In this document: piece by piece, positions 1-64,000 of the stretch
How positions within the stretch are numbered: position 1 is the first letter of the stretch
How the letters are laid out: every line of letters begins with the position of its first letter
Assembly (NCBI RefSeq): GCF_000226295.1
Contig: NC_016024.1
Coordinates: forward strand, 2,587,501 to 2,651,500
Reading direction: 5' to 3'
DNA length: 64,000 nt
Source: Chloracidobacterium thermophilum B
GTDB taxonomy: Bacteria; Acidobacteriota; Blastocatellia; Chloracidobacteriales; Chloracidobacteriaceae
The notes under the pieces: model-generated
Seen by the model: the letters and a program-made list of their open reading frames with translations, nothing else
Database searches by the model: none
What the model was told of the DNA's origin: nothing
Made by a program: the position numbers and the translations under genes

Positions 1-1629
1 CGTCCAGCTTCCCCACTGCACGGCATACAGTTTCGGCTGCCCCCATTCCGGCTTGTAGTTGATTTCCTCAATGGTCGTGAAACTGTAGGTTGGAGAGGAC
101 CCGATGCCGAGTTCTTCATTGAGAATGCGGTCGCCGACCTGCAGGTTACGTGCCTTGACCAGCTTGGCGGTTCCGTCCGGGTTCTTCACCCAGTCTCCAC
201 CGGCCGTGGGGTCCCACGGATTCTTCGGACGAAACACCCGGTAGCCGATATTGCCGGCTTCGCCATCCATCTGAATGGCCCGGAAGGAGCGGAACTGATA
301 GATACCAAAGTTGAGATCGAGTTCTGCGCCGGTGTTCCAGCAGATCATGCCGTAGCCAAAGACCACGGTGACGAAGCTGACAAACATGGTCGTCCCGACG
401 ATCTTCGTCTGGAGGTCGGGATTCTGGAACCAGGTGATGAACTTCGAGCGCGCCTGCTTGTACGCGCCGGAAATGTTCAGCCCATGCAGGTACTGCCCGC
501 CGTGGAAGACGCCCGCCGCCACATAGAGCAACCCGACCTGCACGTGGTTGAACGTGATCATGTTGTGAATCATCCGACCGGGATTGACGATCTTCTTCCC
601 GTAGATGATCACGTTCATGTCATTGAGCATCAGGTACGACGGGTGATTGCGCAGCGCCAGGAAGCCGACGATGGCCAGGGCAAAACTCACGTACCCGATG
701 GCCGTCAGGTGCACGTGGAAGACGGCCTTGGTGTCTTCCAGGTGCGTAATGTTGATACTGCGCGGCGGCCGATACCACCAGTACGCCCCAAGGGCCACGA
801 ACAGTACCCCCCAGACGAAACACATCGTGGTTTCGCCGTTGATGGTGTTCATCGGGTGCATGACCTGGTTGAGGTAGGGGTCAAACCAGCCATAAGGAAA
901 CGGTGCCTGTTCGAGGGGCATCAGCCCATTGGGCGTCATCACCTGGGCCGGCTGCAGCGGGACTGGCGGCTTGTCCAGCACAAACCACAGCACAAAGCCC
1001 CAGATGAAAAACAACAACCCGATGTAAATCGTGTGTGGACTCAGGGCGTCGGCGTAGGTGCGCCGCAGAATCGGCCAGGGCGTATTGGCAAAGCTCCCCC
1101 ACGGCAGCCCGACCTTGTACCACGGCCCTTCGGGCGTGAACCACTTGATCTGGCACAGTCCCTTGAGTCCGGGGACGTAGGGCAGGAGCCAGAAAATTTC
1201 GCCGATCGTGGCGCCCCCCCGCGCCCCGTAGTAGTGGGCAGCGCCGGCATAGACGAGCCAGAGTCCCAGGCCAATGTGGAAGCACCCCCAGCCAAAGAGC
1301 CGGAAATCGGTCATCGTCAGAGGATACTGTCCAAAAAACGGGAGCTTACTGGTGCTGAACTCACCAATGAGCGGCAGCCACACCCTCTGAATCTGTTCTG
1401 TGTCGTACGGGTCGTAAATCCCCAGTGAAATGAGACGTGGACGCAGCGTGAGATTCACATACCCGTCGTTCCACATCGTCATACTGGCGAAAAAGTACGT
1501 CCCAATCAGACATGCCAGCCCACCAATCAACATCATGTGCGCACCGAAAATGCGCTCCGGTGGCATCGGTAGTTCCAGCTTCTGGTACCACCGCTTCACC
1601 CCGTTGGCGTAGGACGAAAAGCTAGCCAT
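1..1629 (-). CDS. pscA: Type I photosynthetic reaction centre core protein PscA (N-terminal 543 residues, runs off window)
   Basis: Core polypeptide of a homodimeric type I (Fe-S type) reaction centre, a cytoplasmic-membrane protein that binds bacteriochlorophyll and drives light-dependent electron transfer. The reading frame is open from ATG 1629-1627 to the window edge; GGGAG lies about 8 bases upstream of the ATG. Seven hydrophobic segments are visible, near residues 28-49, 112-134, 199-218, 267-286, 303-326, 358-381 and 408-431, with His residues in or beside most of them (FGAHMM, CFHIG, FHVHLT, FNHVQVG, VFHGGQYLHG). This matches the six antenna helices plus helix VII of PscA. After helix VII comes a soluble stretch (residues about 432-543, ending AVQWGSWT). 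As I recall, the Chloracidobacterium PscA is about 865 residues with a large insertion at this point, so the window probably ends inside it. The core helices and the Fx cysteine motif lie beyond the edge. The family call is from sequence pattern; the species assignment is inference. Confidence 0.9.
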   Translation of the reverse strand, partial: MASFSSYANGVKRWYQKLELPMPPERIFGAHMMLIGGLACLIGTYFFASMTMWNDGYVNLTLRPRLISLGIYDPYDTEQIQRVWLPLIGEFSTSKLPFFGQYPLTMTDFRLFGWGCFHIGLGLWLVYAGAAHYYGARGGATIGEIFWLLPYVPGLKGLCQIKWFTPEGPWYKVGLPWGSFANTPWPILRRTYADALSPHTIYIGLLFFIWGFVLWFVLDKPPVPLQPAQVMTPNGLMPLEQAPFPYGWFDPYLNQVMHPMNTINGETTMCFVWGVLFVALGAYWWYRPPRSINITHLEDTKAVFHVHLTAIGYVSFALAIVGFLALRNHPSYLMLNDMNVIIYGKKIVNPGRMIHNMITFNHVQVGLLYVAAGVFHGGQYLHGLNISGAYKQARSKFITWFQNPDLQTKIVGTTMFVSFVTVVFGYGMICWNTGAELDLNFGIYQFRSFRAIQMDGEAGNIGYRVFRPKNPWDPTAGGDWVKNPDGTAKLVKARNLQVGDRILNEELGIGSSPTYSFTTIEEINYKPEWGQPKLYAVQWGSWT

Positions 1630-2009
1630 AAGCAACTCCCTACTACAGAGGACTTTCTCACCAACCACAGCCGCCACGTGGAAGCCACCTGGACGAGGCG
1701 TGGTGTCGTCAGCAACTTGACTTACGGGGACGCCGAAGCGGGGACGGAAACAATCCAGGACGGCGCGAGCGCGCCTCATTACAGGCCTTCTGCCGTCGCC
1801 CGTTCATCATGGAATCAGTGCGTAGAAAGTATCGGTGGCAACCGGCAGCGCTACCTGAACGTGATGGTTTCAACCTACTTTGACGGTCAATCGAGATCAA
1901 ACATTACTTCAGCGTCAGGCTTTGCCCGGCGCTTCAGAACCAGTTGACGGTCGCCCCAGGGACACGTGCATTGGTCATAACCCGGCGTCCGTGTTAGGTT
2001 TCCAGAGCT
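1630..2009. other. Divergent intergenic region between pscA and pdxT
   Basis: 380 bases with no convincing gene; the short open frames here have no family features. It must hold the pscA promoter (minus) and probably that of pdxT (plus), but I see no clear -35/-10 pair. Two small palindromes stand out: TTGACGGTCAA at 1880-1890, with a further ATCAAA just beyond it, and GGCGCGAGCGCGCC at 1762-1775. Either could be an operator for pscA or part of its leader; that is only a suggestion from symmetry and position. Confidence 0.4.
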
Positions 2010-2591
2010 ATGCGTGACCGGCAACCGATTGGCATTCTCAGTTTTCAAGGTGACTTTGCAGCCCATGCCGAGGCGCTTCGGCGGGCTGGCGCAACACCGC
2101 GTTTCGTGCGGCACATGGCCGACCTGACCGACCTGGCCGGACTTATCCTGCCAGGTGGAGAAAGCACGACCATGCTGCGCTTTCTCCAGGCGGAGCCGTG
2201 GTTTGCAGCCATACGGGAGTTTGCGGCGGCGGGGCGGCCGCTGCTGGGCACCTGCGCCGGGGCCATTCTGCTGGCGCGCGTCGTCACACAGCCGGCCCAA
2301 CCCTCACTTGGCCTTGTGGACATGACCGTACGGCGCAACGGCTACGGGCGGCAGGTGGATAGCTTTACCGCGACGCTGACCATCCCGCGCCTGGGCCCTG
2401 ACCCGCTCGAACTCGTCTTCATTCGCGCGCCCATCATTGAGTCCGTTGGCCCCAGTGTTGAGGTACTGGCCACCTGGGGCGATCATCCGGTGTGGGTTCG
2501 GCAGGGACAGATTTTCGCGGCCACCTTTCACCCGGAAATGACGGACGACGCTCGCATCCATCAGTTCGTCTTTGGCTTGAACCGGCCCTGA
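2010..2591 (+). CDS. pdxT: Pyridoxal 5'-phosphate synthase glutaminase subunit PdxT
   Basis: Class I glutamine amidotransferase that hydrolyses glutamine and passes ammonia to the PdxS synthase in the DXP-independent route to vitamin B6. 193 residues, the normal size. Visible features are GILSFQGDFAAH at the N-terminus, PGGEST (oxyanion region, about residue 47), GTCAGAI with the nucleophilic Cys (about residue 79), RNGYGRQVDSF (about 110), FIRAP and the C-terminal HPE that supplies catalytic His and Glu. Start is ATG at 2010. The PdxS partner is not in the window, which is unusual because the pair is often adjacent. The gene stands alone between pscA (divergent) and the tRNA-Leu terminator (convergent). 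Confidence 0.93.
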   Translation: MRDRQPIGILSFQGDFAAHAEALRRAGATPRFVRHMADLTDLAGLILPGGESTTMLRFLQAEPWFAAIREFAAAGRPLLGTCAGAILLARVVTQPAQPSLGLVDMTVRRNGYGRQVDSFTATLTIPRLGPDPLELVFIRAPIIESVGPSVEVLATWGDHPVWVRQGQIFAATFHPEMTDDARIHQFVFGLNRP

Positions 2592-2618
2592 GCGCCTGCA
2601 CGGGCACTTGAACGAAAA

Positions 2619-2649
2619 AAATAAATGGCACGCGGTAGCCGCGTGCCAT
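2619..2649 (-). terminator. Rho-independent terminator after tRNA-Leu / secG
   Basis: Perfect 11-bp inverted repeat ATGGCACGCGG / CCGCGTGCCAT at 2625-2649 with a 3-base loop, read on the minus strand directly after the tRNA 3' end. It is followed by a T-rich run (complement of cgaaaaaaataa, 2613-2624). It would end the tpiA-secG-tRNA transcript. Confidence 0.85.
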
Positions 2650-2656
2650 GGTCAGG

Positions 2657-2739
<83 letters not shown>

Positions 2740-2800
2740 ATAATCTGCTTTGTCACTATACGTCCAAGCCGGGGTTGAAATCCAGAAAACCTGGCAATCC

Positions 2801-3319
2801 TTACTGGTTCTTCTTTGGCGTTTCCGGCTGGCTGCCGGCCTTTTGTCCGCCTTCTGATTCGGACTGGGACTGGGCTGGCTTGGCGTCTTTATTTTCCTTG
2901 TCGTTTCCCTTGTTTTCCTCTTTGGGCTTATCCTCACCTGCTTTAGGCGTATCCGCAGCCGGAGCCGCCCCGGCTGGGGTCTCCGTCACGGTGGCATCTT
3001 TCTTTTCTTCCGGCTTCGTCTCCTCTTTCGGCTTCTCTGACTTGGGCGGTGGCGGGGTATCCTTGATGCCCGAAGCCGCCGAACGTGGCAAAAGAATTCC
3101 TGGAATGGAAAAGGTGAACGCCAGCGCCATGAACAACCCGCCCAGAACAAACGTCACCCGTTCCAGGGGCTTTTGTGCGCCGCGCGGGCCGAAGGCAGTC
3201 TGGCTGCCGCCACCAAACAGAGCGATGTCACCCTTGCCGGGTTGAAGAAGTATCACACCAATGAGCAACAGGCAGACAAGGACAAAGAGCGCGTACAGCG
3301 CGTAAACGTACCAAGGCAT
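2801..3319 (-). CDS. secG: Preprotein translocase subunit SecG with a long charged tail
   Basis: Small integral-membrane subunit of the SecYEG channel, which stimulates SecA-driven export. The first 80 residues are classic SecG: hydrophobic segment about residues 5-26 ([20 protein letters not shown]), the conserved QPGKGD and FGGG, then [14 protein letters not shown] and a second membrane segment about residues 55-77. Most SecG proteins end soon after. Here about 90 further residues follow, almost all Lys, Glu, Pro, Ala, Gln and Ser ([13 protein letters not shown] and so on), probably a disordered tail. It lies 67 bases downstream of tpiA on the same strand and just before tRNA-Leu, a gene order found in many bacteria. 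Confidence 0.9.
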
Positions 3320-3386
3320 GTCTAAGACTTCACTACTCCACGACTCGACATCAACGCTTCTTCAATCCAGCACAGTACGCAACTAC

Positions 3387-4163
3387 CTACGCCGAGGCCA
3401 CCTGCGACCGCTGTATGAGTTGGGCAAAACCGTTCGGCGAGAGGCTCGCCCCGCCCACCAGCGCTCCGTCCACATCGGGCAAGGACGTAAACGCCGCGAT
3501 GTTGTCAGCCGTCACGCTCCCGCCGTACAGAATACGCAGTGCCTCTGCCGCTGGCGCGCCAAAGCACTCTTCCCAGGTGGCCCGCAGATGCCGGTGCATC
3601 ACCTGCACCACTTCCGGCGTGGCGGCCCGGCCCGTGCCGATTGCCCATACCGGCTCATAAGCGAGCACTATACGGGGGGCTTCGTCCGGTGTCAACGTAC
3701 CGGCAATGGCCCGGAGCTGCCGCTCAACGACGGACAGCGCCGTTCCGGCTTCCCGTTCCTCCAGTGTCTCGCCTATGCAGGCTACGGGCAGAAGTTGTGC
3801 ATTGAGGGCACGTCGCACCTTGGCCGCCACGACGGTGTCGGTTTCGCCGTAGTAACGGCGCCGCTCGGAGTGCCCGACAATGACGCCATAACAACCGACT
3901 TCGCGGAGCATTTCGGCGGCCACTTCTCCAGTAAAGGCTCCGGTTGGACCTTCGGCAGCCACATTCTGGGCTAACACCCGCAGAGCGCTCCCCGCAGCCG
4001 CCGCCACCACGGAGGAGAGCGCCGTGAACACCGGGGCAATTCCAATCTCAATCCCCGTGACCTGGGCGATGTGGGGGAGAAAGGTAGTCACATAGGCGAC
4101 GGCCTCCGCGACCGTCTTGTGCATTTTCCAGTTTCCGATGATGAGCGGGGTACGTAGAACCAT
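3387..4163 (-). CDS. tpiA: Triosephosphate isomerase
   Basis: Interconverts dihydroxyacetone phosphate and glyceraldehyde 3-phosphate in glycolysis, gluconeogenesis and carbon fixation. 258 residues, normal length. Diagnostic motifs are GNWKMHKT with the substrate-binding Asn and Lys (residues about 10-17), GHSERR with the electrophilic His (about residue 97), AYEPVWAIGTG with the catalytic Glu (about residue 169), and the C-terminal phosphate-binding YGGSV. Start is ATG 4163-4161. First gene of the minus-strand tpiA-secG-tRNA-Leu group. Confidence 0.97.
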   Translation of the reverse strand: MVLRTPLIIGNWKMHKTVAEAVAYVTTFLPHIAQVTGIEIGIAPVFTALSSVVAAAAGSALRVLAQNVAAEGPTGAFTGEVAAEMLREVGCYGVIVGHSERRRYYGETDTVVAAKVRRALNAQLLPVACIGETLEEREAGTALSVVERQLRAIAGTLTPDEAPRIVLAYEPVWAIGTGRAATPEVVQVMHRHLRATWEECFGAPAAEALRILYGGSVTADNIAAFTSLPDVDGALVGGASLSPNGFAQLIQRSQVASA

Positions 4164-4506
4164 ATTTGGAAACTCACTGGCGACACATCATTGACGAGCC
4201 GCTGTGTTCGTGGGATGACTTTAGTGTGCGCCTCTCAAACGACCAAGCAAAACCGAGTCGAGGGAGAAACGAAGCAGCGCATCCGGCAGGACAAGCCGGG
4301 CAGAGCCTGTCGGGATGGGGAAGTCGGCAACCTTTCACACCTTTCAACCGTAAGCAAGGCTCAGGTTGTAAGCGAAGCTCCGGGTACCAGAGAGACCTCC
4401 GGCGCAGAAAAATCACACCGGTAACACTATCCCCAAGCATGAGAACAACCCACCGGCGACGGGATAGCCTCGATGACTCACTCGATGACTCAGGGGAGAA
4501 ACCACG
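4164..4506. other. Intergenic region with a 12-bp tandem duplication
   Basis: 343 bases without a supportable gene. It carries the tpiA promoter on one side and the leader of the small membrane-protein gene on the other. The only clear structure is a perfect tandem duplication of CTCGATGACTCA at 4469-4480 and 4481-4492, 14 bases before the next ATG. I see no confident promoter. Confidence 0.4.
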
Positions 4507-4692
4507 ATGATTCGTTACACCTTCTGGCTGCTGACCACCACCTTGTGGATTATTGCTTTGGCTGATGCGCTACGGAGCGGTGGCACGCTGGGCCGCAAAA
4601 TCGTTTCCGTCGCCCTCATTCTTGCTTTTCCGGTGATCGGCTCGCTGGTCTATCTTTTTTTGCTCCGGGACTGGGTGCAAGGTCGCGCCTGA
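4507..4692 (+). CDS. Small two-helix membrane protein, PLDc_N-like
   Basis: 61-residue protein with two hydrophobic segments (about residues 5-22 and 33-53) separated by the short polar turn DALRSGGTLGRK. The pattern (aromatic-rich first helix, then ALRSG..GRK, then a second helix with P.IGSLVYLF.LRD) resembles the phospholipase D N-terminal membrane domain (PLDc_N, PF13396). That domain occurs both fused to cardiolipin synthases and as stand-alone proteins of this size. AGGGGAG about 8 bases upstream of ATG 4507 supports the start. No lipase domain follows. Function unknown. Confidence 0.75.
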   Translation: MIRYTFWLLTTTLWIIALADALRSGGTLGRKIVSVALILAFPVIGSLVYLFLLRDWVQGRA

Positions 4693-4773
4693 CGCGGGCA
4701 AATCACATCCAGCCGGCGGCTAAGTCGGCAGCATACGCCAAAACCAACGCCCGTGCAGCGGATGCTCCCGTAT

Positions 4774-4803
4774 CCTGGACGAACTGGCCCTGGACGAACT
4801 GGC
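4774..4803 (+). repeat. 15-bp perfect tandem duplication
   Basis: CCTGGACGAACTGGC occurs at 4774-4788 and again immediately at 4789-4803. It lies in the non-coding stretch upstream of the FHA operon promoter. A second small symmetric site, CACAGGG-A-CCCTGTG at 4825-4839, follows and could be an operator. Function of either is unknown. Confidence 0.8.
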
Positions 4804-4884
4804 GGTCACAGGGCCCAGACGCTCCACAGGGACCCTGTGTTCGGGACTCCCTTGAGAACACAGAACTGTTGACTGGAAAGCAGC

Positions 4885-4912
4885 TTGCCCGGCGTCAGGT
4901 TTTGGCTATAAT
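4885..4912 (+). promoter_or_regulatory. Sigma-70-type promoter of the FHA/kinase/phosphatase cluster
   Basis: TTGCCC (4885-4890), a 16-base spacer and a perfect TATAAT (4907-4912). Transcription would begin near 4919, which rules out the upstream in-frame GTG at 4915 as the start of the next gene and favours the ATG at 4972. Confidence 0.6.
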
Positions 4913-4971
4913 CGGTGATTGCTTCGGCTTCTCGAAATCATCCACAGCAGTTCAAGATGAGGTCAGGTGCG

Positions 4972-5847
4972 ATGATACGTTGCCCGCAGTGCGGTACGGA
5001 CAATCTTGATGGCTCTGAGTACTGCGACGAGTGCGGCTACCAACTTTCCGCCATGCGTGGTGTACCGACGTCAGGTGCGCTGCTCCAGGGCGGTACTCCA
5101 TCTGCCCCCCCTCCGCCACCCGCCGCAGTCCCTCCACGGAGCCAGGTTTCTTATGGAGTGGTATCCCCGGCCGGTGCCAGACCGACCCCGCCTAGTTTAT
5201 CTCCGGCTGATTTTTCGCCGCCACCGCCGAATGTCCCTTCAATTGCCATAGCGCCACAGTCCCATTCGGCTTCTCCGGCTACCTCATCAGCAGCCGATGT
5301 CTTTGCAGTGCCACCGCCGCCAGTTCCACCACCGATACCTTCCCCAGCAGTGGCGTCGTCCCCGCCGGCCACACCACCGCCGGTCATGCAGGGACATCCT
5401 GTGGGGTCGGCTGTTCCGACAGCCGCTTCCCAACCCACTCCATCACCCAAAATGCATTCGCCTGGCTCACCGCCAGCGACACCATCGGCTTCACCACCAG
5501 CATCGTCTTCTGTGCCACGCGCCAAACTGGTTATCCAGCGGGGTGGAACGGTTGGCAAAGAGTTTCTGCTGACGGAAACCGAGTCCAATATCGGGCGCTG
5601 GGATGCGGATGGGGGCATTTTTCCTGACGTTGATCTTGACCAGGATGACCCGGAAGCCAAAGTTTCGCGGCGCCATGCGCGCATCCTATGCCAGGACGGG
5701 CAGTATTTGCTTGAAGACCTGGGCAGCACGAATGGAACCTTTGTGAATCGCGGACGACGCCTTTTGCCCGGTAACCGGCACCCCCTCAACGACGGTGACG
5801 AAATCATCGTCGGCAAGACTTTTTTGAAGTTTCACTACATTCGCTGA
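4972..5847 (+). CDS. Zinc-ribbon / proline-rich linker / FHA domain protein
   Basis: Predicted soluble signalling adaptor of 291 residues. The chosen ATG (4972) puts a double-Cys zinc ribbon at the very N-terminus (CPQCG...CDECG, residues about 4-23). A GTG at 4915 and an ATG at 4957 are in the same frame, but the promoter argues against the first. Residues about 45-185 are a low-complexity Pro/Ala/Ser linker. The C-terminal 105 residues form an FHA domain: NIGRWDADGG, then VSRRHARI, then LEDLGSTNGTFVN, the loops that read phosphothreonine. The next two genes also carry FHA domains and encode a Ser/Thr kinase and a PP2C phosphatase, so it is probably a substrate or scaffold of that pair. Confidence 0.88.
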   Translation: MIRCPQCGTDNLDGSEYCDECGYQLSAMRGVPTSGALLQGGTPSAPPPPPAAVPPRSQVSYGVVSPAGARPTPPSLSPADFSPPPPNVPSIAIAPQSHSASPATSSAADVFAVPPPPVPPPIPSPAVASSPPATPPPVMQGHPVGSAVPTAASQPTPSPKMHSPGSPPATPSASPPASSSVPRAKLVIQRGGTVGKEFLLTETESNIGRWDADGGIFPDVDLDQDDPEAKVSRRHARILCQDGQYLLEDLGSTNGTFVNRGRRLLPGNRHPLNDGDEIIVGKTFLKFHYIR

Positions 5848-5913
5848 TCCCCTGTTGCACCCGGCCGTGGCAGGGGACGGCGTGATTTGCCTGCTCTCAG
5901 CGTTGCCAACTCC

Positions 5914-7254
5914 ATGGTGAACCAAAAACAACTTGCGCCGGAGACCATCCTCGAAGGACGTTATCGCATTGTCAAGCGCATTGGCGGTGGCGGTATGGGC
6001 AGCGTCTATCTGGCCTATGACCAAAAATTTGGGCCTGCCAATGACAAGACGCGCCGCGCCGTGAAGGAAATGTACGACCTGTTCACGGACCCTGCCCAGC
6101 GTCAGAAAGCCATCGAGGATTTCCAGCGCGAGGGGCAACTCCTTGCCAGCCTGGAACACCCCTCCATTCCCACCGTCTATGATTACTTTGTCAACGACGG
6201 CAAATACTACCTGGTGATGAAGTATGTGCCGGGGGATGACCTGGCCAAAAAGCTCAAAAGCAGTGAACTGGGCTACATTGATGAACGGACTGTGACCGAG
6301 TGGGCCATCCAGGTCTGTGATGTCCTCGATTACATTCACAATCAGAACCCACCCGTCATTTACCGCGATCTCAAGCCAGCCAACCTCATGCTTGATGAGA
6401 CCCGGACTCCCCCGCGTGTCATGCTGATTGACTTTGGCATCGCCCGTTTTGTGGCGCCCACCCAGAAAGGGGTCACCGCCATTGGGACGATGGGGTATGC
6501 TCCACCCGAACTGTTTTCCGGGCAGGTTGAGCCACGTTCAGACCTCTACTCCCTTGGAGCGACGATGTTTCACCTGCTGACGGGAGCTGACCCACAGGAC
6601 AATCCGCTCCTGATTTTTGACTTCAGCAAAAATCCCCGTCCCCGCGCCATCAACCCCAAACTGACCACAGGCATCGAGGCGATTGTCATGCAGGCTGTCG
6701 CCCACAGGCCGCAGGACCGTCCAGCTTCGGCGGCTGAAATGAAGCGCATGCTGGAAGAGCATCTGCGCCACCTTGACAGCCCGCCGATGCCCAGTCTTGA
6801 GCCTATCTTCTGCATTGCCTGTGGGGGCAGCCTTGCCCCGGATGATGCCTTCTGCCCCCACTGTGGCGCACCACAACCACAGGCTCAGGGAGCCAGCGGA
6901 CGTAAGGCAGCCTCCAACCGCCAGGTTGCCTGCTTACAGGTGCTCGATGCACACGGGAACCCCAAGGCCGCCTACGAACTCAGTAAAAGTACGATGCTGC
7001 TGGGGCGCACCGACCCCCATACCGGTAACTTCCCGGAAATCGATCTGACCCCACACGACGCGGAAACCAAGGTTTCCCGGCGGCATGCCCGGTTGTTTCA
7101 GGAAGGCGGACGGTTTTTCATTGAAGACCTGTCGAGTGTCAATGGTACGTTCCTGAACGGTAATGTGCGGCTGATCCCCAAAACTCCACACCCTCTGCAA
7201 AACGGTGATGAACTCAAGCTGGGTGAAACGCGCGTACGCTTCACGATTCAATGA
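5914..7254 (+). CDS. Ser/Thr protein kinase with zinc ribbon and C-terminal FHA domain
   Basis: Hanks-type kinase of 446 residues from ATG 5914. A TTG at 5887 preceded by AGGGGA is a possible alternative start. Kinase domain residues about 15-290: glycine loop IGGGGMGSVY, Lys in RAVKEMYD, catalytic loop YRDLKPANLM (Tyr where His is usual, a common variant in this bacterial group), DFG in LIDFGIARF, then GYAPPE. A zinc ribbon (CIACGG...CPHCGAP) follows at about residues 305-328. The C-terminal FHA domain (LLGRTDPHTGN, VSRRHARL, DLSSVNGTFLNG) closely resembles that of the preceding protein, suggesting duplication. There is no membrane segment, so it is cytosolic. It lies between an FHA adaptor and an FHA phosphatase on the same strand, with gaps of 66 and 49 bases. 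Confidence 0.92.
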   Translation: MVNQKQLAPETILEGRYRIVKRIGGGGMGSVYLAYDQKFGPANDKTRRAVKEMYDLFTDPAQRQKAIEDFQREGQLLASLEHPSIPTVYDYFVNDGKYYLVMKYVPGDDLAKKLKSSELGYIDERTVTEWAIQVCDVLDYIHNQNPPVIYRDLKPANLMLDETRTPPRVMLIDFGIARFVAPTQKGVTAIGTMGYAPPELFSGQVEPRSDLYSLGATMFHLLTGADPQDNPLLIFDFSKNPRPRAINPKLTTGIEAIVMQAVAHRPQDRPASAAEMKRMLEEHLRHLDSPPMPSLEPIFCIACGGSLAPDDAFCPHCGAPQPQAQGASGRKAASNRQVACLQVLDAHGNPKAAYELSKSTMLLGRTDPHTGNFPEIDLTPHDAETKVSRRHARLFQEGGRFFIEDLSSVNGTFLNGNVRLIPKTPHPLQNGDELKLGETRVRFTIQ

Positions 7255-7303
7255 CTGATACCCCGCCCGGTGACGGCTCGCCGGGTAGCCTTGGCTAGGT
7301 TGC

Positions 7304-9010
7304 ATGACGTCACGCAAGCTCCCTCCGGCGATTCATGTCCGTCCACCATCGGGAGCGTCCTTTGAAGTCCCGCTCAGAAGCGTCCGGCTAACGATTGGGC
7401 GGTCGTCACGCAATGACCTCTGTCTGAACGATCCCTTTGTTTCACGCCTTCATGCCGAAATCCGGCGTGATGGCGAGTTCTTCGTGCTCTACGACAGCGG
7501 CAGCGCCAACGGCACTTATCACAATGGGCAACGTATAGATTCAAGTGCGGCACTCCAGTTCGGCGATGTCATTCGCATTGGCGAAACGGAGCTGCGTGTG
7601 GCGGATGGCACAACCACAGCCTCCGGCTCCTACAAAACCCCACTGGCTTTTCGCTTCACTGAAGGCGGACAGACGGCACCGACCGAACGACTCAGCACTC
7701 ACGCCATCAGGGATGTGCCGCCCTCATCTGAGTGGCAGGCTGTGACGGCTACCTCATGCCTGCCTCCTCCGGCCACTCAACGGCTGGCGACACCCAACTG
7801 GTTGCCCATCTTCAGCAAGGTCGTGGAAACCCTTGCCGTGGATCAGTCTCTGGAGGAAACCCTGGATACCATCCTGGGACTGGCATTCGAGGCCATTGCT
7901 CCAGAGCGCGCCTACCTCCTGCTCCGGGATGAGCACGGGCAGCTTCAGCTACAGGCCCACCGCACCACCCAACAAACAGCTCACTTGGAGGTGACACTTC
8001 CCTGGTCGATCCATGCCCATGTCCTGCAGGATGGAAAACCCATCCTGGTCAGCCAAGCGCTGCAGGGGGGACCGTATTACACCGACACCCCATCTGCCTC
8101 GCTTATCGCGGCACCATTGCTGGCCGGAGGCGAAGTGCTGGGCCTGCTGTACATGGACAACCCTTTCACTCCCACTCACTTTGACCAGAACCATCTCGAC
8201 CTGCTGACCACGATTGCCCGCGTGGCCGCCATCAAAATCGAAAACACTCGGCTGCTTGAAGCACGCCTCGAAAAACGCCGCTTTGAAGAAGAACTCCAGG
8301 TCGCCAGCGAAATTCAGCTCAGCCTGCACCCGAGCCGCCCTCCGCAACTAGCCGGCTGGGACATTGCCGGCCTCAGCTTTCCCTGCCGTGAAATTGGCGG
8401 GGACTACTATGACTTCATTCCCCGTGGCAACGGCAAACTCATCCTTGCCGTTGGCGACGTGGCCGGCAAAGGCATGGGGGCAGCGCTGATGATGTCCAGC
8501 GTCCATGCGGCGCTCCGCGCCCAAGCCCAGACGGCGCGAACCCTGGCGGACATTGTTGCCGCAGTCAATGATTACCTGGTCGAAAATTCCCCCGAAAACA
8601 AGTTTCTCACTCTGTTTTGTGCAGAACTCGACCCGGTGACCGGCATCCTCCACTACACCAGTGCCGGGCACGATCCAGCGTTGCTGGTGCACGCGGATGG
8701 CACCTACACCGAACTCCCGGCCCAAGGCATTCCCATGGGGATTACTCCCAACGTCTCACCGGCAATTCACCAGGTCTGTCTCACGCCGGGTGATATCCTT
8801 GCCATCTACACTGATGGACTGACCGAAAGCATGAACGAAGAAGGCGACATTCTGGGACTCGAACGCCTTGTGCAGACAATTGTCAAAAACCGGGGCCTGA
8901 GTGCTTCGCGTCTGCGCGACCGCGTGGAGGAAGCCGTGAGCCGTTTTGTCGGACGCGCCCCTGCTGCTGATGACCTGACTTTGGTGTTACTCCGTCGGCT
9001 TCCTACCTGA
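7304..9010 (+). CDS. FHA-GAF-PP2C (SpoIIE/RsbU-type) protein phosphatase
   Basis: 568 residues in three parts. N-terminal FHA domain (residues about 10-105) with IGRSSRND, VSRLHAEI and DSGSANGTYHNG. A GAF-like sensory domain follows (about 165-325; QSLEETLDTILGLA..., LLAGGEVLGLLYMDNPF). The C-terminal metal-dependent phosphatase domain (about 330-568) has GGDYYDF, VGDVAGKGMGAALM, SAGHDPALLV, YTDGLTES and ADDLTLVLLRR, the acidic residues that bind the two metal ions. Enzymes of this type dephosphorylate Ser/Thr in partner-switching pathways; here the likely partner is the adjacent kinase. Start is ATG 7304. No anti-sigma or STAS protein is encoded nearby. Confidence 0.92.
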   Translation: MTSRKLPPAIHVRPPSGASFEVPLRSVRLTIGRSSRNDLCLNDPFVSRLHAEIRRDGEFFVLYDSGSANGTYHNGQRIDSSAALQFGDVIRIGETELRVADGTTTASGSYKTPLAFRFTEGGQTAPTERLSTHAIRDVPPSSEWQAVTATSCLPPPATQRLATPNWLPIFSKVVETLAVDQSLEETLDTILGLAFEAIAPERAYLLLRDEHGQLQLQAHRTTQQTAHLEVTLPWSIHAHVLQDGKPILVSQALQGGPYYTDTPSASLIAAPLLAGGEVLGLLYMDNPFTPTHFDQNHLDLLTTIARVAAIKIENTRLLEARLEKRRFEEELQVASEIQLSLHPSRPPQLAGWDIAGLSFPCREIGGDYYDFIPRGNGKLILAVGDVAGKGMGAALMMSSVHAALRAQAQTARTLADIVAAVNDYLVENSPENKFLTLFCAELDPVTGILHYTSAGHDPALLVHADGTYTELPAQGIPMGITPNVSPAIHQVCLTPGDILAIYTDGLTESMNEEGDILGLERLVQTIVKNRGLSASRLRDRVEEAVSRFVGRAPAADDLTLVLLRRLPT

Positions 9011-9045
9011 CGCTGTACCCACCAGCTCGCCGGCCCCTGAACTGG

Positions 9046-9882
9046 TTATGGACGATAGGCTGGCAGCGATTCTGTCCGAAAGAAGTTCTGAAGCAACTCG
9101 GCGCATTCGTCGGGGTATTCCAGGGTCGGTAAGTGACCGGCCTCGCGCACCGTGGCGGTCTGCCCCCGCTGGATGCAGTCAAACATGTCGCGGTGGTTTG
9201 CAGGTGACAGCACATCATCGAGTGCCCCCCGTACGAGGAGGATGGGAAGAGGAACCTGCCGCAGAGCATCCCAGAACCGGACGCGGATGATGACATCACG
9301 GACCGACTGCGCCAGACCATACGCCGCGCGAGGATCGGTTGTCGCAAAGTCTTCGTAAAGCTGGGTTCGGTACGGTTCGGGCACCCGCCGGTAGCGCCAC
9401 AGCAACAGTTGGCGCACATACGGCAAGGTGGCGGCTTCCTGCAAAAGTACCTGCGCCTGAGTCCAGAGCAGGTCCGTTTCAGCCTCCCGGTCGCGTCCCG
9501 TCGGCGGCGGAAGACACTCCGTGCCGATCAGGGTCAGCGAAGAAAAGTTTTGCGGACGCTCACGGGCAGCAAGCAGGCTGACCACCGCCCCCGTCCCCTG
9601 TCCGACGACATGGGCATCCCACCCCTGGACATAGCGCAGTACGGCATGGAGGTCGGCTACAGCATCCTCGACCTCAAAGGTTGTGCCGAAAGCAGTGGCC
9701 AGCGAGCGCCCTGTGCCCCGTGGGTCGTAGAGCACGCAACGATATGACCGAGACAGGCGCTTGACCAATGGCCGCCACATCTGACACGTTGCGGCCCAGC
9801 CATTGACAAAAATAATCGGCAGGCCCCTGTCGCCAATGACCTGCACATACAGTCGGACACAATCCGTATCGAGAAAAGGCAT
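9046..9882 (-). CDS. Alpha/beta-hydrolase fold protein lacking the nucleophile
   Basis: 278-residue alpha/beta-hydrolase (AB_hydrolase_1 type). N-terminal oxyanion strand IIFVNGWAATCQMW, then YDPRGTGRS (about residue 53), and the C-terminal acid and base LVRGALDDVLSP (Asp) and REAGHLPTLEYPDE (His). The nucleophile elbow, normally G-x-S-x-G, reads VVGQGTGAVVS (about residues 90-100), so the catalytic Ser is Gly. The codons are GGA CAG GGG ACG GGG; one base change cannot be blamed on a frame error because the flanking frame is intact. It may bind a ligand, act as a receptor, or be inactive. It converges on the phosphatase gene and diverges from thrB. Confidence 0.85.
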   Translation of the reverse strand: MPFLDTDCVRLYVQVIGDRGLPIIFVNGWAATCQMWRPLVKRLSRSYRCVLYDPRGTGRSLATAFGTTFEVEDAVADLHAVLRYVQGWDAHVVGQGTGAVVSLLAARERPQNFSSLTLIGTECLPPPTGRDREAETDLLWTQAQVLLQEAATLPYVRQLLLWRYRRVPEPYRTQLYEDFATTDPRAAYGLAQSVRDVIIRVRFWDALRQVPLPILLVRGALDDVLSPANHRDMFDCIQRGQTATVREAGHLPTLEYPDECAELLQNFFRTESLPAYRP

Positions 9883-9965
9883 CGTGGCTGTCGAGTTGGC
9901 GTCCGCCGCCAGGTTGAGATGGCTCTCCCCCGGTTGGGGCGTTGTTCAGACAGGAACTACAGGTA

Positions 9966-10937
9966 ATGTTGGAACGAAAATTCGAGATTCGCATCCCGGC
10001 ATCAACGGCTAACCTGGGTCCGGGATTCGACACCATGGGACTCGCTCTGGGTCTCTACCTTCACGTCCGGGGACAAATCCGACCGGCTGGCCAGCCGTGG
10101 CGTCTTTCGGTGAGTGGGCCTTATACCGATGGCATTCCCCTCGACCCGGCGGACAATCTTATCTGCCGTGTTGCACGCCATACAGCCGCCAGCGCTTACG
10201 TCAATTTACCCCCGCTCGACCTGCACATCAGCAATGCCATTCCACTCGGCAGCGGTCTGGGGAGCAGCGCCGCCGCCATCATCGCCGGGGTGTCGCTGGT
10301 GGAAGCCGTGACAGGGATGGAATTCGCACAACCGGAACTGCTGCGGCACGCTATGGTGTTTGAAAACTACACGGATAACCTCGCCCCGGCCCGCTACGGT
10401 GGATGGATTACCTCTTGCGGGCGCGCGCACGGCACCCCCATTCTCTTTCATCGCACGTTCCCTGCCGACATCCATCTGATTATTGTTACGCCGGACTTTG
10501 CGCTTCCCACCGAGCAGATGCGGGCCATCCTGCCGGACGCCATCCCCCGCGCCGAAGCCATTTTCCAGATGCAGCACGTCATGATGTTTGTGGGGGCGCT
10601 GGAACATCACCGCTATGAGTTGCTGCGTGAAGCCATGCGCGATCACCTGCACCAGCCCTACCGTGCGCCATTTGTCCCCGGCCTGGCGGAAATTCTCGAA
10701 CTCGAACAGGACGGACTCTGGGCGACGGCCCTGAGCGGAGCTGGGCCGTCAGCACTGGCACTGGCGTCACACAACCTTGAAGGCATTGCCGCTGCCATGC
10801 AGCAGTGTTTTGCTGCCCATGGCCATCAGTCAGTGGTCTATCACCCGCGGATTGACACAATCGGGCGCACCATTCGCTACCTGCACCCGGATGAAGACCT
10901 GTGTGCAACCCCTGCCGAAGCCCTTCACCCTGCCTGA
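9966..10937 (+). CDS. thrB: Homoserine kinase
   Basis: GHMP-family kinase that phosphorylates L-homoserine on the way to threonine. 323 residues from ATG 9966, which has AGGA upstream; a TTG at 9942 is an in-frame alternative. Motifs are PASTANLGPGFDTMG near the N-terminus, the ATP-binding PLGSGLGSSAAAI (about residue 88) and GAGPSALAL near the C-terminus. These are the three GHMP motifs, and the PASTANLGPGFD form is typical of ThrB. No thrA or thrC is seen nearby. Confidence 0.9.
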   Translation: MLERKFEIRIPASTANLGPGFDTMGLALGLYLHVRGQIRPAGQPWRLSVSGPYTDGIPLDPADNLICRVARHTAASAYVNLPPLDLHISNAIPLGSGLGSSAAAIIAGVSLVEAVTGMEFAQPELLRHAMVFENYTDNLAPARYGGWITSCGRAHGTPILFHRTFPADIHLIIVTPDFALPTEQMRAILPDAIPRAEAIFQMQHVMMFVGALEHHRYELLREAMRDHLHQPYRAPFVPGLAEILELEQDGLWATALSGAGPSALALASHNLEGIAAAMQQCFAAHGHQSVVYHPRIDTIGRTIRYLHPDEDLCATPAEALHPA

Positions 10938-10987
10938 CCTATTGGCAGTGGGACAGGCAGCAGCCGACAGGAGCCAGGGCCCAGCGA

Positions 10988-12391
10988 CTAGGGCAAACGT
11001 GCCAGAGCTTCCTGCGCCTGAGTGCGCCAAAAGGCATCCGTCTCTTTTTCGGTCAGCTTCAAAACGTTTTCGTAGCTCCGGCGAGCATCGGCATGGTTTC
11101 CTAAAGCCGCCTGGATATGTGCCATGTTCCACTGCACGCCAGTTTCCAGGGCACGGTCGGACAACTGGCGGAGGGCATTGAGGGCCTCGCGCTGTAGTTC
11201 AAGGGCCTTTTTCAGGTCGCCGGACTCGGCATACACCTTCCCCATCCAGGACAGCAGGGCAATCCGCAGGCGCTCTGACCGCGCCCCGCGCTGAACGGTG
11301 CGCCCCGTCTCAATGGCCTGCTGAGCTTCGGTGCGCCGGCCGAGCAACTCTGCACAGCGTTCCAGCCAGACGGCATTTTCAACGATCCCACGGGCCCCAT
11401 CCTCCAGCTTTGTGTAGGCATCGAGTCCAAGGTCAAAAGCCTGGCAGGCCGTCTCCATATCCCCCAGCCGGAAAAATAACCGACCAGACAGTGTGACGAG
11501 CATGGCATCCAATTCCTGATCAACGAGGGAACGACTGCTCAGATTGGTGCGCGATGTGACTTGTCTGAAGAACTCCAGACCGGCCGCCGCAGCGCGCCGG
11601 GCTGCCTCCGGGGATTTGCCCTCCAGTGCATCCAAGTAGGCAAGGCTGACTTCAGACAACAGGGCAGCCCGCTGATTGCCCGCGTTCTGTCCGAAATCAC
11701 GGGCGCGCAGCCAGGCCTCCCGCGCCCGCCTGGTTTGCCCCAGATCGAGAAAGGCCGCACCGAGCATATACAGCGCTGTAGCCTCACGCCCGGCGTATTC
11801 AACCTCATCGAAAATGCGGGTGGCCCAGGCAAAGCGCACCAACGCCAGCCGTGAATCATCCGGGTTGGCCAGAAAGAAATACCCGAGGCCCTCGCGGAAG
11901 AGGCGTTCGGCCTCGATGGCGCGGGACGCCGAGTTGAGTGTGGTGATGTTGGCCGGCACCGGGGGAAGTCCCGCCAGAAGCTGTCCGAGTTTGCCGGGCC
12001 CGGTCGCCACCGGCGTCAACCGACGGGAAATCACCAGCCGTCCCAGCTCTGACCAGGTCGCCTGAAGCTGATGGCGGGCCAGGACAACATCCAAAACCGT
12101 ATTCCACGGCTCATCGTTGACGACCACCGTATCGGCGACCCGCTGCCACTGTTGTGCCTCTGGAAAATCGAAGCGGACACCAGCCTTGACCAGGATGCCC
12201 TGGATCACATCCGGGAGCGAACAGCTCTGACATTCAAAACTAATCCGTGCCCCCACATAGTCGGGGTCGCCATAGCGCAGCTTCGGCTTGGAAGCCGAGT
12301 TGGCATCCACCGGGGATTGCGCCGGGGAAAGTGTTGTCAGCAGGCAAAGCCAGAGACCAAGTAAGCGCAGACAAGCAATAGGTGAAACCAT
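10988..12391 (-). CDS. Exported TPR protein with STN/secretin-like N-terminal domain
   Basis: About 467 residues from ATG 12391; an upstream extension is open but the signal peptide starts here (SPIACLRLLGLWLCLLTTLSPAQS). Residues about 45-125 (RISFECQSCSLPDVIQGIL...VVVNDEPWNTVLDVVL) have the pattern of the short N-terminal domain shared by secretins and TonB-linked proteins (STN). The rest is alpha-helical, with repeated A..LY.LG..F..LG and A...Y... units consistent with six or more tetratricopeptide repeats. It probably lies in the periplasm and mediates protein contacts. It is followed upstream on the same strand by a membrane Ser/Thr kinase. No specific function can be given. Confidence 0.75.
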   Translation of the reverse strand: MVSPIACLRLLGLWLCLLTTLSPAQSPVDANSASKPKLRYGDPDYVGARISFECQSCSLPDVIQGILVKAGVRFDFPEAQQWQRVADTVVVNDEPWNTVLDVVLARHQLQATWSELGRLVISRRLTPVATGPGKLGQLLAGLPPVPANITTLNSASRAIEAERLFREGLGYFFLANPDDSRLALVRFAWATRIFDEVEYAGREATALYMLGAAFLDLGQTRRAREAWLRARDFGQNAGNQRAALLSEVSLAYLDALEGKSPEAARRAAAAGLEFFRQVTSRTNLSSRSLVDQELDAMLVTLSGRLFFRLGDMETACQAFDLGLDAYTKLEDGARGIVENAVWLERCAELLGRRTEAQQAIETGRTVQRGARSERLRIALLSWMGKVYAESGDLKKALELQREALNALRQLSDRALETGVQWNMAHIQAALGNHADARRSYENVLKLTEKETDAFWRTQAQEALARLP

Positions 12392-12448
12392 GGTTCTTTT
12401 TCTCGTGATGTCTTCTGTCATGTGTGTGATGACCACAAGAGGGCCCGT

Positions 12449-13765
12449 TCACGAGAAAAGATACATCAGAAAGGCAACGAGCAGGACCAGGAAGACCACG
12501 ACTGCCGCCACCACCCAGCGCAGCCAGAGCTGACTGTCAGACGACGACTGCCCGTAGGTGGCCAGGCTGCTTCCGACCCAAGCTGTACTGGTTGTGGAGG
12601 GCAGGGTCTCCGAAGCTACACGCGGCGGGGCAGCCACTGGTGGCGGCACATTTGTAGGAGGGGCAGCCGTGGATGGTGGACGACGCTCAGCCGGACGCTG
12701 CCTGACGCTGGAAGCTGGTGGGACAGAAGTGTCCATCAGCGGCGGGGCGCCATTGGAAGGTGGGATGGAAGCATCCAGAATCTTTTCCACCAGCGGCGAA
12801 ACCGGATCAAATGATGGGCTGAAGAGTCGCGCCACCCGTGCCAACTCTTCCGCAAACTCGCGGGCGCTGGCCGGGCGATCAGCTTTGGACTTCGCCAGGG
12901 CACGCATCACAAGGTCGTCCAAGGCTTTGGGAATTTCAGGATTGAGTTTGCGCAGGCTGGGCGGCGGTTCATTCGCGTGGAGCAGGGCCACTGCCACCGG
13001 CGTTACCGCCGTGAAGGGCACCTGCCCAGTCAGCATCTCGAACAATACGATGCCCAGTGAGTAAATATCCGAACGGGCATCCAGTTCCTGCCCGGTACAC
13101 TGCTCCGGCGACAGGTAGTGCGGCGAACCGATAATCATCCCCTGACGGGTCAGCGGCGGGCCGCCCTTTGAAGTATCGGTCACAATCTTGGCAATGCCAA
13201 AATCAATAACTTTGGCGAAGTAGGACCCGTCCGGCTGGGGCGACAGAAAGATGTTTTCCGGTTTGATGTCGCGGTGGATGACGCCGCTGCGATGGGCGGC
13301 TTCGAGCGCCCCACACACCTGACGGGCAATGGCAATGGCCGTGGCATAGGGAAGCTTCTTTTGGCGTTCGAGGACTTTGCGCAGCGATTCGCCCTCAAAC
13401 AACTCCATGACGATGTAGTTGGTCTGGTCTTCCGTAACGCCAAAGTCCGTGACGGCAATGGCATTCGAGTGCCGGATACGGGCCATTGCCTGTGCCTCAC
13501 GCTGGAAGCGCGCCACCGAAGTGGCATCGGACACCAGCGACGGATGCAGCACCTTAACGGCCAGTTGCGTATCCATCAGCAGGTGACGCGCACGATAGAC
13601 CGATCCCATGCCCCCCTCACCAATCTTGGCCTCGATGTAGTACTTTCCATCGAGCGTCCGACCAATGAAAGCGTCCTGTTCTACGGTTTCCAAAGCGCCG
13701 CCATCAAACGGACAAAACCGCATCTGGTCGTGGAATTCCTTGCCACAGATGACGCAGCGCTTCAT
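12449..13765 (-). CDS. Membrane-anchored Ser/Thr protein kinase
   Basis: 438 residues from ATG 13765 (MKRCVICGK). The open frame extends further upstream, but the zinc ribbon marks the natural N-terminus: CVICG...CPFDGG, residues about 3-22. Kinase domain about 38-305: IGEGGMGSVYRA, ATP-binding Lys in LAVKVLHP, HRDIKPENIF, IDFGIAKI and SPHYLSPEQ. Then comes a Pro/Ala/Ser/Thr-rich linker (about 330-410) and one C-terminal transmembrane helix (VVAAVVVFLVLLVAFLMYLF), with no extracellular domain beyond it. So the kinase is cytoplasmic and tail-anchored. All catalytic residues are present. Confidence 0.92.
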   Translation of the reverse strand: MKRCVICGKEFHDQMRFCPFDGGALETVEQDAFIGRTLDGKYYIEAKIGEGGMGSVYRARHLLMDTQLAVKVLHPSLVSDATSVARFQREAQAMARIRHSNAIAVTDFGVTEDQTNYIVMELFEGESLRKVLERQKKLPYATAIAIARQVCGALEAAHRSGVIHRDIKPENIFLSPQPDGSYFAKVIDFGIAKIVTDTSKGGPPLTRQGMIIGSPHYLSPEQCTGQELDARSDIYSLGIVLFEMLTGQVPFTAVTPVAVALLHANEPPPSLRKLNPEIPKALDDLVMRALAKSKADRPASAREFAEELARVARLFSPSFDPVSPLVEKILDASIPPSNGAPPLMDTSVPPASSVRQRPAERRPPSTAAPPTNVPPPVAAPPRVASETLPSTTSTAWVGSSLATYGQSSSDSQLWLRWVVAAVVVFLVLLVAFLMYLFS

Positions 13766-13935
13766 AACCGTTGTGCTTTGGAACAGGGAAGGGAGGAACA
13801 ACGGACCGACCGTTGCAAAACAAATCAGCGATGTACAGGACATACCAAATCTACAGAAGCCGTCTTTCGCTTGTCAAACAGACTCTCGGCGCACAACACT
13901 GCCCCGCCGGTCGGGGAGCGTCATGACCATCAACA

Positions 13936-14589
13936 ATGTGGCAGTGGATTCGTCAGGCGTGGGAGCGCAGTGAACAGGCGCTCGACGTACTCACCCAACT
14001 TCACCGGGACAATACGCTGGCGCGCCTGGCGGCCGGGGAAATCCGCGTGGATGAAACCCATCTGAACAAGGCACTGGCGACGACCCCTATGCGCGGTGTG
14101 CGGGAGGTCACACTCCAAACGCAAGAGGGCAGCTTTACCATCTCAGCTCGCAGCGAGCGGTTTTTTCTGGCCCGGGTGAGTGTCCCACTCCGTATCGAGC
14201 ACATCACCTTCACACGCTATCGGCGGCGCATCTATATCGTGCCGGCCGGCCCGGTCGCTGTCCATGGCACACGGCTCTGGCAGCGGGCTGCCGCCCATCT
14301 GCTGACCCTGCTGTTTCACCACGTGCTGGGCGAGGCGCATGCCCTGCGCGAAGCCGGTGACCCCTCGGCCGGGCTTCACTTCGACGGGCGTGGCCTGGAA
14401 GTCAACCTCAATCAGATTCCCGAAATGCGGGCAGCGCTCAATCTGGAATACACCCTGGCCGGACGGCGACTGCGCCCATTACACTTTGTTACCGTCAACT
14501 CAATTACCCCCGTTCCGGGGCATTTCATCGTCCGCACCTCGGTCAACTGGACAGAACTGGCCGAGGCGCTTCGGCGTCCGACAGTCTGA
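13936..14589 (+). CDS. Conserved-looking protein of unknown function
   Basis: 217 residues, ATG 13936, not recognised. No signal peptide or membrane helix. The N-terminus is helical and rich in Arg/Glu/Gln; the middle has alternating hydrophobic residues (VTLQTQEGSFTISA, FTRYRRRIYIVPAGP), suggesting beta strands. Near residue 150 is the stretch GLHFDGRGLEVNLNQIPEMR. Codon use and GC content match its neighbours, and the downstream rRNA methylase gene starts only 28 bases after its stop, so they are probably cotranscribed. Confidence 0.7.
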   Translation: MWQWIRQAWERSEQALDVLTQLHRDNTLARLAAGEIRVDETHLNKALATTPMRGVREVTLQTQEGSFTISARSERFFLARVSVPLRIEHITFTRYRRRIYIVPAGPVAVHGTRLWQRAAAHLLTLLFHHVLGEAHALREAGDPSAGLHFDGRGLEVNLNQIPEMRAALNLEYTLAGRRLRPLHFVTVNSITPVPGHFIVRTSVNWTELAEALRRPTV

Positions 14590-14617
14590 AGTTCAACATC
14601 CGCAGCCCACCAACCCC

Positions 14618-15487
14618 ATGCTCATTGACACCATCACCAGCCGCAGCAACCCATTCGTCAAACGCTTCGTCACCGCCCGCGAGGGACGGGATCGGCACGT
14701 CATCTTCATTGAAGGGGTGCGTCTGGTCGAGGAAGCCCTGCACAGTCACATCGTCTTTGAAGCCATCGCGTACAGCCCACGACTGTGCGACACCCCGCGC
14801 GGCGCACAACTGCTCGCCAACCTGCAATCGCAGCCCTGCCGGGGCGCCCTGCTGACCGAGGCGGTCATGGCGCATATCAGCGATGTGGAAACGCCACCGG
14901 GTATCGTGGCGCTGGGACGCCGCCCGGTGTCCACAATACCGGACATCACCAACTGCCCGGCGCCACTGTTCCTGCTGGCGGATGGTATCCAGTCCCCCGG
15001 CAACCTAGGGGCGCTGATTCGCACTGCCGAAGCCGCTGGTGCAACGGCAGCCTTGGTCACGGTCGGCACGGTGGACCCCTTCCAGCCCAAAGCTCTGCGG
15101 GCATCGGCCGGTTCGGCCTTCCGACTGCCCATCATCGCCGGCCCCAACGTGGCTGATGAACTGCGGAAACTTCATCGGCAGGGCATCTGCCTTGTCGCGG
15201 CTGACAGCCAGGGCGACACCCCCTACGAGGCTTTCGACTGGCGGCAGCCGGTGCTCATTTGGCTTGGTTCGGAAGGCCACGGTCTGCGCTCGCTGACCGA
15301 CGAATGGCAAGCCCGGCTTGCTGCCCGCCTGATGATTCCCATGGAAGAACCGGTTGAATCCCTGAATGTTGCCGTGGCCGGCGCCTTGCTGCTCTATGAA
15401 GCCCGGCGACAGCGCCGACCATCAGCCGGGTCTCCGCCACCTGCCCCTCAGCAACCGCCGGCCGGGGGAGCGACCGATGCGCCGTAA
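14618..15487 (+). CDS. SpoU (TrmH) family RNA 2'-O-methyltransferase
   Basis: 289 residues from ATG 14618; an overlapping longer frame upstream is rejected because MLIDTITSRSNPFVK is the typical N-terminus. Residues about 1-90 form the RNA-binding substrate domain (FIEGVRLVEEAL). The C-terminal SPOUT knot contains LADGIQSPGNLGALIRTAEA (about 115-134), LRASAGSAFRLPI, LIWLGSEGHGL and the knot motif IPMEEPVESLNVAVAGALLLYE. The likely substrate is a ribose in rRNA; the position cannot be told from sequence. It overlaps the next gene by 11 bases. Confidence 0.9.
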   Translation: MLIDTITSRSNPFVKRFVTAREGRDRHVIFIEGVRLVEEALHSHIVFEAIAYSPRLCDTPRGAQLLANLQSQPCRGALLTEAVMAHISDVETPPGIVALGRRPVSTIPDITNCPAPLFLLADGIQSPGNLGALIRTAEAAGATAALVTVGTVDPFQPKALRASAGSAFRLPIIAGPNVADELRKLHRQGICLVAADSQGDTPYEAFDWRQPVLIWLGSEGHGLRSLTDEWQARLAARLMIPMEEPVESLNVAVAGALLLYEARRQRRPSAGSPPPAPQQPPAGGATDAP

Positions 15488-16388
15488 GCTCATTGTCAAT
15501 GCCGACGACTTCGGGATGTGCGTCGGTGTCAACACCGGGATTATCCGTGCTCACCAAGCTGGCATTGTGACGAGTACCACACTGATGGCCAACGGTCTGG
15601 CCTTTGATGACGCCGTGGCCCGCCTCCGCGATGCGCCCCGGCTGGGCGTCGGCATCCATCTTGTCCTCTTGGGCGGCCAACCGGTTGCTCCGCCATCTGA
15701 CGTGCGTAGCCTGCTCGGCCCCGATGGCACCCTTCCCAACGATTTCGGGCTGTTTCTGCGCCGCCTCCTGCGCCGGGAACTCCGCCCGGCGGAAATCGAA
15801 ATCGAGTTCCGCGCCCAGGTGGAAAAAGTCCTCGCCGCCGGGCTGCAACCCACGCATCTGGACAGCCACAAACACACGCATGCCCACCCACAGGTGCTGG
15901 ACGCGATGCTCCGGGTCGCTGAAAGCTATGGCATCCAGTCTGTGCGGCGGCCGCATGAACGCCTGACCTTCGCTTCGCTGGCCGGGTTGCGGCCCGGTGA
16001 AATCCTGACCTTCATCAAACAGAAAGCCAGCGCGCTGGCCCTGGCCCGCTATGCGGCGGACTTCCGGGCGCGGCTGCGGACAGCCAGCGTCCGCACCCCG
16101 GATGCTTTCTTCGGCTTTGCCCACACCGGATTGCTCAATCCCGCCCTTATCTGCTATATCCTTCGCCTTTTGCCCGTCGGGACGAGTGAACTGATGTGCC
16201 ACCCGTCTGAGATGGATGATACCCTGCGGCACTACCCGACCCGTCTCAAGGCATCGCGCGTCCGGGAACTGGCCGCCCTGACTGATGCCCGGGTGCAGGC
16301 TGAAATCACCCGGCAGAACATTCAGCTCGTGAGCTTTGCCCATCTCGATCACTGTAATGAACCGCGTACGACCGACCATGCTCGATGA
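15477..16388 (+). CDS. YdjC/ChbG-family deacetylase (HpnK-like)
   Basis: 303 residues from ATG 15477, preceded by GGGGGAG and overlapping the previous stop. The family (PF04794) consists of metal-dependent carbohydrate deacetylases, including ChbG and the hopanoid-cluster protein HpnK. Visible metal or catalytic motifs are NADDFGMC (Asp-Asp, residues about 7-14), GIHLVL (His, about 61) and THLDSHKHTHAHP (His-rich, about 125-137), plus LMCHPSEMDD near the C-terminus. The following glycosyltransferase overlaps it by 32 bases, suggesting they act on the same glycan or glycolipid, possibly a hopanoid or lipid-linked sugar; that is inference. Confidence 0.87.
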   Translation: MRRKLIVNADDFGMCVGVNTGIIRAHQAGIVTSTTLMANGLAFDDAVARLRDAPRLGVGIHLVLLGGQPVAPPSDVRSLLGPDGTLPNDFGLFLRRLLRRELRPAEIEIEFRAQVEKVLAAGLQPTHLDSHKHTHAHPQVLDAMLRVAESYGIQSVRRPHERLTFASLAGLRPGEILTFIKQKASALALARYAADFRARLRTASVRTPDAFFGFAHTGLLNPALICYILRLLPVGTSELMCHPSEMDDTLRHYPTRLKASRVRELAALTDARVQAEITRQNIQLVSFAHLDHCNEPRTTDHAR

Positions 16389-17397
16389 AACCGACCAACT
16401 CCCGCCGCCGGAAATTTCGGTCGTCATCCCCATGCACAACGAAGAGGGCAGTGTCGAAAAGCTCTACGAACGCCTGTGCACCGTTCTGGAAGCCCACTAC
16501 CCCTCGTTTGAAATCATCTTCGTGGACGATGCCAGCCGCGACCGGACGTACCAGCTTCTGGCCGACATTGCCGCCAGCGATTCCCGGGTGACAGTCATCA
16601 AACTCAAGCGCAACTTCGGGCAAACGCCGGCCCTGGCCGCCGGTTTCGATTACGCCCGGGGTGACATCATTGTGTCCATGGACGGCGACTTGCAACATGA
16701 CCCCAGCGACTTGCCGGCCCTGGTGGAACCCATTTATGCCGGCTACGACCTGGCCAGCGGATGGCGGCATAAACGGATTGACAACCTCGTGCTGCGCCGT
16801 ATCCCCTCGCGGGTGGCCAACTGGCTGATGGCCAAGCTGTCAGGCGTCGAGCTGCACGACTTCGGCACGACCTTCAAAGCCTACCGGCGCGACACCATCA
16901 AACGCATCCGGCTGTATGGCGAACTCCACCGGTTCATTCCGGCGCTGGCAAGCTGGAACGGCGCGCGCATCATTGAAGTCCCGATCAAGAACATCAACCG
17001 GGAAGATGGGCAATCCCACTACGGCCTCTCACGGACCTTCCGGGTGCTGTTTGACCTCGTTACCGTGCGGTTTCTGCTCAAGTACGTCACCCGCCCCCTG
17101 CACTTCTTTGGCATGCCGGGCCTGCTCAGCCTCTTTGTCGGGATGAGTATCTGGGCAGTACTGACGACCAAGAAGCTCTGGACAGGCGGCGACGTTTTCA
17201 CAGTCCATGCCCCCTGGATGATGATGGGCACGCTGTTGATTCTGGCCGGTATCCAGCTTTTTTCGACGGGCCTGGTTGCCGAGCTGCTGGCACGTACCTA
17301 TTTTGAGTCACAGGGGCAGCCGATTTACACCATTGAAAAGGTAGTGCACTATCCCTCGGCGCGTCCGCCGGCCTCGGCAACGCCGCTCCGCACCTAG
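16357..17397 (+). CDS. Family 2 glycosyltransferase with two C-terminal membrane helices
   Basis: About 346 residues from ATG 16357 (an ATG at 16378 is also possible). The GT-A domain begins ISVVIPMHNEEGSV, with FVDDASRDRT, the metal-binding SMDGDLQHDP (about residue 107) and LRRIPSRVANWLMAKLSG. After residue about 250 there are two hydrophobic segments (FFGMPGLLSLFVGMSIWAVL and MMMGTLLILAGIQLFSTGLV). This is the arrangement of DPM1/ArnC/GtrB enzymes, which move a sugar from a nucleotide to polyprenyl phosphate. It probably works with the deacetylase encoded immediately upstream. Confidence 0.9.
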   Translation: MNRVRPTMLDETDQLPPPEISVVIPMHNEEGSVEKLYERLCTVLEAHYPSFEIIFVDDASRDRTYQLLADIAASDSRVTVIKLKRNFGQTPALAAGFDYARGDIIVSMDGDLQHDPSDLPALVEPIYAGYDLASGWRHKRIDNLVLRRIPSRVANWLMAKLSGVELHDFGTTFKAYRRDTIKRIRLYGELHRFIPALASWNGARIIEVPIKNINREDGQSHYGLSRTFRVLFDLVTVRFLLKYVTRPLHFFGMPGLLSLFVGMSIWAVLTTKKLWTGGDVFTVHAPWMMMGTLLILAGIQLFSTGLVAELLARTYFESQGQPIYTIEKVVHYPSARPPASATPLRT

Positions 17398-17479
17398 CCT
17401 TCCCGCAGATATGGGCGCAACCGGTGAGGCGTGCCGTCTATGACGGCTTTTGCCGGCCAACCGCAAACATTTGGGTGCC

Positions 17480-18553
17480 ATGTTCGACAAACTGAAAGCG
17501 ATTGAAGAGAAATACGACGCCCTCACGGCACAACTCAGTGACCCTGAGGTGGTTGCTGATGCCGCGCGTTATGCCAGGCTGGCCAAGCAGCACAGCGAAC
17601 TGACGGAAGTCGTGGAGAAATTCCGGGAGTACCGCACCATTGACGCCAACCTGACCGGCGCGCGGGAACTGCTCAACGAAACGGATGACGCGGAAATGCA
17701 GGCGCTGGCGCGGGAGGAAATTGCGCTGCTTGAAAAGCAGCGGGCAGAATGTCAACTCGAACTGGCACGCCTGCTGACCCCCAAGGACCCCAACGACGGC
17801 AAGAATGTCCTGCTCGAAATCCGGGCTGGAACCGGCGGCAATGAGGCGTCGCTGTTCGCCAGCGAACTGCTGCGCATGTACCTGCGGTATGCCGAACGGC
17901 AGGGCTGGCGGGTGCAGATTCTGGATGAATCCCTGTCGGAAGTCGGTGGACTCAAGGAAGGTATTATGCTTATCGAAGGGGCGCGGGTTTATTCCCGTCT
18001 CAAGCACGAGTCCGGGGTTCACCGGGTCCAGCGGGTGCCGGCCACAGAATCGGCCGGGCGCATTCACACCTCGACGGTGACGGTCGCCGTTCTGCCCGAA
18101 GCCGAGGAAGTGGAGGTCGAGATTGACCCCAAAGACGTTCGGATTGACACGTTCTGCTCTTCAGGCCCGGGGGGGCAATCGGTCAACACTACCTACTCTG
18201 CCGTGCGCCTGACCCACCTGCCTACAGGGATTGTCGTGTCCATGCAGGATGAGAAATCCCAGATCAAGAACCGGGAAAAAGCCTTTCGGATTTTGCGTGC
18301 CCGGCTGCTTGACCTGGAGCGGCAGAAGCAACACGAAGCCATTGCCGGCGAACGCCGCGCCCAGGTGGGCACCGGTGAGCGCAGCGAAAAGATTCGTACC
18401 TACAACTTCAAGGAAAATCGCGTCACGGACCATCGCATCGGACTCACCCTGCACCAACTCGACACCGTACTGGAGGGCGATCTGGACAGCTTGCTTGACC
18501 CACTTGTGGCCCACTTTCAGGCGCTCAAAATGCAGACTGAAGTTGCGGCCTGA
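17480..18553 (+). CDS. prfA: Peptide chain release factor 1
   Basis: Reads UAA/UAG stop codons and triggers peptidyl-tRNA hydrolysis on the ribosome. 357 residues from ATG 17480 ([12 protein letters not shown]); an upstream extension is open but unlike the family. The codon-recognition tripeptide is PAT ([12 protein letters not shown], about residue 186), characteristic of RF1 rather than RF2. The peptidyl hydrolase motif is GPGGQSVN (about residue 231). The C-terminus has the usual [19 protein letters not shown]. Modification by PrmC is expected, but that gene is not here. Confidence 0.96.
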
Positions 18554-18564
18554 AGTCCACCCCC

Positions 18565-19008
18565 ATGGTCGAGACACCCCAACCAACCACAACCCTCGTG
18601 GTCGCCGCCGTCTGTGTGGACGGCCCGCGCGTGCTGCTGACCCAACGACCGCCCACTGGACGGTTCGCCAACCAGTGGGAATTTCCCGGCGGCAAACTTC
18701 ACTGGAACGAAGCTCCTGAGGCTGGACTCCAGCGCGAACTGAACGAAGAACTCGGCGTGCAGATTGCCGTCGGCTCCCCCCTGCACATCATTCACTATGC
18801 CGTGGATGCCCGGCAGGCCTTCGCCGTCATGTTCTACTGGGCGCGCATCACCGGCGGCGCTCCGGCCCTGCGTGGTGTTCAGGCTGCCTGCTGGGTGCGG
18901 CCGGAAGACATGACGGCATTGGACATTCTGGCCCCCAACCGCCCGGTGGTCGCCCGCCTGTGCCAACTCGCGGCCCGGCCCGGCGGGCTGTGTCCGCAGT
19001 TTGATTGA
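18565..19008 (+). CDS. Nudix hydrolase, MutT-like
   Basis: 147 residues; the start codon 18565 lies 11 bases after the prfA stop. The complete Nudix box (G-x5-E-x7-REUxEExGU) reads GGKLHWNEAPEAGLQ-RELNEELG at residues about 40-63. The N-terminal VVAAVCVDGPRVLLTQRP is typical of MutT-like pyrophosphohydrolases that clean up oxidised nucleotides such as 8-oxo-dGTP. C-terminal residues are consistent with a CTP-pyrophosphohydrolase/MutT type. The exact substrate is unknown. Confidence 0.88.
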   Translation: MVETPQPTTTLVVAAVCVDGPRVLLTQRPPTGRFANQWEFPGGKLHWNEAPEAGLQRELNEELGVQIAVGSPLHIIHYAVDARQAFAVMFYWARITGGAPALRGVQAACWVRPEDMTALDILAPNRPVVARLCQLAARPGGLCPQFD

Positions 19009-19063
19009 GACAGTCCGGCCGCAGCGCCGGCGTCCGGCTGGAGCCCGGCAGGTGTGCAGAGCA

Positions 19064-21340
19064 TCAGGCCGACGGCAGGTTGTCCGCCGTGTCCGGTTGG
19101 CCCGGCACTTTCCAGAAGCCGCTTGGAATAGGGTGCTCAAGGGCTTCACTTTCGACCACGCAGACGCGATCGCGTCCATTCTGCTTGGCGCGGTACAGCG
19201 CGCGGTCAGCCAGCTCCAGAAGCTGCTTGGGGTCGCTGGTGTCCGAGGGCAGGGCAGCCACCCCCAAGCTGACGGTCAGGCGCCCGCCGGGCTGCGACTC
19301 CCGCCCGGCAAAGGGATATTCGGCCACCCGCCGCCGCAGCCGCTCGGCCAGCACCGCCGCCTGGCTCTTGGGGGTGTTGGGCAACAGCACCACGAACTCT
19401 TCACCACCGTACCGCGCCAGAACATCACTGCGCCGGAAACAACGTTCCATCAACCGGGACAGGTCTTTGAGCAACTCGTTGCCAGCTTCGTGGCCATTGG
19501 TGTCGTTGAAGTGCTTGAACCGATCTACATCAAGCATGATGATCGACAGTGGGTGTCCGCTTCGTTCTGCGAGTTCAGCCTCACGGGTGAGTTTTTCCAG
19601 AAAGTAGGCGTGATTGAATAGGCCCGTCAGGCCGTCGGTGATGGCCCGGTGCCGGGCGCTGTGGTAGGCCCGCAGCATCGCTTCAAATTCACGCTTCTGG
19701 GCAATAAGCGCCTTGACGCGCATGAGGAGTTCCTTGCGGTTGATGGGCTTGGTGAGGACATCCGTCGCGCCGACTTCCAGCCCGCGCAGTTTCTCCGTGG
19801 TCTCCGGCGAGGCCGTCAGCATCAGGACCGGCAAATAGCGGGTGGCCTCGGTTTGTTTGATGAGACGGCACAGTTCATAACCATCGGTCATCGGCAGGGA
19901 AGCATCGAGCAGGACGACATCCGGCAACCGCGTAGCTGACTCGAAGTAGTTGGCATGGAGCATGGCCGCCGTGTCGTTGCCGGACGCCACGACAAGCTGC
20001 ACCCGGAGGTTTTCGCTCTCCAGAATCGTGCGCAGAAGATTCCCGCTTTCGGCGCTGGCATCCACGATGAGCACCTGAGACATTTCCAGTTGCGAGGCGG
20101 ACAAGCGGTGCGGGAGACGGAAAATCAGACGGCAGCCCTGCGTGGCGTCGCCCTCGACCGTCAGGGTCGCGCCGTGGAGTTGCAGGATGCGATAGGTCAC
20201 ACTCAGTCCCAAGGCAATACCACGGGAGGGCACATGGCTGGCCGCTTTTTGCAGGGCGCGATAGGTTGCCAGCCGCTGCTCGGCCACGATGCCGGACATA
20301 TCATCCTGAAGGGTGATGACCAGGCTCTGGACATGGCTGGAAACACGCTGTAACTCACCGGTCAGGCGCAGCATCCCACCCCGTGGGATGTACCGGAGGG
20401 CGTCGTCCAGAAGCTGGGAAAGGGCTTCGTACAGCCGGGCTTCATCGCCCACAATCATTCCAGCCGCCGGATCGAGCCGGACTTCCAGCCGGACCTGCCG
20501 GCGCTCCGCCAGGGGTGCAAAGGCCGACTGGACGGACTGAAACAGGCGCGCCGCCGAAAATTCACGAATATCCAGGGCATCCCCGCCTCGTTCGAGCCGA
20601 ACCAGGCGCATCAGATCATCCACAATGTGGAGCAATGCCTGTCCGCCAGCTTCAATGTGGCGCAGAAAACTGCGTTGGGTATCGGTCAGTGGCCCATAGG
20701 TGGCATCCTGCAGCATCTCGCAGTAACCCAGCACCGTCGTCAACGGGGCGCGCAGCTCGTAATCCACGTTGGCAATGAACTTTTCACGGTCGCGGATGGA
20801 CTGCTCACCCAACTCGGTCAACCGCTCGATGGCACGCCGCGCCGCTTCCAGTTGGCGGCTCATCTCCACCACCTGGGCTTCCGCTTCGGTCAGGCGGGCG
20901 CACCATCCGCTTTCGCGGATGAGAAACGACCACGACAACTCCTGTCCGGCCAGGGCGGCTTCCAGTTGCCCATCTGCCGCCGATTCCACCAGCAGGACGC
21001 CACACAACAACTGATCAAGGGTAAACCGCCGCAGCAGCAGCGCCGTGCTGTCAGCCACCGCAAAGGGGAAGCCAGGCAGCGCAGCACGTGGCACGCAGAC
21101 CAGAAGGTTCGCCCGAATGGCGTCGAGCCGTTCGGTCAGCGTTGTTTCAAGGGTCTCACGGGCAAACTCCTCGTAGCCCACCGAGGCCAGCAGACGAAAC
21201 CGCTCGTCATCAAAAAAAGCCACGGCCAGCGGCGCCTGCGCCAGGTGCCGGGACAGCGCCGTGGCCGCCTGTTGCAGACGGTAGATCAGAGCCGGCGTGA
21301 GTGATTTGGAAACCCAGGTCTTCAAAGTTTTCAGGGACAA
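19064..21340 (-). CDS. Hybrid pseudo-histidine kinase / receiver / GGDEF diguanylate cyclase
   Basis: About 758 residues if translation starts at TTG 21340 (preceded by GAGGGGGG); TTG 21412 and GTG codons between are alternatives. Order: a GAF-like N-terminal region (about 20-160), a coiled coil, a HisKA-like helix pair (FIANVDYELRAPLTT) where the phospho-accepting His of SHELR is Tyr, and a degenerate ATPase domain (LSQLLDDALRY for the N box, DDMSGI for the G1 box). A receiver follows (VLIVDASAES, VVLLDASLPMTDG with phospho-acceptor Asp, TKPI), then a GGDEF domain with RRSD I-site and active motif YGGEEF. It should make cyclic-di-GMP under control of the receiver and sensor regions, but is unlikely to autophosphorylate. 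Confidence 0.88.
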   Translation of the reverse strand: MSLKTLKTWVSKSLTPALIYRLQQAATALSRHLAQAPLAVAFFDDERFRLLASVGYEEFARETLETTLTERLDAIRANLLVCVPRAALPGFPFAVADSTALLLRRFTLDQLLCGVLLVESAADGQLEAALAGQELSWSFLIRESGWCARLTEAEAQVVEMSRQLEAARRAIERLTELGEQSIRDREKFIANVDYELRAPLTTVLGYCEMLQDATYGPLTDTQRSFLRHIEAGGQALLHIVDDLMRLVRLERGGDALDIREFSAARLFQSVQSAFAPLAERRQVRLEVRLDPAAGMIVGDEARLYEALSQLLDDALRYIPRGGMLRLTGELQRVSSHVQSLVITLQDDMSGIVAEQRLATYRALQKAASHVPSRGIALGLSVTYRILQLHGATLTVEGDATQGCRLIFRLPHRLSASQLEMSQVLIVDASAESGNLLRTILESENLRVQLVVASGNDTAAMLHANYFESATRLPDVVLLDASLPMTDGYELCRLIKQTEATRYLPVLMLTASPETTEKLRGLEVGATDVLTKPINRKELLMRVKALIAQKREFEAMLRAYHSARHRAITDGLTGLFNHAYFLEKLTREAELAERSGHPLSIIMLDVDRFKHFNDTNGHEAGNELLKDLSRLMERCFRRSDVLARYGGEEFVVLLPNTPKSQAAVLAERLRRRVAEYPFAGRESQPGGRLTVSLGVAALPSDTSDPKQLLELADRALYRAKQNGRDRVCVVESEALEHPIPSGFWKVPGQPDTADNLPSA

Positions 21341-21436
21341 GCCACCACCCCCCTCAACCACCGCACAGGGAGGCTTTCTCACTGGACGACACAAAGCCGG
21401 AACCCGCTGCAAGGCTGAACTGGCGCTTGCCGCCCA

Positions 21437-22531
21437 TTATGCCGACGGCCGCGACGTGGCTGCAAGCATCCCGCAGGCGGCGAAAATGTCACGCCCGCGC
21501 GGACGACGAAGATAGGTCGGCAACCCCTTCGCCCGCAGCAGTGCCTGAAAGCGCAGCACACGCTCCGGCGGCGACGGTTGAAAAGGAAGTCCTGGCACGG
21601 GGTTGTGCGGGATGAGGTTGACCTTGGCCGCCTCCCGCGCCCGCAGTGGCGCCAGCCAGCGCAGCAGTGCCCGTGCCTGCTCATCCGCGTCATTGACGCC
21701 ATCCAGCAGCACATACTCAAAGGTGATTCGCTCGCCCGGCTGCCGGGGAAACATCAGGCACGCCTCACGCAAGGCTTCCAGCGGGTAGGTCAGGTTGACC
21801 GGCATCAACCGCGCCCGCAACTCATCGGTGGCCGCCGTCAGCGAAACCGCCAGGCGCGGACGGTCCGGCTCGCGTCCCAAGGCGATGATCCGGGGGACAA
21901 TCCCAACGGTTGACAGCGTCACCCGCCGGGGAACAATGTGCAGTCCTTCCGGGTCGGCCAGGACACGGAGCGCGTGGAGCACGTGGTCGTAGTTGAGCAA
22001 CGGCTCCCCCATCCCCATCAACACCAGATTGACGCCAGCCGGACGCGGTTGTTGCCAGCGATGGACAGCATCCCGCAACACGTACAAGACCTGCGCGACG
22101 ATTTCGCCCGCCGTCAGATTCCGCTGCAATCCCAGGGTCGCCGTGGCGCAAAAGGCACAGCGCATGGGACAGCCTGCCTGCGAAGAAAGGCACAACGTGA
22201 TCCGTCCGCCATCGGGAATCCAGACGGTTTCAATGGCATGCCCGTCGCGTACGGTGAACAGGTAGCGGCGTGTCCCATCCGCAGCCTCGAAGACTTCCAT
22301 CAGCGACAGCGGCCGCAGGTCGGACTCAGCCGCCAGCCCGGTGCGTAGGGCGCGGGGCAGCTCCAGCGCCGCTTCGGGCGTTTCGACGAGCCGCCGGTGG
22401 AGCGCCTGGAAAAGTTGCCGCCCGCGATACGCCGGCAGCCCACGCTCCACCATGAAGGCGCACATCTGCTGGCAGGTGAAGCCCAACAGGTCGTGGCCCG
22501 CCATGGCGACGGATGCGGATGACATGGGCAC
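21437..22531 (-). CDS. rlmN: Dual-specificity 23S rRNA / tRNA adenine C2-methyltransferase RlmN
   Basis: Radical-SAM enzyme that methylates C2 of A2503 in 23S rRNA and A37 in some tRNAs. About 364 residues from GTG 22531, which has GGGAGG six bases upstream; ATG 22525 is the alternative. Motifs are CLSSQAGCPMRCAFCATA with the CxxxCxxC 4Fe-4S site (about residue 120), LVLMGMGEPLLNYDHV, the SLTAATDELRARLMPVN region and a C-terminal RGRDIFAACGMLA carrying the Cys that forms the protein-RNA intermediate. The Cfr resistance subtype is unlikely, given this housekeeping setting. Confidence 0.93.
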   Translation of the reverse strand: MPMSSASVAMAGHDLLGFTCQQMCAFMVERGLPAYRGRQLFQALHRRLVETPEAALELPRALRTGLAAESDLRPLSLMEVFEAADGTRRYLFTVRDGHAIETVWIPDGGRITLCLSSQAGCPMRCAFCATATLGLQRNLTAGEIVAQVLYVLRDAVHRWQQPRPAGVNLVLMGMGEPLLNYDHVLHALRVLADPEGLHIVPRRVTLSTVGIVPRIIALGREPDRPRLAVSLTAATDELRARLMPVNLTYPLEALREACLMFPRQPGERITFEYVLLDGVNDADEQARALLRWLAPLRAREAAKVNLIPHNPVPGLPFQPSPPERVLRFQALLRAKGLPTYLRRPRGRDIFAACGMLAATSRPSA

Positions 22532-22727
22532 CAACAACCTCCCTTCTCCTGGCTTCAACCCGGATTCCACGTGCACGGGCAACAGCCTATCAAAGCATGC
22601 CCGTGACCACTGACCAAGCCAGTCCCGTGCCCGGCGGCAGCCGCCCAAAACACCCGCCCTGGGCTGGAAAGCATACGCGCCGAAGCACAAAGTACGTTAG
22701 CCTACGCACAGGACGACCGCCGCTGGC

Positions 22728-22739
22728 TTACATTTGTAA
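22728..22739. promoter_or_regulatory. Palindrome TTACATTTGTAA, possible BlaI/CopY-type operator
   Basis: TTACA-TT-TGTAA at 22728-22739 in the 346-base gap between rlmN and the small zinc protein gene. It contains TACAnnTGTA, the core recognised by BlaI/MecI/CopY repressors. The same gap also holds repeats of GCTTTCCTTG (22810-22819 and 22843-22852) closer to the downstream gene. No repressor gene is adjacent, so the assignment rests only on the motif. Confidence 0.3.
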
Positions 22740-22877
22740 AAAAATGTTTTGACCTGCCCTCCGGTCGGTCATCCACCAGAACCGACAGAGCAGCTTTACT
22801 GAGTCTTGTGCTTTCCTTGGCGGCTGTTTCCTTGACCGTTATGCTTTCCTTGCCTTTCTGTCCAGGGTGAAACGACG

Positions 22878-23069
22878 ATGCCGACGCGAGCTTTCTGCGA
22901 CTGCTGTGACGAACCGACCCGGCAGCTTTTCGACATCACGCGCATCCCGGAACTGGCTTCCGTGGTACGCCAGTTCGGCTACCGGGCCGTGTGTCAGGCT
23001 TGCTATGACAATCTCTTTGAGGAACTCGAACGCGAACGGGAACGCGAGGAAGAAGACGTGGATGCCTAG
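22878..23069 (+). CDS. Small double-CxxC zinc-binding protein, unknown function
   Basis: 63 residues from ATG 22878, with GGGTGA upstream. Two Cys pairs (CDCCDEP near residue 7 and CQACYDN near residue 39) could bind one zinc. The C-terminus is a charged helix rich in Glu and Arg (EELEREREREEE). The second Cys pair and acidic tail are reminiscent of small zinc-ribbon adaptor proteins, but I do not recognise the family. It is the first gene of a plus-strand run that continues with a FAD oxidoreductase 86 bases on. Confidence 0.65.
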   Translation: MPTRAFCDCCDEPTRQLFDITRIPELASVVRQFGYRAVCQACYDNLFEELEREREREEEDVDA

Positions 23070-23155
23070 CCCGGCCCCGCGCCGGGTGCCCGTTCGCCAT
23101 CCCGCGAATCGCTGAAACCGGCGCTATCAAGCCCAGCGCAAGGTTTTGAAAAACC

Positions 23156-24313
23156 ATGAACAAACAAGCTGAAGTCGTCATTATCGGCGGCGGCGTGATT
23201 GGATGCAGCATTGCCTATTTTCTGACCCGGCACGGGTGCCGCGACGTGCTCATTCTCGAACGCGAGAACTTTCAGGGCAAACACTCCACCGGACGGAGCG
23301 CTGGCGGCGTTCGCCAGCAGTTTGCCACCCCGGTCAACATCTGCATGTCGCGCTTTTCCATTGATTTTTTCACGCACTTCGAGGAGCTCACCGGACAGGA
23401 CCCCGAATACCGGCGCTATGGCTACCTGTTCATTGCCACCGAGCCGGCCCATGTGGACTACCTGCAACAGAATCTGCGCGTCCAGCAGGCGGAAGGTATC
23501 CCCGTGGAGTTTCTGACCCGCGAAGACATTGCCAAACTTGTTCCTCAGCTTTACGTCGAAGACGTACTGGGCGGCACTTATTGCCCAACGGATGGCTTCG
23601 TTGACCCCTACAGCATCATGCAGGGCTTCAACCGCAAGGCCCGCGAACAGGGGGCGCGCATCGAACTGGAGACCGAAGTGCTGGATTTCACCGTGGAGCA
23701 CGGACGCATCACGGGTGTGGTCACGAACCGGGGGCACATTGCAACGCCGGTAGTTGTCAACGCCGCCGGGGCCTGGTCGCATCTGGTCGGACGCAAGCTC
23801 GGCGTGGACATCCCCATCCGTCCCACCAAGCGGCAAATCGTGACGACCGAACGCTTTGATGAACTGCCCCGCGAGTTGCCCATGCTCGTGGATTTGAGCA
23901 CCGGCTGCTACATGCGCAAGGAAGGCGACGGCGTCATGCTGGGCTGGGCCGATCCCAACGAGCCGGAAAGTTTCGATACGACCTTCAACCCGGACTTCAT
24001 TGACGCCATCATCGAGCGGGCGCTTCCGCGCGTGCCCTGCCTGGCAAACGCCTCGATCAACCTGCGCCGCTGCTGGGGCGGACTCTACGACATCTCGCCC
24101 GATCACCACGCCATCGTCGGCCCGGTGCCGCAGGTCGAAGGCTTCTATGTCTGCACCGGCTTCAGTGGGCACGGCATCATGCACTCGCCGGCCATGGGAA
24201 CGGCCATTGCCGAAATGATTTTGTTTGGCGAATCCCGTACCCTCGACGTGAAACCGCTCTCCATCGAACGCTTTTCCACCGGCGAACTGCTGCACGAAAC
24301 GGCCGTCATCTGA
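23156..24313 (+). CDS. FAD-dependent oxidoreductase of the DAO / sarcosine oxidase beta family
   Basis: 385 residues. The N-terminal dinucleotide fold VVIIGGGVIGCSIAYFL is followed by LILERENFQGKHSTGRSAGGVRQQF, the flavin contact region of DadA/SoxB-like amine oxidases. VVNAAGAWSH (about residue 200) and the C-terminal GLYDISPDHHAIVGPVPQVEGFYVCTGFSGHG are also typical. It probably oxidises a secondary amine or amino acid such as sarcosine, proline or glycine, feeding electrons to oxygen or quinone; the substrate cannot be told. Six bases separate it from the next gene, an SDR. Confidence 0.88.
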   Translation: MNKQAEVVIIGGGVIGCSIAYFLTRHGCRDVLILERENFQGKHSTGRSAGGVRQQFATPVNICMSRFSIDFFTHFEELTGQDPEYRRYGYLFIATEPAHVDYLQQNLRVQQAEGIPVEFLTREDIAKLVPQLYVEDVLGGTYCPTDGFVDPYSIMQGFNRKAREQGARIELETEVLDFTVEHGRITGVVTNRGHIATPVVVNAAGAWSHLVGRKLGVDIPIRPTKRQIVTTERFDELPRELPMLVDLSTGCYMRKEGDGVMLGWADPNEPESFDTTFNPDFIDAIIERALPRVPCLANASINLRRCWGGLYDISPDHHAIVGPVPQVEGFYVCTGFSGHGIMHSPAMGTAIAEMILFGESRTLDVKPLSIERFSTGELLHETAVI

Positions 24314-24319
24314 CGCCCC

Positions 24320-25060
24320 ATGGCCCCTACCTACGCCATCTTTGGCGCCACTTCGGGCATTGCGCGGGCGGTCATTGCCGAGCTGGCCCGGCGCGGCATC
24401 ACCTTGGTGCTCGCCGGACGCAACCTGCCCGAAGTCGAACGCATTGCCGCCGATACTCACCTGCGCTACGGCGTTCCAACCCACAGCCTGGCGTTTGACG
24501 CCTGTGACCTGTCCAGCCACGGCGCGGTCTGGACGGCAGCCGTGGCATGTACCGGCCGCCTGGATGGCATCCTCGTGGCTTTCGGAACGCTGACCGACCA
24601 GAAACAGGCCGAGCAGGATGTTGCCGCTGCCGAAGCCATGATTGCCTCGAACTACGTCGGCGTGGTGTCGCTGGTGACGCACGCCGCCAACTACTTTGAA
24701 AAGGAACGCCGGGGCGTCATCGGCGTGATTTCCTCTGTAGCTGGCGATCGCGGACGCCAGAGCAACTACGTCTATGGCTCAGCCAAGGCAGGCGTCACGG
24801 CCTTCTGCCAGGGGCTGCGGCAGCGACTTTTCAAAAGCGGCGTACGGGTCGTCACCATCAAGCCAGGAATTGTGGACACGCCGATGACCTACGGGATGAA
24901 GCTCCCCCCTCTGGTTGCCAGGCCGGAGCGCGTCGCGCGGGACATTGTGCGCGCCCTGTACCGCGCCGACGGCGACATCTACACCCCGTTTTTCTGGCGC
25001 TTCATCATGCTGGTCATTCGGATGATTCCCGAACCCATCTTCAAACGGCTCTCACTATGA
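24320..25060 (+). CDS. Short-chain dehydrogenase/reductase
   Basis: 246 residues. Rossmann nucleotide motif is GATSGIA near the N-terminus with AGRN after strand 2 (prefers NADP, by pattern). The catalytic triad is visible: Ser in GVISSVAGDRG (about residue 135) and YVYGSAKAG (Tyr and Lys, about residues 149-153). A long hydrophobic C-terminal segment (FFWRFIMLVIRMIPEPIFKRL) may associate with the membrane, as in SDRs acting on lipids. The stop overlaps the start of the next gene (ATGA). Confidence 0.9.
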   Translation: MAPTYAIFGATSGIARAVIAELARRGITLVLAGRNLPEVERIAADTHLRYGVPTHSLAFDACDLSSHGAVWTAAVACTGRLDGILVAFGTLTDQKQAEQDVAAAEAMIASNYVGVVSLVTHAANYFEKERRGVIGVISSVAGDRGRQSNYVYGSAKAGVTAFCQGLRQRLFKSGVRVVTIKPGIVDTPMTYGMKLPPLVARPERVARDIVRALYRADGDIYTPFFWRFIMLVIRMIPEPIFKRLSL

Positions 25061-25536
25061 CCGATGTCCGGCATCGCTGGTGGTGGCTGCTGCTCCCCAT
25101 CAGTTGGATGGCGGCGATTTTTGTGTTTTCAAGCGACTGGCTTGCCTGGCGCAACACCGCGCCGGTGGCCTACGGCTGGCTGCGGTGGTGGCGGCCCTAC
25201 CTGGATGAGCAGCAACTTGAAAGCCTGCACCTCCTCCTGCGCAAGCTGGGGCACGTCACCGAGTATGCGCTGCTGGCCGTGCTCTGGTACGTGGCCCTGC
25301 GCCGGGCCCACCGGTGGCAGGCGTGGCAGGCCGGACTGGGCGCAGCGGTGATTTCCATCCCCTATGCCGCGCTGGACGAATGGCGGCAGACGTTCACGGC
25401 GGAACGCAGCGGAAGCCTTGCCGATGTGCTGCTGGACAGCCTTGGTGTCGGACTGGCCATCGGCAGCATTGGCCTGTTCCATGTGATACGAATCAGCGCA
25501 GACGCTGGCGCAGGCGTCCGAGATATTCGTACATAG
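25057..25536 (+). CDS. VanZ-like membrane protein
   Basis: 159 residues with four hydrophobic segments (about residues 9-26, 65-83, 92-108 and 125-142). Family signatures are LRKLGHVTEYALLAVL and the acidic DEWRQTFTAERSGSLADVLLDSLGVG. VanZ family members (PF04892) are small membrane proteins linked in one case to teicoplanin resistance; most have no known role. It overlaps the SDR gene by four bases and its 3' end overlaps the convergent ydcF-like gene by 44 bases. Confidence 0.87.
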   Translation: MTDVRHRWWWLLLPISWMAAIFVFSSDWLAWRNTAPVAYGWLRWWRPYLDEQQLESLHLLLRKLGHVTEYALLAVLWYVALRRAHRWQAWQAGLGAAVISIPYAALDEWRQTFTAERSGSLADVLLDSLGVGLAIGSIGLFHVIRISADAGAGVRDIRT

Positions 25537-26263
25537 CCCGCTCGGACTGATGCAGTCCGGCGCCGCTCGGATAGATGTCGCCCGGCGTCCATACGCCATC
25601 TGATCCTGCGGCCTGAAAGTCGGTCGGCGCCGGCAGCGCGTGCAATCCCTGCTTCCGGCAGGCTTCCAGCGCGCGCGGCATGTGCGCGGCCGAAGTGACG
25701 AGCAGAAACGGGTCCTGTCCGACGAGTCCGGCCACGGCGGCCACTTCCTCGACGGTATTGCGCCCCACGGGCTGGACGGCAATCCGTTCGGGGGAAACAC
25801 CAAGGGCGCAGGCGGCGTCCCGCATCACTTCGCCGGCCGGGCGCGGCGTGAACACGGCTCCGCCGGATGTCACCAACCGGGCCGCCGGCAACAGGCGGTG
25901 CAGCCGGATGCCTTCGATGAGCCGTCGCAGGGAGGCGTCCGAAAGACATTCCGTGGGCGGCAGGTGTTCATCACCGCCCACGCCGCCCCCCAAAACGACA
26001 ATCCAGCGGATGCTTTGGGCCTTCGGCGGGATTTCACCCCGTGGGGCAAACATAACCTGCCCCTGCTCCAGGGGTGCCAGCAGGGCATTGGCTGTCCAAC
26101 CGTGACTGGCCACCACGAGAACCGCGGCGGACACCGTCACCACGGCTTTGCCTGCCCGTTGCCAGCGGGAAAACCACAGCAGCCCCAGTCCCACTCCCAG
26201 CCCAATCAGCACGAGGGACAGCGGAAACAACAGCGGCACCAGAAACTTTTCGAGAGCGAACAC
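25493..26263 (-). CDS. YdcF/ElyC-family (DUF218) envelope protein
   Basis: 256 residues from GTG 26263. Two N-terminal membrane helices (about 5-30 and 38-53), then the DUF218 domain: WIVVLGGGVGGD, RLVTSGG, SPERIAVQPVGRNTVEEV and LLVTSAAHMPRAL. ElyC in E. coli is required for envelope integrity and for peptidoglycan and lipid-carrier homeostasis at low temperature. The gene follows glmS by three bases, consistent with a cell-wall precursor link, since glmS makes glucosamine-6-phosphate. Confidence 0.88.
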   Translation of the reverse strand: MFALEKFLVPLLFPLSLVLIGLGVGLGLLWFSRWQRAGKAVVTVSAAVLVVASHGWTANALLAPLEQGQVMFAPRGEIPPKAQSIRWIVVLGGGVGGDEHLPPTECLSDASLRRLIEGIRLHRLLPAARLVTSGGAVFTPRPAGEVMRDAACALGVSPERIAVQPVGRNTVEEVAAVAGLVGQDPFLLVTSAAHMPRALEACRKQGLHALPAPTDFQAAGSDGVWTPGDIYPSGAGLHQSERAMYEYLGRLRQRLR

Positions 26264-26266
26264 ACG

Positions 26267-28123
26267 CTATTCCACCGTCACGCTCTTGGCGAGATTGCGC
26301 GGCTGATCCACGTCGCAGCCGCGCCGTACGGCAATGTGGTAGGCCAGCAACTGCAACGGCACCACGGCCAGCACGGCGGAGAGCAGTTCACTTGTGGCCG
26401 GAATGGGAATGACATACTCAGCCAGCCCGGCAGCCTCGGTATCGCCTTCCGTGACAATGGCGATGACACGCCCATCGCGGGCTTTGACTTCCTGCAGATT
26501 CGACAGCGTCTTTTCGTACCGCAGCTCGGAAGCCGCGTGGCCAACTTCCCGGGGCATCACCATGACAACCGGCAGGCGCTCGTCAATGAGCGCGTTCGGT
26601 CCGTGCTTCATTTCCCCGGCTGGAAAGCCCTCGGCGTGAATGTAGCTGATTTCCTTGAGCTTGAGTGCGCCTTCCAGCGCAATGGGAAAGTTCACGCCGC
26701 GGCCGAGGTAGAGAAAATCTGACGCCCGGAAAAACTCTCTGGACAGTTCGGCAATGGCCGCGTCCTGCTCCAGCGCAGCTTCCAGTTTGACCGGCAGGGC
26801 CAGCAGTTGTTCGACGTGCTTCATCACGGCCGTCGGCGATAATGTCCCCCGGCACTGCCCCAGATGCAGTGCCAGCAGGTAGAGCGCCACGATCTGGGAA
26901 GTAAACGCCTTGGTGGAAGCCACCGAAATTTCCGGCCCGGCATGGGTCAGCAGGACGCCGTGGGCTTCGCGCGCGGCCATCGAGCCGGGCACGTTGCAGA
27001 TGGCGAAGGTGTGGCAACCACGCTGCTTGGCTTCGCGCAGCGCTGCCAGCGTGTCGGCGGTTTCGCCGGACTGCGTGATGACAACGACCAGCGTCCGCTC
27101 ATCGAGCAGCGGATTGCGGTAGCGGAACTCACTGGCGTAGTCCACCTCGACCGGCAGGCGGGCCAGTTCTTCGATGAGGACTTTCCCAACCAGTGCCGCG
27201 TGCCAGCTCGTCCCACAGGCTGGAATCACGAGCCGGGTGAATGCCTGCCAGTCGGCGTCGGGAATGTCCGTCGGATCGAGATACACCCGTCCTTCATCCA
27301 GACTGACCCGCCCGGCCAGGGTTTCCCGGATGGCATGTGGCTGCTCGTGGATTTCCTTGAGCATGAAGTGTTTGAAGCCGCCCTTCTCCGCCAGGACAGG
27401 GTCCCAGGTCACGCGCTGCACGGGCGGCGTCACCGGCCGCCCGGCAAAGTCCGTGAAGGTGACTTCGCTGGGGCGCACCACGGCCACCTGCCCGTCTTCG
27501 AGAAACACCACCTCGCGGGTGTGCTGGAGAATGGCTGTGACATCGGAAGCCACGAAGTTTTCCCCCTGCCCCAGCCCGACAATCACCGGCGGGCCAAAAC
27601 GCGCCGCCACAATCACATCCGGCTCATCAGCCGAAATCACGGCCAGGGCGAACATCCCCGAAAGTTCGGCAATGGCCTGCCGGACGGCATCCGCCAGCCC
27701 CAGACCCGCCTGCCAATACTTACCGATGAGGTGGGCAATCACCTCCGTGTCCGTCTGCGTCACGAAGGTATGGCCTTCCCGTTCCAGTGCCCGCTTCAGG
27801 GAAAGGTAGTTTTCGATGATGCCGTTGTGGACGACCACCACCCGCCCACTGGCGTCGCGGTGCGGGTGGGCATTTTCCTCGGTGGGGCGTCCGTGGGTGG
27901 CCCAGCGGGTATGTCCGATGCCGTAACTGCCGGTGAGCGGTGCCCGCTGAATGACGGCTTCCAGGTTGTAGAGTTTTCCCGATGCGCGCCGCAGTTCAAG
28001 CTGCCCATCGGCTACAACGGCCAGTCCGGCCGAGTCATAACCCCGGTATTCCAACCGCTTGAGACCATCGAGCAGAACCGAAACGACCGGCTTGGCACCG
28101 ACATAACCAACAATACCGCACAT
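26267..28123 (-). CDS. glmS: Glutamine--fructose-6-phosphate aminotransferase (isomerizing)
   Basis: Makes glucosamine-6-phosphate, the first step to UDP-GlcNAc for peptidoglycan and lipopolysaccharide. 618 residues from ATG 28123, which places the catalytic Cys directly after the initiator Met (MCGIVGYVG). The glutaminase domain continues with [11 protein letters not shown] and [10 protein letters not shown]. Two SIS isomerase domains follow ([50 protein letters not shown]) and the C-terminus ends [14 protein letters not shown] see no glmS ribozyme; the gap to the upstream gene is only 16 bases. Confidence 0.96.
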
Positions 28124-28139
28124 GGACAGCAGCCTTCTT

Positions 28140-28703
28140 TCAGGGCAGGGAATCCGTCTCCGGTGCTTCATCCGGCGCAGTGTTGCCGGGCGACGCATCA
28201 ATGGAATGACCGTAGCGTTTTTCGACCAACCGCTGGTTATTCAGGCGAAAAACCAGGCGGTTTGGCTCAATCCTTTCGAGGACACCATCGTAAAAACGCA
28301 TCCCGGCGCGCACCACGAGGGTGGTTTCGTCCTCGACGCGGATAAACGCTGTCACTCCCCGGGCCGATTCCGAAATGCCCAGTACTTCGACCCCGGCGAT
28401 GAGATAGGGTAGGGTGTCCTCGCGCTTGATTTTTTTGGCTTCAAGCTGCTCGCGGTAGGCAGCCACCCGTGCTTCAACCGGGGGATACTTGTCTTTGGCC
28501 GGACGTGGTGGAGCTTCAGCCGGCGCGGCCGGGCGGCCAGGCGTGGCAGCCGGACGTGCTGCCTTGCGCTTGGCGCTCGCCGGGCGGGTCGTCTGGGCCA
28601 GTCCACTGGCGCTGTCCAGGGCCAGCAGCAGGGCACCCACCGCCAGCGGCTTCCACCACGCGGCGTGGTGCCAACAATACCGAGGGAAAGTATCTGTCTC
28701 CAT
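28140..28703 (-). CDS. Exported protein of unknown function, Ala/Pro/Lys-rich
   Basis: 187 residues from ATG 28703, 10 bases after the upstream VWA gene stop. An N-terminal signal or anchor ([22 protein letters not shown]) is followed by a low-complexity Ala/Pro/Arg linker (about residues 40-75). The C-terminal part (about 90-170) has alternating hydrophobic residues ([48 protein letters not shown]) that look like a small beta domain. That last phrase resembles the pilus-assembly PilP or type II secretion GspC-like domain, where a short repeated strand ends in R.Y..V; the similarity is weak and not relied on. Confidence 0.65.
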
Positions 28704-28713
28704 GGGGGGTACA

Positions 28714-29802
28714 TCACTCACTGGGGTTGGTGTAGTAACCGGCGCGGTGGCGCACTTTCCAATCGGGATGGCGCGGCACTTCAATGCGGATGGTGCGGAA
28801 CGTGGCTGCTTCATTTGCCGGTGTATAGGCCAGAACGAAGCGTTGCCGCAAATCGGTGTCAATCTGCTCGAACGCCGTAAAAAACTCACGGTCCAGCCGT
28901 GGGAAAAAGGCCTGTCCACCGGTTGCCGCGCATAGGCGTTCCAGGTCCGCCCGATTGACCGTCCGCTGGTCGTCCGTTGCGGTCAACTCCGGTTGCCCGA
29001 TGCCCAAGGCGTAGATGCTCACCTGATTCTGCCAGGCGTATTCGATGACTTCCCCGACCCGAACCAAACCTTCGCTGTCAAAGCCATCGCTGATGGCAAC
29101 CACCACCCGCCGTCGCTCGTCCGTTGCTTCCGGGATCAGCTCAATGGCGGCATACAGAGCCGCATAGAGCGCAGTTCCCGGTGGTGTGGCCTGCCTGGGA
29201 TCGAAGGGCATCACCCGTCCCAGTGGCGACGGCAGCCGCTCATCCAGAGTCGCCAGCGACTGCCGCAGGGCGTCCAGGCTGCCCGTCAGCGGTTGTGCCA
29301 GCAGCAGGTCCTGCTGACAGGCGAGCAGGGCCGCACGATCCTGGGGCAGTCGCAGGATGCGTTCGAGAAACGTCAGCGTCGCCCGCTTGGCCAGTGGCAG
29401 GCGGCCGACCATGCTGCCGCTGCAATCAAGCACCACGACAACCGTCGTGGGCAGGTCAGGTGCCCGTCCCAGTGCGACGATATCCTGCTCGACGCCATCT
29501 TCAAAGAGCTTGACATCGGCGGCCGTAAGCGTCGTAACCGGACGATTGAGTCGATCCACCACGGTGAACGGCACAAGCACCTGCTGGGCGCGCAGTGTCA
29601 CCAGGGTGTCATCCGGCACCGCAGCACGCTCCTGGGCTGTGGCTTCTGCAGCACCCAATCCCAGGCTACACAGGGCGGCCAGCAGACCCGGCCACAGACT
29701 TCCAACCCAGACCCGGAACCGGACCAGGGCAGTCCGCTGACTACGGCTCCGGGTTGCCGAATACGCCCCGTGGGCTGTGTCCGTTGGTTTTGGCCAGTTC
29801 AT
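28714..29802 (-). CDS. VWFA-related domain protein (acidobacterial type), exported
   Basis: 362 residues with a signal peptide region (about 31-57, LWPGLLAALCSLGLGAAEATAQ). It is followed by LRAQQVLVPFTVVDRLNRPVTTLTAADVKLFEDGVEQDI, the strand pattern found at the start of the VWFA-related family that is abundant in Acidobacteria. The von Willebrand A domain has the MIDAS site DCSGS (about residue 129), with VVAISDGFDSEG and IYALGIG later. It probably mediates metal-dependent protein adhesion in the periplasm. The start overlaps the upstream LON-domain gene by 62 bases; no later ATG or GTG precedes the signal sequence. Confidence 0.85.
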   Translation of the reverse strand: MNWPKPTDTAHGAYSATRSRSQRTALVRFRVWVGSLWPGLLAALCSLGLGAAEATAQERAAVPDDTLVTLRAQQVLVPFTVVDRLNRPVTTLTAADVKLFEDGVEQDIVALGRAPDLPTTVVVVLDCSGSMVGRLPLAKRATLTFLERILRLPQDRAALLACQQDLLLAQPLTGSLDALRQSLATLDERLPSPLGRVMPFDPRQATPPGTALYAALYAAIELIPEATDERRRVVVAISDGFDSEGLVRVGEVIEYAWQNQVSIYALGIGQPELTATDDQRTVNRADLERLCAATGGQAFFPRLDREFFTAFEQIDTDLRQRFVLAYTPANEAATFRTIRIEVPRHPDWKVRHRAGYYTNPSE

Positions 29803-30439
29803 TGATGGCAGCCCGCAACTCGTACCTTTCCGCCGCCGGTATCAGCATCCGCCGCAGACGTTCAAGGCGTTCCTTCGTGTCAGTCAACTCCATCAGCGCC
29901 ATCTTCTGGTCTTCGCTCATCTGCAACAGCGACGCCACGAGAAACGACAACGCCCGTGGGTCTTCCGGCAGCTCATCCGGGAAGCTGTCGTCCTCGCGAC
30001 TCATCGCGCGAATGGCCTTGACCGTTCGCTTGAAGGTCGCACGCACGGCTTCAACAATTTCGGTGAGGTCTTCCCGCACCGGCTGATCATCGAAAAAGGT
30101 GACGAGACCTTCCAGATAAGGCTCATCCTGAAAGTATTCGAGGGCATGGTAGCGTGCCAGTCCGGTTGTGAGGATATTCATCCGCCCCTCTTCCAAGGGC
30201 ACCATCGCCAGGATGAAGGCCGCACACCCGACGCGCCCCACAGGCGGCGGGAAACCTTCCCGTCCCCTGACAAAAGTCACACCGAAGATTTTTTCCCCGG
30301 CCAGGCAATCACGCACCATGGCCTTGTACCGCTCCTCAAAGATATGCAGCGGCAGCATCATCCCTGGAAACAAGGCGACCGGGAGCGGAAAGATGGGAAT
30401 CCGCTTCGTACCTTCAAGGATGGGCAAGGGTTGGTTCAT
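29741..30439 (-). CDS. LON substrate-binding domain protein (no protease domain)
   Basis: 232 residues. The N-terminal PIFPLPVALFPGMMLPLHIFEERYKAMVRDCL is the classic opening of the LON peptidase substrate-binding domain (PF02190). FGVTFVRG and GCAAFILAMVPLEEGRMNILTTGLARY continue it. No AAA+ or Ser-Lys protease domain follows, so this is a stand-alone LON-domain protein, as in many bacteria. The C-terminal half is helical and charged (LLQMSEDQKMALMELTDTKERLERLRRML). Role unknown; possibly recruitment of damaged proteins. Confidence 0.88.
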   Translation of the reverse strand: MNQPLPILEGTKRIPIFPLPVALFPGMMLPLHIFEERYKAMVRDCLAGEKIFGVTFVRGREGFPPPVGRVGCAAFILAMVPLEEGRMNILTTGLARYHALEYFQDEPYLEGLVTFFDDQPVREDLTEIVEAVRATFKRTVKAIRAMSREDDSFPDELPEDPRALSFLVASLLQMSEDQKMALMELTDTKERLERLRRMLIPAAERYELRAAINELAKTNGHSPRGVFGNPEP

Positions 30440-30599
30440 AGCAAGTCATCAACAACACGAATTCTAACCAGCGTATGATTTCACACCTGGTCGGGTTTTG
30501 TCGAAGCCAGATGCCCTGTTGCAGCCGGAAAGGGTACGGACCCCGCCGGTGGCCTGGGCACCGCCAATACCACCGGCGCGGCAAAGCCCGCCTGGCGAC

Positions 30600-33362
30600 T
30601 CACAAACGGATAGTATAACGCACCGTCAGGTTGCGTCCCGGTGCATCTATCCCGGACGAAATCGTGCGGTAGTTCTGATCGAGCAGGTTGTCCAGGGCCA
30701 CCAGCAGGTGATGCCGCTCGCCAAAGCGGTATCCTCCGCGCAGGTTGAGTGTGGCCCATCCGGGCAGGCGTGGAAACAGCGGCGCGCTGGCAACCGCCCC
30801 CAACACACGGGCTTGAACTTGCGCCAGAGTTTCGCCGGTCAGCCGCAGCCGGTCATCAGCCGTGCCCAGCCGCCCATCGGGGCCGGCTTCGACAAACCCC
30901 CGCACTGTTGCGCCCCGGCGGAAAAAGTTTTGAATCTGGGTGCGCGTCCGGGCCGCACCAATCCGGCGGTCATCGAGATTGAGCGACGACAGGCGCGTTT
31001 GCCGGTGGGCGGCCGCCACGACACCTTCCACCCACCAGGCGCGACCGGGCGGCTGATAGCGCAGCCGCAGCAACCCCTGTGGCGGCGGGGTTCCGCCTTC
31101 CACATCAGGCGGCCGCCCGGTGGCGCGGTCTTCCGCGTGCAGCCAGGTGAAGTTGCCACTCAGCGACCAGCTCGCCGTCAGCCTGACGCCCAGCGAACTC
31201 TCAACGCCGTAAATACGCGCACCGGTGAAGTTGGCCCGGACGCGCACGGGACTCGTTGCCGGCGCGACGAACACCGCCCCCGTCGGCAGTTGCGCCGTGA
31301 TGATTTCCGTCCCCAGGCGCGTCCCCACTGCCCCCGGCGGCAGGATCAGGGTCTGTGTCGTGAGCAGGTCATTGATATTCGTCACAAAGCCGGTCAGATC
31401 GGCATCCATCCGTCCATTGCGGTAGCGCAGGCTGCCTTCGTAGCTCAGACTGCTTTCCGGGATGACCTGTCTGACCGGCAGCCCGGTTGACACGGCGGAA
31501 GCGTCGGCAGTTGTGCCGATGAAGGCCTGCCGTCCGGCAACGGCTGGCGCAGCGATTTCATAGACACCATTGCCCTGCAGACCCAGCGATCCCAGGTCGG
31601 TCATGTTGGGCGGACGAAAGCCACGGGCCACATTGCCGGCCAGCACCCAGCCGCGCCCCAGTTGCCAGGCCCCGCTGAAACGGAACGTCCAGGCTGCCGT
31701 GCGTACGCTGTCGTCCTCGACCACGGCACGCCCTCCGACGAGCGCATTGTCGCGGGCGCGGGCGCGGTAGGAAGCCACGCCATAGCGCAGGCTGGCCGCC
31801 AGGCGCAGCCGGCTCGGCACAGCTTCCCACACATCCTGCACAAAGAAGCCGTAGTTGTTGAAATATGCGCCGTTGGGCACGCGCGGGCGGGCCGCCGTGG
31901 CGATGCCGGTCACGGGATGGGCATCGAAGGCGCGCGCCCGCATGACATCGCGGTACACATCCGCGCCGCCCAGCACCGTGTGCCGTCCGGGAAGCGTCTT
32001 CGCACCAGACAACGCCAGGCCAACGGCCCGGGTGCGTTCATACTGGGCGTTGATGAGCGCCTGGGGATTGCCCTGCCCGCCCTGATTGATCCGTTCTTCC
32101 CGCTGGATGTTGAAACTGCCGGTGACGGTCACACTGTCCAGACCGCCCACCCGCTGGCCGTCATAGCGCAGGTAGCCAAAGTCCAGCATCAGGTTGCCCA
32201 GTTTCGCCAGCAGGTTGCCGTCACCGCCCAGCAACTGATCGGAGCGTTGGCCGCCGTCCTGCTGTCCACGCTGGTAATGGACGACGAACTGGTGTCCGGC
32301 GCGGGGTGTCGCCACGGCCTTGAGGCTGCCGGCATATTCGGTGAAGGCGGTATCCGGTTGGCGGGCGCCGTAGAAGCGGTTTGAAGGCAGGTCAAAAAAC
32401 CGGGTCACGGCCGCACGGGAGTCCACACCGCCGCCGGCGCGCAGGGTATTGATGCGCCGTCCGGCCAGGTTGACCACGCCACCGAAGCGTGGGGTGCCGA
32501 AGGACAGACGGGTGGCGTGGCCGAAGCCGGACGTGGCACTGATGCCAAAGAAGGTGCTTTCTCCCTGAAACACAAAACCGCCTGTGGTCAGAGGCGCGGT
32601 GGCCGTGAGCAACTGGACGCTTCCCCCCAGGCTGTCGCTGCCGTACTGCGCGCCGTGCGGCCCGTGCAGCACCTCCACGCCGCGCAAGCTGCCTGGTTCG
32701 AGCAGGTTGAAAAACGTACTGATGCCGCCCCGCTGCGCGCCTGTCGTGTAGCGGACGCCATCCACGAACACCGACACCCGGCTGGCCACGAGTCCGCGCA
32801 CGAAGACGCCGCCCAGCGTGGCGCTGGTCTGCTGTACGGATAGCCCGGCTTCCTCGGCAAAAGCCTGGGCCAGTCCCTGGGTGGCGCGTTCCTGCAGGCG
32901 TCCAGCCGGAATCACCGTGACGGTCTGCCCCAGTTCATCCTTGTCCTGGACAAGGCCAACGTCGGCCGTCACTGTGACGGTCTCGGCGACCGGCGTGGGC
33001 AGTACGGTGAGATCGCGCACCGTGGTGATGCCAGCCGCGAGTGAAACCGCCAGCCGCACGCCAAGCCCATCGGAGGTGGCCGCAACGAGTTCATAGGTTC
33101 CGGGCGTGACATCATCGAACAGGTACCGCCCATCAGCGGCGCTGACCGTGGTGGCCGCGACCGTCTGGCGCGCTGTCAGAAGCGTCAGCCGCGCTTGGGC
33201 AACGGGTGTACCGTTCACGTTACGCACGTAACCGGTCAGCGTCGCCGATTCCGGGACTGGCGTTTTGGCGAGCGTTGTTGCGCAAGCCTCCCCCAACAGC
33301 CAGGCGAGAAACAGCAGGCAGGCCAAAAAAGGCTTGGTGTCGGCTTGGTTCACTTGGTTCAC
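30600..33362 (-). CDS. TonB-dependent outer-membrane receptor with carboxypeptidase-regulatory-like N-terminal domain
   Basis: About 920 residues from GTG 33362 (a second GTG nine bases on is equally possible, since GTGAACCAA is duplicated). Signal peptide about 10-30, then a CarboxypepD_reg-like beta sandwich (LTGYVRNVNGTPVAQARLTLL, about 42-120), the plug domain (AFAEEAGLSVQQTSATLGGVFVRGL, VDGVRY, VEVLHGPHGAQYGSDSLGGSVQLLT) and a 22-stranded barrel to the C-terminal NLTVRYTIRL. It is an outer-membrane transporter for a siderophore, cobalamin or carbohydrate; the ligand is not apparent. It is followed at 160 bases by the LON-domain gene on the same strand. Confidence 0.92.
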   Translation of the reverse strand: MNQVNQADTKPFLACLLFLAWLLGEACATTLAKTPVPESATLTGYVRNVNGTPVAQARLTLLTARQTVAATTVSAADGRYLFDDVTPGTYELVAATSDGLGVRLAVSLAAGITTVRDLTVLPTPVAETVTVTADVGLVQDKDELGQTVTVIPAGRLQERATQGLAQAFAEEAGLSVQQTSATLGGVFVRGLVASRVSVFVDGVRYTTGAQRGGISTFFNLLEPGSLRGVEVLHGPHGAQYGSDSLGGSVQLLTATAPLTTGGFVFQGESTFFGISATSGFGHATRLSFGTPRFGGVVNLAGRRINTLRAGGGVDSRAAVTRFFDLPSNRFYGARQPDTAFTEYAGSLKAVATPRAGHQFVVHYQRGQQDGGQRSDQLLGGDGNLLAKLGNLMLDFGYLRYDGQRVGGLDSVTVTGSFNIQREERINQGGQGNPQALINAQYERTRAVGLALSGAKTLPGRHTVLGGADVYRDVMRARAFDAHPVTGIATAARPRVPNGAYFNNYGFFVQDVWEAVPSRLRLAASLRYGVASYRARARDNALVGGRAVVEDDSVRTAAWTFRFSGAWQLGRGWVLAGNVARGFRPPNMTDLGSLGLQGNGVYEIAAPAVAGRQAFIGTTADASAVSTGLPVRQVIPESSLSYEGSLRYRNGRMDADLTGFVTNINDLLTTQTLILPPGAVGTRLGTEIITAQLPTGAVFVAPATSPVRVRANFTGARIYGVESSLGVRLTASWSLSGNFTWLHAEDRATGRPPDVEGGTPPPQGLLRLRYQPPGRAWWVEGVVAAAHRQTRLSSLNLDDRRIGAARTRTQIQNFFRRGATVRGFVEAGPDGRLGTADDRLRLTGETLAQVQARVLGAVASAPLFPRLPGWATLNLRGGYRFGERHHLLVALDNLLDQNYRTISSGIDAPGRNLTVRYTIRL

Positions 33363-33464
33363 TGAATTGAAGGAAGCCCCAAGCGACCACCGCCTGGTCA
33401 GCAGTGCAGGCAGCGTACATTTCGCTTGGGGCGCAGCGTTTTGAGGAAAGACTGAAGAGGAAGG

Positions 33465-33554
33465 TGGCGGAGAAGGAGGGATTCGAACCCTCGGTACGCT
33501 TTCGCGTACACCGGTTTAGCAAACCAGCGCACTAGGCCACTATGCGACTTCTCC
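33465..33554 (-). tRNA. tRNA-Ser (anticodon GCU)
   Basis: Class II tRNA on the minus strand. Acceptor GGAGAAG/CTTCTCC with discriminator G and encoded CCA (33467-33465). Anticodon stem CTGGT/ACCGG with loop TTGCTAA gives GCT (GCU). The long variable arm GTACGCGAAAGCGTAC is a perfect hairpin, and the T arm is GAGGGTTCGAATCCCTC. Confidence 0.96.
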
Positions 33555-33697
33555 GCGCGCGCTAACGATGCACAATGAGTATCAAGCGCCTTGCCACAAG
33601 CTGTCAAGAGACTTGGCGACGACCAATCCCTGCAGGAAAAATGGCAAACGGCTGCCAGGCCAACTCCCTCACTCAAGCCCTGATGTCCCCGGTTTTG

Positions 33698-36600
33698 ATG
33701 CGTATGAACTTCAATGTACCGCGCCAGCTCAGATTGACTTTGGGAATCAGCCTGACGCTTCTGGCCATGCTCTTCACTGGTGGACGCCTGGCCGCCGACC
33801 GGCAACCCCAGCCGGAGTTTCGCCTGACACCGGCTGGGACGCTCATCCGGGACGCCGCCACCCACCAGCCCGCCGTCGGGGCACTTCCCGTCAACCTCAT
33901 CCGCTCACCCGATGGGCGCTACCTCATTGCCGTCAACAGCGGCTTTGGCATCCAGCGCAACGCCACCCACAAACTGCACCAGTCGCTGGCCGTGATTGAC
34001 CTTGCCGCGCGTCCCGCGCCGACCGTCATCCAGAACGTCTATGTTCCCGTTCCGCAAAGCGTCTGTGTCGGGGCCGTGTTTGTCCCACAACCTCACCCCG
34101 ATGGCACCTGCACGTTCTATGTTTCCGGCGGTCAAGAAAACAAAATCTGGCGCTTTCAGTTTGTCCCCGGCGCGCGGCAGCCGCTCCAGCCCGGCGTCAG
34201 CAACTTCAACATCCCGCTCGAAGCCCCGTTTATCGAAGTGTCCGGCCTGGCCGCCGAGCCGCCTTCGCCGCGCTACAACAACAACCTGGCGGCCGTCTTC
34301 CCCCTCGGCCTCGCCCTCAGTACCGATGGCGAAACGCTCTACACCGCCAACAATCTGGGTGACAGCCTGGGTCTGATTCACCACCATCAGGGCGAGCCAG
34401 AACTGGAAAGCCTCAAACTCCAGAACCCCAAACGTCCGAACCAGGCCACGTACCCCTACGAAGTCAAAGTCGTTCCAACCGGGCAAGGCGACAAGGTATA
34501 TGTCTCCTGCTGGGGCGATGGCTCGCTGGCTGTCGTTAACCCAACGACGAAAGCCGTCCGTTTCGTGGACATCGGCCGGCATCCAACCGCCATGACACTT
34601 GACCGCGCCCAAACCCGACTCTACGTGGTCAACTCGGACGGAGATGCTGTGAGCGTCATGGACACAGCCACGGATACTGAAATCGAACGCATTGCCCTGC
34701 GCCTCGATGAACGGAACCGGGGCGGAACAAGTCCGCAAAGCCTTGCCCTCGACGAAGACGAAACCACACTGTACGTTGCCAATGCCCGCGCCAACTGCGT
34801 TGCCGTCGTCAGGCTGGGCGCGCAGGCACGGCCAACCGCACAACGTCATGACGCATCCGAAGCGCGTCATCAGGCTGCGTCAAAAAAGCCCTCTCGCAAA
34901 ACGAAAGTCCGTTCCGAACCGGAGTCCACTGCCGAGCCTGAGAGACGGCAACAAGCCTCCGTTGTCAAGGGCTTCATCCCGACCGGGCTTTACCCGTCGG
35001 CCGTTGCTGTCGTCGGCAGGACGCTGGTTGTCGGCAATGGCAAAGGCACCGGCTTTGAAAACTCCTCGGTTGTCGCCAACACCTCCGGGCGGTTTCCCAA
35101 CGCGCCCAACGATCGCTTCCCGGCAGAAGCTGAATCGGGAAGGCAGGGCGGGCAGTACAGTGTCGCCCTTGTGGCCGGAACGCTCAGCCACATCCCGCTG
35201 CCGGATGACCGGCAACTGGCGGACTACACGCGCCAGACACTGCAAAACAACGGACTGCTCGGCCCCCACAAAACGCGCCTTTTCAAGGGCCCGTCGCCCA
35301 TCCGGCACATCATCTACATCATCAAGGAAAACCGTACCTACGACGCCGTTTTTGGCGATCTGGAGCGCGCCGGGAACGGGCTTCCGGCCGACGGCGATCC
35401 CTACCTCGCCATTTTCGGAGCCGGAGAGGCCGCCGTCGCACACGACGGCACTCCGCAGGACATCACCCCCAACCACCGCGCCCTGGCGCTGCGCTTCGGT
35501 CTGTTTGACCGCTTTTTTGTCAACTCTGAAGCCAGCCCCGACGGACACAACTGGGCCACGGCCGCCCTGTCGAGTGACTACACCGACAAGGCTTTTCGCT
35601 GGGAGTATTCCCGGCGGTCACGCACCTACGACTACGAAGGTTTCAACCGCCTGCCAAACTTCGCGCCGCGCCAGGGCGTTCCCCCGGCTTTCGACCTGCC
35701 GGTTACGGCGGATGACATCGAACGCTACCTCGTCCGCTTCATCCCCTACCGCCAGGGGGCCCGCGACATTGCGGAACCCGACACCCTGTATCTCTGGGAC
35801 GCCGCCGCGCGCGCCGGATTGACCTACCGCAACTATGGCGAATTCGTCGGCACAGTCTCCCAGGCTGAGTTGGACGCCATCAACCGCAACCAACGACGGA
35901 GCTACCCCGACCTGACGCCCAACGTCACAGCCACCCCGACCAAAAAAGCCCTCGAAGGCCACGTGTGCCCGACGTTCCGCAACTTCGACATGCACACCCC
36001 CGATGCCATGACGACCGACTCCTACCTGGCGGCGTTGAACAGCCATGGACAGACCGACCCGCTCATCACCGTGCAGCATCCCGACCCTCGCTTCCGTGGT
36101 ACGTCGCGGCTTGGCGCCTGGCTCGCTGAGTTCCAGCAGTGCGTGGAGACCCGGCAGACCACCGGACGCGATGAACTGCCAAATTTTTCGATTGTCCGGC
36201 TGCCCAACGATCACACCAGCGGAATGATGCCCGGTCTTCCCACTCCGCAGTTTCACGTGGCGGACAACGACTATGCTCTGGGGCGTCTGGTGGAAGCCGT
36301 CTCGACCTCACCATACTGGAAAGACACCGCCATCGTTGTCGTCGAAGATGATGCTCAGAACGGCCCCGACCACGTGGACTGTCACCGGTCGGTGGCCCTG
36401 GTCATCAGCGCCTACAACCGGCCGGGCCAACTCATTCACGAATATCACACGACCGTCAGCCTGATTCGGACCATGGAACTTCTCCTGGGGCTGCCGCCAA
36501 TGAATGCCCTGGACGCCAACGCGGTGCCCATGGACATCTTTCAGGACAAACCCGACCTCCGCCCATACCGGGCAATCCTGCCGCGCGTGGCGGCCGGTAA

Positions 36601-36817
36601 TCTTCTCGTCGCGCCGCCACAAACCGCCCGCGAAGCCGCCATGGTGCGGTGGTGCCAGGCGATGAACCTGGCGCATGCCGATCTCGAAGATGCCGATGCG
36701 CTCAATGCCATCATCTGGTACGCCACCTGTGGCAGCCACCGTCCCCCGCCGGCGCAAAGTCCTGATTTGCCGGTGTTTGCCGCCCTCGCTCAGGGGGTTG
36801 CCGGGCGCGATGAGTGA
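33698..36817 (+). CDS. Bifunctional YncE-type beta-propeller / phosphoesterase exoprotein
   Basis: About 1040 residues. The start is uncertain: ATG 33698 begins just ahead of the signal peptide (LRLTLGISLTLLAMLFTGGRLAA); an ATG at 33644 preceded by AGGA and earlier starts are open. Residues about 45-430 are seven-bladed propeller-type repeats (LIRSPDGRYLIAVNS, LALSTDGETLYTANN, VYVSCWGDGSLAVVN, LYVVNSDGDAVSVMDTATDTEI). A Lys/Arg-rich linker follows. The C-terminal half is a PF04185-type phosphoesterase: IYIIKENRTYDAVFG, SEASPDGHNWATAALSSDY, VEDDAQNGPDHVDCHRS and AYNRPG. It should hydrolyse phosphate esters, perhaps phospholipids, outside the cytoplasm. Confidence 0.87.
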   Translation: MRMNFNVPRQLRLTLGISLTLLAMLFTGGRLAADRQPQPEFRLTPAGTLIRDAATHQPAVGALPVNLIRSPDGRYLIAVNSGFGIQRNATHKLHQSLAVIDLAARPAPTVIQNVYVPVPQSVCVGAVFVPQPHPDGTCTFYVSGGQENKIWRFQFVPGARQPLQPGVSNFNIPLEAPFIEVSGLAAEPPSPRYNNNLAAVFPLGLALSTDGETLYTANNLGDSLGLIHHHQGEPELESLKLQNPKRPNQATYPYEVKVVPTGQGDKVYVSCWGDGSLAVVNPTTKAVRFVDIGRHPTAMTLDRAQTRLYVVNSDGDAVSVMDTATDTEIERIALRLDERNRGGTSPQSLALDEDETTLYVANARANCVAVVRLGAQARPTAQRHDASEARHQAASKKPSRKTKVRSEPESTAEPERRQQASVVKGFIPTGLYPSAVAVVGRTLVVGNGKGTGFENSSVVANTSGRFPNAPNDRFPAEAESGRQGGQYSVALVAGTLSHIPLPDDRQLADYTRQTLQNNGLLGPHKTRLFKGPSPIRHIIYIIKENRTYDAVFGDLERAGNGLPADGDPYLAIFGAGEAAVAHDGTPQDITPNHRALALRFGLFDRFFVNSEASPDGHNWATAALSSDYTDKAFRWEYSRRSRTYDYEGFNRLPNFAPRQGVPPAFDLPVTADDIERYLVRFIPYRQGARDIAEPDTLYLWDAAARAGLTYRNYGEFVGTVSQAELDAINRNQRRSYPDLTPNVTATPTKKALEGHVCPTFRNFDMHTPDAMTTDSYLAALNSHGQTDPLITVQHPDPRFRGTSRLGAWLAEFQQCVETRQTTGRDELPNFSIVRLPNDHTSGMMPGLPTPQFHVADNDYALGRLVEAVSTSPYWKDTAIVVVEDDAQNGPDHVDCHRSVALVISAYNRPGQLIHEYHTTVSLIRTMELLLGLPPMNALDANAVPMDIFQDKPDLRPYRAILPRVAAGNLLVAPPQTAREAAMVRWCQAMNLAHADLEDADALNAIIWYATCGSHRPPPAQSPDLPVFAALAQGVAGRDE

Positions 36818-36848
36818 CGCTCCGGCGCAGAAAACGTTGGTAAAAAAC

Positions 36849-36877
36849 TTGACACTGCGGATGACAACGGGATAGAG
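36849..36877 (+). promoter_or_regulatory. Possible promoter of the CHAP-protein gene
   Basis: A perfect -35 box TTGACA (36849-36854) lies 72 bases ahead of the CHAP gene ATG. The best -10 at suitable spacing is the poor GATAGA/ATAGAG around 36871-36877, so the promoter is only tentative. Confidence 0.35.
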
Positions 36878-36925
36878 AACGCCCGTCCTTACCATTATTC
36901 CCGTAATTTTGAGAGTCAACGAACC

Positions 36926-37546
36926 ATGGTGCTTCGCTTGAAGAAGCAACTTCGTCGCTTTTTTGTGATGACAGTTGCCGTACTCGGTCTGGCCACGGCA
37001 GCCACGGCCCAGGTCGAAGACAACACCCATCAGCCTTACAAAGGGTTTAGCTGGGGCTATTGCACATACTACGCCGCGCAGGTTTTCGACCGCTTTGCGG
37101 CGGCGGAAGGCGGCATTGACTGGCGCGGCAACGGCGGCATGTGGCTGCGCGCCGCACAGGAAAAAGGCTGGCAGACGAGTACCAACCCGCGCGATGCGCG
37201 CGTGGGCGCCATCATCGTCTGGCAAAATGACGGTCGGGGACACGTCGGCGTTGTGGATGACGTGTATCCAGATGGCATCCTCATCAGCGAGATGAACTGG
37301 CGCGTCAACAGCGATGGCGACGCCACGGGTGGTTTCAACCGCATCAGCCAGTCGTTTTTGCCGTTTTCGACCAACCTCGACCGTGGCGTGCGGCGGCGGT
37401 ATTTTTTTGCCGGATTCATCTTCCCGGAAAAGGTGGCGACGGCGCGCAAAAGCTTTTCCACGCAGGACGCACGTGGGAGGGGCCGCCAGATTCGGACGGT
37501 GGATGCCGTTTCGCGGCCGCGTGTCGTCCGCAAGGGCCGCCCCTAG
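36926..37546 (+). CDS. Secreted CHAP-domain amidase/peptidase
   Basis: 206 residues from ATG 36926. Signal peptide about 1-29 (RRFFVMTVAVLGLATAATAQ). The CHAP domain has the catalytic Cys in WGYCTYYAAQVFD (about residue 46) and His in GHVGVVDDVYPDG (about 110), with the usual polar residue in ISEMNWR. Such domains cleave peptidoglycan cross-links or glutathionyl-spermidine; a secreted copy without a binding domain suggests a role in wall remodelling. The C-terminal 40 residues are basic and probably unstructured. Confidence 0.88.
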   Translation: MVLRLKKQLRRFFVMTVAVLGLATAATAQVEDNTHQPYKGFSWGYCTYYAAQVFDRFAAAEGGIDWRGNGGMWLRAAQEKGWQTSTNPRDARVGAIIVWQNDGRGHVGVVDDVYPDGILISEMNWRVNSDGDATGGFNRISQSFLPFSTNLDRGVRRRYFFAGFIFPEKVATARKSFSTQDARGRGRQIRTVDAVSRPRVVRKGRP

Positions 37547-37749
37547 AGCGACCCGACCTGGGATAAGGCGGTTTTCCGGCCTCGAACCTTCCCCCCTGGG
37601 ACAGGTGTTTTTCTGAGCTTTCCGCAGCCTGCGCGGCTGGGTTAGCCTCTTTTTGTGTGCTGACCTGCACGGTTACGTCGGTCTCCACAGGGTCGTATCG
37701 TGCGGCCCGGGACGCGGGCGGTTTGGATGGTCAAAAGGGAAGAAGTTTC

Positions 37750-39897
37750 ATGAGCACCACCCCATTGCCCCTTTGGGCACGCGAGGTCTCCGCCCGGCGT
37801 TCAGCCTGGTATCTTGGGCTGACGACGTTCAGCATCCTCGTGCTCGAACTGGCGGCCATCCGGTGGATTGGCTCGCAAATCCGGGTCTTCGCCTACTTTG
37901 CCAACCTGGTACTCATGGCGGTTTTCCTTGGGATGGGCCTTGGGGTGGCCCTTGGCCGCCGGTATCCGCATCTTTTCGAGTGGGTGTTCCCGGCGCTGCT
38001 CGTCCTGGCTGCCGTTCTGGCTTTGTCCAAGCAGGTTGGGCTGATGGACTTGGGGTTTCCTGACCCATCCATCAGCCTCTGGGGAGCTGATGTCAGGATG
38101 GTTTCTTTCGGCCAGTTCTGTCTGGCGACGCTGGTTGTCGTTGGACTGTTCTGGCTGGTGGCACTGGTGTTTTTGCTCATGGCCATTCCGGTGGGCTGGT
38201 GGTTCGGGCAGCTTCCGCCCCTGCGGGCTTATGCCTATGACCTGCTTGGCTCACTCATCGGCGTGCTGGCGTTCACCGCGGTGGCGGCGCTGCACCTGCC
38301 ACCGGCCGTCTGGTTCGGACTGGGGTTGCTTCCGCTCGCCTGGGTCAGCCGCCGGTGGTGGGCAATTTTAGGCATCGGCGTCATCCTGCTGACCGGCTGG
38401 GCCAGCCAGGGGGCTTACTTTTCGCCCTACAACCGCATTGATCTTGCAACCGACGATTTTTTCACCGGGGAGGGCCAGCCCCCCAACCCGGTTGCACGCC
38501 CGGAATACATGCTCAGTATCAACCGGGACTTTCACCAGTATCTACTTGATCTTTCCGTTGCCACAGTCAGCCAGGAACCGCCCGGCGCGCTTCGGGGGCA
38601 GGTTCAGAGAATCTACGAAATTCCTTTCCGTCTTACGTCGCGGCGCGACCGCGCGCTGGTTGTCGGGGCCGGCACAGGCAACGATGCCGCCGCGGCCCTG
38701 CGAGCCGGATTTGCCCATGTTTCCTGTGTCGAAATTGATCCGGTGATTTTACGCCTGGGGCGTGAGAAACACCCGGAACAACCATACACCCGCCCCAACG
38801 TCCGGCTCATCAACAACGACGCCCGCGCCTACTTCGAGCAAAACCATACCGACCAGTATGATGTCGTCTGCTATGGACTCGTGGACTCCCACGCCATGTT
38901 TTCCGCCCTGTCCACACTCCGTCTGGACAACTACCTCTACACGGTCGAGGGGCTTCGTTCCGGCTGGAAGCACGTCGCACCGGGCGGCATCATGTCCGTT
39001 TCCTTCTCGGTTTTCGCCGGCGACTGGATGCTCTACCGCCTCAACAACACGCTTCTGGAGGCGACCGGCCTTCAGCCTTTGGTGATTCTGCACGGCTATA
39101 ACTACGGGGTGACGTTTCTCGTAGGGCGCGAACTGATGCCCCAGACGGTGCAGGCCACAACGGGCTTTCCGGTTCACGTCCTCCCTGAAATGGAAATCCG
39201 CATTCCAACCGACGACTGGCCGTTTCTTTATCTGCGCCCCAATACGGTGCCCTATGCCTACCTGACCGTTCTGACGCTGATCCTCGTCACGGCCCTGGTG
39301 GCTGTCCGGCAGACGTTCGGGGCCGACCTGCTTACCTCACGCCGGTTTGACCCGGTGCTGTTTCTGATGGGTGCGGCCTTTCTGTTGCTTGAAACGCGGA
39401 TGGTCACAGAGTTGGGTCTGCTCTTTGGTTCGACGTGGGTCGTCAACGCCTCCGTTTTTGCCGGCGTTCTTGTCATGGTGCTGCTGGCCAACGGCTACGT
39501 CATCCGGCGGACGGCCTCCCGGATTCAGCCGTGGTACGTCCCCTTGGTCATATCCCTGCTCGCGGTGTGGTGGTTGGGGGCTGGGACGCTCAATCAGTTT
39601 TCGCTACTGACGCGCGGCATCCTGGGCGGACTGCTCTTTGCCCTGCCGGTGTTTTTTGCCGGGGTCATTGTCTCCACCCTTCTGAAGCGGGCCCAGGATG
39701 TCCCCGGCGCACTCGGGTCCAACATCCTGGGTTCAGTGGTCGGCGGCTGCCTGGAATACCTTTCCATGTACGCGGGGCTGCGCAAGATGACCCTGCTGGC
39801 GATGGCGCTCTACCTGACGGCGTATCTCATTCTGGCGCGGCAGGCGGCCCAGCCGGAAGCGGCTGAAGCAGCGCTTCCCCGCGAAGCCGATGCCTGA
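37750..39897 (+). CDS. Membrane-embedded spermidine-synthase-like protein
   Basis: 715 residues from ATG 37750, with GGGAAG upstream. About seven N-terminal membrane helices (YLGLTTFSILVLELAAIRWIG, FANLVLMAVFLGMGLGVALG and later ones to residue about 215) are followed by a soluble methyltransferase-fold domain (about 280-480) with ALVVGAGTGNDAAAALRAG and VSCVEIDPVILRLGREKHP, the spermidine/spermine synthase nucleotide motif. Six C-terminal helices end the protein (about 520-700). This topology is known from a family of membrane fused spermidine synthases of unknown activity. Whether it makes polyamine or has lost catalysis is not clear; the acidic GAGTGND and VEIDP residues are kept. Confidence 0.85.
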   Translation: MSTTPLPLWAREVSARRSAWYLGLTTFSILVLELAAIRWIGSQIRVFAYFANLVLMAVFLGMGLGVALGRRYPHLFEWVFPALLVLAAVLALSKQVGLMDLGFPDPSISLWGADVRMVSFGQFCLATLVVVGLFWLVALVFLLMAIPVGWWFGQLPPLRAYAYDLLGSLIGVLAFTAVAALHLPPAVWFGLGLLPLAWVSRRWWAILGIGVILLTGWASQGAYFSPYNRIDLATDDFFTGEGQPPNPVARPEYMLSINRDFHQYLLDLSVATVSQEPPGALRGQVQRIYEIPFRLTSRRDRALVVGAGTGNDAAAALRAGFAHVSCVEIDPVILRLGREKHPEQPYTRPNVRLINNDARAYFEQNHTDQYDVVCYGLVDSHAMFSALSTLRLDNYLYTVEGLRSGWKHVAPGGIMSVSFSVFAGDWMLYRLNNTLLEATGLQPLVILHGYNYGVTFLVGRELMPQTVQATTGFPVHVLPEMEIRIPTDDWPFLYLRPNTVPYAYLTVLTLILVTALVAVRQTFGADLLTSRRFDPVLFLMGAAFLLLETRMVTELGLLFGSTWVVNASVFAGVLVMVLLANGYVIRRTASRIQPWYVPLVISLLAVWWLGAGTLNQFSLLTRGILGGLLFALPVFFAGVIVSTLLKRAQDVPGALGSNILGSVVGGCLEYLSMYAGLRKMTLLAMALYLTAYLILARQAAQPEAAEAALPREADA

Positions 39898-39916
39898 TGG
39901 GGTCAGAACGGACACC

Positions 39917-41773
39917 CTAGCGACGGGGCAGGGCAACGGGCGCTTCCGCCACCTCCGCTGCCGGCTTCAACCCCTGAGTCAGTTTCCGAATGTCACTTTC
40001 TTCCAGGGTTTCGCGTTCAAGCAACTCGCGGGCGCACCGCTCCAGCACCTCGCGGTTGGTCTCAAGAATCCGGTAAGCGCGTTCAAACGCGCCCATGACA
40101 ATATCCCGGATAGCTTGATCTATTCGTGCCTGCGTGGACTCAGCTACTCGGCAGCCTCCCTGAGCCAACTCCGGTACATCCAGAAAACGCGGCTTCTGGG
40201 CCTCAAAGGCAACATAGCCCAGCCCTTCATCCATGCCGTAACGGGTGATCATGTCGCGGGCAATGTCGGTTGCCCGCGCCAGGTCATCGGCCGCGCCTGT
40301 CGAAATCTCGCCAAACACGAGCTTTTCGGCTGCCCGGCCGCCCAACAGCACGGCAATTTTGTTTTCCAAATCGGCGCGCGTCATCAGAAACCGGTCTTCG
40401 GTCGGTCGCTGCAAGGTGTACCCAAGCGCCCCAATCCCACGGGGAATGATCGAAATCTTGTGGACGGCATCCGCCCCCGGCAAAGCCAGTGCAACCAGCG
40501 CATGCCCGATTTCGTGATAGGCCACGGTTTCGCGCTCCCTGGCATTGATGACGCGGTTTTTCTTTTCCAGACCCGCCACGATGCGCTCCAGCGCCACTGT
40601 AAAATCCACCAACTCGACCGCTGCCGCCTTGCGCCGGGTGGCCGCCAGTGCCGCCTCGTTGACGAGATTCGCTAGGTCAGCCCCGGAAAAACCCGTCGTC
40701 AACGCGGCCACCTGTTCCAAATCCAGACCAGGGGCCAGTGTGATCTTCCTGGCGTGAACCTTGAGAATCTCCAGCCGTCCCTTCTTGTCGGGACGGTCCA
40801 CAAGCACCTGCCGGTCAAACCGGCCGGCGCGTAGCAGCGCCGGATCAAGAATCTCCGGCCGGTTCGTCGCGGCCAGAATGATCAAGCCGACTGATGTATC
40901 AAAGCCGTCCATTTCGGTCAGCAACTGATTGAGCGTCTGCTCGCGTTCGTCGTGTCCGACCAGCGGGCCGCCCGCGCCACGCGCGCGTCCCAGAGCATCC
41001 AGTTCGTCAATGAAAATGATCGCCGGTGCGTGCGTGCGCGCCTGCTCAAACAGATCACGTACCCGGGCAGCGCCCACTCCGACAAACATTTCAATGAACT
41101 CCGAACCCGAAATCGAGAAAAACGGCACGCCAGCTTCACCGGCAACGGCCTTGGCCAGCAGGGTTTTGCCGGTGCCCGGCGGGCCGACCAGGAGCACCCC
41201 CTTGGGAATCCGCGCTCCCAGACGACCATATTCCTGCGGCGCTTTCAGAAAGTTGACGACTTCCTCCAGTTCGGCTTTGGCTTCATCTACCCCCGCCACG
41301 TCACCAAACGTCACGCCGGTTTTTTTCTCGACATAGACCTTGGCGCGGCTCTTGCCGACGCTCATAAAGCCGCCCACACCCTGCTTTTCCGCAAACCGCC
41401 GGAACAGGAAAAACCACACCCCAAAAAAGACCAAAGCTGGCAGCACCCACGAGAGCACGTCCCGCAACCAGGTGTTTTCCACAACGCGGCTGTACCTGAC
41501 ACCATACCCGGACAACCGATCGGCCAGTTCTGGCTCCACGCGCGTTGCCACAATCGAGGTCTTGCCGCGCTGGTCTGGCGCTTTCAACCGCCCGGTTATC
41601 GTCCTGTCCGTGACGATGACCTCCTCCACGCGCCCTTCCGCCAGCGCCTTCTCAAACTCACTGTAGGGAACCGGCTCAACGGTACTCATCCGCTGCCAGT
41701 ACTCCTGAAATACCAGCAGCGCCAGAATGGCCACCATCCAGTATCCGAAATTCCAGCGACTTTCCTGCTTCAT
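39917..41773 (-). CDS. ftsH: ATP-dependent zinc metalloprotease FtsH
   Basis: Membrane AAA+ protease that degrades misfolded and short-lived membrane and cytosolic proteins. 618 residues. Two N-terminal helices (about 9-24 and 109-128) flank a periplasmic domain. The ATPase has Walker A GPPGTGKT (about 200), Walker [12 protein letters not shown] (about 253) and the [23 protein letters not shown]. The protease zinc site is HEIGH (about 422, [12 protein letters not shown]), with the third ligand Asp in the following helical region ([10 protein letters not shown]). The C-terminal 40 residues are helical. Confidence 0.96.
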
Positions 41774-41858
41774 CCCTGATTCGTCCTTGACAACGCGGGG
41801 CGTGGTGGCTGGTGCAGACGCACCCTGCCACAGCTATGCCTCGTCTCCCAAAGGTAAC

Positions 41859-41896
41859 AAAAAACGCCGCCCCTGGAGCGGTGTTTCGGGCGGCGT
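41859..41896 (-). terminator. Rho-independent terminator after hsp20
   Basis: Inverted repeat ACGCCGCCC / GGGCGGCGT (41864-41896 on the plus strand) between the hsp20 stop and the ftsH start. On the minus strand it is followed by six T residues (complement of aaaaaa at 41859-41864). This ends the hsp20 transcript before ftsH. Confidence 0.8.
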
Positions 41897-41923
41897 GCTG
41901 AACTTCGGCGACCCCGCAACCGC

Positions 41924-42517
41924 CTAACTCTCAATGGGAATGGGACGCCCCCGCTGCGGCCGGCTCGGCGTCCGCTTGCCAATCGTCAACGTCAGGACAC
42001 CGTTCCTGAAACTGGCCTTGATATTGTCAGCATCCGCATCGTCAGGCAGATTGAGCATCCGCTGAAAAGCGCCATACGTACGCTCGATCCGATGCTGCTG
42101 CCCGTCTTTGTACTCCTGCTCGTGGCGCTTTTCGCCCTGAATGTACAGCACGTCTTCGTCCAGCGTGATGTTGACATCCTTCGGCTCTACACCGGGTAGC
42201 TCCAGTGCAATGTGGTAGTGCGTCTCTGTTTCGTGAATGTCGAGCGCCGGGCGGAGCAGCCCCTGCCAGTCAGGCGTCGGCAGGCTTGGCAGCGTCAAGG
42301 ACGGCCACGCCAGGCCAAAGTTGCGAAATGCTTCATTGAACAGCCGGTCAATCTCGCGTTGCAGTTGGAACACCGGCAAAAAAGGCGCAGGCAGGGCCGG
42401 CTCGATGGTTTCGCGCGCTGTCCCCGCAGACTCCGCTTTGCGGACCGGGAGTGCTGTTGGTTGCGTTTCCTGTTCTTTTCTGAACCAGTTCCAGGGGGCC
42501 AGTTTTTTCAAGTCCAT
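41924..42517 (-). CDS. Small heat-shock protein, Hsp20/alpha-crystallin family
   Basis: ATP-independent chaperone that holds unfolding proteins. 197 residues from ATG 42517, with GAGGAG eight bases upstream. The first 90 residues form a variable, Pro-rich N-terminal arm. The alpha-crystallin domain runs about 95-185 (PALDIHETETHYHIALELPGVEPKDVNITLDEDVLYIQGEKR, then FQRMLNLPDDADADNIKASFRNGVLTLTI). A C-terminal IPI (in RPIPIES) is the I-x-I/V motif used for oligomer docking. Its leader contains a GAATAGC heptamer array. Confidence 0.93.
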   Translation of the reverse strand: MDLKKLAPWNWFRKEQETQPTALPVRKAESAGTARETIEPALPAPFLPVFQLQREIDRLFNEAFRNFGLAWPSLTLPSLPTPDWQGLLRPALDIHETETHYHIALELPGVEPKDVNITLDEDVLYIQGEKRHEQEYKDGQQHRIERTYGAFQRMLNLPDDADADNIKASFRNGVLTLTIGKRTPSRPQRGRPIPIES

Positions 42518-42565
42518 AGCAGTTCTCCTCGATATGAAAGTCCTGTCTATAAACATACACCCGGT

Positions 42566-42586
42566 GAATAGCGAATAGCGAATAGC
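42566..42586. repeat. GAATAGC heptamer repeat, three copies
   Basis: Three exact tandem copies of GAATAGC, about 50 bases upstream of the hsp20 start. A related heptad array lies at 48538-48586. Confidence 0.8.
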
Positions 42587-42751
42587 AAGGCGGGTTGGCC
42601 CCTTCGCTGAAGCTCGTCATCAAAGCTCGTCGTCGTTCCCCCAGCCTGAATTTTGGCGGTCAACGGTGAAGCGGTTCGGGCAACCGGAGTGGATGGACGC
42701 GCCGGGCTGCTTTACGGCGGAGTCGGCCTTCTGTTGGCTCCAATCTGGCAG

Positions 42752-43324
42752 CTACGGTTGGAGCCAGCTTCCGAGCAGCGTGACGAGACCCAGCAGGGCA
42801 AAGACAGCGGCGGCCACGGCGTGAACCAGCTTCATCGGGATTTTGGACGCCAGCCTGTCCCCGACAAAGATGGCGGGCACGTCGGCGATGAGCATCCCCA
42901 ACGTGGTGCCAAGGATGACCATCCAGGGCGCGGCATAGTGGGCGGCAAGAGCCACGGTGGCGATTTGGGTTTTGTCACCCATTTCCACCAGGAAAAACGT
43001 CAGCAGCGTTGCGCCGAAGACACCAAAGCGCCGGGCAACCTGGGTTTCTTCCTCTTCGATGCGGTCAGGGATAAGCGTCCAGATAGCCATGCCGATAAAG
43101 GACAGACCAAGCACCCAGCGCAGCACGTCGGGACTGACAACGCTGGTGAGCCAGGCCCCCAGTGCACCGGCCAGTCCGTGGTTGAGCAGGGTGGCCACCA
43201 GGATGCCCAGAATGATGGGCAGTGGCTTTTTGAACCGCGCCGCAAGGATGAAGGCGAGAAGTTGGGTTTTGTCGCCGATCTCCGCCAGCGCGACAACGGC
43301 CGTTGAAATGAGAAGAGATTCCAT
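42752..43324 (-). CDS. GDT1/TMEM165 family (UPF0016) cation transporter
   Basis: 190 residues from ATG 43324 (MESLLISTAVVALAE). The family signature E-x-G-D-K-T occurs twice, EIGDKTQLLAF near residue 16 and EMGDKTQIATVAL near residue 117, in two homologous three-helix halves, with a basic central loop (IPDRIEEEETQVARR). Known members export Mn2+ or exchange Ca2+/Mn2+ across membranes. Bacterial genes are often under a yybP-ykoY manganese riboswitch, but I see no such motif upstream. A TGGCTCCAA / TTGGAGCCA hairpin (42735-42766) overlaps its stop codon without a T-run. Confidence 0.9.
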   Translation of the reverse strand: MESLLISTAVVALAEIGDKTQLLAFILAARFKKPLPIILGILVATLLNHGLAGALGAWLTSVVSPDVLRWVLGLSFIGMAIWTLIPDRIEEEETQVARRFGVFGATLLTFFLVEMGDKTQIATVALAAHYAAPWMVILGTTLGMLIADVPAIFVGDRLASKIPMKLVHAVAAAVFALLGLVTLLGSWLQP

Positions 43325-43436
43325 AAAAAGCCTAGAGGCTGACACGTGTTTGCCGGGATGCCTGGCGTCTGCCTGAGAGGTGGCGCCGGGAGTGGGCACA
43401 GAACAACCAACAAAGCCCCCTCGCTATCACAACTAT

Positions 43437-43934
43437 CAGAATGCACTCAAGAAGCAGTGGAGCCGAAGGCTTGGTAGTTGCCCGACAACACTGGGAGGCA
43501 GCTCAAGCCTCTCACCCGAGGACTACGAACGTTTTGAGCGGTGGCTGAAGCGAGCATCGTCCTCAAAGCCTTGGAAGAACAGGCCCGCTAAGTTGTTCAC
43601 TCCAAAGTCAGGATTGCGAGGGGAAGCACTCTACTGCCGGCTGCAAAATCTGGGAGCGCAGGCTTCCAGCCCGCCTGCGGGCAGGACGCTCTCGCTCCCC
43701 AAACTCCTCGTCTTCACTGAGCACCGCGGCCTGCTGAACTACCTGGCCGCCAGGATTCGCAGGCTGCTCAGCGGCGAAGAAGCCAGGGCAATGTCCACGT
43801 GTGGTGTCAAGCGTGCAGAGCGCCGCAAGGCACGGGAACTGTTCCGCAACAATCCAGCAGTGGGTTTGCTTGTTGCCATCGGCGCCGCCAGCGAAGGCGT
43901 ACACCTGCAGAACGCCAACCTGATGGTCAACTAA
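43437..43934 (+). pseudogene. Relic of a SNF2/superfamily II helicase C-terminal region
   Basis: The frame QNALKKQWSRRLGSCP... continues to KLLVFTEHRGLLNYLAARIRRLL, CGVKRAERRKARELFRNNPAVGLLVAIGAASEGVHLQNANLMVN and then stops. These are helicase motifs IV and V of large SNF2-like helicases of the kind encoded next to DUF1156 methylases or in DISARM islands. The normal sequence would continue NYDLPWNP; here the Tyr codon is replaced by TAA (43932-43934), and the next codons still read DLP before similarity ends. The whole N-terminal ATPase half is missing, and a palindromic repeat pair is inserted at 43649-43702. It is not expected to be functional. Confidence 0.75.
43649..43702. repeat. GC-rich 26-bp palindromic repeat pair inside the helicase relic
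   Basis: Two inverted copies of a 26-base unit: 43649-43674 (tctgggagcgcaggc...) and 43677-43702 (gcgggcaggacgctc...), separated by two bases. They keep the reading frame, adding LGAQASSPPAGRTLSLP. They are diverged versions of the unit in the DUF1156 gene (45575-45634). Confidence 0.7.
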
Positions 43935-44041
43935 GACTTGCCCGCTACGTGCGGCAGCTTTTTACCAGCGAGCCGGACTGGGCCGTGACAGCTCAACCTC
44001 GACATAAAAGCCCTGCTTGCGCGTACTACACTGCCCACGTA

Positions 44042-44069
44042 AGGTAAGGCGCTCCTTACAGCCTTACCT
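44042..44069. promoter_or_regulatory. Inverted repeat upstream of the antitoxin gene, candidate autoregulatory operator
   Basis: AGGTAAGGC (44042-44050) and GCCTTACCT (44061-44069) form a perfect 9-bp inverted repeat with a 10-base spacer, ending 20 bases before the antitoxin ATG. AbrB-type antitoxins commonly bind such sites to repress their own operon. Confidence 0.45.
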
Positions 44070-44089
44070 CAATCCCTGGAGTGCTCCCG

Positions 44090-44320
44090 ATGATTGCCAT
44101 CGCTAAAATCACTGCCAAAGGCCAGACTACAATTCCGGCCGCGATCCGGGCGCACTTACACGTCGGACCTGGCGATCTGCCAGCCTGGGAGATCGTTGCC
44201 GACGGCGAAGTACGGGTGCGTCGGGTTTGCCCCCTCGGTCTGGAATACCTCAAGGCCGTCGAGGGCACGCTCTCGGAATGGTCGGGCGAGACAGACAAGG
44301 AGAACTACCGTGAACTATGA
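44090..44320 (+). CDS. AbrB/SpoVT-type antitoxin (MazE-like)
   Basis: 76 residues from ATG 44090, with GGAG upstream; a GTG at 44081 is possible. The N-terminal swapped-hairpin AbrB domain reads IAKITAKGQTTIPAAIRAHLHVGPGD, matching the consensus (T.KGQ.TIP..IR..L.V..GD). The C-terminal part (LEYLKAVEGTLSEWSGETDKENYREL) would wrap around the toxin. It binds DNA and neutralises the toxin encoded by the overlapping downstream gene. AAGGAG at 44297-44302 inside its 3' end serves the toxin start. Confidence 0.88.
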   Translation: MIAIAKITAKGQTTIPAAIRAHLHVGPGDLPAWEIVADGEVRVRRVCPLGLEYLKAVEGTLSEWSGETDKENYREL

Positions 44321-44707
44321 GCCGGGGCAGGTGGTTCGCGTGCCATTTCCGTTCACCAACCGCGAAGCCACAAAAATCGCCCGGTGCTGGTCATGTCGGC
44401 AACCGCTTTCAACCGTGCAAGCGGCTGCCTTGTACTTGCGATGATTACCTCGGCTCAGAATCCCCCGTGGCCGTTTGACTGCCCCATCAGCGACCTCACT
44501 AGCGCGGGTTTACCCACGCCTTCGTCGGTGGTATGCGCCAAACTGTTCACGCTCGATGTTCGCTTGGTGCGCGGCGTGCTCGGCTATCTGGCAGAGGCTG
44601 ATTGCAGCCAGCTTGGGCAGTTCTTATATCCCGAGTGCTGGACCTTACCCCATGACATCCATCAAAACCCGGAAAAAACTCATCGAAGTCGCGCTACCAC
44701 TGGATAA
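44310..44707 (+). pseudogene. PemK/MazF-type endoribonuclease toxin, frameshifted
   Basis: From GTG 44310 (overlapping the antitoxin by 11 bases) the frame reads NYEPGQVVRVPFPFTNREATK, then breaks. After an A5 run (44372-44376) the next frame continues [58 protein letters not shown], a normal PemK-like C-terminal half. Adding one A to the run restores TKNRPVLVM. So this is a single-base deletion in a homopolymer, a sequencing slip or, less likely, programmed frameshifting. The second frame stops at 44707, inside the methylase gene. If truly broken, the antitoxin is an orphan. Confidence 0.8.
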
Positions 44708-47660
44708 AATCAACGAAGCTGCCGCGCGCGAAAAGTCCATCCGTCACGGACACCCCAGCACCCTGCACCTGTGGTGGGCGCGCCGTCCGCTGGCGGCGGC
44801 CCGGGCCGTCATCTTCGCCCAGATGGTGGATGATCCCGCCAGTGTGCCGGAGGAGTTTCCCACGCCGGAAGCGCAGGAGAGGGAACGCCAGCGCCTCTTT
44901 CGCCTGCTTGAGCAGCTTGTGCAGTGGGAAAACACCACGAACGAGGAGGTGCTCGAAAGCGCCCGGCGCGAAATCCGCCGGAGTTGGGCGCGGCACTGCC
45001 TTGGCGCAGCGGCCGCACGCCTCTCCGACGACGAAATTGTGGCTGCGATCAACGCGGGCAGGATGCCTGCGCTCCCAGGTTTTCACGATCCCTTCGCCGG
45101 CGGGGGCGCACTGCCTCTGGAAGCGCAGCGGCTGGGGCTGGAAACCTACGCCAGCGATCTCAACCCCGTGGCTGTCACCATCAACAAGGCCATGATTGAA
45201 ATCCCGCCGCGCTTTGCCGGATACGAACCTGTCGGGCCGTTGCCGCCGGGGGAAAGGCAAGCCACGCTGCACGCGGACTGGTCGGGGGCAAAGGGACTGG
45301 CCGAAGACGTACGGCGGTACGGGGCGTGGATGCGCGCCGAGGCTGAAAAGCGCATCGGGCATCTTTACCCAAGGGTCAAGGTGACGTCAGAGATGGCCGC
45401 TGACCGCCCTGACCTCAAACCGCTCGTTGGCCAAAAGCTCACCGTGATTGCCTGGTTGTGGGCGCGGACGGTCAAAAGCCCCAATCCGGCTTTTGCGGAT
45501 GTGGATGTGCCGCTGGTTTCCACCTTCATCCTCTCCAGCAAGGCGGGCAAGGAAGCGTACGTCGAGCCAATTATCCTGGGAGGGCGGGCGTCTCGCCCGC
45601 CACAAGTCGCGGGCGAGACGCCCGCCCTCCCAGGGACGCCCGCGCTCCCAGGGTATTACTTTACTGTCAAAGTGGGTAAGCCGCCGGAAAGCGCGAAGAA
45701 CGGCACGAAGCTTGCGCGCGGGGCGAATTTTCGGTGTCTGGTGTCTGGTGCGCCAATCGGCGACGCCTACATCAAAGCCGAGAGTCTGGCAGGTAGAATG
45801 GGAGAACGGCTGATGGCCATCGTCGCCGAAGGGCCACGTGGGCGCGTCTATCTGCCTCCTACCGAAGAACACGAGAGGATTGCCCGTTCAGCGCAACCGC
45901 TGTGGAAGCCCGATCAGCCGATGAACCGCGATACGCGCGATCTGGTCAGTGGCCGTGGCTATGGCTTTTTCACGTGGGCCGACCTCTTCACCCCCCGCCA
46001 GCTCGTGGCGCTGACGACGTTTTCCGATCTGGTGGCCGAGGCCATCGAGAAATGCCGCCGGGATGCTATAGCGGCTGGGTTGCCTGACGACGGTGTGGGA
46101 TTGGATGCCAGTGGGACCGGTGCCCTCGCCTACGCGCAGGCAGTGGGAGTGTACTTGGCATTTGCCGTGGATAAAGGTGCAAACTACTGGTCGTCTCTTT
46201 GTTCCTGGCACTCAGGCCGTGACACAGTGACAAGTACCTTTGGTCGTCAAGCTTTACCAATGGTTTGGGACTTTGCCGAGGCGAATCCTTTCAGCAATTC
46301 CTCTGGGAACCTTCTCAGCGGCTGTGAGCAGGCAGCAAAACTTCTCACCAACCTCAAGAGCCCTTCCAATGGCTTGGCCCTCCAATCGGAAGCTCAATCT
46401 CAAACCGTCTCGCACAACAAGATTATTTCCACTGACCCGCCGTACTACGACAACATTGCCTACGCCGACCTCTCGGACTTCTTCTACGTCTGGCTGCGGC
46501 GGATGCTCAAGCCCATCTTTCCTGGTCTCTACGCGACACTGGCCACACCCAAGACTGAGGAACTGGTCGCTACACCGTGCCGCCACGGCAGTCGGGAAAA
46601 GGCCGAAACCTTCTTTCTGGAAGGGATGACGCAGGCGCTGGAAAACCTCGCACGGCAGGCGCACCCGGCTTTTCCGATAACCATCTACTACGCCTTCAAG
46701 CAGAGCGAAACCGAAAGCGACGGCACGACGAGTCCCGGCTGGGAGACTTTTCTGGAAGCTGTCCTCCGCGCCGGCCTGGCCATCACGGGGACATGGCCGA
46801 TGCGCACCGAATACACGGGCAATCTCAAGAAAGCTACCAATGCCCTTGCCTCCAGCATTGTGCTCGTTTGCCGCAAGCGCGCAGCCGACGCACCGGTGAT
46901 CACCCGCCGCGAGTTTCTACGCGAACTCAATGCGACGCTGCCCGAAGCCATGGAGGAGATGATCAACCCTGGGGGCGCGGGCGTCTCGCCCGCATCAGGA
47001 AACAGCCAGGATGGCCGCGCTCTTCGGCATTCACCTGTGACACCGGTGGATTTGTCGCAGGCGATCATCGGCTCCGGCATGGCGATCTTCTCGCGGTATG
47101 CGCAGGTGCTGGAGGCCGACGGCACGCCCATGACGGTGCGCACCGCGCTGCAACTCATCAACCGCTTTCTCACCGAGGACGACTTCGACTATGACACGCA
47201 ATTTTGCCTGCACTGGTTCGAGCAGCACGGCTGGGCTACGGGCAAATTTGGCGAGGCGGACGTACTTGCCCGCGCCAAGGCGACGAGTGTAGATGGACTA
47301 CGAGAGGCTGGGCTGGTGGCGGCGGGCAAAGGCGAAGTACGCCTGCTCAGGTGGCCGGAGTTACCTGCCAAGTGGTCGCCCAAAACTGACTCGTGCGCCT
47401 CGGTCTGGGAGGCGCTGCATCAACTGATCCGCGCCCTCAATCAGGGTGGGGAATCGGCTGCTGGGGCCCTGCTGGCGCGTATGCCGTCCCGTGCTGAACC
47501 CATCCGTGCCTTGGCCTACCGGCTCTACACCCTGTGCGAGCGCCGGGGTTGGGCCGACGACGCGCGTCCCTACAACGAGTTGGTGGCAGCGTGGAGCGGC
47601 ATCGAGCAGGTGGCTGGAGCGGCCAGGGTGGCGTATTCGCAGATGAAGCTGGATGTTTGA
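44652..47660 (+). CDS. DUF1156-domain adenine-specific DNA methyltransferase
   Basis: About 1002 residues from ATG 44652 ([52 protein letters not shown], the DUF1156 N-terminus). Methylase features are [21 protein letters not shown] (AdoMet motif, about residue 143), [17 protein letters not shown] and the catalytic [26 protein letters not shown] (DPPY, about residue 595). The C-terminus is well preserved ([41 protein letters not shown]). Such genes usually sit in defence islands with a helicase and a DUF499 ATPase; here only a helicase relic remains. Three palindromic-repeat segments lie in the frame without breaking it. Whether it is still active is unknown. Confidence 0.9.
45054..45079. repeat. 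GC-rich 26-bp repeat unit in the DUF1156 gene, single copy
   Basis: GCGGGCAGGATGCCTGCGCT followed by CCCAGG, a single unit in the orientation of the right arm at 45609-45634. It encodes the in-frame peptide AGRMPALPG directly before the FHDPFAGGG methylase motif. Confidence 0.65.
45575..45652. repeat. Perfect 26-bp inverted repeat plus a partial third copy inside the DUF1156 gene
   Basis: Arms at 45575-45600 and 45609-45634 are exact reverse complements with an 8-base loop (CACAAGTC). A third partial unit in the same orientation as the right arm ends at 45652. The segment is in frame and encodes [25 protein letters not shown], a Gly/Pro-rich insertion in an otherwise normal methylase. The structure would form a very stable hairpin in both DNA and mRNA. 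Confidence 0.9.
46968..47028. repeat. GC-rich repeat unit with degenerate partner near the 3' end of the DUF1156 gene
   Basis: A unit at 46968-46993 differs from the left arm at 45575-45600 in only two positions. A degenerate opposite arm (ccaggatggccgcgctcttc) follows to about 47028. It encodes [24 protein letters not shown] in frame. Confidence 0.7.
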
Positions 47661-48063
47661 CCAGACAGGACGAGCTTGCACGCGCGAACAGACACATTGG
47701 CGGCTCTCAGCGCACGCTCGTGGAAGTTCGACTTCAACCCCCACGCGCGCTTTAACTGATACGTACCGGGCGAACAATGGAAAAGTGAAACGCTTTTGGG
47801 CCGGTGTCTGGAGTACTGACGGAAGGACGACTTGCGGCGTGCCGTGAAGGAGCACTGCTGGGTGCTGGGGTGCGAGAATGCCGAGTTTGAAGCGTAAACA
47901 AGGGGGCTGGGGCCGTCAGGGACGGGAGTGTTCACAAGCTGCACCCCACGGATGCCCCTCAGACAGAAGCGAAAAAACCCGCAAGACGCGGAGTCTGGAA
48001 CGGTTCGCCGGCAGGATGCGTCGGAACGTAGCGCGAGTGTCTTTTCAAATCAGATTCTCATGA
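47661..48063. other. Non-coding stretch with a possible gene-tail relic
   Basis: 403 bases between the methylase and tmRNA with no intact gene; the open frames on both strands here look like noise. One stretch may be a relic: 47826-47897 reads DDLRRAVKEHCWVLGCENAEFEA then stop, which looks like a genuine protein C-terminus, and an adjacent frame reads NGKVKRFWAGV just before it. A DUF499 ATPase would be expected at this place in the island, but the match is too short to claim. Confidence 0.3.
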
Positions 48064-48429
48064 TGGAGATGGAGGGAGTCGAACCCTCGTCCGCGAACCT
48101 TCGGTGCCGGAGACTACGTGCGTAGTCGCTTCCGTCGTTTCTCGTACCCCGGCTGCCGGAACAGCGACCTGAAGCCGCCGGGATACCAGCCCAGTGCTAT
48201 CTCGCGGCGACGCCCCAGGCGTAACGTCGCCGCCAGCTCGTGAAGGTCACGCCCGCTTCATTCGGCACGAGCCACCAAATGAGCAGACGGCTCAGCAGTG
48301 ATTAGGCTGCGAGAGCGAGTTCCTGCGTTTCGGCAGGTAATTGTTTCCACGCTTTTTGACGAGCGGCATGGACGCCCGGCACGCCTCACGTGCACCTCAT
48401 AATGTCCACGTCGAAACCGTGTCATCCCC
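48064..48429 (-). ncRNA. ssrA: Transfer-messenger RNA (tmRNA)
   Basis: Rescues stalled ribosomes together with SmpB. On the minus strand the 5' end GGGGATGACACGGTTTCGAC pairs its first seven bases with the 3' CATCTCC. The T arm GAGGGTTCGACTCCCTC lies just before it. CCA is not encoded (TCA follows the discriminator A). The resume codon appears to be GCG at 48352-48350, giving the tag AWKQLPAETQELALAA and stop TAA (48304-48302); the ALAA end is the usual protease signal. About 366 nucleotides, normal size. Confidence 0.95.
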
Positions 48430-48760
48430 ATATTCTCAAAGAGCCATGTGCTGCCCGGCAGCACGGCCAACAGCAACTATACCACAGAATCTCGCCAACA
48501 CCACACCGAACATGAAGTCCCCCCCGACAACAAGCGTTTAGCGGTCAGCAGTTGGCGACTGGCGGCTAACCGCCAATTGCTAACAGGCAGAGGCTTCCGC
48601 GCCACGTTTTTCTGTGAAAAGCCGGCTGTCCGGCACGCCAGAGCCGGCCAAACTTTCGCCACCCGCGGCTTTCCACGACTGGCGGCGATTCGTGAAACGC
48701 AGGGCCGGTGCGTGCTATCGTTGCCCCAACTCCCGATCCTGTGTCAGGTCTGTACGCTTC
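48430..48760. other. Intergenic region between tmRNA and lepA
   Basis: 331 bases. Upstream of tmRNA on the minus strand lies a TATAGT box without a clear -35, and GTGCTGCC-C-GGCAGCAC (48448-48464), an 8-bp inverted repeat just outside the mature 5' end. The rest is dominated by a heptad repeat array (48538-48586). No protein-coding gene is supported, although an open frame continues upstream of lepA. Confidence 0.45.
48538..48586. repeat. Degenerate heptamer array, forward then inverted
   Basis: Seven consecutive heptads: TTAGCGG, TCAGCAG, TTGGCGA, CTGGCGG, then CTAACCG, CCAATTG, CTAACAG. The last three are the reverse complement of the same pattern (TTAGCAA, TTGGCGG), so the array can fold on itself. 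It is related in unit length and composition to GAATAGC x3 at 42566-42586. Confidence 0.6.
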
Positions 48761-50566
48761 ATGGATATTCAGCACATTCGCAATTTCTCCATTATCGCCC
48801 ACATTGATCATGGCAAATCCACGCTGGCCGACCGCCTGCTTGAACGCACCGGTGCCCTGACCCAGCGTGAGATGGCCGAACAGGTTCTCGACGCCATGGA
48901 CCTCGAACGGGAGCGCGGCATCACCATCAAAGCCCACGCCGTACGCCTCAACTACCGCGCGCGCAATGGTGAAGACTACGTCCTGAACCTCATTGACACG
49001 CCCGGCCACGTGGACTTCAGCTACGAAGTCTCGCGCTCGCTGGCCGCATGCGAAGGCGCGCTCGTTGTTGTGGACGCCACCCAGGGCGTCGAAGCCCAGA
49101 CGCTCGCCAACGCCTACCTGGCGCTCGAAAACAATCTCGAAATGTTCCCGGTTATCAACAAGATTGACCTGCCATCGGCCGAACCGGAGCGCGTGCTGTC
49201 CCAGATTGAGCAGGTCATTGGGCTTGACCCCAAATATGCTGTTCTTGCCAGTGCCAAGACCGGCGTGGGGACGGATGAGCTTCTTGAACGCATTGTGGAA
49301 AGAATCCCACCTCCGCAAGGTGACCGGGATGCCCCGCTCAAGGCACTCATTTTTGATTCCTGGTTTGACAGTTACAAAGGCGTCATCGTACTTGTCCGCG
49401 TCGTGGACGGCGTGCTGCGCCCAGGGATGAAAATCCGCTTCATGGCCACCGGCCGCGACTACGAAGTGGAGGGCGTCGGCGTCATGACGCCCAAAATGCG
49501 CGAAATCAGCGAACTGGGCGCCGGAGAAGTCGGCTTTTTCTTCTCCAACATCAAAACCGTCGCCGACGTGCGCATCGGTGACACAGTGACCGAAGCGGCA
49601 CGCCCGGCCGCCGAGCCGTTGCCTGGCTTCCAGGAAGTCAAGCCCATGGTCTTTGCCGGGCTGTACCCGGTTGAAAGCGATCAGTACGAAGACCTGCGCG
49701 ACGCGCTCGACAAGCTGCGCCTCAATGATTCTTCGTTCCTCTACGAGCCGGAACATTCCGCCGCCCTTGGTTTTGGTTTCCGCTGTGGCTTTCTTGGACT
49801 GCTCCACATGGAAATCGTCCAGGAACGGCTTGAACGGGAGTTCGGCCTTGACCTCATCACCACTGCGCCCAGCGTCCGTTTCGATGTCTATCTGACCAAC
49901 GGCGAGAAAATCACCATTGACAGCCCTTCCAAACTGCCCGACCCGTCCAAGATCGAACGCATCGAGGAACCCATCATCCGCGCCACCATCATGACGCAGG
50001 ATGACTACCTGGGGCCAATCCTGGCACTCCTTGATGAAAAGCGCGGTGTTCAGCGTGGCTTTGACTACATTGGTGAAAAGCGCGTCATGCTGACCTACGA
50101 CCTTCCCCTGCTGGAAGTCGTCCTTGACTTCTTCGACCGGCTGAAGTCCGTTTCACGTGGCTACGCTTCGCTCGACTATCATTTGAAAGGTTACGAGCCG
50201 GCCGATTTGGTCAAACTCGATGTGCTTGTTTCCGGTGAGCAGGTGGATGCGCTGTCGCTCATTATTCACCGCGATAACGCCTATGCCCGCGGACGCGCTC
50301 TTGTCGAGAAGATGAAGGAACTCATCCCGCGGCAACTTTTCGAGGTTCCCATTCAGGCGGCCATTGGAAACCGGGTCATTGCCCGTGAAACCGTCAAGGC
50401 TATGGGCAAGAATGTACTTGCCAAGTGCTACGGCGGCGACATTACGCGCAAAAAGAAACTGCTCGAAAAGCAGAAGGAAGGGAAAAAGCGGATGAAAAAA
50501 GTCGGGCGTGTGGATATTCCACAGGAAGCCTTCCTGGCTGTGTTGCGTGTCGGTGACAACAAGTAA
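48761..50566 (+). CDS. lepA: Elongation factor 4 (LepA), back-translocating GTPase
   Basis: 601 residues from ATG 48761 ([21 protein letters not shown]). GTPase motifs: G1 [10 protein letters not shown]2 RGITIKA, G3 DTPGH, G4 NKID. Then come the EF-G-like domains and the LepA-specific C-terminal domain ([80 protein letters not shown]). It acts on ribosomes under stress and during initiation or assembly. The normal neighbour lepB is not here. Confidence 0.97.
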
Positions 50567-50644
50567 AAGCGCGTCAATTCTTATAACGCACCTCATGACG
50601 CGATTTTGCAGCTCACACAAGGCCGTCCACGCAGGGTTGCCTTT

Positions 50645-52231
50645 TCAGCGCGCATAAACCCGGTAGTCCATCTCCGGGAAAATCGTGTCACGTTTTTCCA
50701 CTTCGGCCAGCCAGTCTTCATCCACCGCGCCGCTGGTGAGCATTTCATACAGGCGGGTGAAGCGGTGGATGTGGTCACGAAAGCGCTTCTCGGCATACTG
50801 GACCATGGTTTTGTTGGTGATGATAAAGGCCCAGTCGCTTGACTGTGCCAGCAACAGCTCCCGTGCCGCCTGATTGAGCGCCCGGTACACAAGCAGGCTG
50901 GGCGGTGTGGGAAACCGCTGGGCCAGCTCTTCCATGCGTCGCTCGGCCTGGTGTTGGTGGCGATACATCCACTGCGTATCCCGGTTGAGCCAAACCCGGT
51001 TGTAACCCTCTGCGCCCCACGACGAAGCCGATGGCACCTGGGGCTGGTTGTGGGGAAACATCTGCAGGTAGTCGCTCGGCGTCGCCAGAACGACCTCATC
51101 CTGGTCAAAGTGGATTTTGCGAATGAGAAAGTCCAGAAACTGCGGTCCCTCGTACCACCAGTGACCGTACAGCTCAGCGTCGTAGGGCGAGACCACCAAC
51201 GGAGCACGCCCGATGACCGTCCGCAGGTGGCGCATCTGGGCCTGCCGGGAAGCGAGAAAGTGTCCGGCGTGCTCGGCCGCGGTTTCGGTGGCCCAGGCCG
51301 GTATGTAGGGCTGCTTGTGGTGCAGGTCCACCTTGCCCGTGACGCGAAAGTATTTGATGCCGATGTTGCGCCGCACCCCATCCGCGTGCAGGTAGGGCTT
51401 GATGTAGTCGTAGTCGGCCTCATAGCCCAGGTCTTTGTAAAACTCGCGGTAGTTGGGATGGCCCGGGTAGCCGACCAGTGAACTCCAGACCTGCTCACTG
51501 GTTTCCACATCACGGGCAAAGGCCGCGACGCCCGAAGGGGTGATGGTTGGGGCAAAAATACCCCGCGCCGGCCGCGGCGAACCGAACATGATGCTGTGTG
51601 AGTCCACAATGAAGTAGCGCAAACCGACTTCGGCCAGCAGCGCATCAATGCCCGGTTCGTAAGCGCATTCGGCCAGCCAGATGCCGGAGGGCGACCGACC
51701 GAAGTGCTTTTCGTAGTTACGCACGGCAACCCGAATCTGCGCCCGCCGCGCCGATTCATAACGCATCAGCGGCAGAAATCCGTGCGTTGCGCAGCAGGTG
51801 ATGATCTCCAGTACGCCTTCATCCTGCAATCGCCGGAAAGCGCCAATCAGATCACGGCGATAGACGTTTTCATACAGGTTTTGGACGGCCCGGAAGTGTT
51901 CGTGGTGCGCCTGTGCCGCCGGTGCGAAGGGTGTGCCCTGGGTGCGAACGATTTCCTTTTCGGTCAGCTCAACGAGTTTGCCCAAGTGCCGGACGTACCG
52001 CTCGCGCAAAAGATCATCCACGAGCATTTCGCACAGCGGCGGCGTCAAGCTCATGGTCAGTCGGACGCGCACCCCAGCCCGGTGCAGGTTCTCGAAAACG
52101 AACAGCAGCGGGACGTAGGTTTCACTGATAGCTTCGTAGAGCCAGTCTTCCTCCAGAAATTCCGGGTACTCTGGATGCCGCACAAACGGCAGGTGGGCAT
52201 GCAGAATGAGTGACAGAAATCCAGTGGTCAT
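50645..52231 (-). CDS. Glycoside hydrolase family 57 1,4-alpha-glucan branching enzyme
   Basis: 528 residues from ATG 52231 (MTTGFLSLILHAHLPFVRHPE, the GH57 opening). The nucleophile Glu lies in GIWLAECAYEPG (about residue 183) and the acid/base Asp in VVSPYDAELYGHWWYEGPQF (about residue 355). The C-terminal helical domain (DUF1957-type, QAARELLLAQSSDWAFIITNKTMVQYAEKRFRDHIHRF) is typical of branching enzymes such as those of Thermus and Thermococcus. It introduces alpha-1,6 branches in glycogen. The thermophile-type family fits the proposed host; no other glycogen genes are in the window. Confidence 0.92.
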   Translation of the reverse strand: MTTGFLSLILHAHLPFVRHPEYPEFLEEDWLYEAISETYVPLLFVFENLHRAGVRVRLTMSLTPPLCEMLVDDLLRERYVRHLGKLVELTEKEIVRTQGTPFAPAAQAHHEHFRAVQNLYENVYRRDLIGAFRRLQDEGVLEIITCCATHGFLPLMRYESARRAQIRVAVRNYEKHFGRSPSGIWLAECAYEPGIDALLAEVGLRYFIVDSHSIMFGSPRPARGIFAPTITPSGVAAFARDVETSEQVWSSLVGYPGHPNYREFYKDLGYEADYDYIKPYLHADGVRRNIGIKYFRVTGKVDLHHKQPYIPAWATETAAEHAGHFLASRQAQMRHLRTVIGRAPLVVSPYDAELYGHWWYEGPQFLDFLIRKIHFDQDEVVLATPSDYLQMFPHNQPQVPSASSWGAEGYNRVWLNRDTQWMYRHQHQAERRMEELAQRFPTPPSLLVYRALNQAARELLLAQSSDWAFIITNKTMVQYAEKRFRDHIHRFTRLYEMLTSGAVDEDWLAEVEKRDTIFPEMDYRVYAR

Positions 52232-52341
52232 GCGTAGGGGGCCTGGAACGGCCTTACCGTTGTCTCCCAAATGGCTTGCCGTGGCGGCATGGCGTCTTCA
52301 ATGAACCTGCACTGGCCAGGTGGTTGTCTGAGGGTTAGGCA

Positions 52342-53751
52342 TCAGATGTGAATGGGGCCGCCCAAAACTCCATGTGCCGCCTCCATAACCGACTCTGACA
52401 AGGTTGGATGGGCGTGAATGGTGCGCATCAGTTCTTCGGTTGTCAGTTCACCACGGAGCGCGACACAGGCTTCGGCAATGAGTTCTGTGGCGCGGGGGCC
52501 GATGATGTGGACACCCAGGATTTCGTCATACTTCGCGTCACTGACAATTTTCACCATACCTTCCGTCTGTCCCAGGATCCGTGCCTTGCCGCTGGCGGCA
52601 AAGGGGAAGGAGCCGACCTTGACCTCGTAGCCTCGTTCGCGGGCCTTGGCTTCGGTCAGGCCGACGCTGGCGACTTCTGGTTCGCAGTACGTACAGCTTG
52701 GCACCCGGTCATAGTTGATGGGTTCGGTGGTGTGTCCGGCCATGTGCTCGACGGCCACAATGCCCTCTGCCGAGGCCACGTGGGCCAGCCACGGGGTGTT
52801 GATGACATCGCCGATAGCATACACACTTGGCTCTGCCGTCTGGAGAAAACTGTTGACCACAATGTAACCGCCCTTGTCGACGACCGCCCTGGTGTTTTCA
52901 AGGCCAATTCCATCGCTGATGGGGCGGCGTCCGACGGCCACCAGCAGTTTTTCGGTTTGCAACGTGGTGCGTTCACCCTGTCCATCCACGAGCGTCACCG
53001 CTACGCCTTGTTCATTGACCACAGCGGCTTCGCACCTGGTGTTGGTTTTGACCGTGACTTTCTGCGCCCGCAGCGCCCGTTCCAGTTCAGCGCTGATAGC
53101 GGCGTCTTCAATGGGTAAAACGCGCGGCAGCATTTCGACGAGTGTCGTTTCAACGCCAAAGCGCGTCATGACGGAGGCAAACTCCACGCCCACAGCACCA
53201 GCTCCAAGAATGACGATGGAAGCCGGCAGCTCCGTCATCTCCAGGGCGTGGTCGCTGTTGATGATACGCACACCATCGGTCGGAAAGAGTGGAATGTCAC
53301 GGGGTACGGAACCTGTTGCCACCAGAATGAACCGCGCCTTCAGGTATTCCTTTGTGTCACCGTTGGTTACGCTGACGGTGTGGGGGTCTTCAATGAAGCC
53401 AAAACCTTTGAAGACCTTGACCTTGTTTTTGTTCATCAGGTACTCGACGCCCTTGGCCGACTTGAGCACGACTTTGTGCTTGTATTTCCGTACGCCTTCG
53501 TAATCGAGTTTGACATCCGACACAATCACGCCATAGTCAGCCGCGTGTTTGGACTGCTCATAGATGGTTGCACTCTCAAGCAGGGCCTTGGTGGGAATGC
53601 AGCCACGCAGCAGGCACGTCCCGCCCAGATACTTGTCTTTTTCGACAAGAGCCACGCTCAGCCCAAGCTGTGCGGCCCGAATGGCCGCCACATAACCACC
53701 CGGCCCGGCGCCGATAATCACCACATCAAAGGAATTGTTGGAAGAATTCAC
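52342..53751 (-). CDS. lpdA: Dihydrolipoyl dehydrogenase (E3)
   Basis: FAD-containing flavoprotein that reoxidises lipoamide in pyruvate or 2-oxoglutarate dehydrogenase complexes or the glycine cleavage system. 469 residues. N-terminal FAD motif VVIIGAGPGGYVAAIRAAQLG, redox disulfide GGTCLLRGCIPTKAL, NAD motif VILGAGAVGVEFASV (about 180), FAD contact YAIGDV (about 313) and the C-terminal active-site pair in HAHPTLSESVMEAAHG. No E1 or E2 gene is adjacent. Confidence 0.96.
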   Translation of the reverse strand: MNSSNNSFDVVIIGAGPGGYVAAIRAAQLGLSVALVEKDKYLGGTCLLRGCIPTKALLESATIYEQSKHAADYGVIVSDVKLDYEGVRKYKHKVVLKSAKGVEYLMNKNKVKVFKGFGFIEDPHTVSVTNGDTKEYLKARFILVATGSVPRDIPLFPTDGVRIINSDHALEMTELPASIVILGAGAVGVEFASVMTRFGVETTLVEMLPRVLPIEDAAISAELERALRAQKVTVKTNTRCEAAVVNEQGVAVTLVDGQGERTTLQTEKLLVAVGRRPISDGIGLENTRAVVDKGGYIVVNSFLQTAEPSVYAIGDVINTPWLAHVASAEGIVAVEHMAGHTTEPINYDRVPSCTYCEPEVASVGLTEAKARERGYEVKVGSFPFAASGKARILGQTEGMVKIVSDAKYDEILGVHIIGPRATELIAEACVALRGELTTEELMRTIHAHPTLSESVMEAAHGVLGGPIHI

Positions 53752-53925
53752 GGTTATGCCTCATATCACGGGAGGGCGGGCAGGCGAGGGGAACGCTACA
53801 CAGCCCTTTCCCAGAGGTGGGGATTTCCAGAGTTGGAGGGGCGCTCAGCACTGAAAGCCCAGCATCGGGAGCGCCGGCAGCCTGACGGCCACCCTTTGAC
53901 ATTATCAGGCACCATCAGAACAGCA

Positions 53926-53953
53926 AAAACGGATGCCGGTTGGCATCCGTTTT
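53926..53953. terminator. Bidirectional Rho-independent terminator
   Basis: Perfect 12-bp inverted repeat AAAACGGATGCC / GGCATCCGTTTT with a 4-base loop at 53926-53953, flanked by A5 on the left and T4 on the right. On the minus strand it follows tRNA-Gln by 13 bases and would end its transcript. Confidence 0.85.
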
Positions 53954-53966
53954 GCATAAGGAAGAT

Positions 53967-54040
53967 TGGCTGGGAGACAGGGATTCGAACCCCGATACTC
54001 TGGTCCAGAGCCAGATGTCCTACCATTGAACGATCTCCCA
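53967..54040 (-). tRNA. tRNA-Gln (anticodon CUG)
   Basis: Minus-strand cloverleaf with acceptor TGGGAGA/TCTCCCA, discriminator G and encoded CCA (53969-53967). D arm contains CAATGGTAGGACA. Anticodon stem TCTGG/CCAGA with loop CTCTGGA gives CTG (CUG). T arm CGGGGTTCGAATCCCTG. Confidence 0.95.
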
Positions 54041-54216
54041 ACAAGGACTGACCGCAGCCAGCACGTGCCATGCTGGCCGAAAACACCCCGGAAAGTCAAC
54101 CCAAAACATCATCCAAAGCTGGCTATCCGCTTGACAAAACACCCCTGCGCAGCCATATCCGGTCTGATGTGGTACGGATGAAGGGCCCACACAAGTTTCC
54201 CACGGGAATTTCACTG

Positions 54217-55233
54217 ATGAATAAAGTCGCACTGATTACAGGCATCACCGGACAGGACGGCTCCTACCTGACCGAGTTGCTGATCGCCAAGGGTTACAAC
54301 GTCCACGGCATCGTTCGGCGCAGCAGTTCGTTTTCTACGGGACGCATTGATCACCTGTACCGTGATCCGCATGACCCACTGCGTCAACTCACTCTCCACT
54401 ATGGCGATCTGGCTGACAGTACCAGCCTGCGCCGCATCCTTGAGGCCGTCCAGCCGGATGAAATCTACAACCTCGCCGCGCAGTCACACGTCAAGGTATC
54501 CTTCGAGCAGGCGGAGTACACTGGTGATGTCGTGGCCACCGGAACGTTGCGGCTGCTGGAATCCGTACGCGATGTCGTAGCCCGTACCGGCAAGCCGATC
54601 CGCTACTACCAGGCCGGTTCATCGGAAATGTTTGGCGCGGCCCCGCCACCGCAGAGTGAAACCACACCGTTTTACCCCCGCAGTCCCTATGCCGTGGCTA
54701 AGGTGGCTGCCTACTGGTACACCGTCAACTACCGCGAAGCCTATGGTCTCTTTGCCTGTAACGGCATCCTCTTCAATCACGAAAGTGAACGGCGGGGCGA
54801 GACTTTTGTGACGCGCAAGATTACGCGCGCCGTCGGGCGCATCAAATACGGGCTTCAGAAAAAACTCTACCTGGGCAACCTCGACGCCAAGCGGGACTGG
54901 GGTTTTGCCGGTGACTATGTCGAAGCCATGTGGCGGATGCTCCAGCAGGCAACTCCAGATGACTACGTCATCGCCACAGGCGAGGCCCACTCGGTGCGGG
55001 AGTTCCTTGAGGCGGCATTTGCCCGGGTGGAACTCGACTGGCGGGATTACGTCGAGATTGACCCACGGTATTTTCGTCCGACGGAAGTCGATCACCTGCT
55101 TGGCGATGCCAGCAAGGCGCGGCAACATTTGGGCTGGCAACCACAGGTTTCCTTCCCGGCGCTTGTTGCCCGGATGGTTGACCACGATTTGGAATTGGCA
55201 CGCCGCGAAGCCCTTGTGCGCGCTTCCACCTGA
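54217..55233 (+). CDS. gmd: GDP-mannose 4,6-dehydratase
   Basis: Converts GDP-D-mannose to GDP-4-keto-6-deoxymannose, the precursor of GDP-L-fucose and related sugars. 338 residues from ATG 54217 ([22 protein letters not shown]); an upstream extension is open but unlike the family. NADP site [42 protein letters not shown]; catalytic [10 protein letters not shown] (Tyr-x3-Lys, about residues 153-157); [20 protein letters not shown]. Followed by the fcl-like gene 16 bases on. Confidence 0.95.
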
Positions 55234-55249
55234 ACAAAGGGACTTGCTT

Positions 55250-56182
55250 ATGGAGAAAGATGCCAAAATCTATGTCGCCGGCCACCGGGGACTGGTCGGT
55301 TCAGCCATCGTGCGCAAACTCCGCGCAGAGGGTTATACGAACCTGCTTCTGCGGACGCGGGCAGAACTTGATCTGACACGGCAGATGGAAGTTGAAGCCT
55401 TTTTTGCCGCTGAACGTCCGGCGTATGTCTTTCTGGCGGCAGCCAAGGTCGGCGGCATCCTGGCGAATGACACCTACGGTGGAGATTTCATCCGGGACAA
55501 TCTTCTCATCCAGACGCACATCATTGAGGCAGCTCGCCGGACGAATGTCCAGAAGCTGTTGTTTCTTGGCTCTTCGTGCATTTACCCCAAGTTTGCACCC
55601 CAGCCGATGCCGGAAGACTGCCTTCTGACGGGTATTCTGGAGCCGACCAACGAGCCTTATGCTGTGGCCAAGATTGCCGGACTGACCATGGTCAAAGCTT
55701 ACCGGAAACAGTATGGTTTCAATGGTATCTCATTGATGCCAACTAACTTGTATGGTCCGGGCGACAACTTTGACCTGACTTCGTCGCATGTTCTGGCGGC
55801 GCTGCTGCGGAAGTTTCACGAAGCCAAGCTGACCAATGCGCCGACCGTTACCGTATGGGGCACCGGGAAACCACGCCGGGAGTTTCTCCACGTGGATGAC
55901 CTGGCGGATGCAGCCTTGTTTCTCATGCAACACTACGAAGACGACAAACCAATTAATGTCGGCGTCGGCGAAGACATCTCCATTGGCGAACTGGCGATGT
56001 TGATTCGTGACATTGTAGGCTACGCGGGCGACATTGTTTACGACACGGCAAAACCTGACGGCACACCGCGCAAACTGCTCGATGTTTCCCGGCTGCATGC
56101 CCTGGGCTGGCGGGCGCAGATTCATCTGCGCGAGGGAATTGCGGCGACCTACACCTGGTACTGCGCTCACCATGGCCGATGA
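55250..56182 (+). CDS. fcl: GDP-L-fucose synthase
   Basis: 3,5-epimerase/4-reductase that finishes GDP-L-fucose from the gmd product. 310 residues from ATG 55250, with AAGGGA upstream. NADPH site [41 protein letters not shown] with catalytic Ser and Cys (about residues 105-107); [20 protein letters not shown] (Tyr-x3-Lys); [30 protein letters not shown]. Together with gmd it points to fucose or a deoxyhexose in a surface glycan. Its stop overlaps the rsmG start. Confidence 0.95.
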
Positions 56183-56924
56183 AACCCACACCCTACTGGA
56201 AGACGTCTCACCAACAGGTCCACAACGCCTGCCCTTCGTTGCAGATCGGGATGTGCCATTGTTTCAGTCACGGCTGACTGCGGCACTGGCAGACCACGGG
56301 ATAGCCATGGATGCCACACAGGTGGCGGCACTCGTCACCCATTACCGTCTGCTTGGTGAGGCTAACAATCAGTTCAATCTGACCCGGTTGATAGCTCCGG
56401 TCGAGGCTGTTCGCTGGCATTACCTCGATGTTCTGGCGGTGCTGCCGTGTTTGACGGCTCCTGATTTACCGGACCGGTGGATGGACATTGGCTCCGGCGG
56501 TGGTTTTCCGGGACTTGTTCTGGCCATTGCACGCCCGGACTGGCAGTTCGTTCTCACCGAACGGCGTCCCAAAAAAGTGGCGTTTCTCCGTCATTGTGTG
56601 GCTGAACTTGATCTTGGCAGGCGGGTTCAGGTGTTTGCCGGTGACATCGAACCGGGCACCGCTGTACGGGCGCTGCTTTCCTGCGGAGTTGATGTTTCAC
56701 GTGAAACGTGCGGTATCCTGGCGCGGGCCGTCGAGGATGGCCCGCGCCGTCTGCCACGGCTTTTGCGCGTGCCTCCTTTTGCGAGCGCTGCCTTCTGGTT
56801 CGGACAGGAAGACGCCTGGGCATTAACCAGCCGTTTGCCTCCGGCCTGGGAACTGCGCCAACACCATCTGCTCCCGACGGGAGACCGGCGCGTGGTTGTC
56901 CTGCTCGTCCGCCGCATCAACTAA
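56172..56924 (+). CDS. rsmG: 16S rRNA (guanine527-N7)-methyltransferase RsmG (GidB)
   Basis: AdoMet-dependent methylase of the small-subunit rRNA. 250 residues from ATG 56172, overlapping the fcl stop by 11 bases. [24 protein letters not shown], the AdoMet motif [21 protein letters not shown] (about residue 97) and [21 protein letters not shown] are characteristic. A parS-type site (56693-56708) lies inside the gene in VDVSRETCG. It stands directly before parA-parB, the classic order near bacterial replication origins. Confidence 0.93.
56693..56708. promoter_or_regulatory. parS site (one mismatch) inside rsmG
   Basis: TGTTTCACGTGAAACG differs from the 16-bp ParB-binding consensus (TGTTTCACGTGAAACA) only in the last base. 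It lies in coding sequence and about 390 bases upstream of parA. Confidence 0.85.
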
Positions 56925-56928
56925 TCCT

Positions 56929-56958
56929 TTTACGGTCTTTCTGCGTCTGCGCTACAAT
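56929..56958 (+). promoter_or_regulatory. Possible parAB promoter
   Basis: TTTACG (56929-56934), an 18-base spacer and TACAAT (56953-56958) in the 164-base gap between rsmG and parA. Four of six and five of six consensus matches; tentative. Confidence 0.4.
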
Positions 56959-57088
56959 GCCGCTCCAAGCAACCAATGCAGGTAGCTGACAGGAGCAGCC
57001 AAACGGTTACAGCGAAAACCGGCGGAAGCCAGAAGTCGCTGCCAGGTGTTTCACGTTTCACATTTTCAGCACGAACAAGGGGGACGGC

Positions 57089-57892
57089 ATGGGGAAAATC
57101 ATCGCCGTTGCCAACCAGAAAGGCGGCGTTGGCAAGACAACGACAGCCATCAATCTGGCGGCAAGCCTGGCTGTCAACGACCAGCGGACGCTCCTCGTGG
57201 ACGCCGATCCGCAGGCCAATGCCAGCAGTGGTGTCGGTATCCGGCGTGGTACGCTGCGGCGCACGCTCTACCATGCCCTCATTCTGGATGAGCCGCTGCA
57301 CAACATCATTCAACCCACAGAACTGCCAGCACTCCAGGTTGCGCCAGCCGACCGCAACCTAGCCGGAGCGGAAGTTGAACTCGTCAACCTCGAAGAACGT
57401 GAATTCGTCCTGCGCCGGGTGCTTGAAAACCATCGGCAGCAGTACGACTACATCATCATTGACTGCCCGCCCAGCCTGGGATTGTTGACCATCAATGCCC
57501 TCAGTGCCGCCGACTCCGTCCTGGTGCCGATCCAGTGCGAATACTTTGCCTTGGAGGGTGTATCGGAGTTGCTCGATACCTTGGCGCGCATCCGGCGCAG
57601 CTTCAACCCAACTCTGGCTATCGAGGGGTTTCTGCTTACGATGTTCGATGAGCGGACGAATCTTTCCAACCAGGTTATGGCCGATTTACGGGATTTTTAC
57701 GGCAAACAGGTCTTCGAGACGGTCATCACCCGCAACATCCGACTGGCCGAAGCGCCAAGCCACGGGAAGCCCATCATTCTCTACGACATCAAGTCGCGGG
57801 GGGCAAATGCCTACCTACAACTCGCCAAGGAGGTCATCTCGCATGACAACCAGAAGGGCGCTTGGACGCGGACTGAGCGCGCTGCTTCCTGA
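57089..57892 (+). CDS. parA: Chromosome-partitioning ATPase ParA (Soj)
   Basis: Deviant Walker-A ATPase that binds DNA non-specifically and moves the ParB-parS complex. 267 residues. Deviant Walker A KGGVGKTT (about residue 11), LLVDADPQANASSGVG, YDYIIIDCPPSLGLLTINAL (Walker B), and LTMFDERTNLSNQVMADLRDFYG. A short N-terminus without a helix-turn-helix is typical of chromosomal ParA. Overlaps parB by 50 bases. Confidence 0.95.
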   Translation: MGKIIAVANQKGGVGKTTTAINLAASLAVNDQRTLLVDADPQANASSGVGIRRGTLRRTLYHALILDEPLHNIIQPTELPALQVAPADRNLAGAEVELVNLEEREFVLRRVLENHRQQYDYIIIDCPPSLGLLTINALSAADSVLVPIQCEYFALEGVSELLDTLARIRRSFNPTLAIEGFLLTMFDERTNLSNQVMADLRDFYGKQVFETVITRNIRLAEAPSHGKPIILYDIKSRGANAYLQLAKEVISHDNQKGAWTRTERAAS

Positions 57893-58703
57893 ACGTACGC
57901 CACCCGCCAGTGAAACCCTGCTCGAACTCGACATCGAGCGCATTCTACCCAACCTGGAGCAACCGCGCGTCACGTTTCACGAAGGAAAACTTGAGGAGTT
58001 GGCACAGTCCATCCGGGAACATGGACTTCTCCAGCCCATTGTTGTACGACCACAGGGCGAAAACTTCCAGATTATTGCCGGCGAACGTCGGTGGCGGGCC
58101 GCCCAACGGGCAGGATTGCACCGTATTCCGGCCGTGGTGCGGGAAGTCCCTGATGGACAACTGCTCGAACTGGCGCTGATTGAAAACATCCAACGCGAAG
58201 ACCTGACGCCTATCGAGGAGGCTCAAGCCTACCGCCGCCTGATGGACGAACTGGGGCTGACCCAAGAACAGGTCGCCACCCGGCTGGGTAAAGACCGGGC
58301 CACTATTGCCAATGCCATCCGGCTGCTCCGGCTTCCGCCTGACATTCAAAAACTGGTTGAAGACCGCCTGCTCAGTCCCGGTCATGCTCGTGCCTTGCTC
58401 GCTCTGGAAAATGAGGCGCTCCAACGACGTGTTGCAGAAGGTGTCATTGAGCGGGGTCTATCTGTCCGTGAAACCGAGCGTTTTGTCAAACGTGTCCTGC
58501 GTGGCGAGCCAGTTCTTGTGGGATCCCCTCATCCGACCGATCCCAATGTCAAGTTTGCTGAGTCCAAGCTCTCCAAACTGCTTGGCACGAAAGTTCGTAT
58601 TCTTGGGCGTGGACGCGGCGGCTGCATCGAAATCGAATACTACAGCGCAGAAGACCTTGACCGGCTCTACAACCGGCTACTACGGCTGACTGACAGCCAG
58701 TGA
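57843..58703 (+). CDS. parB: Chromosome-partitioning protein ParB (Spo0J)
   Basis: CTPase clamp that loads at parS and spreads. 286 residues from ATG 57843 (TTRRALGRGLSALLPE, the ParA-binding N-terminus). ParB N-domain: LEELAQSIREHGLLQPIVVRP and the CTP-binding AGERRWRAAQRAG (GERRxRA), then ALIENIQREDLTPIEEAQAYRRL. Helix-turn-helix: LTQEQVATRLGKDRATIANAIRLLRLP. The C-terminal dimer domain ends LYNRLLRLTDSQ. Starts inside parA in another frame. Confidence 0.95.
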   Translation: MTTRRALGRGLSALLPERTPPASETLLELDIERILPNLEQPRVTFHEGKLEELAQSIREHGLLQPIVVRPQGENFQIIAGERRWRAAQRAGLHRIPAVVREVPDGQLLELALIENIQREDLTPIEEAQAYRRLMDELGLTQEQVATRLGKDRATIANAIRLLRLPPDIQKLVEDRLLSPGHARALLALENEALQRRVAEGVIERGLSVRETERFVKRVLRGEPVLVGSPHPTDPNVKFAESKLSKLLGTKVRILGRGRGGCIEIEYYSAEDLDRLYNRLLRLTDSQ

Positions 58704-58727
58704 ACCGGCCGTCAGCGAGCAGCAGGC

Positions 58728-58743
58728 TGTTTCACGTGAAACA
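58728..58743. promoter_or_regulatory. Perfect parS site downstream of parB
   Basis: TGTTTCACGTGAAACA, an exact match to the 16-bp consensus, 25 bases after the parB stop. It is followed by two TGGCTACAAT direct repeats (58745-58754, 58786-58795), of which the second gives a possible purL promoter (TTCACC-N18-TACAAT, 58766-58795). Confidence 0.92.
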
Positions 58744-58863
58744 TTGGCTACAATGCATCGCCCACTTCACCACGGCATTCCACTGTGGCTACAATCCGCG
58801 GCTTTGACGTGACCCGACATCTGGACGCAGGTCCTCTATTGTCCTCCGGGAGGCTTCCGGCCC

Positions 58864-61164
58864 ATGGCCTCTGCACCTGAAGCAACGGCGACGCTGGTCG
58901 TCACCCCTGAACTTCTTGCTGTTCACCGTTTGACATCCGAGGAGTATGCCCGGCTGTGCCAACTTTTGGGACGTACACCAACCCTGGTTGAACTGGGCAT
59001 CTTCTCAGTCATGTGGTCTGAACACTGTTCGTACAAGTCTTCACGGACGTACCTGAAGACGCTCCCAACGACAGGGCCACGGGTGGTACAGGGGCCCGGT
59101 GAGAATGCCGGCATTCTTGATATTGGCGAAGGCTGGTGTATTGCCTTCAAGATTGAGTCACACAACCACCCTTCGTTCATCGAGCCTTTTCAGGGAGCTG
59201 CTACAGGAGTTGGTGGCATTTTGCGAGATGTGTTCACCATGGGAGCGCGTCCGGTTGCCCTGCTCAACTCCCTGCGCTTCGGTCCACTTGATGCCCCCCA
59301 CCACGGCCCTCGCAACCGGGCGCTTCTGGATGGTGTCGTACGTGGGATTGCCCACTACGGCAATGCCTTTGGCTGCCCAACCATCGGCGGCGAGGTCTAT
59401 TTCGAGGATTGTTACAGCCTGAACCCGCTCGTCAATGCCTTTGCCTTGGGGCTTGTCCGTCGTGATCAGATTTTTTTGGGAAAGGCGGCCGGCATTGGCA
59501 ACCCTGTCATGTATGTCGGCGCGAAGACCGGACGCGATGGCATCCACGGTGCCACCATGGCCTCGGCTGAGTTTGACGACAACGCCCTTGCCAAACGCCC
59601 GACTGTCCAGGTTGGCGACCCGTTCTGCGAAAAACTGTTGCTCGAAGCCTGCCTTGAAGCCATGCGCGCCGGTTGCATTGTCGGCATTCAGGATATGGGC
59701 GCCGCCGGGCTGACCTCTTCGAGTTGCGAAATGGGCGCCCGTGCCGGAACCGGCATTGACCTTGAGTTGTCCCATGTCCCGCAGCGCGAAACCGGCATGA
59801 CACCTTATGAAATCATGCTCTCGGAGTCGCAGGAACGCATGCTGCTGGTGGCCGACAGCGGACGGGAACGGGAAGTACAGGAGATATTTACCAAGTGGGG
59901 GCTTTCAGCCGTCGTCATCGGGCGCGTCACCGACACCCAACGGCTGCGGGTCTATCACCACGGCCAAATCGTCGCTGACATTCCGAACCGCTTTCTCACT
60001 GATGACGCACCACGCTATGAGCGACCGGCTGCCCCCCCGGCCGGATGGGTTGCAGATGCGGCTGACCGCCGGGCCAGGCAGGAGAAAGAACTGGCCCAGG
60101 TATTTCCCACTACAGAACGGCATCTCTCTGCCGCACAAATCCAGGCTGACCTGAGACAGTTGCTCAGCTCGCCCAACATCGCTTCACGACAGTGGATTTA
60201 CCGGCAGTACGATCACATGGTGCGCACAAACACCATCGTTCTGCCCGGAGCCGATGCCGCGGTTATCCGCATCAAGGAAACCCGCAAGGCTGTAGCTATG
60301 ACGCTCGACGGCAACGGACGCTACGTAGCTATTGAACCCCGCCAGGGAGCAGCCCTGGCGGTCGCTGAAGCGTGCCGCAACCTCGTTGCCGTTGGTGCTG
60401 AACCCATCGGATTGACCAACTGCCTCAATTTTGCCTCTCCAGAACGACCGGAAGTGATGTGGCAACTTCGGGAGGCCATTGCTGGTATGGGAGAGGCGGC
60501 AGAGTTCTTCGCCACTCCCATCGTCAGCGGCAACGTCAGCCTCTACAACGAAACAGAAGGGCGCGGCGTCTTCCCGACCCCGGTCATTGGTGCAGTTGGT
60601 CTCATCGAGGATGTGCGGCTGGTCATCACCCCCCGCACGCTGGACGAAGGAGCCGCCGTGTACGTGTTGGGCGCAACCGGCGAAGACTTGGGCGGCACAG
60701 AATACCTCCGCCGACGCTTCGGTGTGATAACCGGTCCATTGCCAGTGCTGAATCTGGATGCGGAACGCCGACTTCAGCACTGCGTTCTGGAAGGCGTGCA
60801 GCAACGCCTGTGGGCAGCCGCGCACGACTGTTCAGACGGCGGGCTGCTGGTGGCGCTTGCTGAACTGTGTTTTTCTACCCACGGTAAAGCCCTGTCTGGT
60901 ATGGATTTATGTCTTTCAGCCGAAGCTCCTGGCCTTTCCCGGGCCGGACTTCTGTTCGGCGAAACACCCGGACGGATGCTGATCGTGGTTGCACCATCCC
61001 GCTGCGCGGAAGCGGAAGCGCTCTGTCAGAAGCATCAGGTTCCGTGCCATTCGCTGGGCATTGTTCGCGGCAACCGGTTTACGGTTACGCTGGATGGTGA
61101 ACTGGCGCTCGATGAACCCGTCGCAGAACTGGAGCACCTCTGGCGGACGGCACTGTGCCTGTAG
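58864..61164 (+). CDS. purL: Phosphoribosylformylglycinamidine synthase subunit PurL
   Basis: Large subunit that converts FGAR, ATP and glutamine-derived ammonia to FGAM in purine synthesis. 766 residues, the short form that works with PurQ and PurS. Motifs are [78 protein letters not shown], and [11 protein letters not shown]. The C-terminal half repeats the domain ([41 protein letters not shown]). PurQ and PurS are not in the window. The upstream gap of 160 bases carries parS and a possible promoter. Confidence 0.96.
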
Positions 61165-61212
61165 CGCCTGCCTTGTGCCAACAGGCAGTGATTGCAGGCA
61201 GCTTTCAGAACG

Positions 61213-63960
61213 TCAGCCGGTGCTCTTGAGACCGCTTGAAATGGCGTTGATGGTCAACAGCAGATCCACCAGCAGGCTTTCGCTTTGTGTGTCATCCGAT
61301 GCCGCGCGGGCCGCGCGCCAGGCCTTGAGGAGTTCAATCTGCCGCTGGTGCAGTGCTGCCAGCCCGGCCCGCCGGAGCTGCATCGTAAGCGCCGTTCGCT
61401 GGCGACGTTCCGTAAGCGGTACGCCAAAAACCTGCTCGACGCCACGGCGCGTCCGCTCAAACTCAGCCAGAATGGTCGAAAGCACAGTCGTTCGGGCGAT
61501 GGTATCAGGCACCAACTCGGCGTAGGCTTGCATCCAGGCCGCGTCAGCCAAAAGAAGCTGACTGCCGGCATTCATCAGAAGCAGCCGGGTTGGATACCAC
61601 CGCAGGGCCTCCTGGCGCAGTTGCATCAGCCACTTCGGATGGTGTGTGGCCAGCATGTCCAGCGCCGTGCCAAGTCCGTACCAGCCGGAGAGAAAAAACC
61701 GTGCCTGGCTCCAACTGAAAACCCAGGGAATGGCGCGCAGGTCAGCCAGGGTACGCTTTCCGGTACGGCGTGACGGGCGCGATCCGATTCGGCTGGCCTC
61801 AATGGCGTCTATCGGCGTGGCGTGGGCAAAAAATTCCAGAAAGCCGGGTAGTTCCAGCAACGCCCGGTAGGCGCGGTGACTCTCGTCGGCGAGGAAGTCA
61901 AGCACCGGTTCAAGGGGGTGGGGTGTTTTCGTAGTGGATTGCGCCAACAGGTAGGTTTCAAGCATCCCGGCTGTGAGCAGTTCGAGTTCGTAGGTGGCCG
62001 TGATGAGGTTGGCGTATTTTTGTGAAATTGTTTCGCCCTGTTCCGTCAGCCGCAGGCGTCCTGACACTGACTCCGGCGGCAGAGCGTTGAGAAAGCGATG
62101 GGTGGGGCCGGCGCCACGGCTCGGCGTGCCACCACGACCGTGAAAGAAGCGCAGCAGTACCCCACGCGCCTGGGCCACAGCCGACAAGGCCTGCTGGGCC
62201 CGGTAAAGTCCCCACAGACTGGCGACAGCGCCGGCGTCCTTGTTGCTGTCGCTGTAACCAATCATGACCTGCTGCACAGGCGGCTGTCCGGGGCGCTGCA
62301 TCCAGGCCAGACTGCGGCGCGTCATCGGATGGTCCAGAAAAGCTGACAGAATGTCCGGGCTGTGCCGCAAATCGTCGAGGGTTTCAAAAAGCGGAACAAC
62401 CGGCAGCGGGCATACCAGTCCGTCGGACGTGGAGATGGTGAGCCCGGCTTCACGTGCCAGCCCGTACACAGCCAGGAGATCGGAAGTCGCGCGGGTCATG
62501 CTCACAATCAGCGCGCCCAGCCCTGACCAACCGTATTGCTGGCCGTACTCAGCCGCCACCTGCAGGGCGCCAACCACACGCCCAGCGGCATCACCAGGCG
62601 GTGCGCCAAGTACGGCCAACGGTCGCGTCTGGGCCAGTTCCGTTTCCCAAAACGCGCAGCGGCGGGCTTCATCCCACTGGTCATATTCGGCTTCTACGCC
62701 AGCGGCCCGGAGCCATTCGACAACCGCCTGTTCATGCACGGCGCTGTTTTGCCGGATGTCAAGTACCGCCAAGTGAAATCCAAACGTTTCCACCAGACGG
62801 AGCAGCGGCCAGACTTCTGATTCACACAACCGTTTTGCGCCAACCGCAAGCAACGTCTCGCCCAGCAGGCGCAGATCGGCAGCCAGCTCCGATGCCGCAG
62901 TGTAGGGCTGGCGCGCTGTCGGCCAGCCCAGTTCTGCGCCTGGCAGGCGGGCCAGCATGACGTTGACCGCCTGCCGCCACGACTCGTAAGGGTTTCGCTC
63001 CAGCGCCGACTGGAGAACCGGGTCGTGCGCTTCCCGCGCCGTGGACAGGTACGCCATCAGCGCCGCCGGCGGCGACTGGCGGCGATCCGAAAGGCTCATC
63101 CGCGCCGCCAGTTCTGTCAGCCGGGAACGGAACAACCGCAGTGCAGCCTGGCGGAGCGTGTGCAGAGACTCACGGGTCGTTTCCGGGGTGACGAGCGGGT
63201 GGCCATCACGATCCCCTCCAACCCATGTGCCAAACGTGATACGCGGCAGGTGTGCCGGGTCTGTCGGGCGCATCGCGGCCTCCATCCCCAGTTCATCCCA
63301 GGCATCGAGCAAGTGCCGGTCCATCCAGCCAACGGCTTCCGGCAGGGTGGTTGTCAGGTAATGGAGAACGTTGCGGAGTTCGTCGGCGACCGTCGGTTTT
63401 TCGAGATAAATTTCACCGGTCCGCCACAGACGCTCCAGTTCGCGTTTGATCTCGTCCCGGATGGCGCGGCGTTCATTGGGCGTCCACACCGAGTTTTCGA
63501 GCTTGACCAGAAGCAGGTAAAGCCGCCGGTGGTGCTCCAGCACGGTCGCCCGCTTGGCCTCAGTGGGATGGGCGGTCAAAACCGGTTCGACATGAAGCTG
63601 CGCGAGCGCCGTCAGGATGTCTGCCGCAGACCGTCCCTGGCGGCGTAGCTTGTGCAGCACTGCGCCCCACAGCCCCGGCTCGGCAGCACAGCCGGCGCTG
63701 GACTCAAGCGCCCGCCGGTTTTGCGCAGCGGCATTTTCTTCGGCCATGTTGAGCAGTTGGAAAACCACCGAGCAGGCCTGAACAAAACGCTCATGAGAGG
63801 TTTCTGGCAGAGGTGCCGTTCCCTCTATCGGGAGGGCCCGCGCCAGCTCTGGAGCGCCTGTCTCCGACAAAACCTCCTGAAAACACGCCACGAGAAACCG
63901 ATAGTCGCGCTCGGCACGGGCCAGGTCAGCCAGCGCCGATGAAGCCGTAGGCACAGTCAT
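61213..63960 (-). CDS. ppc: Phosphoenolpyruvate carboxylase
   Basis: Adds bicarbonate to phosphoenolpyruvate to make oxaloacetate, replenishing the TCA cycle. 915 residues. Motifs are PVLTAHPTEAKRATVLEHHRRL (catalytic His, about residue 136), GGDRDGHPLVT, VMIGYSDSNKDAG (catalytic Lys) and FHGRGGTPSRGAGPTH. The C-terminal tetrapeptide, usually RNTG or QNTG, is KSTG (ISSGLKSTG), a conservative change at a residue that contacts the active site. Start is ATG 63960; the gene is convergent with purL. Confidence 0.96.
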   Translation of the reverse strand: MTVPTASSALADLARAERDYRFLVACFQEVLSETGAPELARALPIEGTAPLPETSHERFVQACSVVFQLLNMAEENAAAQNRRALESSAGCAAEPGLWGAVLHKLRRQGRSAADILTALAQLHVEPVLTAHPTEAKRATVLEHHRRLYLLLVKLENSVWTPNERRAIRDEIKRELERLWRTGEIYLEKPTVADELRNVLHYLTTTLPEAVGWMDRHLLDAWDELGMEAAMRPTDPAHLPRITFGTWVGGDRDGHPLVTPETTRESLHTLRQAALRLFRSRLTELAARMSLSDRRQSPPAALMAYLSTAREAHDPVLQSALERNPYESWRQAVNVMLARLPGAELGWPTARQPYTAASELAADLRLLGETLLAVGAKRLCESEVWPLLRLVETFGFHLAVLDIRQNSAVHEQAVVEWLRAAGVEAEYDQWDEARRCAFWETELAQTRPLAVLGAPPGDAAGRVVGALQVAAEYGQQYGWSGLGALIVSMTRATSDLLAVYGLAREAGLTISTSDGLVCPLPVVPLFETLDDLRHSPDILSAFLDHPMTRRSLAWMQRPGQPPVQQVMIGYSDSNKDAGAVASLWGLYRAQQALSAVAQARGVLLRFFHGRGGTPSRGAGPTHRFLNALPPESVSGRLRLTEQGETISQKYANLITATYELELLTAGMLETYLLAQSTTKTPHPLEPVLDFLADESHRAYRALLELPGFLEFFAHATPIDAIEASRIGSRPSRRTGKRTLADLRAIPWVFSWSQARFFLSGWYGLGTALDMLATHHPKWLMQLRQEALRWYPTRLLLMNAGSQLLLADAAWMQAYAELVPDTIARTTVLSTILAEFERTRRGVEQVFGVPLTERRQRTALTMQLRRAGLAALHQRQIELLKAWRAARAASDDTQSESLLVDLLLTINAISSGLKSTG

Positions 63961-64000
63961 GCTCTTTCCTGCCTCCCTTTCTCTTGAAAGGGCTTTGGTC

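Follow-up and report, generated by a model that had tools for sequence, protein, structure and literature searches.

PscA of Chloracidobacterium thermophilum B: identification of the reaction-centre gene at a window edge and comparison of its gene cluster and periplasmic wing among relatives

Chloracidobacterium thermophilum is a hot-spring bacterium. The window analysed here is a 64 000-nucleotide stretch of strain B (C1:2587501-2651500; C1 comprises 2,683,362 bases). The genome of this strain, reported in 2011, amounts to 3,695,372 bp in two chromosomes (PMC8245765). An open frame on the minus strand (window 1-1629) is truncated by the window's left edge and codes for residues 1-543 of the 865-residue protein PscA; the gene extends leftwards to C1:2586532, stop codon counted, and is complete at L002:7032-9629, a locus that takes in the adjoining DNA left of the window. 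The start codon ATG was read at window 1627-1629 (-). It is preceded, 6 bases upstream, by the ribosome-binding site GGGAG (window 1636-1640, minus strand), which supports the start MASFSS, as in PDB entry 7VZR, rather than the mechanical open-reading-frame start at 1779. A long plus-strand open frame opposite pscA was taken to mirror a G+C-rich gene and set aside.

Divergent from pscA lies a glutaminase-like gene (window 2010-2591, plus strand), which from its motifs we take to be pdxT-like. Three tRNA genes were located at window 2660-2739, 33468-33554 and 53970-54040, all on the minus strand; the first falls inside a mechanical plus-strand open frame (2625-3245), which makes that frame an improbable gene. 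A tmRNA gene is present at window 48061-48429 (-) with a score of 170.6 bits.

The translated fragment was compared with PDB chains using phmmer. All 543 of its 543 residues were identical to 7VZR chain A (1298 bits), and the green-sulphur-bacterial PscA (6M32) was matched with E = 3.6e-45. The whole protein was identical to 7VZR_A, the PscA of C. thermophilum (PDB 7VZR, 7VZG; PMC9751088), over 865 of 865 residues, with no difference, and matched the solved Type I reaction centres 6M32 (E 1.1e-109) and 5V8K (E 1.9e-26). The Pfam family PsaA_PsaB was reached at E 4.1e-7 over residues 693-800, above the curated cut-off, only with full-length PscA, which explains why the window fragment alone yielded no family. 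This genome gave a single match each to PscA and to PF00223, indicating one core gene and not a psaA/psaB pair. From these comparisons, window 1-1629 is almost certainly (probability about 0.99) pscA of C. thermophilum B, encoding the core subunit of a homodimeric Type I reaction centre, in keeping with the PscA-like gene that the original prediction had placed at this edge and with the alignment to Chloracidobacterium PscA that it had proposed as a check.

Two other readings of the gene were weighed. The protein might belong to a different, undescribed lineage and merely resemble that of Chloracidobacterium. Such lineages do exist, as the PscA of six further genomes in the genus is 95-98% identical to that of strain B and a more distant PscA occurs in one genome of a second genus, but the complete identity with 7VZR already refutes this reading, which we regard as highly improbable. 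That the gene encodes an unrelated multi-helix membrane protein, for example of a tetraspanin-like family, can be dismissed as next to impossible: the part of PscA in the window gave only a weak tetraspanin match in Pfam (E 0.042, below the cut-off), whereas the full protein gave the PsaA_PsaB, 6M32 and 5V8K matches listed above.

The helices of PscA were located by a Kyte-Doolittle hydropathy scan, which gave 11 peaks between residues 32 and 857. Exactly seven fall within residues 1-543, the number predicted for the visible part: helix 1 (residues 32-50, window 1480-1536), helix 2 (111-129, window 1243-1299), helix 3 (200-218, window 976-1032), helix 4 (267-285, window 775-831), helix 5 (308-326, window 652-708), helix 6 (357-375, window 505-561) and helix 7 (410-428, window 346-402), all on the minus strand. 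Helix 6 closes the antenna domain and helix 7 opens the electron-transfer domain (split according to PMC9751088). The four helices sought in the DNA to the left are present (helices 8-11, about residues 652-670, 713-731, 776-794 and 839-857), bringing the total to 11. The Fx cysteine motif sought beyond the edge was likewise found: the 4Fe-4S motif FPCIGPVKGGTC occupies residues 694-705 between helices 8 and 9, contains C696 and C705 (two cysteines per chain) and aligns with FPCLGPVYGGTC of 6M32. H784 was found in helix 10 at the position of the special-pair histidine, and is named as the Zn ligand of the special pair in the published structure (PMC9751088).

The identity, helices, Fx motif and gene cluster were computed here, while the pigments, ligands and electron path are taken from the published structure. 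Cryo-EM structures of the C. thermophilum reaction centre (PDB 7VZR and 7VZG, 2.2-2.6 Å) describe the 11 helices and an additional wing (PMC9751088). In the PscA homodimer, helices 1-6 hold antenna pigments and helices 7-11 the electron-transfer chain; light energy passes from the chlorosome through FMO and the PscA antenna pigments to the special pair P840 of Zn-BChl a', ligated by H784, and the electron travels from P840 via Chl a and Fx, which is held by cysteines of both chains, to FA/FB in PscB (PMC9751088). On the published structure, the electron would then pass from FA/FB to ferredoxin. Two hemes acting in series, those of PscX and PscY, return P840+ to its reduced state (PMC9751088).

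The PscA of Chlorobaculum tepidum (6M32) shares the 11-helix Type I core and the Fx motif FPCxGPVxGGTCGVS, and the electron-transfer part of the strain B protein was aligned with it over residues 645-864; it differs in having no wing of about 200 residues between helices 7 and 8. Heliobacterial PshA (5V8K) also forms a homodimeric Type I core, its electron-transfer domain being aligned over residues 647-851 (E 1.9e-26), but it is a 600-residue chain without the wing, and heliobacteria have neither FMO nor chlorosomes. The donor cytochromes differ from those of green sulphur bacteria, Chloracidobacterium having PscX/PscY where they have PscC, and PscZ stands in for their PscD (PMC9751088).

Between helices 7 and 8, PscA carries a unique stretch of some 205 residues (N440-H644), the wing, which forms a wing-like structure in the periplasm (PMC9751088). 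Its first half (residues 440-543) occupies window 1-312 (-), as placed by the published description (PMC9751088) and by the 6M32 alignment, in which a step of about 20 residues in the target spans residues 443 to 645 of the query. The large insertion anticipated after helix VII is thus found in both sources. The visible tail, given in the prediction as about residues 432-543, does form part of it, although the published insertion starts at N440 and not at about 432. The composition ascribed to this tail was half right. It is rich in Asp and Lys (5.0 and 6.0% in residues 444-543, against 3.2 and 3.0% in PscA outside the insertion) but not in Trp and Tyr (5.0% each, against 4.8 and 5.0%).

When the wing was searched alone against Pfam, no family exceeded its cut-off; the best match was a glycoside hydrolase insertion domain (E 0.0095, in two of four members). 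Among PDB chains only the wing itself was recovered, the next match, mbSHANK1 (E 0.027), being unconvincing, and nothing was found in plasmids and viral contigs. Across 396 genomes of the phylum, the wing was found only in Chloracidobacterium, apart from two weak matches (E 0.0015 and 0.0047; 37-38% over 71 residues of a helical hairpin), which were rejected as relatives because they look like chance helix similarity. An AlphaFold2 model from four wing sequences was poor, with a mean pLDDT of 51.7, and was confident only in the helical hairpin, at about wing residues 126-192. The published salt bridges to PscX/PscY use D55, E267, D337 and K346, all outside the wing (PMC9751088). We infer the wing (440-644) to be a surface domain specific to this family, which may bind something in the periplasm or shield the donor side.

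Downstream of pscA, to the left of the window, the genes follow on one strand of L002 in the order pscA-pscB-fmoA-arsA-pscY-pscX. The downstream fmoA gene that had been looked for is therefore present, with pscB in between. PscB has 173 residues and eight cysteines in two 4Fe-4S motifs; the fmoA product matches PF02327 with E = 3.2e-86, the only such match in the genome. The gene that separates fmoA from those of the donor cytochromes (L002:3622-4887, minus strand; genome C1 about 2583122-2584387) encodes an ATPase of the ArsA/GET3 family (PF02374, E 4.2e-70; TIGR00345, 214 bits against a cut-off of 135). The last two products are monoheme cytochromes c with one CxxCH heme site each, related to each other at about 31% in cross-matches. 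They are taken to be PscY (Cabther_A2184) and PscX (Cabther_A2183) from their place and order; the published account names PscX and PscY as donors of this reaction centre (PMC9751088). Scanning the cluster for promoters and terminators gave no more hits than expected from shuffled sequence. In a literature search, Chloracidobacterium, ArsA and reaction center were not found together.

Among 162 genomes of the class, PscA was found, always at full length, in strain B and six others of the genus. A genome from a second genus of the family (G007; loci L006/L007) also has it, with the gene split over two contigs and 82-87% identical; it was absent from two further genera of the family. When 396 genomes sampled from the phylum were searched, FMO (PF02327) matches were confined to the genus Chloracidobacterium; G007 yielded no entry in that sample. 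The order of the six genes is kept in two further loci (L003 and L005), in L004 until the contig ends inside pscY and, for the parts present, in the second genus (L007). The arsA gene stands between fmoA and pscY in both phototrophic genera, at 80-94% identity. Chloracidobacterium was described in 2021 as the only genus in the phylum that is phototrophic (PMC8245765).

Among members of the genus, identity is 87-96% for the wing and 99-100% for domain 645-865; between L007 and strain B it is 98.6% for the electron-transfer domain (645-865) but 74% for the wing, which carries a nine-residue deletion in L007. The wing is thus the part that changes fastest, as would be expected of a surface domain without cofactors. 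It is conceivable, though we consider it doubtful, both that the wing is a family-specific domain docking a periplasmic partner and that the ArsA-type ATPase is a dedicated factor for assembly or membrane insertion of the reaction centre; neither role was found reported in the literature searched.

The recognition of a Type I reaction centre from raw sequence was a sound reading, given the small number of phyla in which such centres are known. The gene, protein and three-dimensional structure of C. thermophilum PscA are already in the literature, and their identification here adds no new biology. What goes beyond the papers examined is the presence in a second genus of the six-gene cluster, including the ArsA/GET3-type ATPase, together with a wing that has diverged far more there than the electron-transfer domain.
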